Shown here: positions 1 through 52,179 of the stretch, one piece after another
How the letters are laid out: each line of letters starts with the position of its first letter
Position numbering within the stretch: the stretch's first letter is position 1
Assembly: GCA_018831195.1 (NCBI GenBank)
Contig: JAHJDP010000093.1
Span: 1 to 52,179 of the forward strand
Length of the DNA: 52,179 nucleotides
Direction: 5' to 3'
Source of the DNA: Candidatus Eisenbacteria bacterium
GTDB taxonomy: Bacteria; Eisenbacteria; RBG-16-71-46; CAIMUX01; JAHJDP01
Notes under the pieces: model-generated
Databases searched by the model: none
What the model saw: only the letters and a program-made list of their open reading frames with translations
What the model was told of the DNA's origin: nothing
Translations under genes and position numbers: made by a program

Positions 1-1000
1 TGAGATCATGACAGTGGGTGCAGTCGGTCGAGAATCCGGCCGCCGTATGATCGGGGTCGGATGCTTCCGCATAGTCGGTTTCATGGCAGGTATAACATTC
101 AGTGGGCGTTCCCGCGTAGACGCCGCCCCCATGGCACTGAGCGCAGGACGCCGCGGCATGTCCGCCGGAGAGATCAAAGAAGGCGTGATTGAATTCTCCG
201 TTTTCCCAGTTTGTGGGGTCATGGCAGATGCGACAATCAGTAGGGAAGCCTGCCTCAGCGTGATCCGGTTCTTCCGTATTTTCATAATCCGTATGATGGC
301 AGGCAATGCAGGTGTTCGATATCCCTTCATAAACGCCATTCAGATGGCACTCGGCGCAGGTCGGGGAGGCATGGCCGCCGGAGAGATCGAAGAAGGAATG
401 ATCGAAGGCGCCGTTGTCCCATCTGCTGAGATCATGACAGTGGGTGCAGTCGGTTGAGAATCCGGCCGCCGCATGATCGGGATCGGATGTTTCTTCGTAG
501 TCGGCCTCATGGCAGGTATAACATTCAGTGGGCGTTCCCTCGTAGAGGCCGCCCCCATGACACTGAGCGCAGGACGCCGCGGCATGGCCGCCGGAGAGAT
601 CGAAAAAGGAATGGTCGAAGGCGCCGTTGTCCCATCGGGTCGGGTCGTGACAAATTGTACAATGGGTGGGAAATCCGGCGGCCGCGTGATCGGGGTCGGA
701 TGTTCCTTCGTAGTCGGCCTGATGGCAGGCATAGCATTCATCCGGCATACCCTCATAAATTCCAGCGGAATGACACTGAGCGCAGGTGGGGGCGGCATGT
801 CCCCCTGATAGATCAAAGAAGGAGTGATCAAATACGGCGCTCGCCCACTCCGATGGAGTATGACATTCCGAGCAATCGTGAGGAAATCCGGCCTTGCCGT
901 GATCCGGATCGCCTGTGGCGTCGTACTCAGCAAGATGGCAGGCCTCACAGTCGACAGGTGTCAGCACATAATTGAGTTCTTCGCCGCCGGGGCTGCCGTG
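1..1000 (-). repeat. Tandem 71-residue triheme repeat array (213-nt period)
   Basis: Heme-motif His codons recur exactly every 213 nt (ending at 10, 223, 436, 649 and 862). Each unit reads CAxCH, 16 residues, CYxCH, 25 residues, CTxCH, 30 residues, with shared words SDPDHAAAGFPT, WDNGAFDHSFF and DLSGGHA. The outermost unit at ~1000 has five extra residues. At DNA level a 426-nt (two-unit) period is strongest: nucleotides 1-60 and 427-486 differ at only three positions. The array runs off the left edge, so its full copy number is unknown. Confidence 0.93.
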
Positions 1001-2548
1001 ACAGGCGTCACAGGCTACGGTTGTATGAGCTCCGGTCAGAGGAAAACGCGTCTCGCGATGAGCGCGCGCGAAGGTGGACGGATCCTGGAATCCCCGTGAC
1101 GAGTGGCATAGGGCGCAAGCGGTACCGAATTCGCCTCGATGAACATCCTGATGACAGCTGACGCAGGCCAGGTCGCCCTGGAAAAGATCCTTCGATGAAT
1201 GGCAGGTGGCGCACTCCAGGTCTGCATGGGCTCCCTCAAGAGCAAAACCAGTGGCCTCGGCATGATCGAACCGGGCAACGGGATGAAAACGATCGGCGCC
1301 GTGACATTGAGAGCAATCGGATGAGAAACGCCCGCCATGTTGATCCTCATGGCAGTCTGAACAGCTTGCATGCGTTTTGGCAAAAAGAAGCGACGGGGGC
1401 GGGTCACTCTCATTATGGAGGGTCGTGGCCAGCCGGGGCAGCCGCAGTTCGGTATGGCAGTCAAAGCATGGCAAGGCCTGGTGGGCGCCAACAAGCGGGA
1501 AAGGGAAGGTCGCATGCAGCATGGCATCAATCCGGGCCGGCCGGAAAGCTGTGAAGCTGTGGCAGATTGTACAATCCTTCTTATCCAACGGCGTATTAAA
1601 CCGATCACCGTGAGGATTGATATGACAATTAACGCAGGTGGTCTCCAAACCGAGGAATGTTTCACCCGCCTCAACCGTCGGCCGGAGCTTCATCACGGGT
1701 GAACGCCTGAAATTATCCCGATGGCATGCCGTGCATTCCAGCTCAGAATGCCTGCCTTGAAATTCCCACCCGGTGTCGGAATGATCAAAGGCGCCAGGGT
1801 CAACAAAATCAGGATCAATAAGGAGCGCATCACGGCCCTCATGCTCGGTATGGCAGGCCGCACACCCTTCGGAGTATTCGGCGTGGAATCCCCGTTCCGC
1901 CTTGATCAGATGGTCTATGCCCTGATGACAAGCGAGGCAGGCCTGTTCGATGGAAGCGCCTTCGCTATGGCAGTTCCTGCAATCAAGATGGGCATGGGTG
2001 GCGGAGATCAAGCCAGGAGAAATCTCATCTTCGGCATGACAGGCCGTGCAACGATTTTCGAGTCCGAGGAAAGAGCCATCGGGTGATGATCCCGGTTCCA
2101 TATTCAAAACGGGAGAGACTTGGTGCTGATCTTGATGGCAATCGGAACACGACAGATCGGCATGCGTTTCGCCGAGCGGCCATCCTGTATCGTTGTGATC
2201 AAAGCCCTTTGGGTCGACAAGATCGGGATCGATCAAGCGAGCATCTGGGCCTTCATGCTCGACATGGCACCCACCACACCCTTCGGAGTATTCGGCGTGA
2301 AATCCCCGTTGTTGGGCGATGAGCCAGGCGATGCCATCGTGGCATGTTAAACAGGATTCATCCTGCGAAGCCTCATCATCACTGGGATTATTGCCGTGGC
2401 AAATATCACAGCTTCCCGAATCATCCAGGAATTCGTGGGTTGAAGAGAGGGGGCCGGGAGACTGGGTGAATGCGCCGGCGGCGATCAAGAGAAGGAGAAG
2501 GGCAATGGCGCTCGAAATGAATGTCTTGGACCGGACGCAATGAGGCAT
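1..2548 (-). CDS. Giant secreted multiheme c-type cytochrome (3' end outside window)
   Basis: The frame is open from an ATG at 2548 to the window edge (849 codons, no stop), so the C-terminus is missing. An SD-like GGAGGGG lies upstream of the ATG. Residues 1-32 form a signal peptide (KTFISSAIALLLLLIAAGAF). I count 32 CXXCH covalent heme motifs, for example CDICH near 2398, CGGCH near 2266, CFDCH near 1456 and CTHCH near 436 and 10; all those checked share one frame. The N-terminal part holds two copies of a ~138-residue five-heme unit, the middle has seven hemes in c7-like FDH...GAH...CXXCH context, and the C-terminal part is a 71-residue three-heme array. Extra His residues (DPDH, FDH, GGH) could be distal ligands, giving bis-His hemes. 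The family is periplasmic or extracellular electron transfer. The exact partner is unknown. Very sure of the class. Confidence 0.95.
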   Translation of the reverse strand, partial: MPHCVRSKTFISSAIALLLLLIAAGAFTQSPGPLSSTHEFLDDSGSCDICHGNNPSDDEASQDESCLTCHDGIAWLIAQQRGFHAEYSEGCGGCHVEHEGPDARLIDPDLVDPKGFDHNDTGWPLGETHADLSCSDCHQDQHQVSPVLNMEPGSSPDGSFLGLENRCTACHAEDEISPGLISATHAHLDCRNCHSEGASIEQACLACHQGIDHLIKAERGFHAEYSEGCAACHTEHEGRDALLIDPDFVDPGAFDHSDTGWEFQGRHSELECTACHRDNFRRSPVMKLRPTVEAGETFLGLETTCVNCHINPHGDRFNTPLDKKDCTICHSFTAFRPARIDAMLHATFPFPLVGAHQALPCFDCHTELRLPRLATTLHNESDPPPSLLFAKTHASCSDCHEDQHGGRFSSDCSQCHGADRFHPVARFDHAEATGFALEGAHADLECATCHSSKDLFQGDLACVSCHQDVHRGEFGTACALCHSSRGFQDPSTFARAHRETRFPLTGAHTTVACDACHGSPGGEELNYVLTPVDCEACHLAEYDATGDPDHGKAGFPHDCSECHTPSEWASAVFDHSFFDLSGGHAAPTCAQCHSAGIYEGMPDECYACHQADYEGTSDPDHAAAGFPTHCTICHDPTRWDNGAFDHSFFDLSGGHAAASCAQCHGGGLYEGTPTECYTCHEADYEETSDPDHAAAGFSTDCTHCHDLSRWDNGAFDHSFFDLSGGHASPTCAECHLNGVYEGISNTCIACHHTDYENTEEPDHAEAGFPTDCRICHDPTNWENGEFNHAFFDLSGGHAAASCAQCHGGGVYAGTPTECYTCHETDYAEASDPDHTAAGFSTDCTHCHDL
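1620..2400 (-). repeat. Duplicated ~138-residue pentaheme unit in the cytochrome N-terminus
   Basis: Two successive segments carry five CXXCH motifs each, at about 2398-2038 and 1969-1624. They share the words RGFHAEYSEGC and ACHTEHEG (copy 1: GCHVEHEG), LIDPD and FDH.DTGW. The third motif of each copy is 414 nt apart (2266 and 1852). The copies are more diverged than the triheme array, so this duplication looks older. Confidence 0.85.
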
Positions 2549-2728
2549 CAACGCGAGATCCCCTCCATCTCTCCCCAATGAGGATATCAGTTCGTCTTTG
2601 GACTCGACCGCGAAATTAAACAGCACTCCAATATTATGATTTCCACCGGATAAATGCTAGAGGTTTGGGCTCTTCAAAATTCCTTGAAGCTGCCGATAAC
2701 CTGATCCGGGAGCCATGGAGGAAGATCG

Positions 2729-4442
2729 ATGCGTGTGCGAATCCATTCGGAATTCTGCGGATTTCTTATGCTGGTTCTTGCAATTTGCGGCCTCCATTTC
2801 TCTGCGGCCCGGGCTGAGAGCTATGACGTCGGACCTGGTTTCGCGTATGAAAATATCGGGGATGTCGCGTGGGAAACCCTGGATCCTGGAGACAGCGTCC
2901 GGATCCATTATCGCGAAACGCATTACCACGAAAAGTGGGGTGATCTGCCGCCAAGGGACTTCAGAAGCTCCTATTGTGGTTCAAGGCATCCCTTCCCCGG
3001 GCGGCGATTTGCCCGTGATCAATGGCATGGACGCCACCACAAGATCGGAACTGAACTTCTGGAATGAGGAACGCGGCGTTCTCAAGATCGGCGGCGCGAA
3101 TCAGCCACCCGATACAACACCCGCCTATATCATTATCGAAAATCTGGAAATCCGTAGCGGCCGGCCGCCGTTCTCCTTCTCCGGCCGCTACGGGCTCACG
3201 AGCTATGTGAATAACTGTGCGGCGATTTATATTGAAAAGGGTGAGCACGTCCAGATCCGCAATTGTACATTATGGGACTGCGGCAACGGCCTTTTCTGTG
3301 GACATCTCATGACGGACCTCGTTGTCGAGGGTAATACGGTCTATGGCAACGGGATTGAGGGCTCAATATATGAGCACAACAATTACACCGAGGCTTTTGG
3401 GGTTCTCTTTCAATTCAATCATTTCGGGCCGCTGCGAACAAATTGCCTCGGGAATAATTTAAAAGACAGATCGGCGGGCTGCGTCATTCGCTACAACTGG
3501 ATAGAGAGCGGAAACCGCCAGCTCGATTTGGTTGACAGCGATTACGCCTCTTTTTATGACGATCCGAGTTACCGCCAAACCTATGTCTATGGGAATATCC
3601 TGATCGAGCCGGATGGCGCGGGCAACAGCCAGATCCTGCATTATGGCGGTGATTCGGGCGCCACCGAACGCTACCGTAAAGGGACACTGTACCTGCACAA
3701 TAATACAATTGTATCAACGCGCAGCGGAAATACGACGCTCGCTCGCCTTTCGACAAACGATGAAAGATGTGATGCCCGCAACAACATCATCTATGTCGAA
3801 GCCGCCGGTTATTATCTGGCTATGCTGGCCGAAAGCGGCGGGTTGCTGGAACTGCGGGGCAATTGGATCAAACCGGGATGGGTCCTTTGCCACGGTTCGA
3901 CGCCTGGAGAAGTTGTGGATTATGGGAATGTCGAAGGCCAGGATCCCGGATTCATTGACTTCGCCGAGCAGTCCTTCGAGCTGCGGGATGGATCTGATGC
4001 CATCGACGCCGGGGTTGATCTCGCGGCAGAGATCGAGACGGATCACAGGCCCGTGATGGAGTATGTGAAACACGCTCTGTCCCGGCCGCGGCATGATGAT
4101 TCGATTCTCGATATCGGCGCCTATGAGTTTGCTTCCGATAGCAGTGTGGATGGCACCGGAGGGCTCATGGGGCTGGATCCCATCAAGGCCTATCCAAACC
4201 CCTTCAGCAACCGGCTGACGATCGAGGGATCGGCGACGTCACCCCTCGTGATGGTCGGTGTGGATGGGCGGATCGTATGGGAATCCGGCGGATATCATGC
4301 GGGCGCGGGAGAGGGGAACGCGGAATCCATGAATTGGGATTGGAACCCTCCAGCGGATCTGCGGGCCGGGATCTACTACCTTGGGATTCGGGGTTCCTCG
4401 CCGCGTGCCGGTCGGAAGGTGATCTATATCCCCGACCGCTAA
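2729..4442 (+). CDS. Secreted right-handed beta-helix protein with C-terminal sorting tail, frameshifted near 2937
   Basis: Translation should begin at the ATG at 2729, after GGAGGAAG, because this frame gives a signal peptide (FLMLVLAICGLHFSAARA). That frame reads on to YHEKW and then loses sense, while the frame one base over takes up VICRQGTSEAPIVVQG and continues to the stop at 4442. Removing one G from GGGG at 2937-2940 restores KWVICRQGT, the normal start of the parallel beta-helix region. The repaired protein is about 570 residues: short N-terminal domain, Asn/Ile-rich beta-helix coils (IEGNTVYGN, LHNNTI, ARNNIIY), then a tail with YPNPFSNRLTI and AGIYYLGI. Such proteins usually bind or cleave polysaccharide; no catalytic site is evident. 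The frameshift may be an assembly error or a real mutation. It is divergent from the cytochrome. Confidence 0.85.
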
Positions 4443-4509
4443 GCAGGAACGGCAGGACCTGGATATCGCCTAAATAAATACAAATATGGAAAGTATCAGT
4501 AAGTATTAC

Positions 4510-4538
4510 TTGACAAATAAGTATATTATATTCATTAT
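4510..4538 (+). promoter_or_regulatory. Predicted sigma70-type promoter of the cupredoxin gene
   Basis: A perfect -35 box TTGACA (4510-4515) is followed by a 17-nt spacer and CATTAT (4533-4538, 4 of 6 matches to TATAAT). It sits in a markedly AT-rich stretch (about 4470-4550) unlike its surroundings, 43 nt before the cupredoxin ATG. The arms AAGTA and TACTT just upstream could form an operator, but this is speculative. Confidence 0.6.
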
Positions 4539-4580
4539 CTCAACATAACTTGACTGATGGCACTGTCCAGGAGGTTCTAT

Positions 4581-5252
4581 ATGTCGAAATACCAAAGCAT
4601 TATCCTGGTTCTGGTCCTGTTCCTTGTATCGCTTCCCGTGGCCGTAGCCATGGCCATCGTACATGAGGTCCAGGTCGCGAACTTCGCATTCAGCCCGGCT
4701 GACCTTACGATCGCCGATGGCGACACGGTCAGATGGAGTTGGGTAAGTGGAACCCACACAACGACATCCGGAGATCCAACAAGCTGTACACCGGATGGAC
4801 TCTGGAATGCACCCCTTTCTGTATCGAATACATTCTTTGAGTTTGATTTCACCGGAATGGGAGGGACGGCCTCGACCTACTTTTGCATGCCCCATTGCCT
4901 CGGCGGGATGAGGGGGTCTGTGACGGTCCAGGATGTGGCGGGAGTTTCGGGACATGGAGGTCCCGGGAATTTTGCCGGTCTTTCAGAGCTTCATGCCTCA
5001 CCCAATCCCTTCAATCCGGACACGGTCGTGCGATTTATCCTGGCTCAGGCCGATCATGTCCAACTGCGGGTCTTTGACGCAACCGGACGCCAAATCGTTT
5101 TGCTTGCCGATGAGACAATGCAACCCGGCTCTTACAACATTCCATGGGATGGACGTTCGGCCCAGGGACGGAAGGTTCCCAGCGGGATCTATTACATCAG
5201 TGGTAAAACCTCCAAAGGACGCTCCATAGCACCGATGGCCCTCATTCGGTAA
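4581..5252 (+). CDS. Secreted plastocyanin-like cupredoxin with C-terminal sorting tail
   Basis: Start chosen at 4581 because AGGAGG lies six bases before it; an in-frame ATG at 4557 has no such site. The 223-residue product has a signal peptide (IILVLVLFLVSLPVAVAMA), a cupredoxin domain (about 28-117) and a sorting tail (about 135-223; SPNPFNPDTVVRF, SGIYYIS). Type 1 copper ligands are visible: His59 in GTHTTTSG, then Cys102, His105 and Met110 in YFCMPHCLGGM, the spacing of plastocyanin. Blue-copper proteins of this kind shuttle single electrons. The tail suggests surface or extracellular placement rather than a free periplasmic carrier. The neighbouring giant cytochrome makes a shared electron-transfer role possible, but that is inference. 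A hairpin follows the gene. Confidence 0.9.
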   Translation: MSKYQSIILVLVLFLVSLPVAVAMAIVHEVQVANFAFSPADLTIADGDTVRWSWVSGTHTTTSGDPTSCTPDGLWNAPLSVSNTFFEFDFTGMGGTASTYFCMPHCLGGMRGSVTVQDVAGVSGHGGPGNFAGLSELHASPNPFNPDTVVRFILAQADHVQLRVFDATGRQIVLLADETMQPGSYNIPWDGRSAQGRKVPSGIYYISGKTSKGRSIAPMALIR

Positions 5253-5259
5253 GTGAAAA

Positions 5260-5285
5260 GGGGATCGGCCTTCCCTCCGATCCCC
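5260..5285 (+). terminator. Hairpin after the cupredoxin gene
   Basis: GGGGATCGG (5260-5268) pairs perfectly with CCGATCCCC (5277-5285) around an 8-nt loop, 7 nt after the stop codon. No U-run follows directly; a T-rich stretch (TTTCTTTTT) comes about 40 nt later, so termination is likely but not textbook. Confidence 0.55.
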
Positions 5286-5346
5286 AAGAAGGTGCGCCTT
5301 CCGGCCAAGATCGACTGGGGGGCGTTTCTTTTTACCCGGCAAATTC

Positions 5347-5375
5347 TTGCCAATACCGGACTTTATTCCTAGAAT
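5347..5375 (+). promoter_or_regulatory. Predicted sigma70-type promoter of tRNA-Leu
   Basis: TTGCCA (5347-5352, 5 of 6), a 17-nt spacer, and TAGAAT (5370-5375, 5 of 6). The expected start point is about 12 nt before the tRNA 5' end, a usual arrangement for a tRNA gene. Confidence 0.75.
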
Positions 5376-5393
5376 CAGGATTGCCCTCATAAA

Positions 5394-5477
5394 GCCGGGG
5401 TGGCGGAATGGCAGACGCGGCGGACTTAAAATCCGCTTGAGTAATCCTCAGTGGGGGTTCGAGTCCCCCCCTCGGCA
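5394..5477 (+). tRNA. tRNA-Leu (anticodon UAA)
   Basis: The 84-nt gene folds as a class II tRNA. The acceptor stem GCCGGGG pairs with CCTCGGC (one G-U) and the discriminator base is A. The anticodon stem GCGGA/TCCGC holds the loop CTTAAAA, with anticodon TAA at 5427-5429. A long variable arm (TTGAGTAATCCTCAGT) and a GTTCGAG T-loop follow. CCA is not encoded (CAT follows). It reads UUA leucine codons. It lies tail-to-tail with the endonuclease gene. Confidence 0.97.
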
Positions 5478-5507
5478 CATGGATCCATCGTTGCTGATCG
5501 TTTCCTA

Positions 5508-7238
5508 TCAACGGATGAGCAGCATTTTGTTTGTTGACGTGAAGTCGCCGGCTTCGAGATTGATAAAATAAATACCGCTGGTGACAGGATGTCCATAATC
5601 ATCCGTGGCATTCCAGCGCACCGTGCGAGATCCCGGCCCCTGTCGCTCATCGGTCAAAGTGGCGACTTTCTGCCCCCGGATGTTATAGATTCCCAGTCGT
5701 ACCTGCGAAATGGCGGGTAGATCATATTTGATAAATGTCTGGGCCGCGAAGGGGTTGGGGTGGTTCTGGTGGAGATGGAACAGAACGGGCGAAAACTCGC
5801 CGTCTTCAACCCCTGAAGAGCCGGAAACATGGATGACTACAGGAATTTCAAGATAACCTTCATCCGAATCATTATTGGTAATTTGAAGTGTTGAGTAATC
5901 CGTTGTCGCAACACCGCCCGATGTGTATGTGATGGAGACAATATCATAAGATTCAGGAGCCAAATTCAATTCGGTTGTATCCAAACCAAAGTCACTGTTT
6001 GTTGATGTCATGGCTGTGACCACCAACGCATTGTTACCGGTGTTGATAACGGCAAACGAAAACTGAGTCTCCGTGTCGAGTGCAATCGTTCCCATATCAA
6101 TCGCCGAGGGCGCCACGGCGATTTCCGGATTTAATGCCATCGTTCCCGATCCCCAAAAGGCGCAGATTCGATCGACCAATTCGGGATGATCAATATACGG
6201 ATTGCGATTGTGCTGCAGGTCATAGATATCCTCATTCCTCTGCAACTCGCGGCTGTCCACCGGATCGGACAGGTGCCAGATGCGGAGAATCTCCTCGAGT
6301 TTCTCCGGATCCTCATAAGAATCGCAGGCTTCAATCTGGGCCGGCGTATAGCGTGTTGTGTAATAGAAATGCGTCCGCGCGACATTCCCCTTATGACTAT
6401 CCCGCGGTTCGAATACGACTTGCCCTTCAGAATCGGTGCCCCGCTTCGATCCACCGACACTCCAAGTCGGAGTCACAACGATGCCGAAATCATAATTGTC
6501 CCGGATACTGTTCGCCGTGACATCCGTCGGATAAAGATGGAAAATATCGGACCTCATCGGCTCGTTTTCACAAAAGAAACTTTGCGGCCAAGTATGTTCA
6601 CAATTGAAGCTGTTCTCGTTGGCTCCCGTTCGCGTATTGAAGCAGGCGATCCTGCCGGTATAGACGCATTCCACACAACCCAAGGTGGGGCACTCACTAC
6701 ATGTGTCGTCATTGTCAATGTGGCCGTACATATGATCCCGTGCCGCCGTATAGCCGAGCGAGGTATGGTTATCAATAATGTCACGCAAGGCGAGTTTCAA
6801 ATCCTCGCACCAGAGATTTTGCGTTCCATCGTAGTATGAATCTGGATAGTGGGCTTCAGCCGTCACATGGGCGATCAGTGGATCTAATCCGTCACTTAAT
6901 TCGACGCGCAGAAAGTCTTCGTAATCAATATTGTGCAGGGGGTCACAGTAAATATTAAAAACCAGCTCGCCATTGGCGGGAATCAATGACCCCTGGAGGT
7001 CGGTATAGAAGGCATCCTCTTCGAAGATTCCGGTGGCGAGAATCGGCACCGAGAGCATGTTGCTGAGCGTGATGGGGATTGAAGAGGCGCTGCCCGTTAA
7101 AATGATACCAAAATCGGGATTTGCGTCGGAAAGCAAAGCCCCGGGTTCGCGACCCGATCCGCCCATTACCGATCCGGCGGAAAGAGATATCAGCAGCAGG
7201 ACCGCCAGGACACAACGTCTCGCGATGACTTTTCTCAA
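5508..7238 (-). CDS. Secreted endonuclease I family nuclease with sorting tail
   Basis: The start is TTG at 7238, with GAGGGGG seven bases upstream. The 576-residue product has a signal peptide (1-26), an N-terminal Ig-like (ASH-type) segment (about 38-128), an endonuclease I domain (about 140-350), a second Ig-like segment (about 368-455) and a sorting tail (HPNPFAAQTFIKY ... SGIYFINL). The nuclease signature is clear: EHTWPQSFF at 214-222, then RSDIFHLYPTD and ANSIRDNYDFG. EndA/NucM-type enzymes cut DNA and RNA with a metal at the EHxWPQS histidine. Odd: a Cys-rich insert (Cys180, 183, 188, 191) precedes the catalytic motif. Likely an extracellular nuclease for scavenging nucleic acids. Confidence 0.92.
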   Translation of the reverse strand: MRKVIARRCVLAVLLLISLSAGSVMGGSGREPGALLSDANPDFGIILTGSASSIPITLSNMLSVPILATGIFEEDAFYTDLQGSLIPANGELVFNIYCDPLHNIDYEDFLRVELSDGLDPLIAHVTAEAHYPDSYYDGTQNLWCEDLKLALRDIIDNHTSLGYTAARDHMYGHIDNDDTCSECPTLGCVECVYTGRIACFNTRTGANENSFNCEHTWPQSFFCENEPMRSDIFHLYPTDVTANSIRDNYDFGIVVTPTWSVGGSKRGTDSEGQVVFEPRDSHKGNVARTHFYYTTRYTPAQIEACDSYEDPEKLEEILRIWHLSDPVDSRELQRNEDIYDLQHNRNPYIDHPELVDRICAFWGSGTMALNPEIAVAPSAIDMGTIALDTETQFSFAVINTGNNALVVTAMTSTNSDFGLDTTELNLAPESYDIVSITYTSGGVATTDYSTLQITNNDSDEGYLEIPVVIHVSGSSGVEDGEFSPVLFHLHQNHPNPFAAQTFIKYDLPAISQVRLGIYNIRGQKVATLTDERQGPGSRTVRWNATDDYGHPVTSGIYFINLEAGDFTSTNKMLLIR

Positions 7239-7484
7239 CGGACAACCCCCTCAAATGAAAACGAGCATGGCCAATGTCGCGGAATTCATGGATTCCACGA
7301 CATTGGGACAGAACGCATTACGGGCGCATTTGGGGGATCGGGAATCCCATATCCTCTTGCGTTCTTTACAATTAAATTATATCACAAGGAGGGTGATCCG
7401 GCAACCATGGCAGGGTATTCTGAACCTGTTGAAAACAAGCTCATGAAGGCGGATGAAACACCCTGGGGCCCTGGAAGATAGCCA

Positions 7485-10343
7485 ATGAAACCCAAGAGCG
7501 GGAAAAGCCACATTCTTTTCATGATGTTGTGGATGGCTCTCCTGCTGACGCCTTCCTGGGGCGCTGATGATCCGGGAATGGTTTTCACTGAGATCATGTA
7601 TCATCCGCCTGATGATGGAGAAAAACTCGAGTATATCGAGATACAGAACCTCGCATCAGACCGCCGCGATCTATCCCGCTGGCAAATCCAGGGGGGGATA
7701 CAATATCAGTTCCCGGAGGGCACCGTCATTCCAGGGCATGGATTTCTTGTGATTTGCCGGGATGTAGAGACGTTTCGCCGGGTTTATGAATGTGAGGCGT
7801 CCTTCATCGGCGGATTCAAGGGTCGATTAAACAACAGCGGAGAAATGATTATTCTGTCAACGCCGGATGGCGCACCGGTTGATAGTGTTTTCTATTCAGA
7901 TCAATCTCCCTGGCCGATGGCGCCCGATGGATACGGATCTTCGCTGGAACGTATTTCCGTGAAGGATCCGGCATGCTCGCCGTACAACTGGCGTTCTTCG
8001 GAGACATCATGGGATGTGATCAAGCCCTCCGGTACACCTGGGTTGCCGAGTAAAAATTCAACCCGGTTTCTTCCTCCGATTATCTCAGACATTAAATGGA
8101 CTCCGGAGAGTCCCAAAATCGGAGAATCGATCCACGTTGAGGCGAATGTTTCCTTCAGAGAAAAACTGCAGAGTGTGGAGCTTCTCTATCGGATTTGCAC
8201 TCCGGGATCAATAGGCGAGGAGATGGCGATTTCAATGAGAAGCGCCTCAGCCGGCGATGTGGAATCGGTCCATCAAGGCGATATTCCCGGACAAGGAAAG
8301 GAGACTCTCATCCGTTTTCGAGTCCGCGCCGTTGTCAGCAAGGATGAGATGCGCATCGAACCCGATCCTACGGATCTTCGCCCATACCTTTCCTGCTATG
8401 TGGTTGGTGATACGGTGAGAACGGATATTCCCCGCGGTTTTTTGATGCATCTGGATGACGTCGATTTCAGAAGAGGACAAGAAAAGAGAAAGACTCGGAT
8501 TTGGAGCCGGGAACAAGCTTATCGGCATGCCCTTGGAGTCTGTTCGAGCGATGGTGTGGATCTGGAAGGCACCTGGATGCTCCTTTGCTTCACTGAAGAT
8601 CTCTCTCCGGATATATACGACAAGGCCATGAATCTCTTTGCGGAGATGTTCGCCCGGCGTGAGAAGGCTCTGGATCAAATCATACAGGCCCGTTATCCAG
8701 AGGTTGCTTTGAAGTCGTTTGCTGACTCAATAAACGACATCAAATCAGAATTTAAAATGAATATGGAAAGCAGCCTTTCCGTTGATCTTTGTCGTCGACT
8801 TGAACAAGCATATCTTGAGTCCAGAACAAGAGAAACGGTGAATCGGAGAGAGCCGAGATATATCAAAGACAAGCGGAGCCTGCTCGATTTGGAGGCCATG
8901 TGGTTCTATTTCACGGTTATTTGCCGTAAAGAACAATCGCAGATTGATGAGATGAAAGCTCTTTTTAAGAAAGCGGAAATGTCTCGCTCTGAAATCTTTC
9001 GGGAATTGCGGACCAAAGAGAATATTTGCGAAGATTGGTGGAGAGCCGCTGAAAGGGGTTTGGATTTAGAGCGATCCGTCATGAGATCCGTGAACGCCGC
9101 TTTAACTGAGGAGCAGGCGAAGGGGTCCATGAAATGGCTTGCCGATCATGCGCAATATGACGGAACTTCTATTCCAGCCCGACAAGATTCCCGGGCACGC
9201 GGGGATTGCGCCTTTATCTTTATTGAGCGAGGCGAAATGGCGGCGGCCGTATATGATTATATCGACGCCATTCCCCGGGGCGGCGGATATAAAATTAAAT
9301 TCCATCGCGATAAGCCTTTAAAAATAAGGATGAATAATTTTAGTGAAGATGAAGGCTACATCACAACCGCGAATTTGATCATAGATGCAAATCCAGGAGG
9401 AGCCATCTTTGAACCTATAAGCTTCGAGCTATATCGCCGGGCAAATATTCCTGCTCCATTGTCCCTCAATATCCGTTCGACGGTGGATTCAGAAAATATT
9501 GGATATGGTTACCTCGTCGAACAGCCCAATACGGGGTTTCTTATTAGAAACGGGTGGCGAAGGGGAGGAAATTTATACAAAAGCACATGGAATCCTTATG
9601 ATGTCGGGCATCGGTATGAGAAGAAGACGAATCTCCATGAAAACCAAGATGACATTCTCAATCTTGTGCAAAGGCTCGAAATCTCCGATGCAAAAACTCT
9701 TTGGAAGATGATGAGCGATGAATTCGATCCAGATGAGATCGCAAGATATTATGCCGTTAATTTCTGTTTGTCACATTGGGATGGTTACTTCAATAATTAC
9801 TTTATGTATAACGAACCGGGAGAGGAGGGACGCTGGCATTTGATTCCCTGGGATCCTGATCGGACCTGGGGTATTTTTGGATTGCGAAATGTCGCCGGAA
9901 GGTTTGCCGATATGCCGATGAGTTTCGGGGGAAAAGGAGATTTGCCGCCCGGGTTTGCAGCACTTCCATATTGGGGAGAAAAAGTATTCCGGGGACCGGG
10001 CGTCCCCGCATGGTGGCGGCCGCCTGGTGATATTTCCGGTCCGCTTCTGGCCAATGATGAATTTAGAAAATTAGTTATCGAATATTTGAGGGACATGCTA
10101 AAAAGTGAATTTTCGGAGGGCACACTGCAGCCTCTCCTGGCATCCCGTGAAGCCCTTATGAATGAAGAAGCTCTAGAATACAGTTTGAAAAGCGGCCGCG
10201 ATCCAGACTATGATCTCAAAGTCATTAAAAATCAATTTCAAGCCTTGAGGCAGTATATTATGGATCGTCGAACCTATCTCGAAAAGCATCTGGAAATGGA
10301 AACAGTTCGGCTAAGGACGGAGATGGGGGAGTCGGCCGAATGA
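7485..10343 (+). CDS. Secreted lamin-tail and CotH-like protein
   Basis: The 952-residue product has a signal peptide (1-26), a lamin-tail domain (about 29-165; FTEIMYHPP, LEYIEIQN, YGSSLERIS) and an Ig-like segment (about 190-290). A long, charged, mostly helical region follows (about 300-560), then a CotH-type domain (about 580-850). CotH features are visible: KIKFHRDKPLKIRMNNF, the HWDGYFNNYFMYN loop (His764) and IPWDPDRTWG with Asp790 and Asp792, likely metal/ATP residues of this atypical kinase fold. LTD-CotH fusions are common in secreted proteins of this kind of bacterium; their substrates are mostly unknown. No sorting tail is seen. Its stop overlaps the next start (ATGA), so the FAD oxidoreductase is translationally coupled. 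Confidence 0.85.
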   Translation: MKPKSGKSHILFMMLWMALLLTPSWGADDPGMVFTEIMYHPPDDGEKLEYIEIQNLASDRRDLSRWQIQGGIQYQFPEGTVIPGHGFLVICRDVETFRRVYECEASFIGGFKGRLNNSGEMIILSTPDGAPVDSVFYSDQSPWPMAPDGYGSSLERISVKDPACSPYNWRSSETSWDVIKPSGTPGLPSKNSTRFLPPIISDIKWTPESPKIGESIHVEANVSFREKLQSVELLYRICTPGSIGEEMAISMRSASAGDVESVHQGDIPGQGKETLIRFRVRAVVSKDEMRIEPDPTDLRPYLSCYVVGDTVRTDIPRGFLMHLDDVDFRRGQEKRKTRIWSREQAYRHALGVCSSDGVDLEGTWMLLCFTEDLSPDIYDKAMNLFAEMFARREKALDQIIQARYPEVALKSFADSINDIKSEFKMNMESSLSVDLCRRLEQAYLESRTRETVNRREPRYIKDKRSLLDLEAMWFYFTVICRKEQSQIDEMKALFKKAEMSRSEIFRELRTKENICEDWWRAAERGLDLERSVMRSVNAALTEEQAKGSMKWLADHAQYDGTSIPARQDSRARGDCAFIFIERGEMAAAVYDYIDAIPRGGGYKIKFHRDKPLKIRMNNFSEDEGYITTANLIIDANPGGAIFEPISFELYRRANIPAPLSLNIRSTVDSENIGYGYLVEQPNTGFLIRNGWRRGGNLYKSTWNPYDVGHRYEKKTNLHENQDDILNLVQRLEISDAKTLWKMMSDEFDPDEIARYYAVNFCLSHWDGYFNNYFMYNEPGEEGRWHLIPWDPDRTWGIFGLRNVAGRFADMPMSFGGKGDLPPGFAALPYWGEKVFRGPGVPAWWRPPGDISGPLLANDEFRKLVIEYLRDMLKSEFSEGTLQPLLASREALMNEEALEYSLKSGRDPDYDLKVIKNQFQALRQYIMDRRTYLEKHLEMETVRLRTEMGESAE

Positions 10344-11731
10344 GTTCTCCACTAAAAATCCTCGGCGGGGGCATGGCGGGGCTCTCCACCGGATATTTTG
10401 CCCAAAAATACGGAATCCCCTTTACTATCTACGAGGCCGACGAACAGGTCGGTGGAAATACAAAAACATTCCAACATGGTGATTTCCGATTTGATTCCGG
10501 GGCGCATCGCTTTCACGATAAAGATCCGCTGATGACGCGTGAGTTGAAGCTGCTGCTTGGCGATGACCTTACGGAAATTCACGCGCCTAGTCAGATTTAT
10601 CACAATGGACGCTTCATCAACTTCCCTCTGTCGCCACTGAATTTGATGTTTCGCCTGGGACCGGTGTCTTTTCTGGGGGGGGCTCTGGATGTGCTCAGAT
10701 CCAGATTGAAACAGTCCCATAAACACCAACATTTTGAATCATTCGCCGTTCAGACCTATGGCAAAGATATTGCTAAGAGATTTTTGCTGAACTACTCGGA
10801 GAAGCTTTGGGGTTCATCATGCGAGAATCTATCAATTGATATCGCCGGGAAACGTCTCAAAGGCCTTGATCTTCGCACTTTTCTTGTCGAGTCATTCATG
10901 GGCCGGTCGGCGGCCACACGGCATATGGAACGCGCCTCCTTCTACTACCCCCTGGGAGGTATCCAGTGTATTCCTGACCGGATGGCCGGAGTGTGTGATT
11001 CACGGAACATTCGATGCGGCGCGCGTGTGACCAAAGTATTCCATACCGAAACCCGGCTACAGGCCATGGAGCTAAATCATGCTGAGATTGTGGGGCTCGA
11101 CAGGAGTGAAGTGGTGTCCACCCTGCCCCTCCCCTCATTCATTCAGAGTCTGGATCCATCGCCGCCGGAGCCGCTGCTTGAAGCCGCACGGTCCCTGCGG
11201 TTCCGAAGCATGGTCCTCGTCACTCATCTTTTGACAAAGGAAAGCGTTACAAACAACGCCACGGTCTATTTTCCGGATTCCAACTTCCCCTTCACGAGAA
11301 TCTATGAGCCGCGCAACCGGGATCATTCTCTATCTCCGGTGGGATTTACCTCATTGGTCGCCGAGATTCCCTGCCAGCAGGGAGATGCTGTATGGGAGGC
11401 CGATCGAGATGAATTGATCGATCGCGTGAGAATCCATTTAATACGGATGGGGTGGATTCATGAGGGTGAAATCATGGATGCGACCATCAGAAGATTTTCA
11501 AACGCCTATCCGATCCTCGAGAGGGGATACGAAGAGAAGGTCTCAAGACTTAACGCCTATCTTTCTCGCTTTTCGAATCTTAAATCGGAGGGACGGAATG
11601 CGAAATTCGTCTATTCCTGGATCCACGATATGATGCGGTATGGCTTTGAGGTTGTTTCATCCTGTCATTCTGGAGTCTCGGGACAGATTTGTGAACCGGA
11701 GGTTTTGTCGGGTGAACAGATCCACAGCTGA
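10340..11731 (+). CDS. FAD-dependent oxidoreductase (amine oxidase / protoporphyrinogen oxidase-like)
   Basis: This 463-residue protein opens with a Rossmann dinucleotide site (LGGGMAGLSTGYFA) ending in an acidic strand (FTIYEAD), then GGNTKTF and FDSGAHRFH, the usual second FAD motif. The C-terminal YPILERGYEEKV and 'GRNAKFVY' segments match the FAD-closing part of amine-oxidase/HemY-like and UDP-galactopyranose-mutase-like proteins found in cell-surface polysaccharide clusters. The substrate is not evident. The start overlaps the CotH stop by 4 nt and GGGGGAG lies eight bases upstream. The next gene, a membrane glycosyltransferase, overlaps its end by 20 nt. A role in making or modifying a surface glycan is inference from context. 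Confidence 0.82.
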   Translation: MSSPLKILGGGMAGLSTGYFAQKYGIPFTIYEADEQVGGNTKTFQHGDFRFDSGAHRFHDKDPLMTRELKLLLGDDLTEIHAPSQIYHNGRFINFPLSPLNLMFRLGPVSFLGGALDVLRSRLKQSHKHQHFESFAVQTYGKDIAKRFLLNYSEKLWGSSCENLSIDIAGKRLKGLDLRTFLVESFMGRSAATRHMERASFYYPLGGIQCIPDRMAGVCDSRNIRCGARVTKVFHTETRLQAMELNHAEIVGLDRSEVVSTLPLPSFIQSLDPSPPEPLLEAARSLRFRSMVLVTHLLTKESVTNNATVYFPDSNFPFTRIYEPRNRDHSLSPVGFTSLVAEIPCQQGDAVWEADRDELIDRVRIHLIRMGWIHEGEIMDATIRRFSNAYPILERGYEEKVSRLNAYLSRFSNLKSEGRNAKFVYSWIHDMMRYGFEVVSSCHSGVSGQICEPEVLSGEQIHS

Positions 11732-13160
11732 AAGTGGAAGGACCTCCCGGTTATTCGCTTGCTTTGGCTATGACGCCCTTCTCATGCTCCTTATTGCTCT
11801 GGTTCTTCTCCTGATTCTTTCTATAAGCTTTGAAAAGCAGTTCGATCATGATGAATTTGAGCATATCCATTCGGCCTGGTACATCTCACATGGCGCCGTG
11901 CCGTATTCGGATTTCTTTCAGCATCATAATCCGCTTCTTTGGATCGTAATGATCCCTTTCCTGGTCCTCTTCGGTGAGACCGTGCAAACACCGGTTATTA
12001 TCAGATTTTTTATGCTTGCCCAGCTCATGGGTATTGCCTACATGACTTACAAATTGGCAACGGCGTTCGGCAGAAGTAGAGAATCAGGATTGTGGGCGGT
12101 TTTGTTGCTGTTAACCATGGTGATGTTTGTTGAGAAGGCTGTTGAAATAAGACCGGATGTCCCTCAGGTCTTATTCGGTCTCATTTCTCTATATTATTTG
12201 CTGGCTCATTTTGAGAATTCCGATAGAAAAACGTTATTGCTGTCAGCCTTCGCCGGTTCAATTTCATTTTTGTTTCTTCAAAAACATCTCTTCCTGTTGC
12301 TGGTCATGGCCATGGCCCTTATTTACAAATTCATACGCCGTCGGATATCCCTCAGTGAAATCCTCATCTTTGCGGGGGGATTTCTTTCTCTTCAGCTATT
12401 ACTTTTGATCTATTTGGTTGTTACAGGAAGTCTTGGTGACTATTATCTTACGACGGTAAAACTGAATTTGAGCCAGCCACAGCCTTTTGCCGGTCACGCA
12501 AATTTAACAAGATCATTTTACCAAAACACAATGTTTTGGATTCTCGGCGGCGGAGGAGCGCTGATCCTTCTGATCCGGCCCCGCCTGCCTTTCAATCTGA
12601 AGGTTGTCTCGTTTGCTGGAATCGTGCTAGTTCTGACCGCCTTCATTGCGAAACAACCTCACCGGCAATATTTCATGGGGGCGCTTCCTCTGCTTTCGAT
12701 CTCGGGCGGTTATGTGCTGACCGAATTGACGGATCGGATGCGATCGCCGAAGATCTTGCGGGCGGTCATCCTGATGTGTCTTATCGCAATGCCATTAATC
12801 TATTTGACGTTTGTAAAGCAAAGAACCAACGGCAAACAATTGGCAGCCATTCAATATGTGCTGGAGAACTCAGCCTCGAATGATTGTGTCTATGACGGTG
12901 ATATACAGTTTAATCTTTACCGGCGGGACCTTCATTATTTCTGGTATTCGGTCAGTAAGAACAAAGGCTTGGATAACTTCAATAAGATTACGAACGGGCG
13001 TTATCAAGACTACAATATATGCGCTTTGATACTATCAAAGAAACCGAAAATAATATCTCGGTTCAACCTGAATATAAATGAATGTGATTTGATGTCGTAC
13101 TATACGCAGACGGAATTCAAGAATATATACATTCGAAGGGATGGGAATGCCGCTTTTTGA
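11712..13160 (+). CDS. GT-C family membrane glycosyltransferase (ArnT/PMT-like)
   Basis: The GTG at 11712 is chosen because GGAGG lies nine bases upstream; an ATG at 11640 would place 92 nt inside the previous gene and puts a charged stretch in front of the first helix. The 482-residue product has about ten hydrophobic segments. The first periplasmic loop carries FDHDEFEHIHSAWYI followed by PYSDFFQHHNPLLW, the acidic Asp-Glu loop typical of lipid-phosphate-sugar-dependent transferases (GT39/GT83). It would use a polyprenyl-phosphate sugar as donor at the outer face of the inner membrane. The acceptor is unknown. It is the last gene of the CotH-FAD-GT run. Confidence 0.85.
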   Translation: MNRSTAESGRTSRLFACFGYDALLMLLIALVLLLILSISFEKQFDHDEFEHIHSAWYISHGAVPYSDFFQHHNPLLWIVMIPFLVLFGETVQTPVIIRFFMLAQLMGIAYMTYKLATAFGRSRESGLWAVLLLLTMVMFVEKAVEIRPDVPQVLFGLISLYYLLAHFENSDRKTLLLSAFAGSISFLFLQKHLFLLLVMAMALIYKFIRRRISLSEILIFAGGFLSLQLLLLIYLVVTGSLGDYYLTTVKLNLSQPQPFAGHANLTRSFYQNTMFWILGGGGALILLIRPRLPFNLKVVSFAGIVLVLTAFIAKQPHRQYFMGALPLLSISGGYVLTELTDRMRSPKILRAVILMCLIAMPLIYLTFVKQRTNGKQLAAIQYVLENSASNDCVYDGDIQFNLYRRDLHYFWYSVSKNKGLDNFNKITNGRYQDYNICALILSKKPKIISRFNLNINECDLMSYYTQTEFKNIYIRRDGNAAF

Positions 13161-13249
13161 ATATGAGTGAGGCTGATTCACGAGTTTAGTAAAAATAATC
13201 CAAGCAAACAGCCTAATTAATTTGAACCCTTTGGGTTTCAATGACGTCT

Positions 13250-13267
13250 TATACGGTAGGCCGTATA
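13250..13267 (+). promoter_or_regulatory. Perfect inverted repeat before the DUF5916 gene
   Basis: TATACGG (13250-13256) and CCGTATA (13261-13267) are perfect inverted arms around TAGG. The site lies 55 nt upstream of the chosen start of the next gene, in a 160-nt intergenic stretch. It could be an operator or a leader hairpin; no regulator gene is nearby. Confidence 0.4.
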
Positions 13268-13322
13268 TCTCATGGTTTCAAAGAATTTGAAGCCGCCATG
13301 GCATTCGCAGGACCACCTACCG

Positions 13323-15926
13323 ATGGAGAAACCCGTGAAAAGCAGCCCAATCATCGCCCTGTCAGTCCTCGGATTGATACTGATCGCCTTTTCCATTTCG
13401 CCCGGCCTTGCCTTGGATGGGTTCGATCCGCAGAGGACAGGCCCCGGATATCCAGAAGCGGCCAATGGCCGGATGAATGAGCCGCCTTCACTCACGGCTC
13501 ATAAAATCTCTCATGGTTCGATTCAGATCGATGGTCATTTGGATGAAGTCGATTGGATGAATGCCCCAGCGGCGACCGGATTCACACAGTTTGAGCCCGA
13601 ACGCCGGGGCGAACCGTGCGAAGAAACTGTTTTCAAAGTGATCTATGATGAAGACGCGATTTATTTCGGCGTCGCTTGTTACCGGCTTAAGGGGGAGCCC
13701 ATTATCAGTTGTCTCTCACGGCGCGATCAAATTGCTTCCTCTGATCGGATCCGCATTTATATCAGTCCCTATCACGATATGGTGACCGGCTATCATTTTC
13801 GGATCAATCCACATGGCGTGAAAGAGGATTATTACAACTACGGTGATCTCTACCACGATATCTCATGGGATGCCGTATGGGATGCTGACACCTCCATCGA
13901 TGAAGAGGGTTGGTACGCCGAGTTGCGCATCCCATTTTCTTCCATTCGATACCGTGCTGCGGAATCGATGACATGGGGTTTCAATGTCTTTCAATATATT
14001 CATAGCCAAGCGCAACGCACCGCCTGGTCAAATTGGGATCGGGATCAAAACGGCTTTATGAGCCGGTCGGGTACCATAACCGGTATCAAAGGGATTCGTT
14101 CTCCGCGACAATTGGAAATCACTCCCTACGTTGCCAGCAGCACCACCGACCCATCCGATGTCAGCGCCCACGGCTTCTATAATGAAGATTGGCATCATTT
14201 CAGCAATTTCGGGACGGATGTCAAATATGGTGTCACCTCAGATTTGACACTCAATGCGACCTTCCAGCCCGATTTTGGCCAGGTGGAAGCCGATCCCTCT
14301 GTTCTAAACCTGTCACCCTACGAGACCTACTATTCTGAGAAACGCCCCTTCTTTATTGAAGGAGCGCAATTCTTCTGGCATCCGGATTTTACCGTCTTTT
14401 ACTCGCGGCGGATTGGAACCGGCAGCGAGAATTCAAGGATCCGGTATGCGGGTAAAATGACCGGGAAAACGGCCGGGGATATCTCTACGGCGATTCTCGT
14501 GGCCGCCACCGATGAGACGATGGATGGGCAGGCCCACAACACCTTCAAGAACGGCGATCAGAAAGCCTTCTATGCTATCGGGCGTTTCGGCAAGCAATTC
14601 CACAATGATATGCACAGCATTAATATTATGCAGACCGGTGTCATCCGAGATAAAGGCAGTTACGAATATAGCACGCGCAATGGTTATACAACCGGCGGTG
14701 ATTTTGAATTGAATTTCAGGGATCGAATGTACCAAATTACTGGATCCTTCGTCGGGAGTATTGTGGATCGATTGGGTCATCCGGAAGATTCGAGTGATAA
14801 TCCGGATCCGGACTATGGGACCGGATCGCGTTTTGAGGTAGAAAAAACATCAGGTGATTGGCGTTGGGCGCTGACAACCAGGCATCAATCCGACAAACTC
14901 GATATCAATGATTTGGGATATATCAGTGATCCGAATCATTATGCTGTTCAGGCATGGGTGACGCGGGTGTTCAATGCCGATGATGGAGAGCGTTTCTTAA
15001 AAGATGGAAACGTTCATGCGCGATTCTATCAAAATTGGATCTATGCCGATCGTCGTTTTCCGGATCCCGCCGATCCATCGAAAACGATCTGGTCTTATGA
15101 TAGGGGACATAACCTGAATACCCTCTGGCATATTGAGGGATCGCTTGAGACCCGCGATTTCTGGGGGGCATGGATCAACTTGGATTACCACCCGGACTGC
15201 ACCGAAATATATACAACCCGTTGGACCCCCGATCGCACCCAGCGGGGCCCGCTCATGACTGCGCCCGCCAATTATAATGCATCCATCGGCTTCTGGTCCG
15301 ATAGCCGGAAAACGTATGGCTTCGATGGGTCAATTGAAACAGGGGCCGATGTTGAGGGGAGCCGGCGTCTCGAATTAGATGGAAGTGTTTATTGGGTTCA
15401 GAATAGCCGCATCCGCCACAATCTCTCATTGGAATATGAACGCGCTTTCAACGATGCGCAGTGGGTTGGGAACTTTGAGAATGCGGGCGGCGGCATCGGG
15501 GGCGTCAGTTATGTCTTCGGCGAATTGGAGCAAAGAACTTGGGATCTCACTCTTCGCAGCCGTTTCCTATTCAGCCGGGATGCTTCGCTGGAGCTTTATC
15601 TGCAACCCTTCCTCACTGTGGGAAACTACTCAAAAGCCCGCGAGTTGGTCCAGCCTGATAGTTATGACTTGGAGGCCTACGACTACGACGTTTCAGCACA
15701 TGATTTCGCCTACGGCGCGGTGAATCTCAATCTGGTCTATCGGTGGGAATACAGGCCTGGTTCGAGTTTCTACCTGGTTTGGACACATAGCCGTGAGGAT
15801 TATGATGCTCGTGCCTTCCATGGTGATCCGGGCGAGTTTGAGAATAATTTCAGCACGCGGCCAATATTCGACAATGAGGCCGAAAACCGTTTCCTGGCAA
15901 AGATAAGTTATTGGTTTTCCATCTGA
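13323..15926 (+). CDS. DUF5916 outer-membrane-type protein with N-terminal CBM9-like domain
   Basis: The start at 13323 gives a clean signal peptide (KSSPIIALSVLGLILIAFSISPGLALDG); an ATG at 13272 would add 17 residues before it and neither has a strong SD. The 867-residue product has a CBM9-like domain (about 45-250; IQIDGHLDEVDWMNAPAATGF, AIYFGVACY, WYAELRIPFSSIRY), then the DUF5916 region (FQPDFGQVEADPSVLNLS, SEKRPFFIEGAQFF) and many amphipathic strands. It ends in KISYWFSI, an aromatic end as in outer-membrane barrels. The family is widespread in FCB bacteria and of unknown function; carbohydrate or hydroxamate handling has been guessed. A palindrome lies upstream. Confidence 0.88.
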   Translation: MEKPVKSSPIIALSVLGLILIAFSISPGLALDGFDPQRTGPGYPEAANGRMNEPPSLTAHKISHGSIQIDGHLDEVDWMNAPAATGFTQFEPERRGEPCEETVFKVIYDEDAIYFGVACYRLKGEPIISCLSRRDQIASSDRIRIYISPYHDMVTGYHFRINPHGVKEDYYNYGDLYHDISWDAVWDADTSIDEEGWYAELRIPFSSIRYRAAESMTWGFNVFQYIHSQAQRTAWSNWDRDQNGFMSRSGTITGIKGIRSPRQLEITPYVASSTTDPSDVSAHGFYNEDWHHFSNFGTDVKYGVTSDLTLNATFQPDFGQVEADPSVLNLSPYETYYSEKRPFFIEGAQFFWHPDFTVFYSRRIGTGSENSRIRYAGKMTGKTAGDISTAILVAATDETMDGQAHNTFKNGDQKAFYAIGRFGKQFHNDMHSINIMQTGVIRDKGSYEYSTRNGYTTGGDFELNFRDRMYQITGSFVGSIVDRLGHPEDSSDNPDPDYGTGSRFEVEKTSGDWRWALTTRHQSDKLDINDLGYISDPNHYAVQAWVTRVFNADDGERFLKDGNVHARFYQNWIYADRRFPDPADPSKTIWSYDRGHNLNTLWHIEGSLETRDFWGAWINLDYHPDCTEIYTTRWTPDRTQRGPLMTAPANYNASIGFWSDSRKTYGFDGSIETGADVEGSRRLELDGSVYWVQNSRIRHNLSLEYERAFNDAQWVGNFENAGGGIGGVSYVFGELEQRTWDLTLRSRFLFSRDASLELYLQPFLTVGNYSKARELVQPDSYDLEAYDYDVSAHDFAYGAVNLNLVYRWEYRPGSSFYLVWTHSREDYDARAFHGDPGEFENNFSTRPIFDNEAENRFLAKISYWFSI

Positions 15927-16027
15927 CGCCGCCTTCGGACTGCGCTGGAGCGTTATCCGGTGCCAGTATTCACTCCTGATCTACAGGGGTCTATTGACCG
16001 GATGGCCGGCGGGATTGGAATTCTGGA

Positions 16028-17164
16028 ATGAAGGCGGGAGGGGTCGTGAGCAAAAGACCCAAAGCGGCCGGATTCAATCTGAAATCAGGAGATGAAACGA
16101 ATCACCTGAACAATAATGAAATAGAAGAGGTTCCCTGCGCCCTCTGTAGGAGCTCAAACCGAACGGTCCTTTTCACAGAGCAGGATATGCGATACAGCCA
16201 TACACCCCGGAACTTCTTCTCACTTGTCGGCTGTGAGGAATGTGGACTGCGCTTTCTCTCGCCGCGACCTGTTGAATCCGCTCTCCTGAAATTCTATCCG
16301 AAAGAGTATATTTCCAACCGTCCCTCCGATCCCTCGGCAACCCGGCATCAGTCATGCGTATTAGATATTGTCCACTGGATCAGGCCGCCCCGCAGGATCA
16401 GGAAGATGAGGGAGAAACTTAAGCTGGTGCGGCGGCTCGTCGGACCACAATCTTCGATTCTGGCGATTGGTCCGGGGGGAGGGGACTTTCTGGCTTATCT
16501 GAAGTCGCAGGGTTTTGACGTCCTGGGGATGGACATAAATCCTGAAGTAATAGAACGGATTCAATCGGAGGTCGGTGTCCCGGGTGTGCTTGATGCAGAG
16601 GCCGATGAGCGTATCCCGACACAGTCAAAGGATCTTGTGGTTCTCTGGAATGCTTTTGAACATATCCCCGATCCCAATAGGCTCCTGATGCGGATATCCC
16701 TGTGGCTGCGGCCGGGGGGCGGTATCCTGTTCTCAGTGCCCAATGCCGCGGCCCTCGAACGCCGCCTTTTTTTTCCACATTCCTCTTGTGAGGATATTCC
16801 GCGTCATCTCTTCAGTTATTCGACACGCACCCTTGCGAATCTTTTACAAGAGCATGGTTTTACCAATGTACGTTTCAAGCACAACACCCTCTGCTCAACA
16901 TCGGAACTACAGCATTTGATTGAAGAGCGCTATGTCGGCCGGTCCAAGTCAATGATTGTTAAGGCCTTTGGAGTTTTCATTGGTTTGCCGATGAGCTGGT
17001 CAATTGACAGAATATTCGCGCTCTTTGGACGATCCCACACAATTGTTGCCAGTGCCGAATATTCAGCAATGAAGAATCGGGGCGGGGTGGGTAGCGGTCC
17101 TTCATCATTTGGACCTTCCTGGAAAGGACGTCGATCGGGGCCTTTGAGCGCCAAGGTTCTATAA
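16028..17164 (+). CDS. Class I SAM-dependent methyltransferase with N-terminal zinc-ribbon-like segment
   Basis: The 378-residue protein begins with two CxxC pairs (CALC and CEECGLRFLSPRP, about residues 38-80), the small metal-binding knuckle often found at the front of sugar or lipid methyltransferases. The SAM-binding motif follows (ILAIGPGGGDFLAYL, then the acidic strand VLGMDIN), and the post-motif region reads LWNAFEHIPDPNRLL and LRPGGGILFSVPN. Proteins of this build commonly act in surface-polysaccharide synthesis; the substrate cannot be told. The start at 16028 is the longest; a GTG at 16046 behind GGGAGGGG is an alternative. No close operon partner. Confidence 0.85.
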   Translation: MKAGGVVSKRPKAAGFNLKSGDETNHLNNNEIEEVPCALCRSSNRTVLFTEQDMRYSHTPRNFFSLVGCEECGLRFLSPRPVESALLKFYPKEYISNRPSDPSATRHQSCVLDIVHWIRPPRRIRKMREKLKLVRRLVGPQSSILAIGPGGGDFLAYLKSQGFDVLGMDINPEVIERIQSEVGVPGVLDAEADERIPTQSKDLVVLWNAFEHIPDPNRLLMRISLWLRPGGGILFSVPNAAALERRLFFPHSSCEDIPRHLFSYSTRTLANLLQEHGFTNVRFKHNTLCSTSELQHLIEERYVGRSKSMIVKAFGVFIGLPMSWSIDRIFALFGRSHTIVASAEYSAMKNRGGVGSGPSSFGPSWKGRRSGPLSAKVL

Positions 17165-17290
17165 CTGCAATTAAAATAGATAGTTACGAGAATCTTCCGA
17201 TAATCGAGGAGGGTGAATCCAATAAACAAGCGTTTTCCAGAGGTCTAATAATCCTGTGCCCGGGGATCCCCATGGTGTATGATTATCGTG

Positions 17291-17305
17291 GTGGGATAAA
17301 CCCAC
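17291..17305 (+). promoter_or_regulatory. Small hairpin in the leader region of the RRM gene
   Basis: GTGGG (17291-17295) pairs with CCCAC (17301-17305) around ATAAA. It lies in the 277-nt stretch before the RNA-binding protein gene, which otherwise holds no gene I can support. An RNA-structure role in the leader is possible but unproven. Confidence 0.25.
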
Positions 17306-17441
17306 AAGGGTGATTGGGTGATTCTCTTGAAATCTGCTCCGTGCTCTGCTTCCTCTTCTCTATTCAACTCACACCATTCTCCCTTCAACTGTTATCTTGA
17401 TAAGAGGCGTTTGCTGAGAAGTAAACGCGGAGAGAGGGACC

Positions 17442-17714
17442 GTGTCCAAAAAGATCTATGTCGGCAATCTGCCGTTTAGTATAAAGGAAGAAGAGCTGAA
17501 AGAGCTTTTTTCGCCGTACGGTAATGTTGAATCCGTAAAAATCATAACCGACCGGGAAACCGGCCGTCCGCGGGGTTTTGGCTTTGTTGAAATGTCCGAA
17601 GGAGCGGAAGAAGCCATTGCGGCGCTCAATGACAAAGAAATGGGGGGGCGCAACCTCAAGGTTAATGAGGCCAAGCCGAGGGAGGACCGGCCTCGGACCA
17701 AGAAGCGCTGGTAA
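17442..17714 (+). CDS. Single-RRM RNA-binding protein
   Basis: The start is GTG at 17442 behind GGAGAGAGGGACC. The 90-residue product is one RNA recognition motif: RNP2 is IYVGNLP (residues 5-11) and RNP1 is RGFGFVEM (about 44-51), with the usual NVESVKIITDRETGRPRGF linker words between. It ends in a basic tail (RPRTKKRW). Small RRM proteins of this kind occur in cyanobacteria, Deltaproteobacteria and FCB bacteria and bind single-stranded RNA, often cold-induced. The long leader (277 nt) would fit regulation at RNA level. A strong hairpin follows the stop. Confidence 0.95.
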   Translation: MSKKIYVGNLPFSIKEEELKELFSPYGNVESVKIITDRETGRPRGFGFVEMSEGAEEAIAALNDKEMGGRNLKVNEAKPREDRPRTKKRW

Positions 17715-17724
17715 TCTAATAAAA

Positions 17725-17769
17725 AATGCCTGCCGGGGGATGAGCTCATTCGAAACATCGGCAGGCATT
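17725..17769 (+). terminator. Terminator hairpin after the RRM gene
   Basis: AATGCCTGCCG (17725-17735) pairs perfectly with CGGCAGGCATT (17759-17769). The loop contains a smaller palindrome, ATGAGCTCAT. It starts 11 nt after the stop and separates the RRM gene from the metallophosphoesterase gene. The trailing sequence ATTCATCG is only mildly T-rich. Confidence 0.7.
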
Positions 17770-17823
17770 ATTCATCGTTGTTGGCCGCAACAATGTTTTG
17801 AATGCAACTCATCAGGAGCCAAC

Positions 17824-20580
17824 ATGCCGCAGCAGCTTAGAGGCAACAAGATTCCCGCTTTGCTCGTCGGGATTATCATTTTTTGTGGGCTTTTTGTTCC
17901 ACCCGCAGCCGGGTCCGTCACCGCTCACAGGATAACCTCCTCACAGGATTACTTGACGGGATATTACTCTGACGGTCAAATCAACGATTATATTCTTGAA
18001 AATGATCTGGTTGCCGTTGTGATCAGTGATATAGATCATGTTCAATATAATGCTAATACCGGCGGAAATATCATCGATGCCGGAGCCAGTTCCGCGCGGA
18101 TCGATGCCCTGGGTAATTTATATACTTATTTTGATAATGACTGGCCCCGGCAGGCCGAGTACGGCTCCATAGCGGTTATTGATGATGGTTCCAGCGGCGG
18201 ACCGGCTGTTCTGCGCGTTTTGGGTGTCGATTCAGATAACCCTTCTCTAACTGTCGTAACCGACTACTCGCTGGCGGAAGGGGATGCCTATGTGACCCTC
18301 ACGACCACCGTGACGAATGCCGGCGGTTCCACGTACAATAATTTTGAATTAGGTGATGCTTTTCATTGGGGGGGATGTCATCTCTTCATTCCAGGTTATG
18401 GATTCATAACATCGGGAAATACGACCGAAGCATGGCTGGCCGGGACGGATGAAGAGGTTTCCTATGGATATACGGAACCTTCAGTTACACTTTGGGGACC
18501 CAATGGAAGCTATTGGTCTGATATAAATGTTGTGAGTGAACATCTAGGTCCTGGAGAGGAAGCAACCTACAGCCGTCGCTTTGTCGTCGGTGGAAATGAT
18601 ATCGCTTCAGTTGCATCCATTGCTCATGAGATTTTGGAAATACCTGTTGGCACCGTTCAATGTTATGCCGAAGATGCGGCGTACGGAACCCCTTTGCCCG
18701 GCGCCGTTATAGATGTATTTGATGACCAGGATGTCATTTATCTTCAAATGGAAGCATCATTGTCGGGAAACGCCATGGCAACGCTTCCGGAGGGAAACTG
18801 GCACTTACTGGCTTCGCGGGATGGGTATGAATCAGATGATGCTTGGCTTACCATCAGTGCAGGTGAATCCTATAATGTTCATTTTTACTTGGATTCCGGT
18901 GGGGGCCCCGAGATTCCGGCTATCGGTGACACTCTGACGGTAATTCAGCGTCCTCTTCTGAATATCCCCTCCATTGTTGTTCCCGGTGATACGCTCGAAA
19001 TCTCATGCGACGCCGTCCCCGAAACCTCCGATTGGGAAGCCGCGCTTCTGCATGGCGGGACATGGATTCCGTTGACCGTCACTGCATCATCATTTGATCA
19101 GGACACAGGATGGTGGAGCTTGTCGGCGTTGATCCCCCATGGAGCTGTCTATGAGCTCTATGATTTGGAAGTAACAGCAGCGGGTGGAATTTATGACGTC
19201 ACGCGGAATGCAGTGAAATTAATACCTGCATTAAAAGACGATTATTACTTCGTTCATGTCACTGACACGCATTTGCCGACGACTTTGTATTACTATGAAA
19301 GTGGGGCTGATACCGACACCTCGGAAATTGTGGATTTCCGGGAAGTGATCGAGGATATCAAAATAATAAACCCAGAATTTGTTCTTATGACCGGAGATCT
19401 CATCAATGAAGGAGAATTAGAGGATTTTCTTTATGGGCGCTATTATACCCGCGGTCAGCGCCTTTTGGCGGAGTTTCAATCTCCGGTTTACTTGACGGCA
19501 GGCAATCATGATGTCGGAGGTTGGGATGCTACACCGCCCAGCGCGGGCACGGCGCGGCGCGATTGGTGGCGCTTCTTTGGTTGGAGTCGATTGAACGATC
19601 CGCCGCCGGGAGCGCCATGGTACACGCAAAATTATAGTTTTGACTATGGACCGGTGCATTACATAGGTATGGAAGCCTACGATAATTATGATATGTGGCG
19701 CTCCGGAATTTACGGCGCCACGAGTTTTACAACAGGACAACTCCAGTGGCTGTCTGATGACCTGACCGAGGCGGCCGGAAGCTCAGCCCGGGTGCTTTTT
19801 TATCATTACGATTTCGCGAATCAGATCCAGCTCGGTTCCTTAGGGATAGAAATGGGACTCTGGGGGCATATACATCGAGATGACGGGGATATCGGAGTAC
19901 AACCCTACGATCTTTCCACCAACAATGTTTGTGATGGAGAACGGTCCTTTAGGCTCATTAGGGTCTCACAGGGAGTTCTGTCGCCACGCCCCACTATTTC
20001 GGCAGGAAATTTCGGCGAATCGCTGACAGTACAATACCAACCGGCAAATGATGGAACTCACAATGAAGTTGTTGCGGAGATCACCAATAATTATTCCGAA
20101 CAGTTTGAACATGCCCAATTGCGTTTCATCATGCCGAATGGGCCGGCACAAGCTGAGGTAATTGGAGGTGTGCTTTTTCAAGTAGATCCTCAGGATTCTG
20201 TCGCCGTCTATTATGTTAATGTGGATATTATGCCGAATTCATTTCAGACGGTGACCTTGAGCTTGAGTTCTTCAGATGCGCCGGGGCCGGGGGCCTCACG
20301 CTATCAATACAGTTTGAGTCAAAACCATCCCAATCCCTTTCATCCGCGAACGAGTTTCAAATACTCCCTTCCGGATCAAGAAGGAATTCGGCTCTCTGTT
20401 TATGATTTATCCGGGCGAGAGATTGTACGGTTGGTAGATCGCATTGTGGATGGTGGAGAACACGTCGTCGTGTGGGATGGGCGGGATCGTCAGGGGCGAC
20501 CCGCCGCTGACGGCATTTATTTCGCGCGTCTGAAGTCGAAAGACCGGACCTTATCGCGCAAGATGATTCTGAGCCGATAG
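17824..20580 (+). CDS. Secreted calcineurin-like metallophosphoesterase with sorting tail
   Basis: The ATG at 17824 follows AGGAG by five bases and opens a signal peptide (ALLVGIIIFCGLFVPPAAG); the frame is open further upstream but that part overlaps the RRM gene and terminator. The product is 918 residues: a beta-rich N-terminal domain (about 30-270), an Ig/carboxypeptidase-regulatory-like domain (about 275-360), a phosphoesterase domain (about 470-700) and a sorting tail (HPNPFHPRTSFKY, DGIYFARL). All metal-binding blocks are present: Asp481 and His483 in VTDTH, Asp525 in GDLINEG, Asn561 and His562 in GNHD, FYHYDF, and His682 and His684 in GHIH. The family hydrolyses phosphate esters or phosphodiesters with two metals; the substrate is unknown. 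Confidence 0.9.
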   Translation: MPQQLRGNKIPALLVGIIIFCGLFVPPAAGSVTAHRITSSQDYLTGYYSDGQINDYILENDLVAVVISDIDHVQYNANTGGNIIDAGASSARIDALGNLYTYFDNDWPRQAEYGSIAVIDDGSSGGPAVLRVLGVDSDNPSLTVVTDYSLAEGDAYVTLTTTVTNAGGSTYNNFELGDAFHWGGCHLFIPGYGFITSGNTTEAWLAGTDEEVSYGYTEPSVTLWGPNGSYWSDINVVSEHLGPGEEATYSRRFVVGGNDIASVASIAHEILEIPVGTVQCYAEDAAYGTPLPGAVIDVFDDQDVIYLQMEASLSGNAMATLPEGNWHLLASRDGYESDDAWLTISAGESYNVHFYLDSGGGPEIPAIGDTLTVIQRPLLNIPSIVVPGDTLEISCDAVPETSDWEAALLHGGTWIPLTVTASSFDQDTGWWSLSALIPHGAVYELYDLEVTAAGGIYDVTRNAVKLIPALKDDYYFVHVTDTHLPTTLYYYESGADTDTSEIVDFREVIEDIKIINPEFVLMTGDLINEGELEDFLYGRYYTRGQRLLAEFQSPVYLTAGNHDVGGWDATPPSAGTARRDWWRFFGWSRLNDPPPGAPWYTQNYSFDYGPVHYIGMEAYDNYDMWRSGIYGATSFTTGQLQWLSDDLTEAAGSSARVLFYHYDFANQIQLGSLGIEMGLWGHIHRDDGDIGVQPYDLSTNNVCDGERSFRLIRVSQGVLSPRPTISAGNFGESLTVQYQPANDGTHNEVVAEITNNYSEQFEHAQLRFIMPNGPAQAEVIGGVLFQVDPQDSVAVYYVNVDIMPNSFQTVTLSLSSSDAPGPGASRYQYSLSQNHPNPFHPRTSFKYSLPDQEGIRLSVYDLSGREIVRLVDRIVDGGEHVVVWDGRDRQGRPAADGIYFARLKSKDRTLSRKMILSR

Positions 20581-20641
20581 AGATATATTCTGGAATCTGT
20601 ATCCAGGAGCTTTGCGTGCCTTATCATGGAGAGATTGTGGC

Positions 20642-21898
20642 TCACGGAATTAAATAGCAAATCACTTCCAATAGGCCATCTTCCCCTGCCAGCTCTTTAT
20701 CAGAGTTGGATACGGATGATTCTCGCTGATATGCGGCGACCGTTCCTCGAACAACGATGATCCTTTTGTTTGGGAGGATGTAAATGTCATCCTCCGTCGC
20801 CTTGCCGGGGACTTCTACCTCTACCTGCTTTAAAAATATGCCCTCAGAGTCAAAGAAATCAAAGGTTGTGAAAATTCCGTCGGGAGAGAGGTGGTCCCCG
20901 CGACTTGTTTGAACCCAGAGCGACCCGTCTTGGGCAGGTTGAAGCGCTGTGATGTCAGGCTCTGTGTCTTCGACTTTGACACTCTTCACGGGGACCCCGT
21001 AATTTCGTCCTGTCGCTTCCCCGGTCAACAAGGCATTCTTTTTGCCTCTGTCATCTCGTTTAAGACTTTCATATTCCTTCGAGATGATTTTTATGATCTC
21101 GGCGTCCTTGTTGCAAATATGAATTTCATAAAGATTCCGATAGGGAGCGAAACAGATATTATCATTCGGCAATATGGCAAAGCGTGACCATATAAAGTCA
21201 AACTGCATTTCATCAAAAGCAAACTCGGCCAAATTGACAGAAGAAACCTTTTTGTGATAACAAATCTGTTCAAGTCCTTTCGGATCAAAGCGAGATAGAA
21301 ACATATTTTGCTGCATCAGGCCGCTTTCATCCGGATGCCAGCGCATTCCAGCAAGAAGAATCAAATCGTTGATAGATTTTCCTGCAAGAAATACGATGAG
21401 ATTTCCACTTTCTATTGATGTAGAGCACAGATCAATCGAACCGGCTGGATTTCCCCCCAAATCGAGTTTTATTATTTTTCCGGGAAATGCCTGCCCAAGA
21501 CCCAGTGTTCCGTCCGGAAGAAAGAGCATGTCCGTTAGATTTCTCACTTCACCCGGACCTTCGCCCTGGCGCCCAAGGGTTCCACGGAAGCGGCCGTCCG
21601 GAGTGTAGACGAGAATTTGAAAAAGCTGGGTATCAAGGAGGTATATATTGCCGCCCTGGTCGGACAGAACATTCTGGATGTTACCAAAGAAGATCTCGTC
21701 ATCTTCTCCACCCGCCCGCCATAATTCCTGCGGCTTGAGCCTTTCGACTCCATTAAGCGGTATAATTCGGTTATAAATCCTTTCAGCAATTGAGGACGGA
21801 GAGGGGCTCTCGGCGTTTGCAGGATTTTGACTATATGAAACTTGAAGGATGATTAAGATCGGAAGCAATCTCATCGCGGCGGTTGAAATGAATCTCAA
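20642..21898 (-). CDS. Secreted 6-bladed beta-propeller protein
   Basis: The start is TTG at 21898, with AGGAGG four bases upstream; an ATG eight codons further in is the alternative. The 418-residue product has a signal peptide (MRLLPILIILQVSYSQNPANA), then repeated strands of NHL/6-bladed propeller type: NVLSDQGGNIYLLD, FQILVYTPDGRFRGTLGRQGEGPGE, MLFLPDGTLGLG and DGSLWVQT. Such proteins bind ligands or other proteins and are common and mostly uncharacterised in FCB bacteria. It stands alone, convergent with the metallophosphoesterase gene. No catalytic motif is seen. Confidence 0.8.
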   Translation of the reverse strand: MRFISTAAMRLLPILIILQVSYSQNPANAESPSPSSIAERIYNRIIPLNGVERLKPQELWRAGGEDDEIFFGNIQNVLSDQGGNIYLLDTQLFQILVYTPDGRFRGTLGRQGEGPGEVRNLTDMLFLPDGTLGLGQAFPGKIIKLDLGGNPAGSIDLCSTSIESGNLIVFLAGKSINDLILLAGMRWHPDESGLMQQNMFLSRFDPKGLEQICYHKKVSSVNLAEFAFDEMQFDFIWSRFAILPNDNICFAPYRNLYEIHICNKDAEIIKIISKEYESLKRDDRGKKNALLTGEATGRNYGVPVKSVKVEDTEPDITALQPAQDGSLWVQTSRGDHLSPDGIFTTFDFFDSEGIFLKQVEVEVPGKATEDDIYILPNKRIIVVRGTVAAYQRESSVSNSDKELAGEDGLLEVICYLIP

Positions 21899-22224
21899 GT
21901 ATCCTCCTTCGACTTCATCGGTTGATTCGATCAGTTTGGGTCACGCGATAAAGAATCTTCATCAGGAGTCGTCCCGTTTGGGGTTCCCATGTCCCCCTTA
22001 ACTTTGGACGGGATCTTACCGGAAGAATAACAGAATAATGAAAGCTTGTTCCAGGATCTATGCGATCTGAGTTTCTATCCCAATGTTATAAAGCCAGATA
22101 GCAAAACGGGCCAGAATTCGAATCGGGGTATCTTGAACTGCCAAGCGACAAAAGCTAGGATGACCAGAGTTTGGTGTTCATATAACCCGTTCGGCATCTC
22201 TAATTACTAAAATAAGTAGGAGAA
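21899..22224. other. Intergenic stretch between divergent genes
   Basis: I see no credible gene here. A weak promoter for asnA may lie at 22133-22161 (TTGAAC, 17-nt spacer, TAGGAT; 4 of 6 matches each). No riboswitch or clear operator is recognised. The stretch also carries the SD of the propeller gene at its left edge. Confidence 0.4.
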
Positions 22225-22230
22225 ATGAGC

Positions 22231-23361
22231 ATGGGAGACAAGAAAGCTGATCTGGCTGGTCCCGGCATTGGCAACTATGATGAGTTGGTAAAAGTTCTTC
22301 CCAACGATTACAAGTCACTGCTGACCCCGAAAGAGACGATGAAGGCCCTCTTTGCAGCAAAGAACTACATCGAGGAGAATCTTTGTAAAGAGTTGAATCT
22401 TATGATGGTACAGGTCCCGTTGATTGTTGATAAGACTAGCGGCGTCAATGACTACTTGGACCGCGATGGATCGCGCACACCGATTGAATTCCACATTTCA
22501 AATGACCACGGAAAAAATCCTATCGATGCGCAGGTCGTTCAGGCCGCAACAAAGTGGAAGCGAGTCGCGTTGAAGCAATTCAATTGTGCGGTTGGCGAAG
22601 GCATCAATACCGATATGCATGCAGTGCGTAAAGACTATTTCTTGGACCATGATCATAGCGCTTACGTCGATCAGTGGGACTGGGAAAAGGTCATAACTCC
22701 CAACCAGAGGAACCTGGATTTCCTGACAGATACCGTCAAGAAAATTTGGAAGGTTCTCAAAGGAGCTGAGGTCCACGTTCAAAAAATGTATCCACAACTG
22801 AAAACAAATAAATATCCGGATCTGCCCAACGAATTGAAGTTCCTTCATGCTGAAGAAATTCTTGAAATGTATCCTGAGCTTCCAAGGAAACAAAGAGAAA
22901 CGGCGATTCTGCAGGAATATCCTGCGGTCTTTATTTATGGAATCGGCTGGACCTTGAAGGACGGCTATCCGCATGAGATGAGAGCCGCGGATTATGATGA
23001 TTGGGTTACAGAGTCCGTCACGAAGAAAGGCGAGAAAATGCATGGTTTGAATGGTGATATTCTCGTTTGGAACCATGTGACAAAACGCCGGCATGAATTG
23101 ACGTCGATGGGTATTCGGGTCAACAAAGAGACTTTGAAGACCCAGCTGGAGATGACGAATCAACTCGATTTCTTGGAATTGCCATATCATCAGGCGATTC
23201 TCAATGATGAGATTCCTCTGAGTATCGGTGGTGGGATCGGACAGTCCCGAACCTATATGTATCTTTTAAAGAAGGCGCATCTGGGTGAGGTCAGCGTCAC
23301 TGTTTGGCCCAAAATTCTAAAAAAGATCTGTGCCGAGAAGAAGATCTTTGTTCTGGAATAG
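22231..23361 (+). CDS. asnA: Aspartate-ammonia ligase (asparagine synthetase A)
   Basis: Two ATGs are possible, 22225 and 22231. The second is chosen because AGGAG lies eight bases before it and only two before the first. The 376-residue product matches AS-A along its whole length: TPKETMKALFAAKNYIE, VPLIVDKTSGVNDYLD, HSAYVDQWDWEKVI, VFIYGIGWTLKDGYPHE, RAADYDDW, LNGDILVWN, LTSMGIRV and SIGGGIGQSRTYM. The enzyme makes asparagine from aspartate, ammonia and ATP through an aspartyl-AMP intermediate and is related to class II tRNA synthetases. It is some 45 residues longer than the E. coli enzyme (330), mainly by a longer N-terminus and middle. It stands alone, with a strong terminator behind it. 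Confidence 0.97.
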   Translation: MGDKKADLAGPGIGNYDELVKVLPNDYKSLLTPKETMKALFAAKNYIEENLCKELNLMMVQVPLIVDKTSGVNDYLDRDGSRTPIEFHISNDHGKNPIDAQVVQAATKWKRVALKQFNCAVGEGINTDMHAVRKDYFLDHDHSAYVDQWDWEKVITPNQRNLDFLTDTVKKIWKVLKGAEVHVQKMYPQLKTNKYPDLPNELKFLHAEEILEMYPELPRKQRETAILQEYPAVFIYGIGWTLKDGYPHEMRAADYDDWVTESVTKKGEKMHGLNGDILVWNHVTKRRHELTSMGIRVNKETLKTQLEMTNQLDFLELPYHQAILNDEIPLSIGGGIGQSRTYMYLLKKAHLGEVSVTVWPKILKKICAEKKIFVLE

Positions 23362-23408
23362 TCAGCTGTTTGATTGAGTATTGAGTAGCTCGATAGATAA
23401 GTAAATGT

Positions 23409-23441
23409 ACAGCCATCGGTGATTTGAAAGCCGATGGCTGT
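23409..23441 (+). terminator. Terminator between asnA and the DUF2079 gene
   Basis: ACAGCCATCGG (23409-23419) pairs perfectly with CCGATGGCTGT (23431-23441) around an 11-nt loop, followed on the plus strand by TACTATTATTT. It lies between convergent genes and could serve both. Confidence 0.8.
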
Positions 23442-23446
23442 TACTA

Positions 23447-25069
23447 TTATTTCAAGAATTCAGGATGGAATAATTGTTTCCAAGTAAGGCTTGAGACAAT
23501 ATAGGGCCTCAGAGGAGAGAGATTATTTGATTGGCTTCTGTATGACTCCACCATGTTTGAGGAATCGCTTCTGAATCTATCCAGGATTTCAGTCTCATCC
23601 AACCGATCTTCCGCGTTCCTCTCAAATAGGTAAAAGCCGTCGCAATACTCAACGATACCCCAATCTGGTGATTGAATGAGCCTCTGTGTGACTTCCAGGA
23701 GTTGGGGAAGCGACAACCCATACATAAAGGACGGCGATGTCCTGACGAATAGCCCGCTGACAGGCCCTCCCAAATACCTCAAATGGATCAGTATATGGGA
23801 TGCTTTGGCGCTTCGCCGGGGGATTGTCGCAATATCAGGCCGATGTGACAAATGGGCTCCTAGATTGTTTTGCACCGAGAGAGTCCCGTCGATTGGTATG
23901 CGTTTTTGGATTTCCTCGAGGGACCGGTAAGCATCATCGACTTTGTAATTATCCCATGAGGCCCACACACCGTGGGGAAGAGGCGAAAATAGAAATGAAA
24001 AGAGAATCGTCGCCGTCGACAGATAGATCAATGGCCAAGGACGGCTCTTCTTCATGGCGGTTAACGATCCGCGGGAGGCTTCCAAACAGGCAATGATAAT
24101 GACAGCTTCGGCGGTGATCCAGTAATAAGTTCCCGTCAGCCTTGTCATCCACACCATGTCCGAAAACAGGCCATAGAAAATGGAAGGGATGAGCAGCAAT
24201 AACCAGCGGCGTCCCTTCCAGGCGGCAATCGCCCCTGATAGAAGAAAGTAGAGAAGGAGACGAAGGCGGTCTGGACGCGCAATTGTTGGAAGGATTTTCC
24301 CTGGAGTCCTTATGATCCAAGAATAGCGATCGTTAGCGCCATTGATATTCGAAGTCCATTCTCCCTTATTCATGACAGGGACAAGCAAACCTAAAACGGC
24401 GATGAGATAAAGAAGACTGATAACAATGATGATGATTCCCCGCCGTCGGTTTCCATACATTAGGGTTATAATACCGTACATTGCGGTGATAAGAGGGATA
24501 TCTTCTTTGCAGAGAAGCGCGAATATCAAGAAGATCCATGCTCTAATATTATTTCCAATCCAGAAACTATAAATGGCCCAAATGATAAATGCCGTTGCGA
24601 TAGTAATGATATGAAAGTCGTACAGATTGGCGGTATGAACCAACGGACTGCAGAGAAAAGCAAGGGGTGGGACGAGAGACCACCCAATGGGTCCCAGTCG
24701 GTGAGATGCGATTTTATAGAGTCCTATACTGCCGAGAGAACAGGCCATACTGGAAAGGATGAGCAGTATCCGGGGATCCGGCCATAAGTGATATAAAAGG
24801 GAAAGTGGCAGAAATAACAGATTGGCATGCATGCCGAGACGGCTATGGATTTGGCCATCGAGGTTGTTGGATTGAGGCATGGACCAGTCGCCTTCCGAGG
24901 CCGCCCAAATAGCCTGATCGGCATTTCCGAGATCATTCATCTGGGTTTGCAGGCCGAGATGGGCGCGGATGGAGAAAAATGAAAGAAAAACCGCATATAG
25001 AATAGCAATCAGTACAATAGTGAACATTCGTATGTCTTGATGTTCCAGGCGGTGTGAAAAACGAAACAT
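23447..25069 (-). CDS. DUF2079 polytopic membrane protein
   Basis: The 540-residue product has about ten transmembrane segments. DUF2079 hallmarks are visible: MNDLGNADQAIW after the first helix, LGMHANLLFLPLSLLYHLWPDP, LYDFHIITIATAF and LLCKEDIPL. A soluble C-terminal part of about 150 residues follows the last helix (RIPIDGTLSVQNNLGAHLSHR), a typical layout for this family. DUF2079 proteins resemble GT-C glycosyltransferases in topology and may transfer sugars from lipid carriers, but no member with a settled function is known to me. No operon partner; the cupin gene is divergent. Confidence 0.88.
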   Translation of the reverse strand: MFRFSHRLEHQDIRMFTIVLIAILYAVFLSFFSIRAHLGLQTQMNDLGNADQAIWAASEGDWSMPQSNNLDGQIHSRLGMHANLLFLPLSLLYHLWPDPRILLILSSMACSLGSIGLYKIASHRLGPIGWSLVPPLAFLCSPLVHTANLYDFHIITIATAFIIWAIYSFWIGNNIRAWIFLIFALLCKEDIPLITAMYGIITLMYGNRRRGIIIIVISLLYLIAVLGLLVPVMNKGEWTSNINGANDRYSWIIRTPGKILPTIARPDRLRLLLYFLLSGAIAAWKGRRWLLLLIPSIFYGLFSDMVWMTRLTGTYYWITAEAVIIIACLEASRGSLTAMKKSRPWPLIYLSTATILFSFLFSPLPHGVWASWDNYKVDDAYRSLEEIQKRIPIDGTLSVQNNLGAHLSHRPDIATIPRRSAKASHILIHLRYLGGPVSGLFVRTSPSFMYGLSLPQLLEVTQRLIQSPDWGIVEYCDGFYLFERNAEDRLDETEILDRFRSDSSNMVESYRSQSNNLSPLRPYIVSSLTWKQLFHPEFLK

Positions 25070-25212
25070 AGGTAGGTACCTCAGCAGCGCTTCGACTCAG
25101 AATAAGTCAATTCATAGCCCATAAATATCCATTGGACAAGGATAATGTGAGCCATCAATCTAATGTACTGGAGTCAAACCGAATGATGGATCGCAGGGAT
25201 AAGGAGTGAAGA

Positions 25213-25578
25213 ATGCCGAAAATTATCGAAAAGCCGACCCTTATTGAAGCCGCCGGGGTAATCCCCAAAAGGATTGAAGAGTATATCGGAAGGGTAAATT
25301 CAGGGCATGGCCGTGTCAGCATCGCCAGGATGACATCACCCGCCGGTTGGGATGAACCGTTTCAGACTCCCGATTTTGAAGAGATCACCTTGGTTCTAAA
25401 CGGAACCTTGCGTGTCGAGTATCCGGGGGGCCTCCTTGACGTCTGTGCGAACCAGGCCATCATTGTTTCTCCCGGAGAGAGAGTCCGTTACAGCACTCCC
25501 GGCAAAGAGGGGGCCCAATATATTTCCGTGTGCTTGCCTGCGTTTTCATTGGAAACGGTTCATAGGGAGGTTGTTTAG
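25213..25578 (+). CDS. Small cupin-domain protein
   Basis: AAGGAG lies seven bases before the ATG. The 121-residue product is a single cupin barrel. The first motif region reads DEPFQTPDFEEITLVLNGTLRVE and the second YSTPGKEGAQYISVCLPAFS; the histidines of the classic metal site are largely missing (Gln and Asp stand at these places), so metal binding is doubtful. It resembles small stand-alone cupins related to EutQ-like proteins. No partner gene gives its substrate. Confidence 0.8.
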   Translation: MPKIIEKPTLIEAAGVIPKRIEEYIGRVNSGHGRVSIARMTSPAGWDEPFQTPDFEEITLVLNGTLRVEYPGGLLDVCANQAIIVSPGERVRYSTPGKEGAQYISVCLPAFSLETVHREVV

Positions 25579-25612
25579 GATTGTGAGTTGAACAATTCAT
25601 GACAAAGAGAAA

Positions 25613-25641
25613 CCCACCGGCAATCCTGAGATGCCGGTGGG
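25613..25641 (-). terminator. Terminator between the cupin and M1 peptidase genes
   Basis: CCCACCGGCA (25613-25622) and TGCCGGTGGG (25632-25641) form a perfect 10-bp stem. On the minus strand it is followed by TTTCTCTTTG, so it best fits termination of the M1 peptidase gene; it may also stop the convergent cupin transcript. Confidence 0.8.
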
Positions 25642-25664
25642 CATAGCCTTATGATTCGAAGATC

Positions 25665-28496
25665 CTATTTCAATTTTAGGACTTTTTGCTGGGCCGAATG
25701 CGTTCCGGATTCCAGCCGATAGAAGTAGAGACCGGTTGCCACTTCATTCCCGGATCCGTCCAAACCGTCCCACTTAACGGAGTGTCTGCCGGCATCCATC
25801 TTGTTGTCTAATAAAACCCGGACAAGGCGGCCGGAGATATCCCAAACAGCCAGCCGGGTTGATTCCGCGGTGGGGAGTGTGAATCCAATGGATGTCAAAG
25901 CCGAAAAGGGATTGGGACCCGGATGATTCAGAATGAAGGACAGATTCGAGCTTTCACTTTGGCCGACATCACTCGCCTCGATGCCGAAATAATGATAGAG
26001 GATGTAAATCACATTTTCTTGAAGATCGAAATGATCCCAACGGTAGGGTCGCCCGCTCAAAAAGGCGAATCGGCCACCTTCTGGATTGTATGTTCCACCA
26101 TCAGGTGGAATGGCGATAACCCCGATACCGCGGTAAGCGCCGAAACCCTGTTGAGCTTCAAACAGGAGAGTACTCTCGGGGCCTACAGTTGAACTGAACG
26201 TCGCGTTATAGGATTGCGTTCCAATCCGAGCTATATCCGACAAACCAGGTTCGACGGCGATGCAATCATATATCGTTGTTTCGCTTTCCCAATCGATTCC
26301 AAGATACTCGCGATAGGGGTCCATGATGAAACTTTCGCCCCGGCGCGTCATCAGCAGCACATTGCCGCCCGCGCCGAGATAGGAGTAGATCGGGGAATCA
26401 ATCCATCCTGAAACATCCCCATTATAATCATTGCCGATCCAAATAACATTTTTGTATTCCCCAAGGATATCGCCGGGGACGGCGCCATGACCGCGCGGAG
26501 CCGGTAGGGTTGAGGGATAACCGGACCCCGGCTCATCAAAGTAATCCCAGAAGTCGATGGCGAGATCGCCGCTGAAAGCCCGGTCTTCGTAGGCGGAGAG
26601 AATCTCGGCGCCGTAAGAATCCCAGCTGACACCGTTGACCAGGAGGATTTCCTTGTCGAAGGTCGGTTCCGGTAAGGGCGATAAGATAAGGCGGAGGATC
26701 CAATTATCTGGATCGAGAACAATCGATAACGGCTCTTCATCCACATGGAGCATGAAAGATTGAGTGGCTAGATGATCTTGAATGACCTGGATCTCTTCTC
26801 CACTTGCTGTTGTGATCGCGACATCGATCGGCATAGTGAAGATCTGGGAACTCTGTAATTGATCAACGATCAACGATATGTCAAATCCGTCTCCGGAAGC
26901 AGCAGCATTCCACGAGTAACTATAAATGGGAAAATACTCGCCGTAGATCCACTGAGTAAAGAAGGCGCCTAATTCCAATCCCGAAACAGATTCCGCAACA
27001 CTCTGGAAGTCCTCTGTTGTGGCGACGGAATAGCCGTACTGCGTGTAATATGTATTTAAGATCTCAAAGAAATCATCGTCTCCCACGACATGCCGCAGCA
27101 TATGCGGAACCCAGGATCCTTTGTTATAGGAGAGATTGCTGTCGAAGATGCGATTGGTGTTGCTCAGATCCGGGACATAGATCGTTCCGGGACCGAAATA
27201 TTGATTGGCGCTCAAGTCCTGATGATAGGCTTCGGGGCCATATGCAAGCTCGTACCAAATGGCTTCGCTATAGGTGGCCATTCCCTCATTCAGCCAAATG
27301 TGGTGATAATCCTCGCATGTGATCATATCACCCCACCACATGTGAGACAGCTCGTGAGCGGCGATGCTCTCCGCGTAATATCCGAGACTGGTGCAGGTCT
27401 GGTGTTCCATCCCGCCACCCCAAGGGAATTCAGCGTGACCATACTTCTCATTGAGGAAGGGATACTCATTATAAACACTGGCAAACGCCCCGATAATATC
27501 CTTGATCATTGCATTAATCGGGCGGTTACCGGCGGCATGGGCCGGGAAATCGTAAAAGACCAGGTCCATTGAATCACCGGGCGAATAGACATAGGCATCG
27601 GTGAAAACGGAATAGGGGTGGATGGCCAGCGAAACGAGATATGTGGCGATGGGGTATTCCTCATGCCACCAGCTATAGGCTAACGTTCCGTCATCGGTCT
27701 GCTCGCGCAACGAACCATTACTGGCGGTGATAAGTCCGGAAGGTACGGTGACATGAATATCCACGGAGTCCGGTTTGTCAAAAGGATAATCTTTGCAGGG
27801 CCACCAAGTGCGGGCCCCGTAGGGTTGGCTCAGCGTCCAGATCAAGGTTTCTCCGCCGTTGCTATCAAAAGCGAAATATCCGCCGGACGGAGTGCCGGAA
27901 TAATCGATGACCAGGATAAACTCCTCGCCGCTGCTGTACGTTCTGTCCAGGTCGATTGAAAGAATATCGGAAAGATGCGAATAGGTCGTTGCAGCGCCTC
28001 CGGATGTGACGGATGAGACGTTCATGTTCACCCGAAGATCCAGTTCAACCATATCGAGAGATGCCGTGGATGCGGTGGCCCTCATCGTGACGGTTCCTGT
28101 CAGAACATGAGTCGACGGATTGAGATTAAAGACGATATCATAATAACCCACATCATAAAGATACTGGTTGCCTGTCGGTATCTCCCGGGAGCCTGAGCCG
28201 GTGCCGGCATCGAAGGCGGCCGCCTTGTGAAACGCCAGATAGGAAGCGACATCCCACGGAGATCTAACCTCTCCCTGCCAACCGGCCGCTGTCGGGGGCA
28301 GAAGAATGGGGGGGGCATCGGGACCGATTCTCGAATCACCCATCTGCGACGAGATGGGAAAATCCGCATCCTCCACACTGCCGGCCGATGCGCCGGTTAT
28401 GAGGGTCAGAAAAATGATCAGTGGCAATATGATGGCAAGCGGCTGCCCTTTTTTCCGCAATCTGGGGCTCCGGGGACTCCGATAACATAGACGCAT
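25665..28496 (-). CDS. Secreted M1 family aminopeptidase with sorting tail
   Basis: The ATG at 28496 is chosen because GAGGAGG lies five bases before it; a longer reading to 28592 lacks this. The 943-residue product has a long basic signal peptide (about 1-40, LAIILPLIIFLTLITGASAG), the M1 N-terminal beta domain, and the catalytic domain with GGGMEHQT (exopeptidase loop) and His381-Glu-Leu-Ser-His385 plus Glu404 (HExxH-x18-E zinc site). A C-terminal region follows, then a sorting tail (PNPFSALTSIGF, TGLYFYRLES). It should trim N-terminal residues from peptides outside the cell. With the M16 and M42 enzymes nearby it points to protein feeding. A terminator follows. Confidence 0.93.
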   Translation of the reverse strand: MRLCYRSPRSPRLRKKGQPLAIILPLIIFLTLITGASAGSVEDADFPISSQMGDSRIGPDAPPILLPPTAAGWQGEVRSPWDVASYLAFHKAAAFDAGTGSGSREIPTGNQYLYDVGYYDIVFNLNPSTHVLTGTVTMRATASTASLDMVELDLRVNMNVSSVTSGGAATTYSHLSDILSIDLDRTYSSGEEFILVIDYSGTPSGGYFAFDSNGGETLIWTLSQPYGARTWWPCKDYPFDKPDSVDIHVTVPSGLITASNGSLREQTDDGTLAYSWWHEEYPIATYLVSLAIHPYSVFTDAYVYSPGDSMDLVFYDFPAHAAGNRPINAMIKDIIGAFASVYNEYPFLNEKYGHAEFPWGGGMEHQTCTSLGYYAESIAAHELSHMWWGDMITCEDYHHIWLNEGMATYSEAIWYELAYGPEAYHQDLSANQYFGPGTIYVPDLSNTNRIFDSNLSYNKGSWVPHMLRHVVGDDDFFEILNTYYTQYGYSVATTEDFQSVAESVSGLELGAFFTQWIYGEYFPIYSYSWNAAASGDGFDISLIVDQLQSSQIFTMPIDVAITTASGEEIQVIQDHLATQSFMLHVDEEPLSIVLDPDNWILRLILSPLPEPTFDKEILLVNGVSWDSYGAEILSAYEDRAFSGDLAIDFWDYFDEPGSGYPSTLPAPRGHGAVPGDILGEYKNVIWIGNDYNGDVSGWIDSPIYSYLGAGGNVLLMTRRGESFIMDPYREYLGIDWESETTIYDCIAVEPGLSDIARIGTQSYNATFSSTVGPESTLLFEAQQGFGAYRGIGVIAIPPDGGTYNPEGGRFAFLSGRPYRWDHFDLQENVIYILYHYFGIEASDVGQSESSNLSFILNHPGPNPFSALTSIGFTLPTAESTRLAVWDISGRLVRVLLDNKMDAGRHSVKWDGLDGSGNEVATGLYFYRLESGTHSAQQKVLKLK

Positions 28497-28897
28497 TGAT
28501 TCCTCCTCATGGCGACAAGAGATGAAGCAAAGAAGCGCGGCGCAGCGTTTCCTTGTCTTGGGGGATGCTTTTTTGACAACGGCAACCACCACGGCGTGGT
28601 GATCGCAAGGCGAACCAAGATAAATTATAGCAAAACCGTTAGTAATTGACTACCTGATGAACGGGAATGATGGGAGGGATGTGCGTGATATCCGGCAACT
28701 CACATGTGGGCAATATGATACGCGACCTCAACGGCAGAAAGCGGAAACCAGGTTTTAAGAGGGGATATCCGGCAAGCTCTTGGCATGGAATAAATCACGG
28801 GCTAGACTGCACATGGTGCGGGCATAAATCCCGCTGGCCCGACAAGGGGATGCCGTCTTGTCAGGAATTGCCGAAGCGGACCTGAGGAGGAAGAACC
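28497..28897. other. Intergenic stretch between divergent M1 peptidase and dehydrogenase genes
   Basis: No gene supported. The part 28497-28592 would be an N-terminal extension of the M1 peptidase frame but lacks a plausible start signal. A good promoter lies at 28780-28808 for the rightward genes. No regulator site is recognised. Confidence 0.5.
28780..28808 (+). promoter_or_regulatory. Predicted sigma70-type promoter of the dehydrogenase-CoA-transferase operon
   Basis: TTGGCA (28780-28785, 5 of 6) is followed by a 17-nt spacer and TAGACT (28803-28808, 4 of 6). It would give a leader of about 80 nt before the ATG at 28898. Confidence 0.5.
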
Positions 28898-30031
28898 ATG
28901 ATTATCAGTGTACCGCGGGAAACCCATCGTCATGAACATCGGGTGGGTCTGAGTCCCTTTGCCGTTTCCCGGCTTATCAAACAGGGACATACAGTTCTCA
29001 TCGAAAGAGAAGCGGGCAAGGGAGCCCATTTCACCGATCAAGTATATCAGAAGGTCGGCGGGCAAATCGTCTACAGCAGTGATGAGGTCTACAAGAGGGC
29101 GCAGCTGGTGTGTCGCGTTGGGACGATCTCTGCCGAGGAGCTTGAACTTCTGAGTCCGGATACAACGATCTGCGCCTTTCATCACCTGGCGGTGGCGTCA
29201 AAAGAGATGATTCGGCAGCTCCAGGAGCTGCGAACGACCCTGATCGGCTATGAAATAGTTCAGGATGAGAAGAAAAGACTCCCGATTTTATTGCCCTTTA
29301 GTGAAATGGCGGGACATATGTCGGTGCATGTCGCGGCGGGTTATCTCCAGACGGAAATGGGAGGGCGCGGCATCCTCATGGGAAATGTGCCCGGTGTTCC
29401 GCCGCCAACGGTCCTTATCCTGGGCGCTGGTACGGTGGGGAGCATGGCGGCGTGCCAGGCGCTGGCCAGCGGGGCGCATGTCATTGTGTTTGACGCCAGC
29501 CTTCCAAAACTGAGGCATCTCAATAACAGACTATCCGGCCGCGCCGTGACGATGGTGCCGACGGCGGCGCGATTGGCTCAATATAGCGCCATCGCGGATG
29601 TTTTGATCGGAGCCGTTCTCATTCCTGGAGGGAGAGCGCCCTATCTTATCACAGAGGAGATGGTGAGGGCCATGAAACCCGGCAGCGTTATTCTCGATAT
29701 TGCCATTGACCAAGGTGGCTGTGTCGAAACCAGCCGGCCGACGACTTTGGATCAACCGACATTTAAAATGCATGATGTCATTCATTTTTGTGTTCCGAAT
29801 ATGACGGCGAATGTGGCGCGCACCGCCTCACGAGCGCTGGCCAATGAGGTGTTGCCATTTATACAAAACCTTGCCAATCTCGGTGTCGATGGCGCTTTAT
29901 GGGAAGATGTTGGGTTGGGCAGGGGTGTTTACCTTTACCGTGGAGAAATGGTCAATGAGGGTATTGGGAAGGCCATGAATATTCCGGTAAAGAATTTGAG
30001 GGATTTGTTGCCGGGAGATGGAGTGTCATGA
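28898..30031 (+). CDS. Alanine dehydrogenase-like protein with altered substrate site
   Basis: AGGAGG lies seven bases before the ATG. The 377-residue product aligns with AlaDH/PNT enzymes end to end: Arg15 in HEHRVGLSP, His96 in FHHLA, GYEIVQ, PFSEMAGHMSV, the NAD site LILGAGTVGSMAA, VLIPGGRAPYLIT, Asp271 in IAIDQGGC and CVPNMTANVARTAS. Alanine dehydrogenase interconverts alanine and pyruvate plus ammonia with NAD. Odd: the substrate-binding Lys75 of the family (KVKEP) is Gly75 here (RVGTI), in an ungapped match that keeps His96 21 residues later. It may therefore act on another amino acid or have lost activity. Its stop overlaps the CoA-transferase start (ATGA). Confidence 0.88.
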   Translation: MIISVPRETHRHEHRVGLSPFAVSRLIKQGHTVLIEREAGKGAHFTDQVYQKVGGQIVYSSDEVYKRAQLVCRVGTISAEELELLSPDTTICAFHHLAVASKEMIRQLQELRTTLIGYEIVQDEKKRLPILLPFSEMAGHMSVHVAAGYLQTEMGGRGILMGNVPGVPPPTVLILGAGTVGSMAACQALASGAHVIVFDASLPKLRHLNNRLSGRAVTMVPTAARLAQYSAIADVLIGAVLIPGGRAPYLITEEMVRAMKPGSVILDIAIDQGGCVETSRPTTLDQPTFKMHDVIHFCVPNMTANVARTASRALANEVLPFIQNLANLGVDGALWEDVGLGRGVYLYRGEMVNEGIGKAMNIPVKNLRDLLPGDGVS

Positions 30032-31326
30032 GCTGGATTGACGATTACAAATCAAAATCACAAACCGCCGAACAGGCGGTCCGCATGATCCGAAGCGGTG
30101 ATAAAGTCTACTATGGCGGAAACGCGGCTGTTCCAAAAGCCCTTGTGAACGCCTTGGTAAACCGGGCTGAAGAATTAGAGAATGTGCAACTCAATCACGT
30201 GCTTTTGCTCGGGAAAGACCCCTTGTCGGCGCCGGAGATGGAGGGTCATTTTCGACACAATTCGCTCTTTGTCGGTCCGGCGGACCGTTCCGCGGTCAAC
30301 GAGTGCCGGGCTGACTATGTCCCCGTCTTCCTTCATCAGATACCGCGCCTCTTCACTGAAAATATCATTCCATTGGATGTCACTATGGTTTCCGTGTCAC
30401 CGCCGGATGAGCATGGGTTTATGAGTCTCGGCGTTGAAACACTGGCCTCAAAAGCAGCCTGTCATAACGCAAAAACCGTCATTGTTCAAGTCAATGAAAA
30501 GATGCCGCGTGTTTTGGGCGATTGCTTCCTGCATGTCAGCCGGGTTCAATCAATTGTGGAACATACGGAAGCTCTTCCAACGCTGAAGCTCAATCCAGCG
30601 ACGGATGTTGAAATGGCTATTGGACAGCATATTGTCGGTCTCATTCAGCCTGGAGCAACGATCCAGATGGGCATTGGAGGAATACCCGACGCGGTTTATG
30701 CTTCGATCCGGGGGTCACTGGATCTGGGAATTCATACCGAGATGATTTCAGACGGCGCCATGCAAGCGATTGAGCGGGGTGCTGTAACAGGCAACAGGAA
30801 GACGATTCACCCGGGAAAAGTCTTGATCACATTTGCTCTTGGAAGTGAAGAACTCTACGATTTCTTGGATAACAATCCGCTGATTGAAGCTCACCCTGTG
30901 GAATATTTGAATGATCCCGTTGTTATCAGCCAGAACGACAATATGGTGGCTATCAACTCGGCGATCGAGATTGATTTGACGGGGCAGGTTTGTTCGGACT
31001 CGCTCGGGTCGACCATATACTCCGGATTCGGAGGCCAGGTCGACTTTATCAGGGGAGCGGCGCGATCCAAGGGCGGCAAGCCGATCATTGCCATTCCGGC
31101 AACGGCAAAAAATGGGACACTTTCACGAATCGTTCCCTTCTTGAAGCCCGGCGCTGGTGTTGTGACAACACGTGCGGATGTCCATTATGTTGTCACTGAA
31201 TTTGGGGCGGTGGACCTGTTCGGGAAAAATCGCCGGGAAAGAGCGGTGTCATTAATAAAGATTGCGCACCCGGATTTCCAACAGGAACTTGAGAATGCAG
31301 CCAGAGAAATGAACCTGCTTTTCTAA
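30028..31326 (+). CDS. Acetyl-CoA hydrolase/transferase family CoA-transferase (4-hydroxybutyrate CoA-transferase-like)
   Basis: The 432-residue product has the family's layout: an N-terminal half with KVYYGGNAAVPKAL and VSVSPPDEHGFMSLG, and a C-terminal half with MGIGGIPDAV, HTEMISDG, YSGFGGQVDFIRGAARSKGGK and VTEFGAVDLFGKN. Glu238 in HTEM is at the same number as the catalytic glutamate I recall for the Clostridium 4-hydroxybutyrate enzyme, which forms a glutamyl-CoA thioester. It would move CoA between acetyl-CoA and a carboxylic acid. Coupling to the dehydrogenase-like gene suggests the acid comes from amino-acid breakdown; the actual substrate is not shown by the sequence. Confidence 0.9.
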   Translation: MSWIDDYKSKSQTAEQAVRMIRSGDKVYYGGNAAVPKALVNALVNRAEELENVQLNHVLLLGKDPLSAPEMEGHFRHNSLFVGPADRSAVNECRADYVPVFLHQIPRLFTENIIPLDVTMVSVSPPDEHGFMSLGVETLASKAACHNAKTVIVQVNEKMPRVLGDCFLHVSRVQSIVEHTEALPTLKLNPATDVEMAIGQHIVGLIQPGATIQMGIGGIPDAVYASIRGSLDLGIHTEMISDGAMQAIERGAVTGNRKTIHPGKVLITFALGSEELYDFLDNNPLIEAHPVEYLNDPVVISQNDNMVAINSAIEIDLTGQVCSDSLGSTIYSGFGGQVDFIRGAARSKGGKPIIAIPATAKNGTLSRIVPFLKPGAGVVTTRADVHYVVTEFGAVDLFGKNRRERAVSLIKIAHPDFQQELENAAREMNLLF

Positions 31327-31373
31327 AAGTGATTTCTTTAATATGGGCAGGCCAGTGCGCCAGGAGGACGAAA

Positions 31374-31904
31374 ATGATGATGCGTCTATTCCGTCTTGCC
31401 GGGATCATAGCTTTAGTTTCTCTTCCTATGCTTCTCATGATCGGCTGTTCAGCCACCAAGAATAAGAAAGGCGGCCCGGAGGTCGACTCCAAATGGGTTG
31501 TTACATCTGAAGAAAAACCTGGATCTCCCAAGACTCCACCTTGGGATATAACTCCAAAGGATTCTGAGGATGGCCCGATAACTCTGGACCCCTCAGGTTT
31601 TCAGAAGGATCCAGCCGGGGCGCCGGTCGATGATCCATTCTACCCTCCTGAGATCAAGAAGATCAGAATTTATCGGAATCAGCAAAAACCGAAGTGCCCC
31701 TACGAAAAAATCGGTTTTGTCCGAGCGCAGAACCTAGACGCCGATCACGCCGAAAATATGTTGAAGGTTAAGATCAGCGCATTGGGCGGTCATGGGGCCG
31801 TTGATGTCAAATGGTTCACTTTTGATACAGATCACGGCGAAGAGACTTGGCTCTTGGGAACCGCTTTTGTATTCACCGACTCCAACTGTACCGAAGGCTG
31901 GTAG
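31374..31904 (+). CDS. Putative lipoprotein of unknown function
   Basis: AGGAGG lies six bases before the first of three adjacent ATGs; the frame is open upstream but the signal peptide fits 31374. The 176-residue product has a lipoprotein-like leader (LAGIIALVSLPMLLMIGC, acceptor Cys about residue 25), a Pro/Lys-rich linker (about 30-95) and a small domain (CPYEKIGFVRA ... ENMLKVKISALGGHGAVDVKW). The 'YEKIG' plus 'A..LGG.AV' pattern recalls RcsF/YbjQ-like small envelope domains, but I cannot confirm this. It lies 47 nt after the CoA-transferase gene on the same strand and may share its transcript. Confidence 0.65.
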   Translation: MMMRLFRLAGIIALVSLPMLLMIGCSATKNKKGGPEVDSKWVVTSEEKPGSPKTPPWDITPKDSEDGPITLDPSGFQKDPAGAPVDDPFYPPEIKKIRIYRNQQKPKCPYEKIGFVRAQNLDADHAENMLKVKISALGGHGAVDVKWFTFDTDHGEETWLLGTAFVFTDSNCTEGW

Positions 31905-31969
31905 CCTGCCATCATACGGTATGTTTTGTTGCCAGATGGCGAATTGGTGTTTTGGGCCCCGGGCGTTAT

Positions 31970-33877
31970 CTATTCGCCGGTTTCTTCCAGATAGAGGGTC
32001 AATTTTCTAAGATCAAGGGCCGCGGCCAAAAGATTTCGATAGGCGGGGTATTGATCGGGCTCGATTGCCCTGTCATTCCATTTCAATTCATATTCGACCC
32101 GTAGATATTGATCGTCGGTGGACGGAGTCAATGTATAGGAAGTCTCATGCCAAGAGTATGCCTCGGCGTTGACAGGGTTCAGAAGTTTGCAGGATTTTGG
32201 GAATTTGACAATCCAAGTCAGGTTGATTTGTGTCTGGTTTAATGGAAAGAGCCTGGATCGGCACACGCTATAAACGGGGTTCATCCCTTGTGGCCGGAGA
32301 TCCTTCAAGTCAAGAGGAGGCAGAGGGAGGCTCACAGGGATGCGTCCCCGCTCATCCTTCTCGGGTATCGGTGCGGTGACATTCACCTGGAAAAGCATCC
32401 GGTCGGGCGATGATTCCAAAATCCGGATTTTATCGATGGAGGTGCTGTCGGCCCAACCTTCAGCCCATGCTTCGATCGCGCCTTCCGGATTTTTATGTTC
32501 CATGAGCAGGGTCCGGGGACCGCTGAGACAGCCGTCGGCCTTGCCGGCGCCGCTCTCCAAATCCCAAAATATGTCGATCTGAATGATATCAATTCCATTC
32601 GCCGGATCGATCCAATGGGGAATACCTGGATAGATGGCCAGCTGCGGCCATGAAGCGGCCGCGATGCGGAGTGATTGTACAATTCCCGTAGATGGATTTA
32701 CCATGAAAAGATCACCGTTCCGGCCCACAACTTGAAGGATGGGATCGGCAAAAGGCTCAAGAGAGGGGACATTGTGGCTCAGGGTCATCCATCGTGAAGG
32801 AAGGAGCACTTGAAATTCGTAGTTGTTGCTGCGGCAGAAGGCGGCGAAGAGGAGAGAGCGTTCAAGGGGTGTCGCCGTTGATGTTTGTAAAATGCGCTCC
32901 AGGGAGCGGGGGCTCCGGGTGGATCGGAGCGGTGTGTAACGGATCAAAGCCGTATGATCCCGGCAGACTCCAGCCCAAGCCTCCATCTTTTCCAGGTCGC
33001 CGATGAACGGAGCCGCCTTCTCCAGGTAGGTCATGAGCGGGTCAATCGATACGATATCCGAGAGGTTCTCCCCCAGAGCGGCGCCAAGACTTGCGGCAAG
33101 GAGATCCCAATCCTTTTGGGCCGAAAGATTGATGGCGGATGATTGATCACCGATCCGATAGCTTGAATCGCCGGGACCGGGAGGAATGTTTTCTATCCGC
33201 CAAAGGAGACTGTTGTTTTCCCGTCGGGGTTCAGGGATAGAGAAGAGGGTTCCCGATGGATTCACCGATTCCCCATGCAGAGCGCCTTCAACGAAGATCT
33301 CCATTTCCAAAACCGGATAGGTATCCTGAGGGAATATCGTTTCGTTAAATGGAATCTCGGAAGGTCGGATATCACGAAGGGTCCAATCCAAGAGGATCGT
33401 GGTGCCGGGCTCCAGGCCGACATGAGTGACGACCATCTCGCGCTGGGTAAGATAATCCACCGATAAGTCAAGCGCGTCCGGGGTGACCTCATTGGCGGCG
33501 TTTTCCGGCGAATCCTGAAATGATCCATCGGGGAAGTAGGTTCGGGCTTTATGAAGGGTCAGCTCCTGGCGACTCGAATCGTATGCGATGCGAGGATCAC
33601 CCAGAATCTCGAGGGCATGTTCGCTGCGGATCTGAATCAATCGCTGATGCCGGAATTCAAGCCGGCCGTCGTCGAATTTGTAATAGCGTCCGTCGAAAAG
33701 AACAAAGCCGTCATTTTCATCCGAGAGAATCAGAGGAGGAGCAGCCAGAACCCGTTGAACCATTTCGGATTCATTCAATGGCCCGCTGGTCCCCGTCGCG
33801 GCCCTTACGCTGGAAAGGTTCGCAAAGAGAATGAGTGAGGCGATCAGCAGCCATCCAATGATATATCTTTTATTCAT
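31970..33877 (-). CDS. DUF3857-type protein with degenerate transglutaminase domain
   Basis: The ATG at 33877 lies four bases after GAGGAG; a GTG at 33889 that overlaps the previous stop is the alternative. The 635-residue product has a signal peptide (YIIGWLLIASLILFANLSSVRA), a DUF3857-like N-terminal beta domain (RLEFRHQRLIQIRSEHALE, ARTYFPDGSFQD, TTILLDWTLRD), and a transglutaminase-like core (about 290-420). The core lacks the catalytic set: where a Cys is expected the sequence is TPLERSLLFAAF, the His position is in FADPILQV, and the Asp position is Asn (FMVNPS). It is probably a binding or scaffold protein. It sits directly behind an intact homologue, a likely duplicated pair. Confidence 0.75.
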   Translation of the reverse strand: MNKRYIIGWLLIASLILFANLSSVRAATGTSGPLNESEMVQRVLAAPPLILSDENDGFVLFDGRYYKFDDGRLEFRHQRLIQIRSEHALEILGDPRIAYDSSRQELTLHKARTYFPDGSFQDSPENAANEVTPDALDLSVDYLTQREMVVTHVGLEPGTTILLDWTLRDIRPSEIPFNETIFPQDTYPVLEMEIFVEGALHGESVNPSGTLFSIPEPRRENNSLLWRIENIPPGPGDSSYRIGDQSSAINLSAQKDWDLLAASLGAALGENLSDIVSIDPLMTYLEKAAPFIGDLEKMEAWAGVCRDHTALIRYTPLRSTRSPRSLERILQTSTATPLERSLLFAAFCRSNNYEFQVLLPSRWMTLSHNVPSLEPFADPILQVVGRNGDLFMVNPSTGIVQSLRIAAASWPQLAIYPGIPHWIDPANGIDIIQIDIFWDLESGAGKADGCLSGPRTLLMEHKNPEGAIEAWAEGWADSTSIDKIRILESSPDRMLFQVNVTAPIPEKDERGRIPVSLPLPPLDLKDLRPQGMNPVYSVCRSRLFPLNQTQINLTWIVKFPKSCKLLNPVNAEAYSWHETSYTLTPSTDDQYLRVEYELKWNDRAIEPDQYPAYRNLLAAALDLRKLTLYLEETGE

Positions 33878-33885
33878 GATTCTCC

Positions 33886-35874
33886 TCACCTTGTTCCATA
33901 AAGAGATTCGTCGGCCTGCTCTTGAAGCGCCTTGACGACCTCCTGCAGCTCGGGGATCAGACCGGAGGGTATCATCCGTTTCTCAATTTTGAGCTCACCG
34001 TGCAGATGGAGGGACGGACCCTTTGCTTCCCATTCCAGTGTTGCAGCGCCCATCTCGGCTTTTCTGTCAAGGTTCTCCGGCGGCTCAATTTTGAAGCCGT
34101 CGGGCAATGTTATCTTTTCTTCGATCTGGATCAATTGGGGGGCCCAGAGAAAGAGGTCGTGTTCACGGGTCGGTTCGATGGGAACCGCGGCAAACCGCGA
34201 CCAAGCGGGGTTGTGGGCCAGCAGAGTGAGAGATGGGGAGCTGAAGATAATATCCTTTCCAATGAAATCGGCGTAGCCGGGGATAGCGTATTTGATTTCA
34301 ATGCTCATATCTCCCGAGAAATCCCGATGATCCCCGAGTGTATAATCACTGATGATGATCCGGTCAGAGAGTTGGCCGAAACGTCGTTCCAAAGACTGTT
34401 TCAAATCACGCTTTAATTGACCTGCCACTAAATTTCTTAGTCCTCCGTCGGAAATGCCACGGCCGGAAATTTTGAAAACGCCATTTAGAGACCCATCCTT
34501 TGAGATCCGAGCTTCATTCCGTACAGTGAGGAGGTTCTCAGCCGGATCAAAAGCCGGGATGATGCTCAATCCGTCACCCTCTGGATTTCCGATGACATAG
34601 TTTTGTTCACCTTCCCAGCGGCTCCAAATCGGGCGGTTCCATGGAGCCCAGGTTGGATCCAGCATGATCGTTTCGCCCTTCTCCGTTTCAAGGGCGACCA
34701 CGCAATGATTAAACTGATCGGCCGGAAGATCTTCCACCCTTGAACCGGCCATTGTCATCGCGGCATAGGTTTTAAACCCGGCGGATCGCAGCATTGTCAC
34801 GAGCATGCCAGCGATATCCTTGCAGACACCGCACCGGTCTTGAAAGGTCATCGAGCTTGGATGAATTGTATATCCTTCGCCGGCGCCCATATTCAGGCCG
34901 CTATAACGGATGTTCTGCGCAACCCAGTGGAGGAGTAGAGCCATTTTATCTTCATCGCTTTGAGCGGCGGAAACGATGTCTTGTACTTTGGCGTCGATCT
35001 CCGGTGTTGATTCAAAGACCCACTCATTTGTTTCATAAAACCAGCGGCTCTTATCTTCCCAATTTTCAACGGTAGCCATGACCACTTTGGGGACGAAATC
35101 GCTGAGATCGGGCATTCGGGATTCATAAGTAACGGCGGAAATCCTCTCGCTCCAGAATCGGTAGATGAAAGCTTCGTCCGTGAATCGGAGGCTGCTCATC
35201 AAATCGCCATTATACATTGAATATTGCAGAGGTTTATCGCGAGGCAACCGGACCTCATAAACTTTCTCAACCATGGGAAGGTCGCCTTGAAATAAAACGA
35301 CGTCATAGAAGTGGCCTCGCATGGGAGGGATGTAGAGGCTGTCTTCCGAGGCGACAGGGGTGAAGGACGACGGCTCCTCTGTGAGATAGGCTATTTGGAA
35401 GCCTTTCATATATGTTAAGATTTCCACCGCGTCTCCCGGCATCAGCCGGGGAAGACCCAAGACCTTCATTCTTCCACCCCAATATATGAGGTCGGCCGGT
35501 GCGGTGACGTCAACCGCCGTTTCTGGATCAACATCAATTGTGGTGGAGTCTGCGTGGTATATGCGGACACTGCGAATTTCAATGATATTGGAGCTGGTAT
35601 CATAATCAAAACGAAGAGCCCGGGTGGCCACGGCGCCGGCAGGTTTCAATATTTTAATGAATTGATGATGATATCTGTGACTTAATCCACTCTCCTCAAC
35701 CTCGATCGTCGTTCGATCAAAGAGCAGAATGCGATCAGCCTCTTCAAAAATCGGGTCGGATGGTTCAGACATAAGGGCCAGTGCATCGGGCGATGGTATG
35801 TTCGCAGGTGGGTCAATGGCATGAACGCTCCCGCAGAAAAGTGTAAGGGCGAGAATCACGAACAAAAACCGCAT
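33886..35874 (-). CDS. DUF3857 and transglutaminase-like domain protein
   Basis: AAGGAG lies a few bases before the ATG. The 662-residue product has a signal peptide (1-19), a DUF3857 domain (about 45-230; LSHRYHHQFIKIL, VRIYHADSTTIDV, LPRLMPGDAVEI) and a transglutaminase-like core (about 290-440) with an intact Cys-His-Asp set: CGVCKD, FNHCVVAL and LDPTW. A beta-rich C-terminal domain follows. Cores of this kind act as cysteine proteases or transpeptidases in the envelope; substrates in this family are unknown. Second gene of a minus-strand operon (creatininase, this gene, degenerate homologue); the gap upstream is 40 nt and the next gene begins within 10 nt. Confidence 0.88.
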   Translation of the reverse strand: MRFLFVILALTLFCGSVHAIDPPANIPSPDALALMSEPSDPIFEEADRILLFDRTTIEVEESGLSHRYHHQFIKILKPAGAVATRALRFDYDTSSNIIEIRSVRIYHADSTTIDVDPETAVDVTAPADLIYWGGRMKVLGLPRLMPGDAVEILTYMKGFQIAYLTEEPSSFTPVASEDSLYIPPMRGHFYDVVLFQGDLPMVEKVYEVRLPRDKPLQYSMYNGDLMSSLRFTDEAFIYRFWSERISAVTYESRMPDLSDFVPKVVMATVENWEDKSRWFYETNEWVFESTPEIDAKVQDIVSAAQSDEDKMALLLHWVAQNIRYSGLNMGAGEGYTIHPSSMTFQDRCGVCKDIAGMLVTMLRSAGFKTYAAMTMAGSRVEDLPADQFNHCVVALETEKGETIMLDPTWAPWNRPIWSRWEGEQNYVIGNPEGDGLSIIPAFDPAENLLTVRNEARISKDGSLNGVFKISGRGISDGGLRNLVAGQLKRDLKQSLERRFGQLSDRIIISDYTLGDHRDFSGDMSIEIKYAIPGYADFIGKDIIFSSPSLTLLAHNPAWSRFAAVPIEPTREHDLFLWAPQLIQIEEKITLPDGFKIEPPENLDRKAEMGAATLEWEAKGPSLHLHGELKIEKRMIPSGLIPELQEVVKALQEQADESLYGTR

Positions 35875-35914
35875 TATTTCTCCTTCCGCCCGGAGGCGGT
35901 CTCCGGGATCGACT

Positions 35915-36646
35915 TCATCGTTGCGTCGTATCCCATCCTGTCATGATATTGCGGATGATCTCTTCCATCCGATGGAGGATGCGATCTGCAAAGGCTGTAC
36001 ATTTATCTTCCGTCAAACGGGCAAAGTCGACGGGTGATTCCGGATGGTCATAGATGATGACGGGTCTCGGGGTCGGTATGGCCGTGACTCCCTTGAAACG
36101 GTAGTAGGCCGGAACCGCTTTTTGTGGAAGGTGATTTCGGATTTCGGGATGCAGGCCGAGGAGAAGCCCCATCTCGTCTATGCCGGCATGCCCCATGCCG
36201 CCCTCACCGAAGATCTCGACGGCATCGGGTTGCCCCTCGAACCACCAATCAATAACCGCGACATAGAGATTGATCTCTCGAAACAGGCGACCTGCGGCTT
36301 TCTCCAGGGTCGCCGTATTGCCTCCATGTCCATTAATGACCAAGAGCCTCTTCAGACCGTGCCGGGCAAGCGAACGGCCCAATTCAAAGAGAAACGAATC
36401 GAGAACTGCTTCGCTCAATGAACATCCGCCGGGGTAGGCCAGCAGGGATCCCGTAATCCCATACGGCATCAGCGGAAGGGTCGGCAATTCCAGCCGTGTC
36501 GAAAGATGCCGGCACAGAGCTTCGGGGATCAGGTTGTCGGTTCCTACCGGGCCGCCATTGTGGGCTTCTATTGTCCCGATCGGGAGGAGCGCCGTTTCAA
36601 AGGGGTGGCGGGCATGATCACCGGTTGACAAATTCTGCCATTCCAT
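35915..36646 (-). CDS. Creatininase family amidohydrolase
   Basis: The start at 36646 follows GGAAGG by seven bases; a longer reading to 36721 has no such site. The 243-residue product shows the family's metal and active-site blocks: PIGTIEAHNGGPVGTDN, YPGGCSLSE, INGHGGNTAT, and GMGHAGIDEMG. Known members hydrolyse creatinine or cyclic amides such as formamidopyrimidines, or act in cofactor synthesis (MftE peptidase). Which applies here is open; no mycofactocin genes are in the window. First gene of the operon with two transglutaminase-like genes, though it lacks a signal peptide and so is cytoplasmic. Confidence 0.9.
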   Translation of the reverse strand: MEWQNLSTGDHARHPFETALLPIGTIEAHNGGPVGTDNLIPEALCRHLSTRLELPTLPLMPYGITGSLLAYPGGCSLSEAVLDSFLFELGRSLARHGLKRLLVINGHGGNTATLEKAAGRLFREINLYVAVIDWWFEGQPDAVEIFGEGGMGHAGIDEMGLLLGLHPEIRNHLPQKAVPAYYRFKGVTAIPTPRPVIIYDHPESPVDFARLTEDKCTAFADRILHRMEEIIRNIMTGWDTTQR

Positions 36647-36764
36647 AGGGACACCTTCCAAGGTTATCGGTTCGTTTGATATGGGAAACCCGCCAAGAGA
36701 CGCATCCACAGAGGTTCCCATCCGAAGGTTCGGTTGGAACGGAGTCTATAGGGAAAGAAAGCGA

Positions 36765-36798
36765 CCGGCAAGTCCGGAGCATTAAACTCTCTTGCCGG
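36765..36798. other. Inverted repeat in the divergent region before the M16C gene
   Basis: CCGGCAAG (36765-36772) and CTTGCCGG (36791-36798) are perfect 8-nt inverted arms separated by 18 nt, between the divergent creatininase and M16C genes. It could be an operator or a leader hairpin. A smaller one, CCGAAGGTTCGG, lies at 36722-36733. Confidence 0.35.
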
Positions 36799-36925
36799 CC
36801 GGTGGTATGGGATATGATGGGTGTGGAAGCTGTTTCAGAATTCCGCCCATGGATCGCAACAGCCCGAACGCCGGATCGTATACTCCAGAGAGTCCCCGAA
36901 TCTCTTCAGTCGAAGGAAAGGATGG

Positions 36926-39900
36926 ATGGCGATGACCTTTCGTATGTTATGGAACGCCTTTTTGTTCCTTGGGATGTGTCTCTTCCCCGCTTGTCAAAAT
37001 AATCCCTCAACGGAGTTGCGGCTGGAAGATCTCGAACCGGATCAGTCGGTGAATGGCTTCAGGGTCCTGAATCTCTATGAGGATGGCTCTGAGCAGATCC
37101 TCGGCGCCCGCTTTATAAACGAGAAAAGCGGTTTTCTGGTCGATTTTCTGCGCATTCAGTCGGTTCCGCAGGGCTTCATGTGGGTTAAGTCCATTCCCTT
37201 GAGCGATCGAGGCGAACCCCATGCTTGCGAACACCTGCTTCTTGGGAAGGGCAAGCAGGGGAGATATGTCGCCGCCTTGGAGGATATGACCCTGGGCAGC
37301 AGTTCCGCTTGGACGAGTCAAATCACCACCGTCTACCACTTCAACACCCTTGCCGGAGAAGACGGCTTTTACTCTACTCTGGAGGCGCGTCTCAAGGCCC
37401 TGCTCGCCCCATCCTTCACTGATGAGGAGATCCGCCGGGAAGTCTGCCATATCGGGGTTTCCGATGATCCGGCCGATGGGCGGTTGACCTTGGAAGAAAA
37501 GGGCACCGTCTACACCGAGATGATCAGCTCGTTTGAGGGGCCCGGGTATCCTCTCTGGGGGACCATGAGCGATCTCCTTTATGGCAAAGATCATCCGTTG
37601 GCCAACAGCGCCGGAGGGCATCCTGACTCCATGCGAACCATGGTTCCCAAGGATTTGAGGGATTTCCACAGGGAGTGTTATCATCTCAGCAATATGGGGA
37701 TGATTGTCGCCATTCCGTCCGACATGGATCTGTCTTCCTTTTTGAATCGAACGGGTGGACTTCTGGAGAGATGCCAGCCCGGCTCCGATTCAAGCCCAAC
37801 CCCTGGGATCGGTTTTGTCGACCTGCCGCCGCCGAGCCCTTCGGCTCAACCGGGTCATATAGAGATCATTCCCTACGCCAGCGAAAACCCTGAAGACAGA
37901 GGGCGCATTCTCTACGGCTGGCAGCCGGATCTTGAATACGATAACTTCGAAAGTTTTCTGTTGGATCACTTCCTGGATGCCTTTGCCGGCGGCTCCGATT
38001 CCAATCTCTATGATCTCTTTATCAATTCCCAAACCCGCACGATGGATATCGGGGCCACCGGCACCTTTGGATACAATAGTGCCGAGCCGGGCCATCCGAT
38101 CTTCTTCGGGATATCGGGGGTAGAGAATGGGTACATCACTGAAAAGTCACTGGCTGAGATTCGGAATCTGATGGTCAACGAGGTTCAGAAGCTCGCCTCG
38201 TTTGAAGACAATTCGGAGGATCTGAGAAAATTCAATGACCGCGTCGCGAGCCTCCTGGATCAAAGCGCCAAGGGCTATGAACGGAGCCTCAACTCGCCTC
38301 CGATGTTCGGTTACCGGCGGGGAACTGCGGGCCGCTGGCAATCTTATCTGGAGTTCCTTGAACGTGAGGGGGGATTCAGAAAGTCACTTGTACTAAAAAA
38401 TCATTTTGCTCACGCACGGCAGCTCTTGGATTCGAAAGCAAACTTCTGGCGGAGCTATATCGATCATTGGAAGCTGATCTCAATGCAGCCGGTGTCCGTC
38501 GGTGTCTATCCTGATGCCGGCGTATTGAAAAAAGCTTCACTTGAGAAAGAGCAACGTCTTGCCTCGATCTTGGCGGATTTTAAAAAGAAATATGGCACGC
38601 AGAATGAACAAGAAGCCATCGCCGCCTATAAAAGCGAATTTGACAAGAATAGCGAAGCGCTGGAATTGCTGGCGGCGGAGGAAGAAATCCCCAAATTTAT
38701 CGACAATCCCCCGCTGACCCTCGATGACCAGTTGGATTATCAGGTGATTCAATTGCCGGGTGGCATCGAGTTGGTGGCTTCAACATTTGAGAACATGACC
38801 TTTTCAACCGTGGGATTGGCGCTGAAAATGGATGTCGTCCCGGAATCCCATCTGGTGTATCTGCCCCTGCTGCCCAGCATTATAACGGAGATCGGCGTTG
38901 AGAAAGATGGGAGAATCGTTCCCTATACTGAGATGATGGAGCGTCTTCGCAGGGAGGTCATGAATTACAACGCCCATTATGATGTCGGGCGGGAAACGGG
39001 GCGGATTGAATTGGTTCTGGATGGGGGCGCGGGTGATCCCGAGGAGATCGTTTCCCTCTTGGAATGGATGGAAGCATCGCTCTACGCTCCCTATCTGAAC
39101 GTGGAGAACCTTCCGCGGTTAAGGGATATAGTGGATCAATCACTCGTCAGCCTCCGCGGAATGATGCAGGGAGGGGAAGAATCGTGGGTTGATGATCCCG
39201 CGAATGCCTATCGTTTCCAAGACAACCCCCTTTATCTTTCAACCCGGTCATTCCTGACGAGGGCACATCATTTCCAGAAACTGCAGTGGCTGTTGCGGGA
39301 TGCGGGAACCGAGGATGAGAGTCGGATGATCGCGCAGTTCTTGGACGACCTCCGCCGTGACGGCGATGGAAAGAGCCGAGATGAGCTTCTGAAACTGCTA
39401 CAAGCGTCGACGATACCTTCTGATACGGATTACTGCCGCAAAACGTGTACGAAGATAGTTGAAACCCTGCAAGCCTGCCTGCCCGATAGTCCCGACGCAG
39501 ATCTTGAGAATGACTGGCGCTATGTCTGCGATCAAATCAAAGAAGATCTAGCAGCACCTCCGCAGGCGGCGCTTGATGGTCTGAATGAAGTGATGGAGTT
39601 GCTTCTTCGGACGGATAATGCGCGCTTCTATATGATCTCCAATACCGCGAATCGGGAAGGGAGTATTGAGCGTCTGAAGGAGTTTGCGGGAAAGCTGGAT
39701 GATCAAACATCCTCCATCCGGCAAACGTACAGTTCTCGTATGAATATCTTTGAGCGACTCGCGAAACGCGAGAATCTGACGGAACGGCCGGTTTATGTCG
39801 GATTGATCAACAAGAACACGCGGAATGGTACGCTGGTTTTCTCAGCTGCAAACACGGCCATCTGGAATCCGGAAGAGGAGTCAATCCTGGATTGTTTAAC

Positions 39901-40477
39901 CGGCCGGCTTTATGGCGGCAGCGGCGGACATGGGCTCTTCATGAAAACCTGGGCTGCAGGTCTCGCTTACAGCAATGGGTATGGTTACGGGTCCCAGAGC
40001 GGCCGGGTCAGCTACTACGCCGAACGATGTCCCGATGTGGCGCAAACGATGCGATTCGTCGTAGATATTTTGAAGAATGCTGAAATCGATGAAAAACTCA
40101 TGGAATACGCCGTCGCCGGAAGCTTCAGTGGATCACGGGCGGCCGGGCCTTATGAGACAAGAGGCATCGCCATGGCTTCGGATTTGGTGGATCACTTCGG
40201 TCCTGAGGTGGTTAACCGATACCGGCAAGCCGTCTTGGATGCCCGCAAGATTCCCGATCTTGCCGGGAAGCTGAATCAGCGAATGGAAAGGGTCTATGGA
40301 CAGGTGCTGGCAGGCTACGGCCCGAAGCTAAAAGAAAGTCGCGACGGCGTTTTCTTCCTCATCGGACCCGATGAGCAGTTCGCCTCACTAGAGGAGTATA
40401 TCGCCACCGCGGAAGAGCCCCAATCCGTTCATAAGCTCTACCCCAGGGATTTTTGGCTTGTCGGCGGCAACGATTAA
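36926..40477 (+). CDS. M16C family zinc metalloprotease, probable lipoprotein
   Basis: The ATG at 36926 is preceded by AAGGAAAGG; the open frame upstream to 36821 gives no signal peptide. The 1183-residue product has a leader (MLWNAFLFLGMCLFPAC) that could be a lipoprotein signal with Cys near residue 22. The inverted zinc motif is His99-Ala-Cys-Glu102-His103, with a distal Glu in KGTVYTEM (Glu198) or just before it, as in PreP and Cym1-type M16C enzymes. Words such as YPLWGTMSDLLYG, HPLANSAGG and FHRECYHLSNMGMIV are typical, as is the long helical linker in the middle. The second half-pair ends in NSQTGR-like segments (YGYGSQSGRVSYYAERC). The family degrades peptides of up to about 70 residues. 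It is likely anchored in the envelope. Confidence 0.9.
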   Translation: MAMTFRMLWNAFLFLGMCLFPACQNNPSTELRLEDLEPDQSVNGFRVLNLYEDGSEQILGARFINEKSGFLVDFLRIQSVPQGFMWVKSIPLSDRGEPHACEHLLLGKGKQGRYVAALEDMTLGSSSAWTSQITTVYHFNTLAGEDGFYSTLEARLKALLAPSFTDEEIRREVCHIGVSDDPADGRLTLEEKGTVYTEMISSFEGPGYPLWGTMSDLLYGKDHPLANSAGGHPDSMRTMVPKDLRDFHRECYHLSNMGMIVAIPSDMDLSSFLNRTGGLLERCQPGSDSSPTPGIGFVDLPPPSPSAQPGHIEIIPYASENPEDRGRILYGWQPDLEYDNFESFLLDHFLDAFAGGSDSNLYDLFINSQTRTMDIGATGTFGYNSAEPGHPIFFGISGVENGYITEKSLAEIRNLMVNEVQKLASFEDNSEDLRKFNDRVASLLDQSAKGYERSLNSPPMFGYRRGTAGRWQSYLEFLEREGGFRKSLVLKNHFAHARQLLDSKANFWRSYIDHWKLISMQPVSVGVYPDAGVLKKASLEKEQRLASILADFKKKYGTQNEQEAIAAYKSEFDKNSEALELLAAEEEIPKFIDNPPLTLDDQLDYQVIQLPGGIELVASTFENMTFSTVGLALKMDVVPESHLVYLPLLPSIITEIGVEKDGRIVPYTEMMERLRREVMNYNAHYDVGRETGRIELVLDGGAGDPEEIVSLLEWMEASLYAPYLNVENLPRLRDIVDQSLVSLRGMMQGGEESWVDDPANAYRFQDNPLYLSTRSFLTRAHHFQKLQWLLRDAGTEDESRMIAQFLDDLRRDGDGKSRDELLKLLQASTIPSDTDYCRKTCTKIVETLQACLPDSPDADLENDWRYVCDQIKEDLAAPPQAALDGLNEVMELLLRTDNARFYMISNTANREGSIERLKEFAGKLDDQTSSIRQTYSSRMNIFERLAKRENLTERPVYVGLINKNTRNGTLVFSAANTAIWNPEEESILDCLTGRLYGGSGGHGLFMKTWAAGLAYSNGYGYGSQSGRVSYYAERCPDVAQTMRFVVDILKNAEIDEKLMEYAVAGSFSGSRAAGPYETRGIAMASDLVDHFGPEVVNRYRQAVLDARKIPDLAGKLNQRMERVYGQVLAGYGPKLKESRDGVFFLIGPDEQFASLEEYIATAEEPQSVHKLYPRDFWLVGGND

Positions 40478-40490
40478 AAAGTAACAATCA

Positions 40491-40526
40491 GCGGCCGGAA
40501 TCTCACTCTGTCGGGATCCCGGCCGC
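40491..40526. terminator. GC-rich hairpin between convergent M16C and SGNH genes
   Basis: GCGGCCGG (40491-40498) and CCGGCCGC (40519-40526) are perfect inverted arms 20 nt apart. The right arm lies within the last codons of the SGNH hydrolase gene. It may act as a two-way terminator, but no T-run follows on either strand. Confidence 0.4.
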
Positions 40527-41642
40527 ATCATCTTCCAGAGCATAGTCATTGATATTAATAAAGCCGCCTCGCGCAAAACCCATAAAGATCTGCTTTCCAA
40601 TCTCTACATGCCCCGGCGCATTGGGATGTATACCGTCCTTGCCGAAGAGGGAACTCTTATCGGGGATGTTGTCGAAAATCGCGGCGCAATCAACGAGGAG
40701 ATTCCCCGTATTGCGGGCGACTTCGCGAACGACATGATTGTATTCAGAGTGAATCTTGAGAAGAGAAGCCTTGTCGATTATAAAACCATCGTTTACAAGA
40801 TTATCCGGAACATCGGTCCATTGTGCGTATGCAGCGGGAGCCGTGATGAGGACGACCTGTGTTCCTCGTCTTTTCGCACATGCAATAATCCGCTCAAGAT
40901 TCTGCCTGTAGTCCTCGCGCTCCACGCGGTGTAAAGGCGACTTTGCCTCCGACCCGGCTGCTTTGCGGATTGAAACGCTGAGGCGCAGCAAAGCCTGCAA
41001 TATTCGCACTTTGGAAGCGGTGTCGAGGATGAATTGAGTGGATTTTGACGGTAATATTTGGTCTTTGTCCTGAAAATGCCGGGCCAGCCAGTGATCATTC
41101 CAGCCGAAATAGACCGTTATGATATCCGGTTTGAGATTGGTCAATTCAGTTTCATATAGCCGCAATCCCTGAAAACTCGAATAGCCGGGGACACCGGTAT
41201 TGATGACCTCATATTTCAACCCGCTGTCATTTTTATTGAGGAACTGCTGGAGCGCGGTGGTATACGAGAAGGCGGCCCTCAGGCCGAAAGTGCAGGATCC
41301 GCCCAGGGCGATGATCCGAGTGGTCCCCTCGGGTTTATCGGTTGTGAATTCCCCGCCCCGGTATCCATGTCCATTGGTCTGTAACGCCGGATTGTTCGCT
41401 CTGAGACGCCAAAACAGATGATCATCCGGAATAAAATCGTACTGCCCTTTGTGTCTTTCCGGGTATTTGTACTTATCGTCGGCGAATTGTATATAACGGG
41501 GAATATTGTGATACTCGAATCCGGCGACACGCAATCCGATTTCAACAATAAGAAGAACAAGAAGAGTGGCCGTGATGGTGAAAAGGATAGACATGCCCCG
41601 GGATGGGTGCGTCTTTGCGGTTGACTTATTCTGGGGAACCAT
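40503..41642 (-). CDS. Membrane-anchored SGNH/GDSL hydrolase
   Basis: GGGAG lies nine bases before the ATG. The 379-residue product has one N-terminal membrane helix (ILFTITATLLVLLIVEIGL) and an SGNH esterase domain: block I GGSCTFG (nucleophile Ser), block II NTGVPGYSS, block III YFGWNDHW and block V DGIHPNAPGH (Asp and His). The active site would face the periplasm. Such enzymes remove or transfer acyl groups on polysaccharides or lipids; the substrate is unknown. It starts 36 nt behind the stop of the BNR-repeat gene on the same strand, so the two may be co-transcribed. Confidence 0.9.
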   Translation of the reverse strand: MVPQNKSTAKTHPSRGMSILFTITATLLVLLIVEIGLRVAGFEYHNIPRYIQFADDKYKYPERHKGQYDFIPDDHLFWRLRANNPALQTNGHGYRGGEFTTDKPEGTTRIIALGGSCTFGLRAAFSYTTALQQFLNKNDSGLKYEVINTGVPGYSSFQGLRLYETELTNLKPDIITVYFGWNDHWLARHFQDKDQILPSKSTQFILDTASKVRILQALLRLSVSIRKAAGSEAKSPLHRVEREDYRQNLERIIACAKRRGTQVVLITAPAAYAQWTDVPDNLVNDGFIIDKASLLKIHSEYNHVVREVARNTGNLLVDCAAIFDNIPDKSSLFGKDGIHPNAPGHVEIGKQIFMGFARGGFININDYALEDDAAGIPTE

Positions 41643-41678
41643 ATTTATGACTCCCTTTTGTATGAATCCATAGGGAGC

Positions 41679-44348
41679 CTAACGAACAATGTGCAGCGTT
41701 TCAACCGCAACCCCATCCGGCGTGACCAAGCGCACCGGATAGGCGCCGGCTCCCAAGTGAAGCGTCGAAGGCGAAAAGGAGAACTGGTGATCTCCGGGCG
41801 TCCTGTGGCCGTTGAGAAGATCCGCGATTCTTCGACCGCTGATGTCAAAGAGCTCAACGCGTACTTTCCCAGCGGTGGCGGTCCTGTATCGGATTTCAAT
41901 GGGACCGTGCGCTGGATTGGGCGAGCAGACTAATCGGGAATGAAACGTCTCATTGGGATATCCCCCCGGGTTTCTTTCATCAACCGAGCTGGATGCGGGG
42001 GGAACCCAGAAATCCCAAATACCGCGGCCGTAAGTTCCAAATCGCATGACGCCGATTTCGGGAACCCACTCAACACACCAATAACAGGTCAGCGGCGCTT
42101 CGGTGCCGAGGATGGAAACCCACTGAGCGGCACCGGCTTCGTAGCGATAGGGACCCGCCTCGCAAGCGGCATAGGGTGTCTCGCCGGCGTCATCCCCCAG
42201 GGCCAATTCCAGGACCAGGGTAAAGGGCAATCCATCAGAGAAAGGCTCCCAGGTAAGACCCCCATCGGTCGTCCGCCAGATGGGATGGCCCAAATATCCA
42301 CTGCCGCCGGCATAAGCCAGTTCACGGTCTCCGGGAGATGCCACAATCGATGTGCCGTAAAAATACTGCGAGCCGGGTCCGTGATCCGATTGAGTCCAGC
42401 TCAAACCGGCGTTATGTGAGAACCACATCTTTCCATCATTGGTGACGCCGTACCAGTACTCGCTGTCCGCAGTGGAAATGGCGAGGCCGGTTAGAAAGCC
42501 GCCGCTGCTGAAATCCTGAGACCCTTCGATCATCTCGTAGGTATAGTTGTTTTCAATTCGCTTGCAGTGCCAAAGATGATCCCCGCAGAAATAGAAGGCT
42601 TCCGCATCAAACGGGTCGGCGGTTAGAGATGGCATCCAACTGCAGGATTGGGTCGGAAAATCAAGCTGGAAAAGATATTGGGGCGCCGTTTCATTTTTTT
42701 GAATAAGGATGAATCCAGGATAAACGGAATAAAGCCAGTTGTGATCGCGAATGGTGGAAGCAAGATGTCCATAATCGCCACTGATCAATTGATTGAAGGG
42801 TATCAAGGCGCCACGGCTCCCGTGATACGATTGCTGATATCCCTGGTCCTGAGCTCCGGCGACGATGAGATAGGGATCATTTTGACTTGTAAAAGTATCA
42901 TAATATTGACTGACACCCAGTCCCCAAAGGGAAACATTGTGAATTGTGATACCACCGTCATAGGAGACAAAGGTGCCGCCGTCGGTATTGAAATAGATGG
43001 CTTCCTGGCCGCCGACCATATAGGCATTCATTCCCGGCAGGTCGGCATGCAGTTTTCCCTCAGGGTTACCGTAATAGTCATACCAATTATTCACTTTGTT
43101 GAAGGCGCTGCCGCCGCTCGTTGATCGCCAGCATTCGACGCCCGCATAGAAGACGAGGTTGGGGTCTGTGATGGAGGCGAGAAGTGTTTCCCAAAAATCA
43201 TCGATATCATGCTTCCAGGCCCAACTCTGTCCGGCATTGGATGATCTGTAGAGCTTCCATTGGCCGCCTTCCTGAAGGGCGGCATAGAAATGGGGGGCGC
43301 CCGCTTCAGAGCCGGTCAGCACCACATCGGCTACGGTGGCGGTGCTGGCCGTTCCCACCTCCTGAAAGGAAGCGGCTTGATCGTCGGATCGATAAATCGT
43401 ACCCCCGGCCATGACATAGATCGGCCCACCGGCCACCCGGTCGATCCAAAGATCACAGCGGGGATTGGCTGGAAAGACGATTCGCTTTTCAAATGTCAGG
43501 CCGCCGTCGGTCGATCTCGAGATGATAAAACCATAATCATAACCACCGCCGTCCAGATATTGCCGGGAACGGCTTAGATAGTAGACCGTCCGCGGATGGG
43601 AGGGATCGTGGACGATGCGTCGCGATTCATAAATGTCGTCGGGAACTCCCTCGGGAACGAACCAGGTCTGCCCTCCATTGCTCGAAGCATGGATCGTTCC
43701 TTCGTTTCCGTAGGAGGCAAAGCCGGGTCTCAGTGTAAAAACGATTTCCGGTTCCAACGGTCCATATCCGGGAGGAACGACCAGAATTTGGTTCGAGCCC
43801 ATTCCCAATCCGTCTGAAAGAGCGACCCAGTCCCGGCCATCAATAGTGCCCTTCCAGATCCCGCCGTGATTGGCTCCAATATAAAGGGAGGCACCATCGC
43901 TGCTGGGCGCCGCGGCATGTGTCCGTCCGGCCTGATTGACACTGCCGATTTCCTTCCACTGACTTGATCGTTCATCCCGCTCTATTTTCGCAAAGCGTTC
44001 CAAGGAGAGGGATCGTCGGTTCGCCTTTTCGATGAGGCGCCAATCGACATCCGGCGGACACCGGTGAAGACTCTCCATCCATTCCTCACGGAGCCGCTTT
44101 CGTTCTTTTCGATCGTGCTTCCACTGGGCGATCTCCGTCGGCGCCGGAGGCGCGGTCCCACCGTTGAAAGGGGAGGAAGGATCAAGCAGGGCAACCGGTT
44201 TCGCCACTATGGTGACAGTGTTACGATCACCATCACCCATAAATAGATCCGGCAAAAGGCGCGGGCATAGGTTCGGCCATAGGTTCGCTATAATGGCGCC
44301 TGCGGACAGGCCCAACACGACGATTCCGAGGAGAATTCTTAATTTCAT
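41679..44348 (-). CDS. Secreted BNR/sialidase-like beta-propeller protein with sorting tail
   Basis: The 889-residue product has a signal-anchor-like N-terminus (LLGIVVLGLSAGAIIANLW) and a basic helical segment (about 90-130). A long propeller follows, with repeated S-x-D/N-x-G-x-T-W Asp-box words: SSNGGQTWFVPEG, STDGGLTFEK, SSNAGQSWAW, SHNAGLSWTQ and TTDGGLTWEPF. The tail reads CSPNPAHGPIEIRYR ... ISGRRIADLL. This is the VPS10/sialidase-type fold used for glycan or protein binding; the Arg triad of true sialidases is not apparent. It is probably cell-surface or released. It lies between the M42 peptidase gene and the SGNH gene on the same strand. Confidence 0.87.
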   Translation of the reverse strand: MKLRILLGIVVLGLSAGAIIANLWPNLCPRLLPDLFMGDGDRNTVTIVAKPVALLDPSSPFNGGTAPPAPTEIAQWKHDRKERKRLREEWMESLHRCPPDVDWRLIEKANRRSLSLERFAKIERDERSSQWKEIGSVNQAGRTHAAAPSSDGASLYIGANHGGIWKGTIDGRDWVALSDGLGMGSNQILVVPPGYGPLEPEIVFTLRPGFASYGNEGTIHASSNGGQTWFVPEGVPDDIYESRRIVHDPSHPRTVYYLSRSRQYLDGGGYDYGFIISRSTDGGLTFEKRIVFPANPRCDLWIDRVAGGPIYVMAGGTIYRSDDQAASFQEVGTASTATVADVVLTGSEAGAPHFYAALQEGGQWKLYRSSNAGQSWAWKHDIDDFWETLLASITDPNLVFYAGVECWRSTSGGSAFNKVNNWYDYYGNPEGKLHADLPGMNAYMVGGQEAIYFNTDGGTFVSYDGGITIHNVSLWGLGVSQYYDTFTSQNDPYLIVAGAQDQGYQQSYHGSRGALIPFNQLISGDYGHLASTIRDHNWLYSVYPGFILIQKNETAPQYLFQLDFPTQSCSWMPSLTADPFDAEAFYFCGDHLWHCKRIENNYTYEMIEGSQDFSSGGFLTGLAISTADSEYWYGVTNDGKMWFSHNAGLSWTQSDHGPGSQYFYGTSIVASPGDRELAYAGGSGYLGHPIWRTTDGGLTWEPFSDGLPFTLVLELALGDDAGETPYAACEAGPYRYEAGAAQWVSILGTEAPLTCYWCVEWVPEIGVMRFGTYGRGIWDFWVPPASSSVDERNPGGYPNETFHSRLVCSPNPAHGPIEIRYRTATAGKVRVELFDISGRRIADLLNGHRTPGDHQFSFSPSTLHLGAGAYPVRLVTPDGVAVETLHIVR

Positions 44349-44504
44349 CTGGGCCTTTCCTTCATTTTGCAGATATTGTGCACATCATTGTGCGAAGTAT
44401 GGATGATCTTGGTCAGCGGCGGGATTGCATGTTTCCCGATACCTGCAGGTCAAGAATATCACAAATGGAGCGGTGAACCAAATGGGGGCACGCTGAGTCA
44501 GGGT

Positions 44505-44528
44505 GGGGGGCCACAGCACCGGCCCCCC
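44505..44528. other. GC-rich hairpin downstream of the M42 peptidase gene
   Basis: GGGGGGCC (44505-44512) pairs with GGCCCCCC (44521-44528) around an 8-nt loop, in the gap between the M42 peptidase stop and the BNR gene. No T-run follows on the minus strand, so it is a structured spacer or weak terminator. Confidence 0.4.
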
Positions 44529-44541
44529 GCCGGCGCAACGA

Positions 44542-45579
44542 TCAACTCCCCATCAGCCAGGCCGAGAGAAGATTGACCGTCGCTTTAAGGTCGTCTTTGT
44601 GAACCATTTCAACCGCCGTGTGCAAATAGCGGCAGGGAACGGAGAGGGTGATCGCCCTGCGGCCGCCGCCATAACGCTGCATGGCTCCCGCATCGGTGCC
44701 ACCCATCGGAAGAATCTCATACTGGAATTTTATCTTTTTCTTTTTCGCCAGAGCGGTGAAATCATCCAGCAGGGACTTAGTGCTGATTGACCAGCCATCC
44801 ATAACCTTTATAGCGACACCATCACCCAATGTTGAAATCGATTCCTCCTTCTTTGCGCCGGGGGTGTCGACGGCGAGGGTCACATCGATGGCGATCGCAA
44901 CCTCGGCTTCAATATTCTGCGCCGCCACCATGGCGCCCCGGAGTCCAACCTCCTCTTGGGCGCTGCCCACCCAATAAATATCGTAGATATTCTTGCCTTT
45001 GACTTTTTTGATTGCGTTCAGGGCGATCCAGGGGCTGATACGGTTATCCATCGCCTGGCCGCAAACATGAGAACCCATTTCAATCGTGGACTGTTCAAGA
45101 ACGACCGGATCTCCAATTTCCACCTTCGATTTCACCGTGCGGGCGGGAAGACCGAGATCAATCATGAACTCGGAGATCATAGGAATCTTTTTCTTCTCTT
45201 CCTCGCCGGCGACGTGGATGGGCCGGGTGGCGGGGTTTAGGATTCCGATCAGATCGCCGGAAGCCGTCATGACGCGAACACGCCGTGCGAAAAGATTCCG
45301 CGTATCGAATCCGCCGGCATGATGAATACGCAGGAATCCCTGTTCATCGATGTAGCGCACGTAAAATCCGATTTGATCCAAATGGCAACTGAGGATGACG
45401 CCCTTTTCTTTTTGGCCGCTCTTTCTCTTTGCAGCTTTTATGGTACCGATCAGATTACCGATACTGTCCTCATGCAGTTCGTCCCACCATCCCTTTGTAT
45501 GTTTCCGGATGAGATCGCGCACCCGTTCTTCTCGACCGGAAATACCGGGTGTTTCCGTCAGTTGCTTTAGAAATTCCAT
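44542..45579 (-). CDS. M42 family metalloaminopeptidase
   Basis: The 345-residue product carries the M42 metal and catalytic residues: ILSCHLDQIGF (His ligand), GQAMDNRISPW (bridging Asp), VGSAQEEVGLRGA (catalytic Glu pair), AIAIDVTLA (Asp) and PCRYLHTAVEMV (His). Usual length is about 340-360. The opening LKQLTETPGISGREERVRDLI is typical. M42 (TET-like) enzymes form large cytoplasmic dodecamers that finish peptide breakdown by cutting single residues from the N-terminus. No signal peptide. The UbiE-like gene is divergent. Confidence 0.95.
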   Translation of the reverse strand: MEFLKQLTETPGISGREERVRDLIRKHTKGWWDELHEDSIGNLIGTIKAAKRKSGQKEKGVILSCHLDQIGFYVRYIDEQGFLRIHHAGGFDTRNLFARRVRVMTASGDLIGILNPATRPIHVAGEEEKKKIPMISEFMIDLGLPARTVKSKVEIGDPVVLEQSTIEMGSHVCGQAMDNRISPWIALNAIKKVKGKNIYDIYWVGSAQEEVGLRGAMVAAQNIEAEVAIAIDVTLAVDTPGAKKEESISTLGDGVAIKVMDGWSISTKSLLDDFTALAKKKKIKFQYEILPMGGTDAGAMQRYGGGRRAITLSVPCRYLHTAVEMVHKDDLKATVNLLSAWLMGS

Positions 45580-45691
45580 GACTTTGCCTTTCTTTTATTC
45601 CACTCTTTTCTTTCACCGGCCGGATTTGCAGTACCGACTGAATCCCGGTTGAATAGTAAAGAGCCGGATCCAAAATGCAAAGGTGAAATCA

Positions 45692-46426
45692 ATGGATCGT
45701 TTGGGAATGACCTGGGAAAAGAGACGGACGGATATCCAGCGGCGCTTTGAGAAAATTGTTGACCGTTATGATGTCGCCAACACCTTTCTAAGCCTCGGCT
45801 TGGACGACGGATGGCGCCGGCTGGCCGTTCGTGAAGGAGTACGCGCGGCTGAAAAGAGATCCGGCGTCCCATTCCCGGAAGAGGGCCTCTGGCTCGATCT
45901 GGCCTCGGGGACCGGAGCCATGGCGCGGATTCTGACCCGCTTCAATATCTCCCGGGTCCTGCGATTGGATCTGAGCCCCGTCCTTCTTCAAGATCGATAC
46001 AGAATGAGAGGGGCGCCGTCGGGGATGCGAGTCGCCGCCGAGACGCACCGGATTCCTTTGCCGGCAAACTCGGTTTCTGGGGCGTTGATGGGATTCGCCA
46101 CGCGCCATATTCCGTCATTGGATGAATATATCGGTGAGGTCGCGCGGGTGCTCGCGCCCGGCGCCGTTTTTGTTCTGCTCGATATGGACATGGGGCGAGG
46201 GCCCCTCTGGGGACCGGTCTATCGATTCTATTTTCGTCATATCCTTCCAATGATGGCAGCCCTCCTGACCCGCAACGGCGAAACCTATCGTTGGATGGTG
46301 CGCACGGTCGAGGAAGGGCCGAAACCGGAAACGATTGTACCGGTTCTTGCGAGCGCCGGTTTTCAAAATATTGATCTTCGCTATCCATCCGGCGGGGCGG
46401 CTTACCTCATCATCGCGCTTCGTTAA
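45692..46426 (+). CDS. UbiE/COQ5-type class I methyltransferase
   Basis: The ATG at 45692 follows AGGTGA by five bases; a GTG at 45683 is part of that site. The 244-residue product begins with RRFEKIVDRYDVANTFLSLG, as in UbiE/MenG, then SAM motif I DLASGTGAMARIL, the acidic LRLDLSP, and 'GFATRHIPSLDEYIGEVARVLAPG', close to the UbiE post-motif 'GLRN...L.E..RVLKPGG'. UbiE methylates demethylmenaquinone or a ubiquinone precursor. No other quinone genes are near, and the 'GLRN' of true UbiE is 'GFATRH', so another lipophilic substrate cannot be excluded. Its stop overlaps that of the convergent amidohydrolase gene. Confidence 0.82.
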   Translation: MDRLGMTWEKRRTDIQRRFEKIVDRYDVANTFLSLGLDDGWRRLAVREGVRAAEKRSGVPFPEEGLWLDLASGTGAMARILTRFNISRVLRLDLSPVLLQDRYRMRGAPSGMRVAAETHRIPLPANSVSGALMGFATRHIPSLDEYIGEVARVLAPGAVFVLLDMDMGRGPLWGPVYRFYFRHILPMMAALLTRNGETYRWMVRTVEEGPKPETIVPVLASAGFQNIDLRYPSGGAAYLIIALR

Positions 46427-47292
46427 ATGAAGGGCTCGCCCAAAAGCCGGTTGCCATTTTCAATAAGGATCTTCGTTTTTACCTCAAGGGGAATATCCAA
46501 CTCTATAAAGTCGGTCAGGCATTCTTGAAGTGACGGTACGCCCGGTCCCGGCCAATCGCTTCCATAAAGAACCTTGTCGGCTATCATCTCAAGACGCGGG
46601 AGGATCTCGGGTATCCGGCGCGCCGGGATGCTGGAAAGATCCAAATATAGATGTGAATGGCGCCGCGCCAGGAAAACCGCCTCGTCATACCATAGCGGTC
46701 TCCCGCTGTGGGCCAGAAGAATCGTGAGTTCGGGAAAATCAATGGCGACATCATCGATGAGCATGGGATGACCCAAGCGGCTTCTCGCTCCTGGGAAAGA
46801 AGAGGTTCCGGTATGAAAGGCGACCGGCAGTTTCAGATGCTGAGCCGTCTCATAAAGGACAGCCAATGGATGTCCAGGCTCCTCAAGATAGGCATTCGGA
46901 GCCATTCCCTGGTGGGGCGGATGAATCTTCAAGCCCCGGAGCCCCCGGTCAGCCAGATCCCGAATCCGCCGTCCGATATCGCGGCAGTTTTGAAGATCGG
47001 GGCAGCCGAAGGCGACCAGGCGGCTTTCATACCCGCGAATATAGTTCACCGTCCAATCATTGATCTCCTCTCCGGAGCCGATGACGGAGGAAGCGAAATT
47101 CATCAGACCGACACGCTGAACTCCCAAGCGATCCATCTCTGATATCAGAAGATGGGGATCGGCGATGACGCCCTCAATAAAAACGGCGTCTTTTCTGCCG
47201 CGACAAACGATCTCCTTCACCTCGGGGCGGAGCTGGTCCCAGGGTTGTACATGGATATGGATGTCGGTGATCCCTTTCAAACTTTGATTCAA
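46423..47292 (-). CDS. TIM-barrel amidohydrolase (amidohydrolase 2 type)
   Basis: The start is TTG at 47292 behind GGGGGTG. The 289-residue product has the metal motif TDIHIHVQP (HxH), LRGLKIHPPHQG, a His in VAFHTGTSS, LLAHSGRP and the catalytic Asp in LYGSDWPG. This matches the small amidohydrolase/decarboxylase family (ACMSD-like, uronate-isomerase-related), which hydrolyses or decarboxylates small acids. Substrate unknown. The gene lies 48 nt behind the dehydrogenase gene on the same strand and likely shares its transcript. Its stop codon overlaps that of the UbiE-like gene in the palindrome TTAA. Confidence 0.88.
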   Translation of the reverse strand: MNQSLKGITDIHIHVQPWDQLRPEVKEIVCRGRKDAVFIEGVIADPHLLISEMDRLGVQRVGLMNFASSVIGSGEEINDWTVNYIRGYESRLVAFGCPDLQNCRDIGRRIRDLADRGLRGLKIHPPHQGMAPNAYLEEPGHPLAVLYETAQHLKLPVAFHTGTSSFPGARSRLGHPMLIDDVAIDFPELTILLAHSGRPLWYDEAVFLARRHSHLYLDLSSIPARRIPEILPRLEMIADKVLYGSDWPGPGVPSLQECLTDFIELDIPLEVKTKILIENGNRLLGEPFI

Positions 47293-47340
47293 GTGGCACC
47301 CCCGGGGGTTTTACAAAATGCGGTTCCCTTTGGAGCCGGG

Positions 47341-48378
47341 TTAGATTTTAAATCCTTTTAAAACGACCTTGCCGACCGCCCGCCGTTCCTCGAGGTATCG
47401 ATGCGCTTCGGGGAGCTCCTCCATCGGGAAAACCCGGTCAACCACCGGATGCAGGAAACCCTTCCGAACCAGATCGATCCCGCGCTCAATCTCTCCCCTG
47501 GTTCCCATAGTAGAACCCAGGATCTGAAGGTTTTTGAAAAAGAGATGCCGGAGATCCAATTCAATCTTCGGATCGATAGTCGCTCCACAATTGACGAGGC
47601 GCCCTCCCAGATTCAGGCAGGACAAACTCTCGATAAATCCTACGCCGCCGAGATGATCCAGAACGATATCAACCCCGCCGCCGGTGATGCGCCGGATCTC
47701 CTTCCGCACATTTTGTTCCGTACTGACAATCACCTCCACGGCTCCGAGTTCGCGCACCCGGTCTGCCTTGGATGGGGTTGCCACGGTGGCGATGACCTGA
47801 GCCCCCCAGAGCTTTGCGATTTGAATCGCCATGGAACCAACGCCGCTGGCTCCGGCTTGAACAAGAACCCATTCACCCGCTTGCAACGCGGCCCGGTTGA
47901 CCAGCATATGCCAGGCCGTCTGCAGAACGAGGGGAACAGCGGCGCCTTCTTCGGGTGAAAGGTTATCAGGATGGGGGATGAGGTGGGATGCCGGCACAAC
48001 GACCATGTCAGCGCAGCCACCGTCACGGGATTCACCGAGGATGCCGAACCGCCGGCAGAGGTTGTCACGGCCTTCGAGGCAGCGGGGACACCGTCCACAA
48101 CCGATGCCGGGCGCGATGAGAACCGGATCACCGGCGCCCCAGCCTTGAACACCGGCTCCAAGTTGATCGACCAGGCCCGAGACGTCGCAACCAGGCGTGA
48201 GAGGAAGGGGAAAGGTATGGCCCGGCACGCCGCGGCGGACCCAGAGATCGAGATGATTCAAGGCGGTCGCCAAGACCTTCACACGGGCCTCGCCGGGACC
48301 CGGCTCCGGAATACGGGCCGATTCCTCAAAACGAAGGACCTCGGGACCACCGTGTTCAAAGACTCTCCATGCTTTCAT
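47341..48378 (-). CDS. Zinc-binding alcohol dehydrogenase family (MDR) oxidoreductase
   Basis: The ATG at 48378 follows AAGGAGG by five bases; a longer reading to 48441 is not needed. The 345-residue product is a medium-chain dehydrogenase/reductase. The structural zinc site is CGRCPRCLEGRDNLC, and the NAD(P) site is QAGASGVGSMAIQIAK. At the usual catalytic-Cys place it has NHLDLWVRRG, as in the subgroup without a classic catalytic zinc set. LGCDVSG-like PLTPGCDVSG and the C-terminal PMEELPEAHRYLEER are family words. It reduces or oxidises an alcohol, aldehyde or enoyl substrate not visible from sequence. It is the first gene of a pair with the amidohydrolase. Confidence 0.9.
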   Translation of the reverse strand: MKAWRVFEHGGPEVLRFEESARIPEPGPGEARVKVLATALNHLDLWVRRGVPGHTFPLPLTPGCDVSGLVDQLGAGVQGWGAGDPVLIAPGIGCGRCPRCLEGRDNLCRRFGILGESRDGGCADMVVVPASHLIPHPDNLSPEEGAAVPLVLQTAWHMLVNRAALQAGEWVLVQAGASGVGSMAIQIAKLWGAQVIATVATPSKADRVRELGAVEVIVSTEQNVRKEIRRITGGGVDIVLDHLGGVGFIESLSCLNLGGRLVNCGATIDPKIELDLRHLFFKNLQILGSTMGTRGEIERGIDLVRKGFLHPVVDRVFPMEELPEAHRYLEERRAVGKVVLKGFKI

Positions 48379-48618
48379 CCCTGCCTCCTTCAAGACGGTT
48401 TCCTTCAATTGTGTTATCCGGGGGATGGGGAGGGCTGTCATCCGCCGGGGGCACCCAGCGCCCGAATTTCCTTCCTATTATGCCGTTACCCCATGCGGAA
48501 ACAATCTCCGAATCGGCCTGAAAGTCCTGGGGATCGGCACCGTGATCGGCCGAAAATGGGAAAGAACCTTTTCATAGCGCCGGAGGGGCACTAGAATCGC
48601 CAAATTGGAGGGCATTCC

Positions 48619-49545
48619 GTGACGCGAGATTTCTCTCAGACTCGACAGATGGACCGTTTCACCGGGACAGCGCCGGTTGAAGGCTCCCCAGCCTACAAGG
48701 CGACCCTCGTGATTCCCGCTTACAATGAAGAGCAGGGAATCGTACCGGTTCTCGAAGAACTCAAACGGTTAGGCGATGCCTACGAAATTCTGGTCGTGGA
48801 TGACGGTTCAACCGACGGGACCTCCGAGACGGTTCGGAGGAGCGGTGTGAAGGTTATCCGGCATCCTAAGAACCGAGGTTACGGGGCAGCCCTGAAAACG
48901 GGGATCCGCGAAGCCAAATCCCCGATCATCGTGATCACCGATGCCGATGGAACCTATCCCAATGAACGCATTCCCGAATTAGTGGCTCGAATGAGTGATG
49001 TCGATATGGTGGTGGGGGGAAGAACCGGCACCTCGGTCGCCATCCCGTTGATCCGGCGCCCCGCCAAATGGTTCCTGAACCGCCTCGCGAATTATCTCTC
49101 CGAGGCCGATATCCCCGATCTGAATTCCGGTCTCCGGGCTTTCCGCAGGGATGTGGCGATACATTTCTTCCCCATCTTTCCATCTGGTTTCTCATTCACC
49201 ACGACGATCACCCTGGCCATGTTGGTGAATGGCTATATCGTGGAATACATCCCGATTGATTATCATCACCGCAAGGGCAAATCCAAAATCCGGCCCATAT
49301 ACGATACGCTGAATTTTATTTCTCTCATCGTGCGGACCGTTCTCTATTTCCGGCCGTTGAAGATTTTTCTTCCCATAGCCGGTCTTCTACTTCTCGCTTC
49401 TCTGCTTATTTTTATAGGAAGCTGGCTGTTCCTCCCGAAGATCATGGACGCGACGGTCAGTATCACCTTCATGTCAGGTCTCCAAATGGCCGCGCTCGGT
49501 CTGCTGGCCGATCTGATCGATAAGCGTTCGGGCTGGAGTGGATGA
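48619..49545 (+). CDS. GT2 family glycosyltransferase with C-terminal membrane helices
   Basis: The start is GTG at 48619, six bases after GGAGGG. The 308-residue product has a GT-A fold: VIPAYNEEQGI, VDDGSTDGTSE, NRGYGAALKTG and the DxD-type site TDADGTYP, followed by LNSGLRAFRRD. Two transmembrane helices close the protein (FLPIAGLLLLASLLIFIG and the next). This is the layout of dolichyl/polyprenyl-phosphate sugar synthases, which make lipid-linked sugars for GT-C enzymes such as the one at 11712. It overlaps the frame of the AcpS gene region and opens a tight four-gene run. Confidence 0.93.
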   Translation: MTRDFSQTRQMDRFTGTAPVEGSPAYKATLVIPAYNEEQGIVPVLEELKRLGDAYEILVVDDGSTDGTSETVRRSGVKVIRHPKNRGYGAALKTGIREAKSPIIVITDADGTYPNERIPELVARMSDVDMVVGGRTGTSVAIPLIRRPAKWFLNRLANYLSEADIPDLNSGLRAFRRDVAIHFFPIFPSGFSFTTTITLAMLVNGYIVEYIPIDYHHRKGKSKIRPIYDTLNFISLIVRTVLYFRPLKIFLPIAGLLLLASLLIFIGSWLFLPKIMDATVSITFMSGLQMAALGLLADLIDKRSGWSG

Positions 49546-49555
49546 GGAGGAGGCG

Positions 49556-49933
49556 TTGATCATAGGGCTTGGGATCGATATGATTGAGGTTGACCGGGTG
49601 CGCCGATTGAGAGAACGGCATGGGGAGCGATTCCTCGACCGCATTCTTGGACCTTTGGAGAAGGAAGGGATGCATGGGGATCCGGATCAATATCTTGCCT
49701 CCCGATTTGCCTGTAAAGAGGCGGCGATGAAAGCCCTCGGCACAGGCTGGGGCAGGGGAATCCGCTGGGTTGATCTTGAGATCGTTAACCTTGAATCCGG
49801 AAAGCCGGTTTTGAAGTTTCATGGGGCCGCGGGGGAATTGGTGGCTGAACTGGGCGGCAAGGCTCATGTGAGTCTCAGTCATCTGCGAGGTCACGCGGTC
49901 GCTATCGTGATTTTGGAGGAACAGAATGTATAA
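49556..49933 (+). CDS. acpS: Holo-[acyl-carrier-protein] synthase
   Basis: TTG at 49556 is chosen: AGGAGGAGG lies just before it and it gives the usual first residues (M)IIGLGIDMIEVDRV. A GTG at 49538 would overlap the GT2 gene. The 125-residue product has the two signature blocks, GIDMIEV with the magnesium-binding Asp and FACKEAAMKALGTG with the Glu. It also has a C-terminal VSLSHLRGHAVAIVI strand ('SISH..  .A.A'). AcpS attaches 4'-phosphopantetheine from CoA to acyl carrier protein and so is essential for lipid synthesis. Its end overlaps the next gene by 8 nt. Confidence 0.95.
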   Translation: MIIGLGIDMIEVDRVRRLRERHGERFLDRILGPLEKEGMHGDPDQYLASRFACKEAAMKALGTGWGRGIRWVDLEIVNLESGKPVLKFHGAAGELVAELGGKAHVSLSHLRGHAVAIVILEEQNV

Positions 49934-50843
49934 TGTATCTGATATAAAACAACCGCTGTCCCGGAAGCGGCTTCCCATCGTTTCGATGATAGCTGTGATG
50001 AGCTTTATGGCGCTCATGAGCTGGTCTTCGCCCGGACTCGCCTCGCCTGATCGGCTTAAAGGACAAACGATCCTCGTTTTCGGGCGGGATTCGGTGGATA
50101 CCCGGGTCAATGCTTTGCGGGACAAGCTTTGGAGTCGCGAGGAGCTGTCGCGCGGCCTCGCGGAACTCTTCTTCTGGGAGATCGATTACCAGGATGGCCC
50201 GATCCTCGAGTGGGCCGAGAAGAATAAAAATACAGCGGATTGGATCGTTATGACGGATGACCTCTCCGATACGATTTCGACTCAGCTTTATCCCTTGTTA
50301 AAGAGCTATACCGAAATCCACCCGGATGAGCTTCTTACCGAAGGGCGCCAGCAATTCGAGCTGGCCAATATCACCTTGAACCCTCCGCCCACCAGAATGT
50401 TGGGATTTCACGTCACCCGCTTGGGCCGGTTTCTTTATGCAAAGAGCGACTCCTTGATCATGAAAGCCGGCGTCCAGGATCGCGAAGGTGTCTATGACGG
50501 TTATATCCGATTTATCTGGGATTGGGTGCAGCAGTTTCATCAATGCCACGAAGGGATTATTCAAAAACATACGTCAAGGATCACGCAGGAAGATTGGATT
50601 GTCGCGCGGTTGAAACCGAATTGCCCGGAAGGTAAGAGGTTTCGGGTTATCGGGCAGTACATGGCCCTGGACCCTGACATTTTTCTCTATAAACACCGGT
50701 TTGTTATCATGAGCGAGGAATGCGGGGAGCAACGGACGATTGAAATTCCCTTGCCGCATTTCAAGCTCTTTATGGAAGAGGTCCAGCGGCTTTCAGAGGA
50801 AGAGAAAGGAAAGCTCCTGGAGGATAGGATCAAACGTCGTTGA
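49926..50843 (+). CDS. Secreted or membrane-anchored protein of unknown function
   Basis: I do not recognise this family. The 305-residue product has a signal peptide or anchor (IVSMIAVMSFMALMSWSSPGLA, about 18-40). The mature part has no repeats or sorting tail: TILVFGRDSVDTRVN, LRDKLWSREELSRGL, WIVMTDDL, PPPTRMLGFHVTRLGRF, RFIWDWVQQFHQCHEG and a charged coil at the end (VQRLSEEEKGKLLEDRIKRR). Cys residues are few. The gene overlaps acpS by 8 nt and the following glycosyltransferase by 4 nt (TTGA), so it is translated as part of the run. A role at the envelope is likely from the signal; nothing more can be said. Confidence 0.75.
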   Translation: MYNVSDIKQPLSRKRLPIVSMIAVMSFMALMSWSSPGLASPDRLKGQTILVFGRDSVDTRVNALRDKLWSREELSRGLAELFFWEIDYQDGPILEWAEKNKNTADWIVMTDDLSDTISTQLYPLLKSYTEIHPDELLTEGRQQFELANITLNPPPTRMLGFHVTRLGRFLYAKSDSLIMKAGVQDREGVYDGYIRFIWDWVQQFHQCHEGIIQKHTSRITQEDWIVARLKPNCPEGKRFRVIGQYMALDPDIFLYKHRFVIMSEECGEQRTIEIPLPHFKLFMEEVQRLSEEEKGKLLEDRIKRR

Positions 50844-52036
50844 GACCGCGACTTCTCGCCGTATTTCCCGATAGACCCTGGCCGCCGACGGCGGGCAACC
50901 GGGTCAGGAATCTTTCTCTTCTTCAAGCGCTCTCGGGTTCGTTTCAGCTGACGATAGTCTATTTGGCCCATGGACCGGAGGAGGCGGACCCGCCGGAAGA
51001 GCTGCAGAAGCTGGGACGGGTCGTTCCCTTTTTAGCCCCCCACAAACGATCACGTTTTTCCTGGATCAGAAACCATCTCAGGGCGCGTCTCCGGAATTTC
51101 GAGGGTCTTAGCCGCATCGCCTACTTCCAAAGTCCTCCGGAATTCGGGAAAAGAGTGGAGGCGATTCTCAAGGAAGAATCCTTCGATATTGTACACGTAG
51201 CCTATTGGTATACCCTTCGTCATCTCTTCCCCTTTCCACGTCCACCTTTGTGGTGTCTTGACACGCATGATGTCTTCTTTGAGAGAGAGGCTTTGCTCTA
51301 TGGACGGATCCCCCCGCGCGCAAAATCGGAAGAATTGCGGATGCTGCGGGCTTACGATGCGGTCATCGCCATTACTCCCCGGGATGGTCTGATCTTCAAA
51401 CCATTGTTATCTGAGGAGACTCAGCTTATTGAAGTGGGGATGGGAGTCGACGCAAAGCGCTGGAGTGAGGCGGATCCGGCGCCCGATCTACCGCCGGACC
51501 GCGATTGGATTGTTTTCTATGGAGCGATGGGAACGAAACCAAACCTCATCGCAGTGAAGGAACTCACTGAAAATATCTTCCCGGGAATCCTTGCCCAATG
51601 GCCACGCGCCGGTCTTCTGCTCCTGGGCTCGTCACCCCATCCCGATATCATCGCGCTCGGCCGCCGACCGGAAATTCACGTTCCAGGAACGGTTCCCGAT
51701 CCAGCGAACTATCTGCGGGCCGGCCGGGTTCTAACCCTTCCTCTCCGCGTTTGTTCAGGATTCCGCAGCCGGGCCGTCGAGGCCTTGGCGGCTGGGATTC
51801 CCATCGTCGCATATCCCGAGGCAATGGACGGCTTGAAGGTCGAGTCGGGTCGCCATTGGGTTGCCGCCGGGAATCCCCAGGAGATGATAACTGCGGTGGT
51901 TGGACTTCTGAAGGATCAAGCAACCGCTGGAAAAATGGCGGCTCTGGCGCAGAAGGAAGTCGTAGAGCAATACACGTGGAAGTTGACTTATGGCAGATTG
52001 GCTACCATCTATCTCGATCTTCTACTGGAGAACTAA
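50840..52036 (+). CDS. GT4 family glycosyltransferase
   Basis: The start is TTG at 50840, overlapping the previous stop (TTGA). The 398-residue product has a GT-B fold: N-terminal AVFPDRPWPPTAGNRVRNLSLL, FDIVHVAYWYT and LDTHDVFFERE; C-terminal IVFYGAMGTKPNLIAV, PRAGLLLLGSSP, IHVPGTVPDPANYL and the nucleotide-sugar site SRAVEALAAGIPIVAYPEAMDGL. It is a retaining transferase acting on a surface glycan or lipid; donor and acceptor are unknown. This matches the sugar-transferase 'stp1/wcaI' style proteins of capsule loci (family inference). Last gene of the GT2-acpS-unknown-GT4 run. Confidence 0.92.
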   Translation: MRPRLLAVFPDRPWPPTAGNRVRNLSLLQALSGSFQLTIVYLAHGPEEADPPEELQKLGRVVPFLAPHKRSRFSWIRNHLRARLRNFEGLSRIAYFQSPPEFGKRVEAILKEESFDIVHVAYWYTLRHLFPFPRPPLWCLDTHDVFFEREALLYGRIPPRAKSEELRMLRAYDAVIAITPRDGLIFKPLLSEETQLIEVGMGVDAKRWSEADPAPDLPPDRDWIVFYGAMGTKPNLIAVKELTENIFPGILAQWPRAGLLLLGSSPHPDIIALGRRPEIHVPGTVPDPANYLRAGRVLTLPLRVCSGFRSRAVEALAAGIPIVAYPEAMDGLKVESGRHWVAAGNPQEMITAVVGLLKDQATAGKMAALAQKEVVEQYTWKLTYGRLATIYLDLLLEN

Positions 52037-52069
52037 GCTTGTGCTTCGAAGATTGCATTTGGCGTGTTT

Positions 52070-52086
52070 CCTGCTCACCTAGCAGG
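52070..52086 (+). promoter_or_regulatory. Hairpin covering the ribosome site of the transposase-like gene
   Basis: CCTGCT (52070-52075) pairs with AGCAGG (52081-52086) around CACCT. The right arm contains the likely SD (AGCAGGG), three nt before the ATG at 52089. Stem-loops that hide the ribosome site are known before transposase genes, where they limit expression from outside transcripts; here it is inference. Confidence 0.4.
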
Positions 52087-52088
52087 GT

Positions 52089-52179
52089 ATGTCGAAATGT
52101 CGAACCTATTTCAAGCCGCCGCACTGTCCCAATCCGCATTGCCGGTATCACAAGAAACCGGAGGGGTGGAGCTATAAAA
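52089..52179 (+). CDS. Start of a zinc-finger transposase-like gene (partial)
   Basis: Only 30 codons are in the window. They read MSKCRTYFKPPHCPNPHCRY then HKKPEGWSYK, with a CPNPxCxxH metal-binding knuckle followed by a 'GW' word. This opening recalls transposases with an N-terminal zinc ribbon of the form CPNPxCxFHxxPxGW that I associate with IS elements in FCB and deltaproteobacterial genomes. The call rests on a short stretch and could be wrong. Confidence 0.4.
   Translation, partial: MSKCRTYFKPPHCPNPHCRYHKKPEGWSYK

Follow-up and report, generated by a model that had tools for sequence, protein, structure and literature searches.

The multiheme cytochrome gene at the beginning of the DNA stretch analyzed here (the window, 52,179 nucleotides, coinciding with the entire contig C93 of the source genome) combines, in a single open frame, parts of two cytochromes, hereafter A and B, which are encoded by adjacent separate genes in its relatives. 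We consider it probable that the gene is a natural fusion of both cytochromes of a PCC3-like conduit and that its product acts as a single-chain trans-envelope conduit, exported once and lying in or through an outer-membrane barrel. The sequence features behind this reading are the mosaic of A and B modules, the heme motifs, the conserved distal His residues, a barrel gene and the absence of the inner-membrane partner. This is the sole fusion seen among the 47 genomes searched of this poorly known phylum, and the unfused relatives tested keep the inner-membrane partner that is missing here. The PCC3-like organization is already known, and the new point is the fused A-B architecture; since published heme counts in PCC3 reach 85-86 (PMC5566968, PMC7096707), the heme number of the fusion is neither new nor a record. 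A fused periplasmic-extracellular cytochrome was not found in the literature searched, most subscription journals lying outside that search.

Cytochrome frame and heme motifs

The source genome (5.24 Mb, 123 contigs, 99.3% complete) carries, on the minus strand of contig C93, an ORF at 2..2626 (GTG start, 875 aa) that reaches the contig end without a stop. Since the window is the whole contig, the frame leaves the assembly and not merely the window. The likely start codon is the ATG at 2548, the end coordinate given originally, which would yield a signal peptide followed by the SPGPL motif conserved in the relatives. The original prediction described a giant multiheme cytochrome with 32 CXXCH motifs in one frame, open at the window edge, with one heme per about 27 residues, and all of this agrees with the exact count: 32 CXXCH motifs occur, all in the same frame, at one heme per 26.5-27 residues, with 0 CX3CH and 0 CX4CH, against a mean of 0.48 and a maximum of 3 motifs in residue shuffles. 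Only one Cys, near the N terminus, lies outside the CXXCH motifs, and the remaining five frames of the stretch contain 0 CXXCH and 14-55 stops.

In every 71-aa unit, the free His residues of FDH, GGH and PDH recur, three for three hemes. In the A proteins of the relatives, 20 of 20 CXXCH motifs and 20 further His residues are invariant across 15 sequences, as expected for bis-His hemes, so that the earlier remark on distal His candidates matching the hemes in number was right. An AlphaFold model of aa 331-875, built with 19 B relatives, was too poor for use (pLDDT 52, pTM 0.23).

The A-B mosaic

Profile searches with module HMMs placed the order Anterm-Anterm-Acterm-Bnterm inside one ORF of C93, while strong Anterm and Bnterm matches fall in separate ORFs at unfused loci with both genes resolved. 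A tblastn search of the source genome with the unfused A protein of the metagenome-assembled genome LQ108M_Bin_12 (L039; best segment 47% identical) returned residues 15-171, residues 28-179 again and residues 410-558, ordered and in one frame (Table 1). In terms of hemes, 1-5 of the fusion correspond to A 1-5, 6-10 to A 1-5 repeated, 11-14 to about A 14-18, and 15 onward to B; A hemes 6-13 are deleted, and B enters from its heme 2, its signal peptide being gone. From heme 15 on, the spacing is that of B, 16,16,35,21,25,(30,16,25)n, and since the step of 34 residues from heme 14 to heme 15 matches A h18-h19, the switch between A and B can be placed near aa 438-476. Alignments that included A fragments were misplaced by MAFFT and discarded.

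Table 1. Features of the fused cytochrome gene, its probable continuation and its upstream border (window positions unless another contig is named)
Feature	Position	Strand	Evidence
Probable Sec signal peptide MPHCVRSKTFISSAIALLLLLIAAGAFTQ, aa 27-55; mature protein from near SPGPL	2462..2548	-	Sequence; SPGPL/SPGAL kept in A proteins
A-type N-terminal 5-heme module, copy 1, hemes 1-5	2030..2455	-	HMM Anterm 125 bits; tblastn L039 A 15-171 at C93:2030-2503
A-type N-terminal 5-heme module, copy 2, hemes 6-10	1616..1996	-	HMM Anterm 117 bits; A 28-179 at C93:1592-2026; 51% identical to copy 1
A-type C-terminal part, A hemes about 14-18	1187..1498	-	HMM Acterm 92 bits; A 410-558 at C93:1193-1639
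A-to-B fusion junction, heme 14 to heme 15	1199..1315	-	Spacing 34 as A h18-h19, then 16,16,35,21,25 as B
B-type N-terminal module, hemes 15-20	854..1276	-	HMM Bnterm 165 bits; about 45-60% identity to relatives' B
B-type triheme repeats, 71 aa each, spacing 30-16-25, truncated by contig end	2..832	-	
Probable rest of B triheme array, C-terminal cap and stop	C32 right end, L004:7947-8903	-	318 aa, 13 CXXCH
Divergent beta-helix type secreted protein, upstream border of cytochrome gene	2715..4442	+	

The fusion thus consists of a 14-heme A-derived part and a B part of 31 or more hemes, counting those on contig C32, and tblastn with the L039 A protein found no separate A gene elsewhere in this 99.3% complete genome. 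Where A and B are unfused, their genes abut or overlap by a few bases, so that an in-frame fusion could arise by a deletion running through similar heme modules, a route that we infer. No second A-B fusion was found among the other genomes of the phylum (47 in total, 16 others having the cytochromes at the threshold used), nor in further phyla at the loci inspected after a search across 385 genomes, all 47 of the phylum among them. Two candidates were rejected. The 922-aa frame at L098:3954-6722 on the minus strand (G250:C45; 29 CXXCH) begins like A, has no strong or clear B module and no C-terminal cap, and is an extended variant; a 1659-aa frame in G341 was resolved into separate ORFs for A (20 hemes) and B (40 hemes).

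Probable continuation on contig C32 and the barrel gene

The right end of contig C32 is the sole other strong match to the cytochrome in the source genome, and the matching frame enters from the contig edge on the minus strand. Its tail is the conserved cap that terminates the B cytochrome in 16 relatives. Strand, order, family and uniqueness all agree, and we infer that the C93 and C32 pieces are one gene. With 32 hemes visible on C93 and 13 on C32, the total reaches 45, which bears out the suggestion that the true count exceeds 32; the visible peptide comes to about 127 kDa before hemes and gap are added. For the two contigs to join in phase, the gap must hold no fewer than 50 aa with two hemes, and every added unit brings another 71 aa with three hemes; if the repeat phase is kept over the gap, a total of 47 + 3n hemes (at least 47) is expected. 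An exact 114-bp repeat at the end of C32, belonging to that contig's own array, would explain the assembly break.

A few base pairs beyond the cytochrome stop, C32 carries an intact 535-aa frame with a terminal Phe, homologous to the protein following B in 14 relatives. The AlphaFold model obtained with 12 relatives (pLDDT 71) shows a small N-terminal domain followed by 22 strands, and Foldseek matched it to outer-membrane barrels, ushers and OprD types, so that the protein is predicted to be an outer-membrane beta-barrel of 22 strands. Neither the barrel nor the C93 cytochrome matched any PDB entry by phmmer. Compared with the 26 strands of MtrB, the 22 predicted here suggest that the barrel may be narrow for a heme chain.

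Relatives and their operon

Relatives were found in 17 other genomes of a first sample of 59, with A and B as adjacent genes wherever both were resolved. The complete operon reads inner-membrane protein (about 340 aa), flavoprotein with zinc-ribbon and 4Fe-4S domains, A, B and barrel, and the pairing of the B and barrel genes is kept across many genera. The A proteins have 20 hemes and a conserved SPGPL or SPGAL just past the signal peptide; the B proteins have 13-40 hemes, with signal peptides that, by eye, look like type I and devoid of a lipobox, which makes an extracellular B a prediction. The inner-membrane protein carries WX3HX13H twice together with SGXXG (di-heme-b type), as published for the inner-membrane protein of PCC3/PCC4 (PMC5566968).

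The same operon set, unfused, occurs on the Emticicia oligotrophica plasmid pEMTOL02 (L065:8643-20441), so that the system is not confined to one phylum; PCC3-like operons are shown in phyla beyond Proteobacteria. This replicon is annotated as a plasmid of a named Bacteroidota strain, a practical culture candidate. Plasmid searches for PCC3 relatives otherwise gave only smaller porin-less clusters, and the Methylophaga and Bradyrhizobium matches were set aside as such. In another phylum, a B-type cytochrome with a 1954-aa frame and 76 CXXCH lies downstream of a 23-heme A gene (L100:5845-11709, plus strand; G323:C3).

With a query from the same phylum, the inner-membrane protein was detected in 17 of 17 tested relatives that carry both cytochromes, the lowest identity being 31%, and in one of the seven other genomes tested; with the same query, it is absent from the source genome assembly, where the flavoprotein likewise has no full-length match. 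As other candidate electron inlets, the source genome has a 17-heme cytochrome accompanying an HmcB/HmcC-like pair, multihemes fused to cytochrome b, and a NapC/NrfH-like protein on contig C65.

Comparison with known systems

The closest likeness is to PCC3 of Sideroxydans, Leptothrix and Gallionellaceae (PMC5566968, PMC10734462), where a barrel, a cytochrome of roughly 20 hemes and a repeat-rich cytochrome of 10-85 hemes occur together; the low residue-per-heme ratio, the repeats and the double WX3HX13H and SGXXG signature of the relatives' inner-membrane protein are shared as well. Different from PCC3, A and B are fused here, A is shortened and partly duplicated, the source genome is without the inner-membrane partner, and the relatives of the fusion add a flavo/4Fe-4S protein, the comparison with Sideroxydans PCC3 being made by published description. 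Taking the features of PCC3 in turn, a barrel is encoded beside the multiheme cytochrome, conditional on the C93-C32 join, and the repeat-rich B part of 31 or more hemes is present, yet fused and without its own signal peptide; the separate cytochrome of about 20-27 hemes taken as periplasmic is found only as the fused and shortened 14-heme A part, and the inner-membrane protein with WX3HX13H twice and SGXXG is missing from the source genome. Because the last two are both lacking as such, we regard the fused system as a derived PCC3 variant, not PCC3 proper, that probably functions in a similar way.

The Emticicia operon comprises CcsA, an inner-membrane protein, an NAD(P)-binding protein, a 23-heme A, a 40-heme B and a barrel, homologous to the system described here; unlike the fusion, it keeps A and B as separate genes and has the inner-membrane protein. 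MtrCAB and MtoAB share the logic of a porin-embedded multiheme wire, but here there are 45 or more hemes per chain, no separate MtrC and 22 predicted strands against the 26 of MtrB. In Cyc2 (PMC8406198), too, conduit parts are joined in one chain, although Cyc2 is monoheme and its cytochrome is fused to the porin rather than to another cytochrome; no homology is claimed.

HmcA, OmcS and GSU1996 resemble the fusion in their multiheme c3/c7-like modules, but their architecture is different and includes no barrel-linked fusion. In profile searches, all matches were remote, including those to MtrA, OmcS and Hmc, and they are probably driven by CXXCH. The C93 cytochrome scored 48.2 bits with the MtrA/MtoA/DmsE decaheme family (TIGR03508; cut-off 192.2) and 21.9 bits with the HmcA hexadecaheme family (NF045713; cut-off 400), and the triheme nanowire domain TIGR04257 gave no match at E 1e-3. 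OmcS, OmcZ and GSU1996, originally suggested for comparison, are remote matches at best.

Proposed mechanism and alternative explanations

We propose that the fused chain would leave the cytoplasm in a single Sec export step, receive its c-type hemes with bis-His ligation, and be accommodated in or through the barrel with a periplasmic N terminus, like MtrA within MtrB, where the N terminus is periplasmic and the C terminus faces outward (PMC7198977); the threading through the barrel is suggested by this analogy. The A-then-B order would allow A to reach outward via the barrel and B to continue outside, with electrons hopping along one covalently continuous heme chain between the periplasm and the exterior, while another quinone-linked cytochrome might supply the N terminus. 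Electrons could flow out of the cell or into it. Regarding distances, the 20 hemes of MtrCAB span 185 Å (PMC7198977), and an 86-heme protein has been suggested to exit through its porin (review, PMC7096707). A stronger version, in which one polypeptide is a complete insulated wire from periplasm through barrel to the outside, replacing both subunits and rewired to another inner-membrane source, is held only tentatively and falls somewhat short of an even chance. The original view of a wire or capacitor at the cell surface stands in part: a surface-linked wire is probable and a capacitor role conceivable, but "cell surface" fits only the C-terminal part, the N-terminal part being the subunit taken as periplasmic in PCC3.

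The subunit arrangement of PCC3 around the outer membrane has so far been modelled, not measured, and no experimental localization of either subunit was found in the literature searched. The fusion offers an evolutionary hint that the C-terminal end of A adjoins the N-terminal end of B, in keeping with an orientation through the barrel like that of MtrA, and it supplies a topology open to testing, besides providing a ready-made single-chain conductor of 45 or more hemes.

It is unlikely, in our judgment, that the chain is a periplasm-only electron store or bridge, as a capacitor or as a link between inner and outer membranes, beside a barrel that is an ordinary porin. About 27 hemes would suffice to cross a 200-Å periplasm (PMC7096707), and the signal peptides of B, which look like type I without lipobox, leave its extracellular location a prediction, but 45 or more hemes surpass what the periplasm needs, the B-barrel pair is conserved across many genera, and the PCC3 models in print put B outside (PMC5566968, PMC10734462).

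A decaying remnant, in which partner loss, heme deletion and fusion mark a conduit turning into a pseudogene, appears quite improbable. At least 849 open codons, 32 CXXCH motifs and the distal His residues retained in each repeat argue against it, as do the intact barrel frame with its terminal Phe and the duplication of hemes 1-5, which partly restores the length, even though the inner-membrane and flavoprotein partners are absent and A hemes 6-13 were lost.

We give still less weight to the existence of two genes, the C93 fusion ending inside the gap and C32 carrying the end of a different B gene. The contigs do not overlap, the gap between them is not bridged by any sequence and lacks at least two hemes, and short contigs may have been lost; yet just one cut N-terminal and one cut C-terminal piece were found, at facing contig ends, on the same minus strand and with repeats 55-68% identical, and the order of cytochrome then barrel matches that of the relatives.

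Least probable of all is an assembly chimera of truly separate A and B genes stitched together through similar heme modules, for although the contig does break within repeats and C32 ends in an exact 114-bp repeat, the junction falls where the A and B proteins share only about 45% identity, the longest exact repeat in the C93 gene is 33 bp and lies within the triheme array, away from the junction, the two 5-heme copies are only 51% identical and hence not a read duplication, and no leftover A or second B N terminus was found elsewhere in the 99.3% complete genome.

Other cytochromes and neighboring genes

The source genome encodes a second giant cytochrome on contig C65 (G000:C65:53522-56635; L079:15523-18636, plus strand; 1037 aa, 42 CXXCH), whose DmsE/GSU2203-like and doubled-CXXCH matches exceed the cut-off; it belongs to a cluster, about 25 kb long, that contains multiheme cytochromes together with Hmc-like membrane parts. 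In the same genome, a decaheme DmsE-like cytochrome (L083:5302-8069, minus strand; G000:C42; 10 CXXCH; TIGR03508 145 bits, below cut-off) precedes a 524-aa protein that matches no family, and the two are a possible conduit of the MtrAB type.

In the window, the divergent gene bordering the cytochrome (Table 1) leaves no operon partners 5' of the fusion. Beyond it, and near the cytochrome gene, lies a plastocyanin-type copper protein with a C-terminal FlgD Ig-like domain (4557-5252), followed by an Endonuclease I-type nuclease with Ig-like and Por-secretion/FlgD-like C-terminal domains (5508-7238) and, at 7485-11731, by a CotH-kinase protein with a lamin tail domain and then an amino-oxidase-type flavoprotein.
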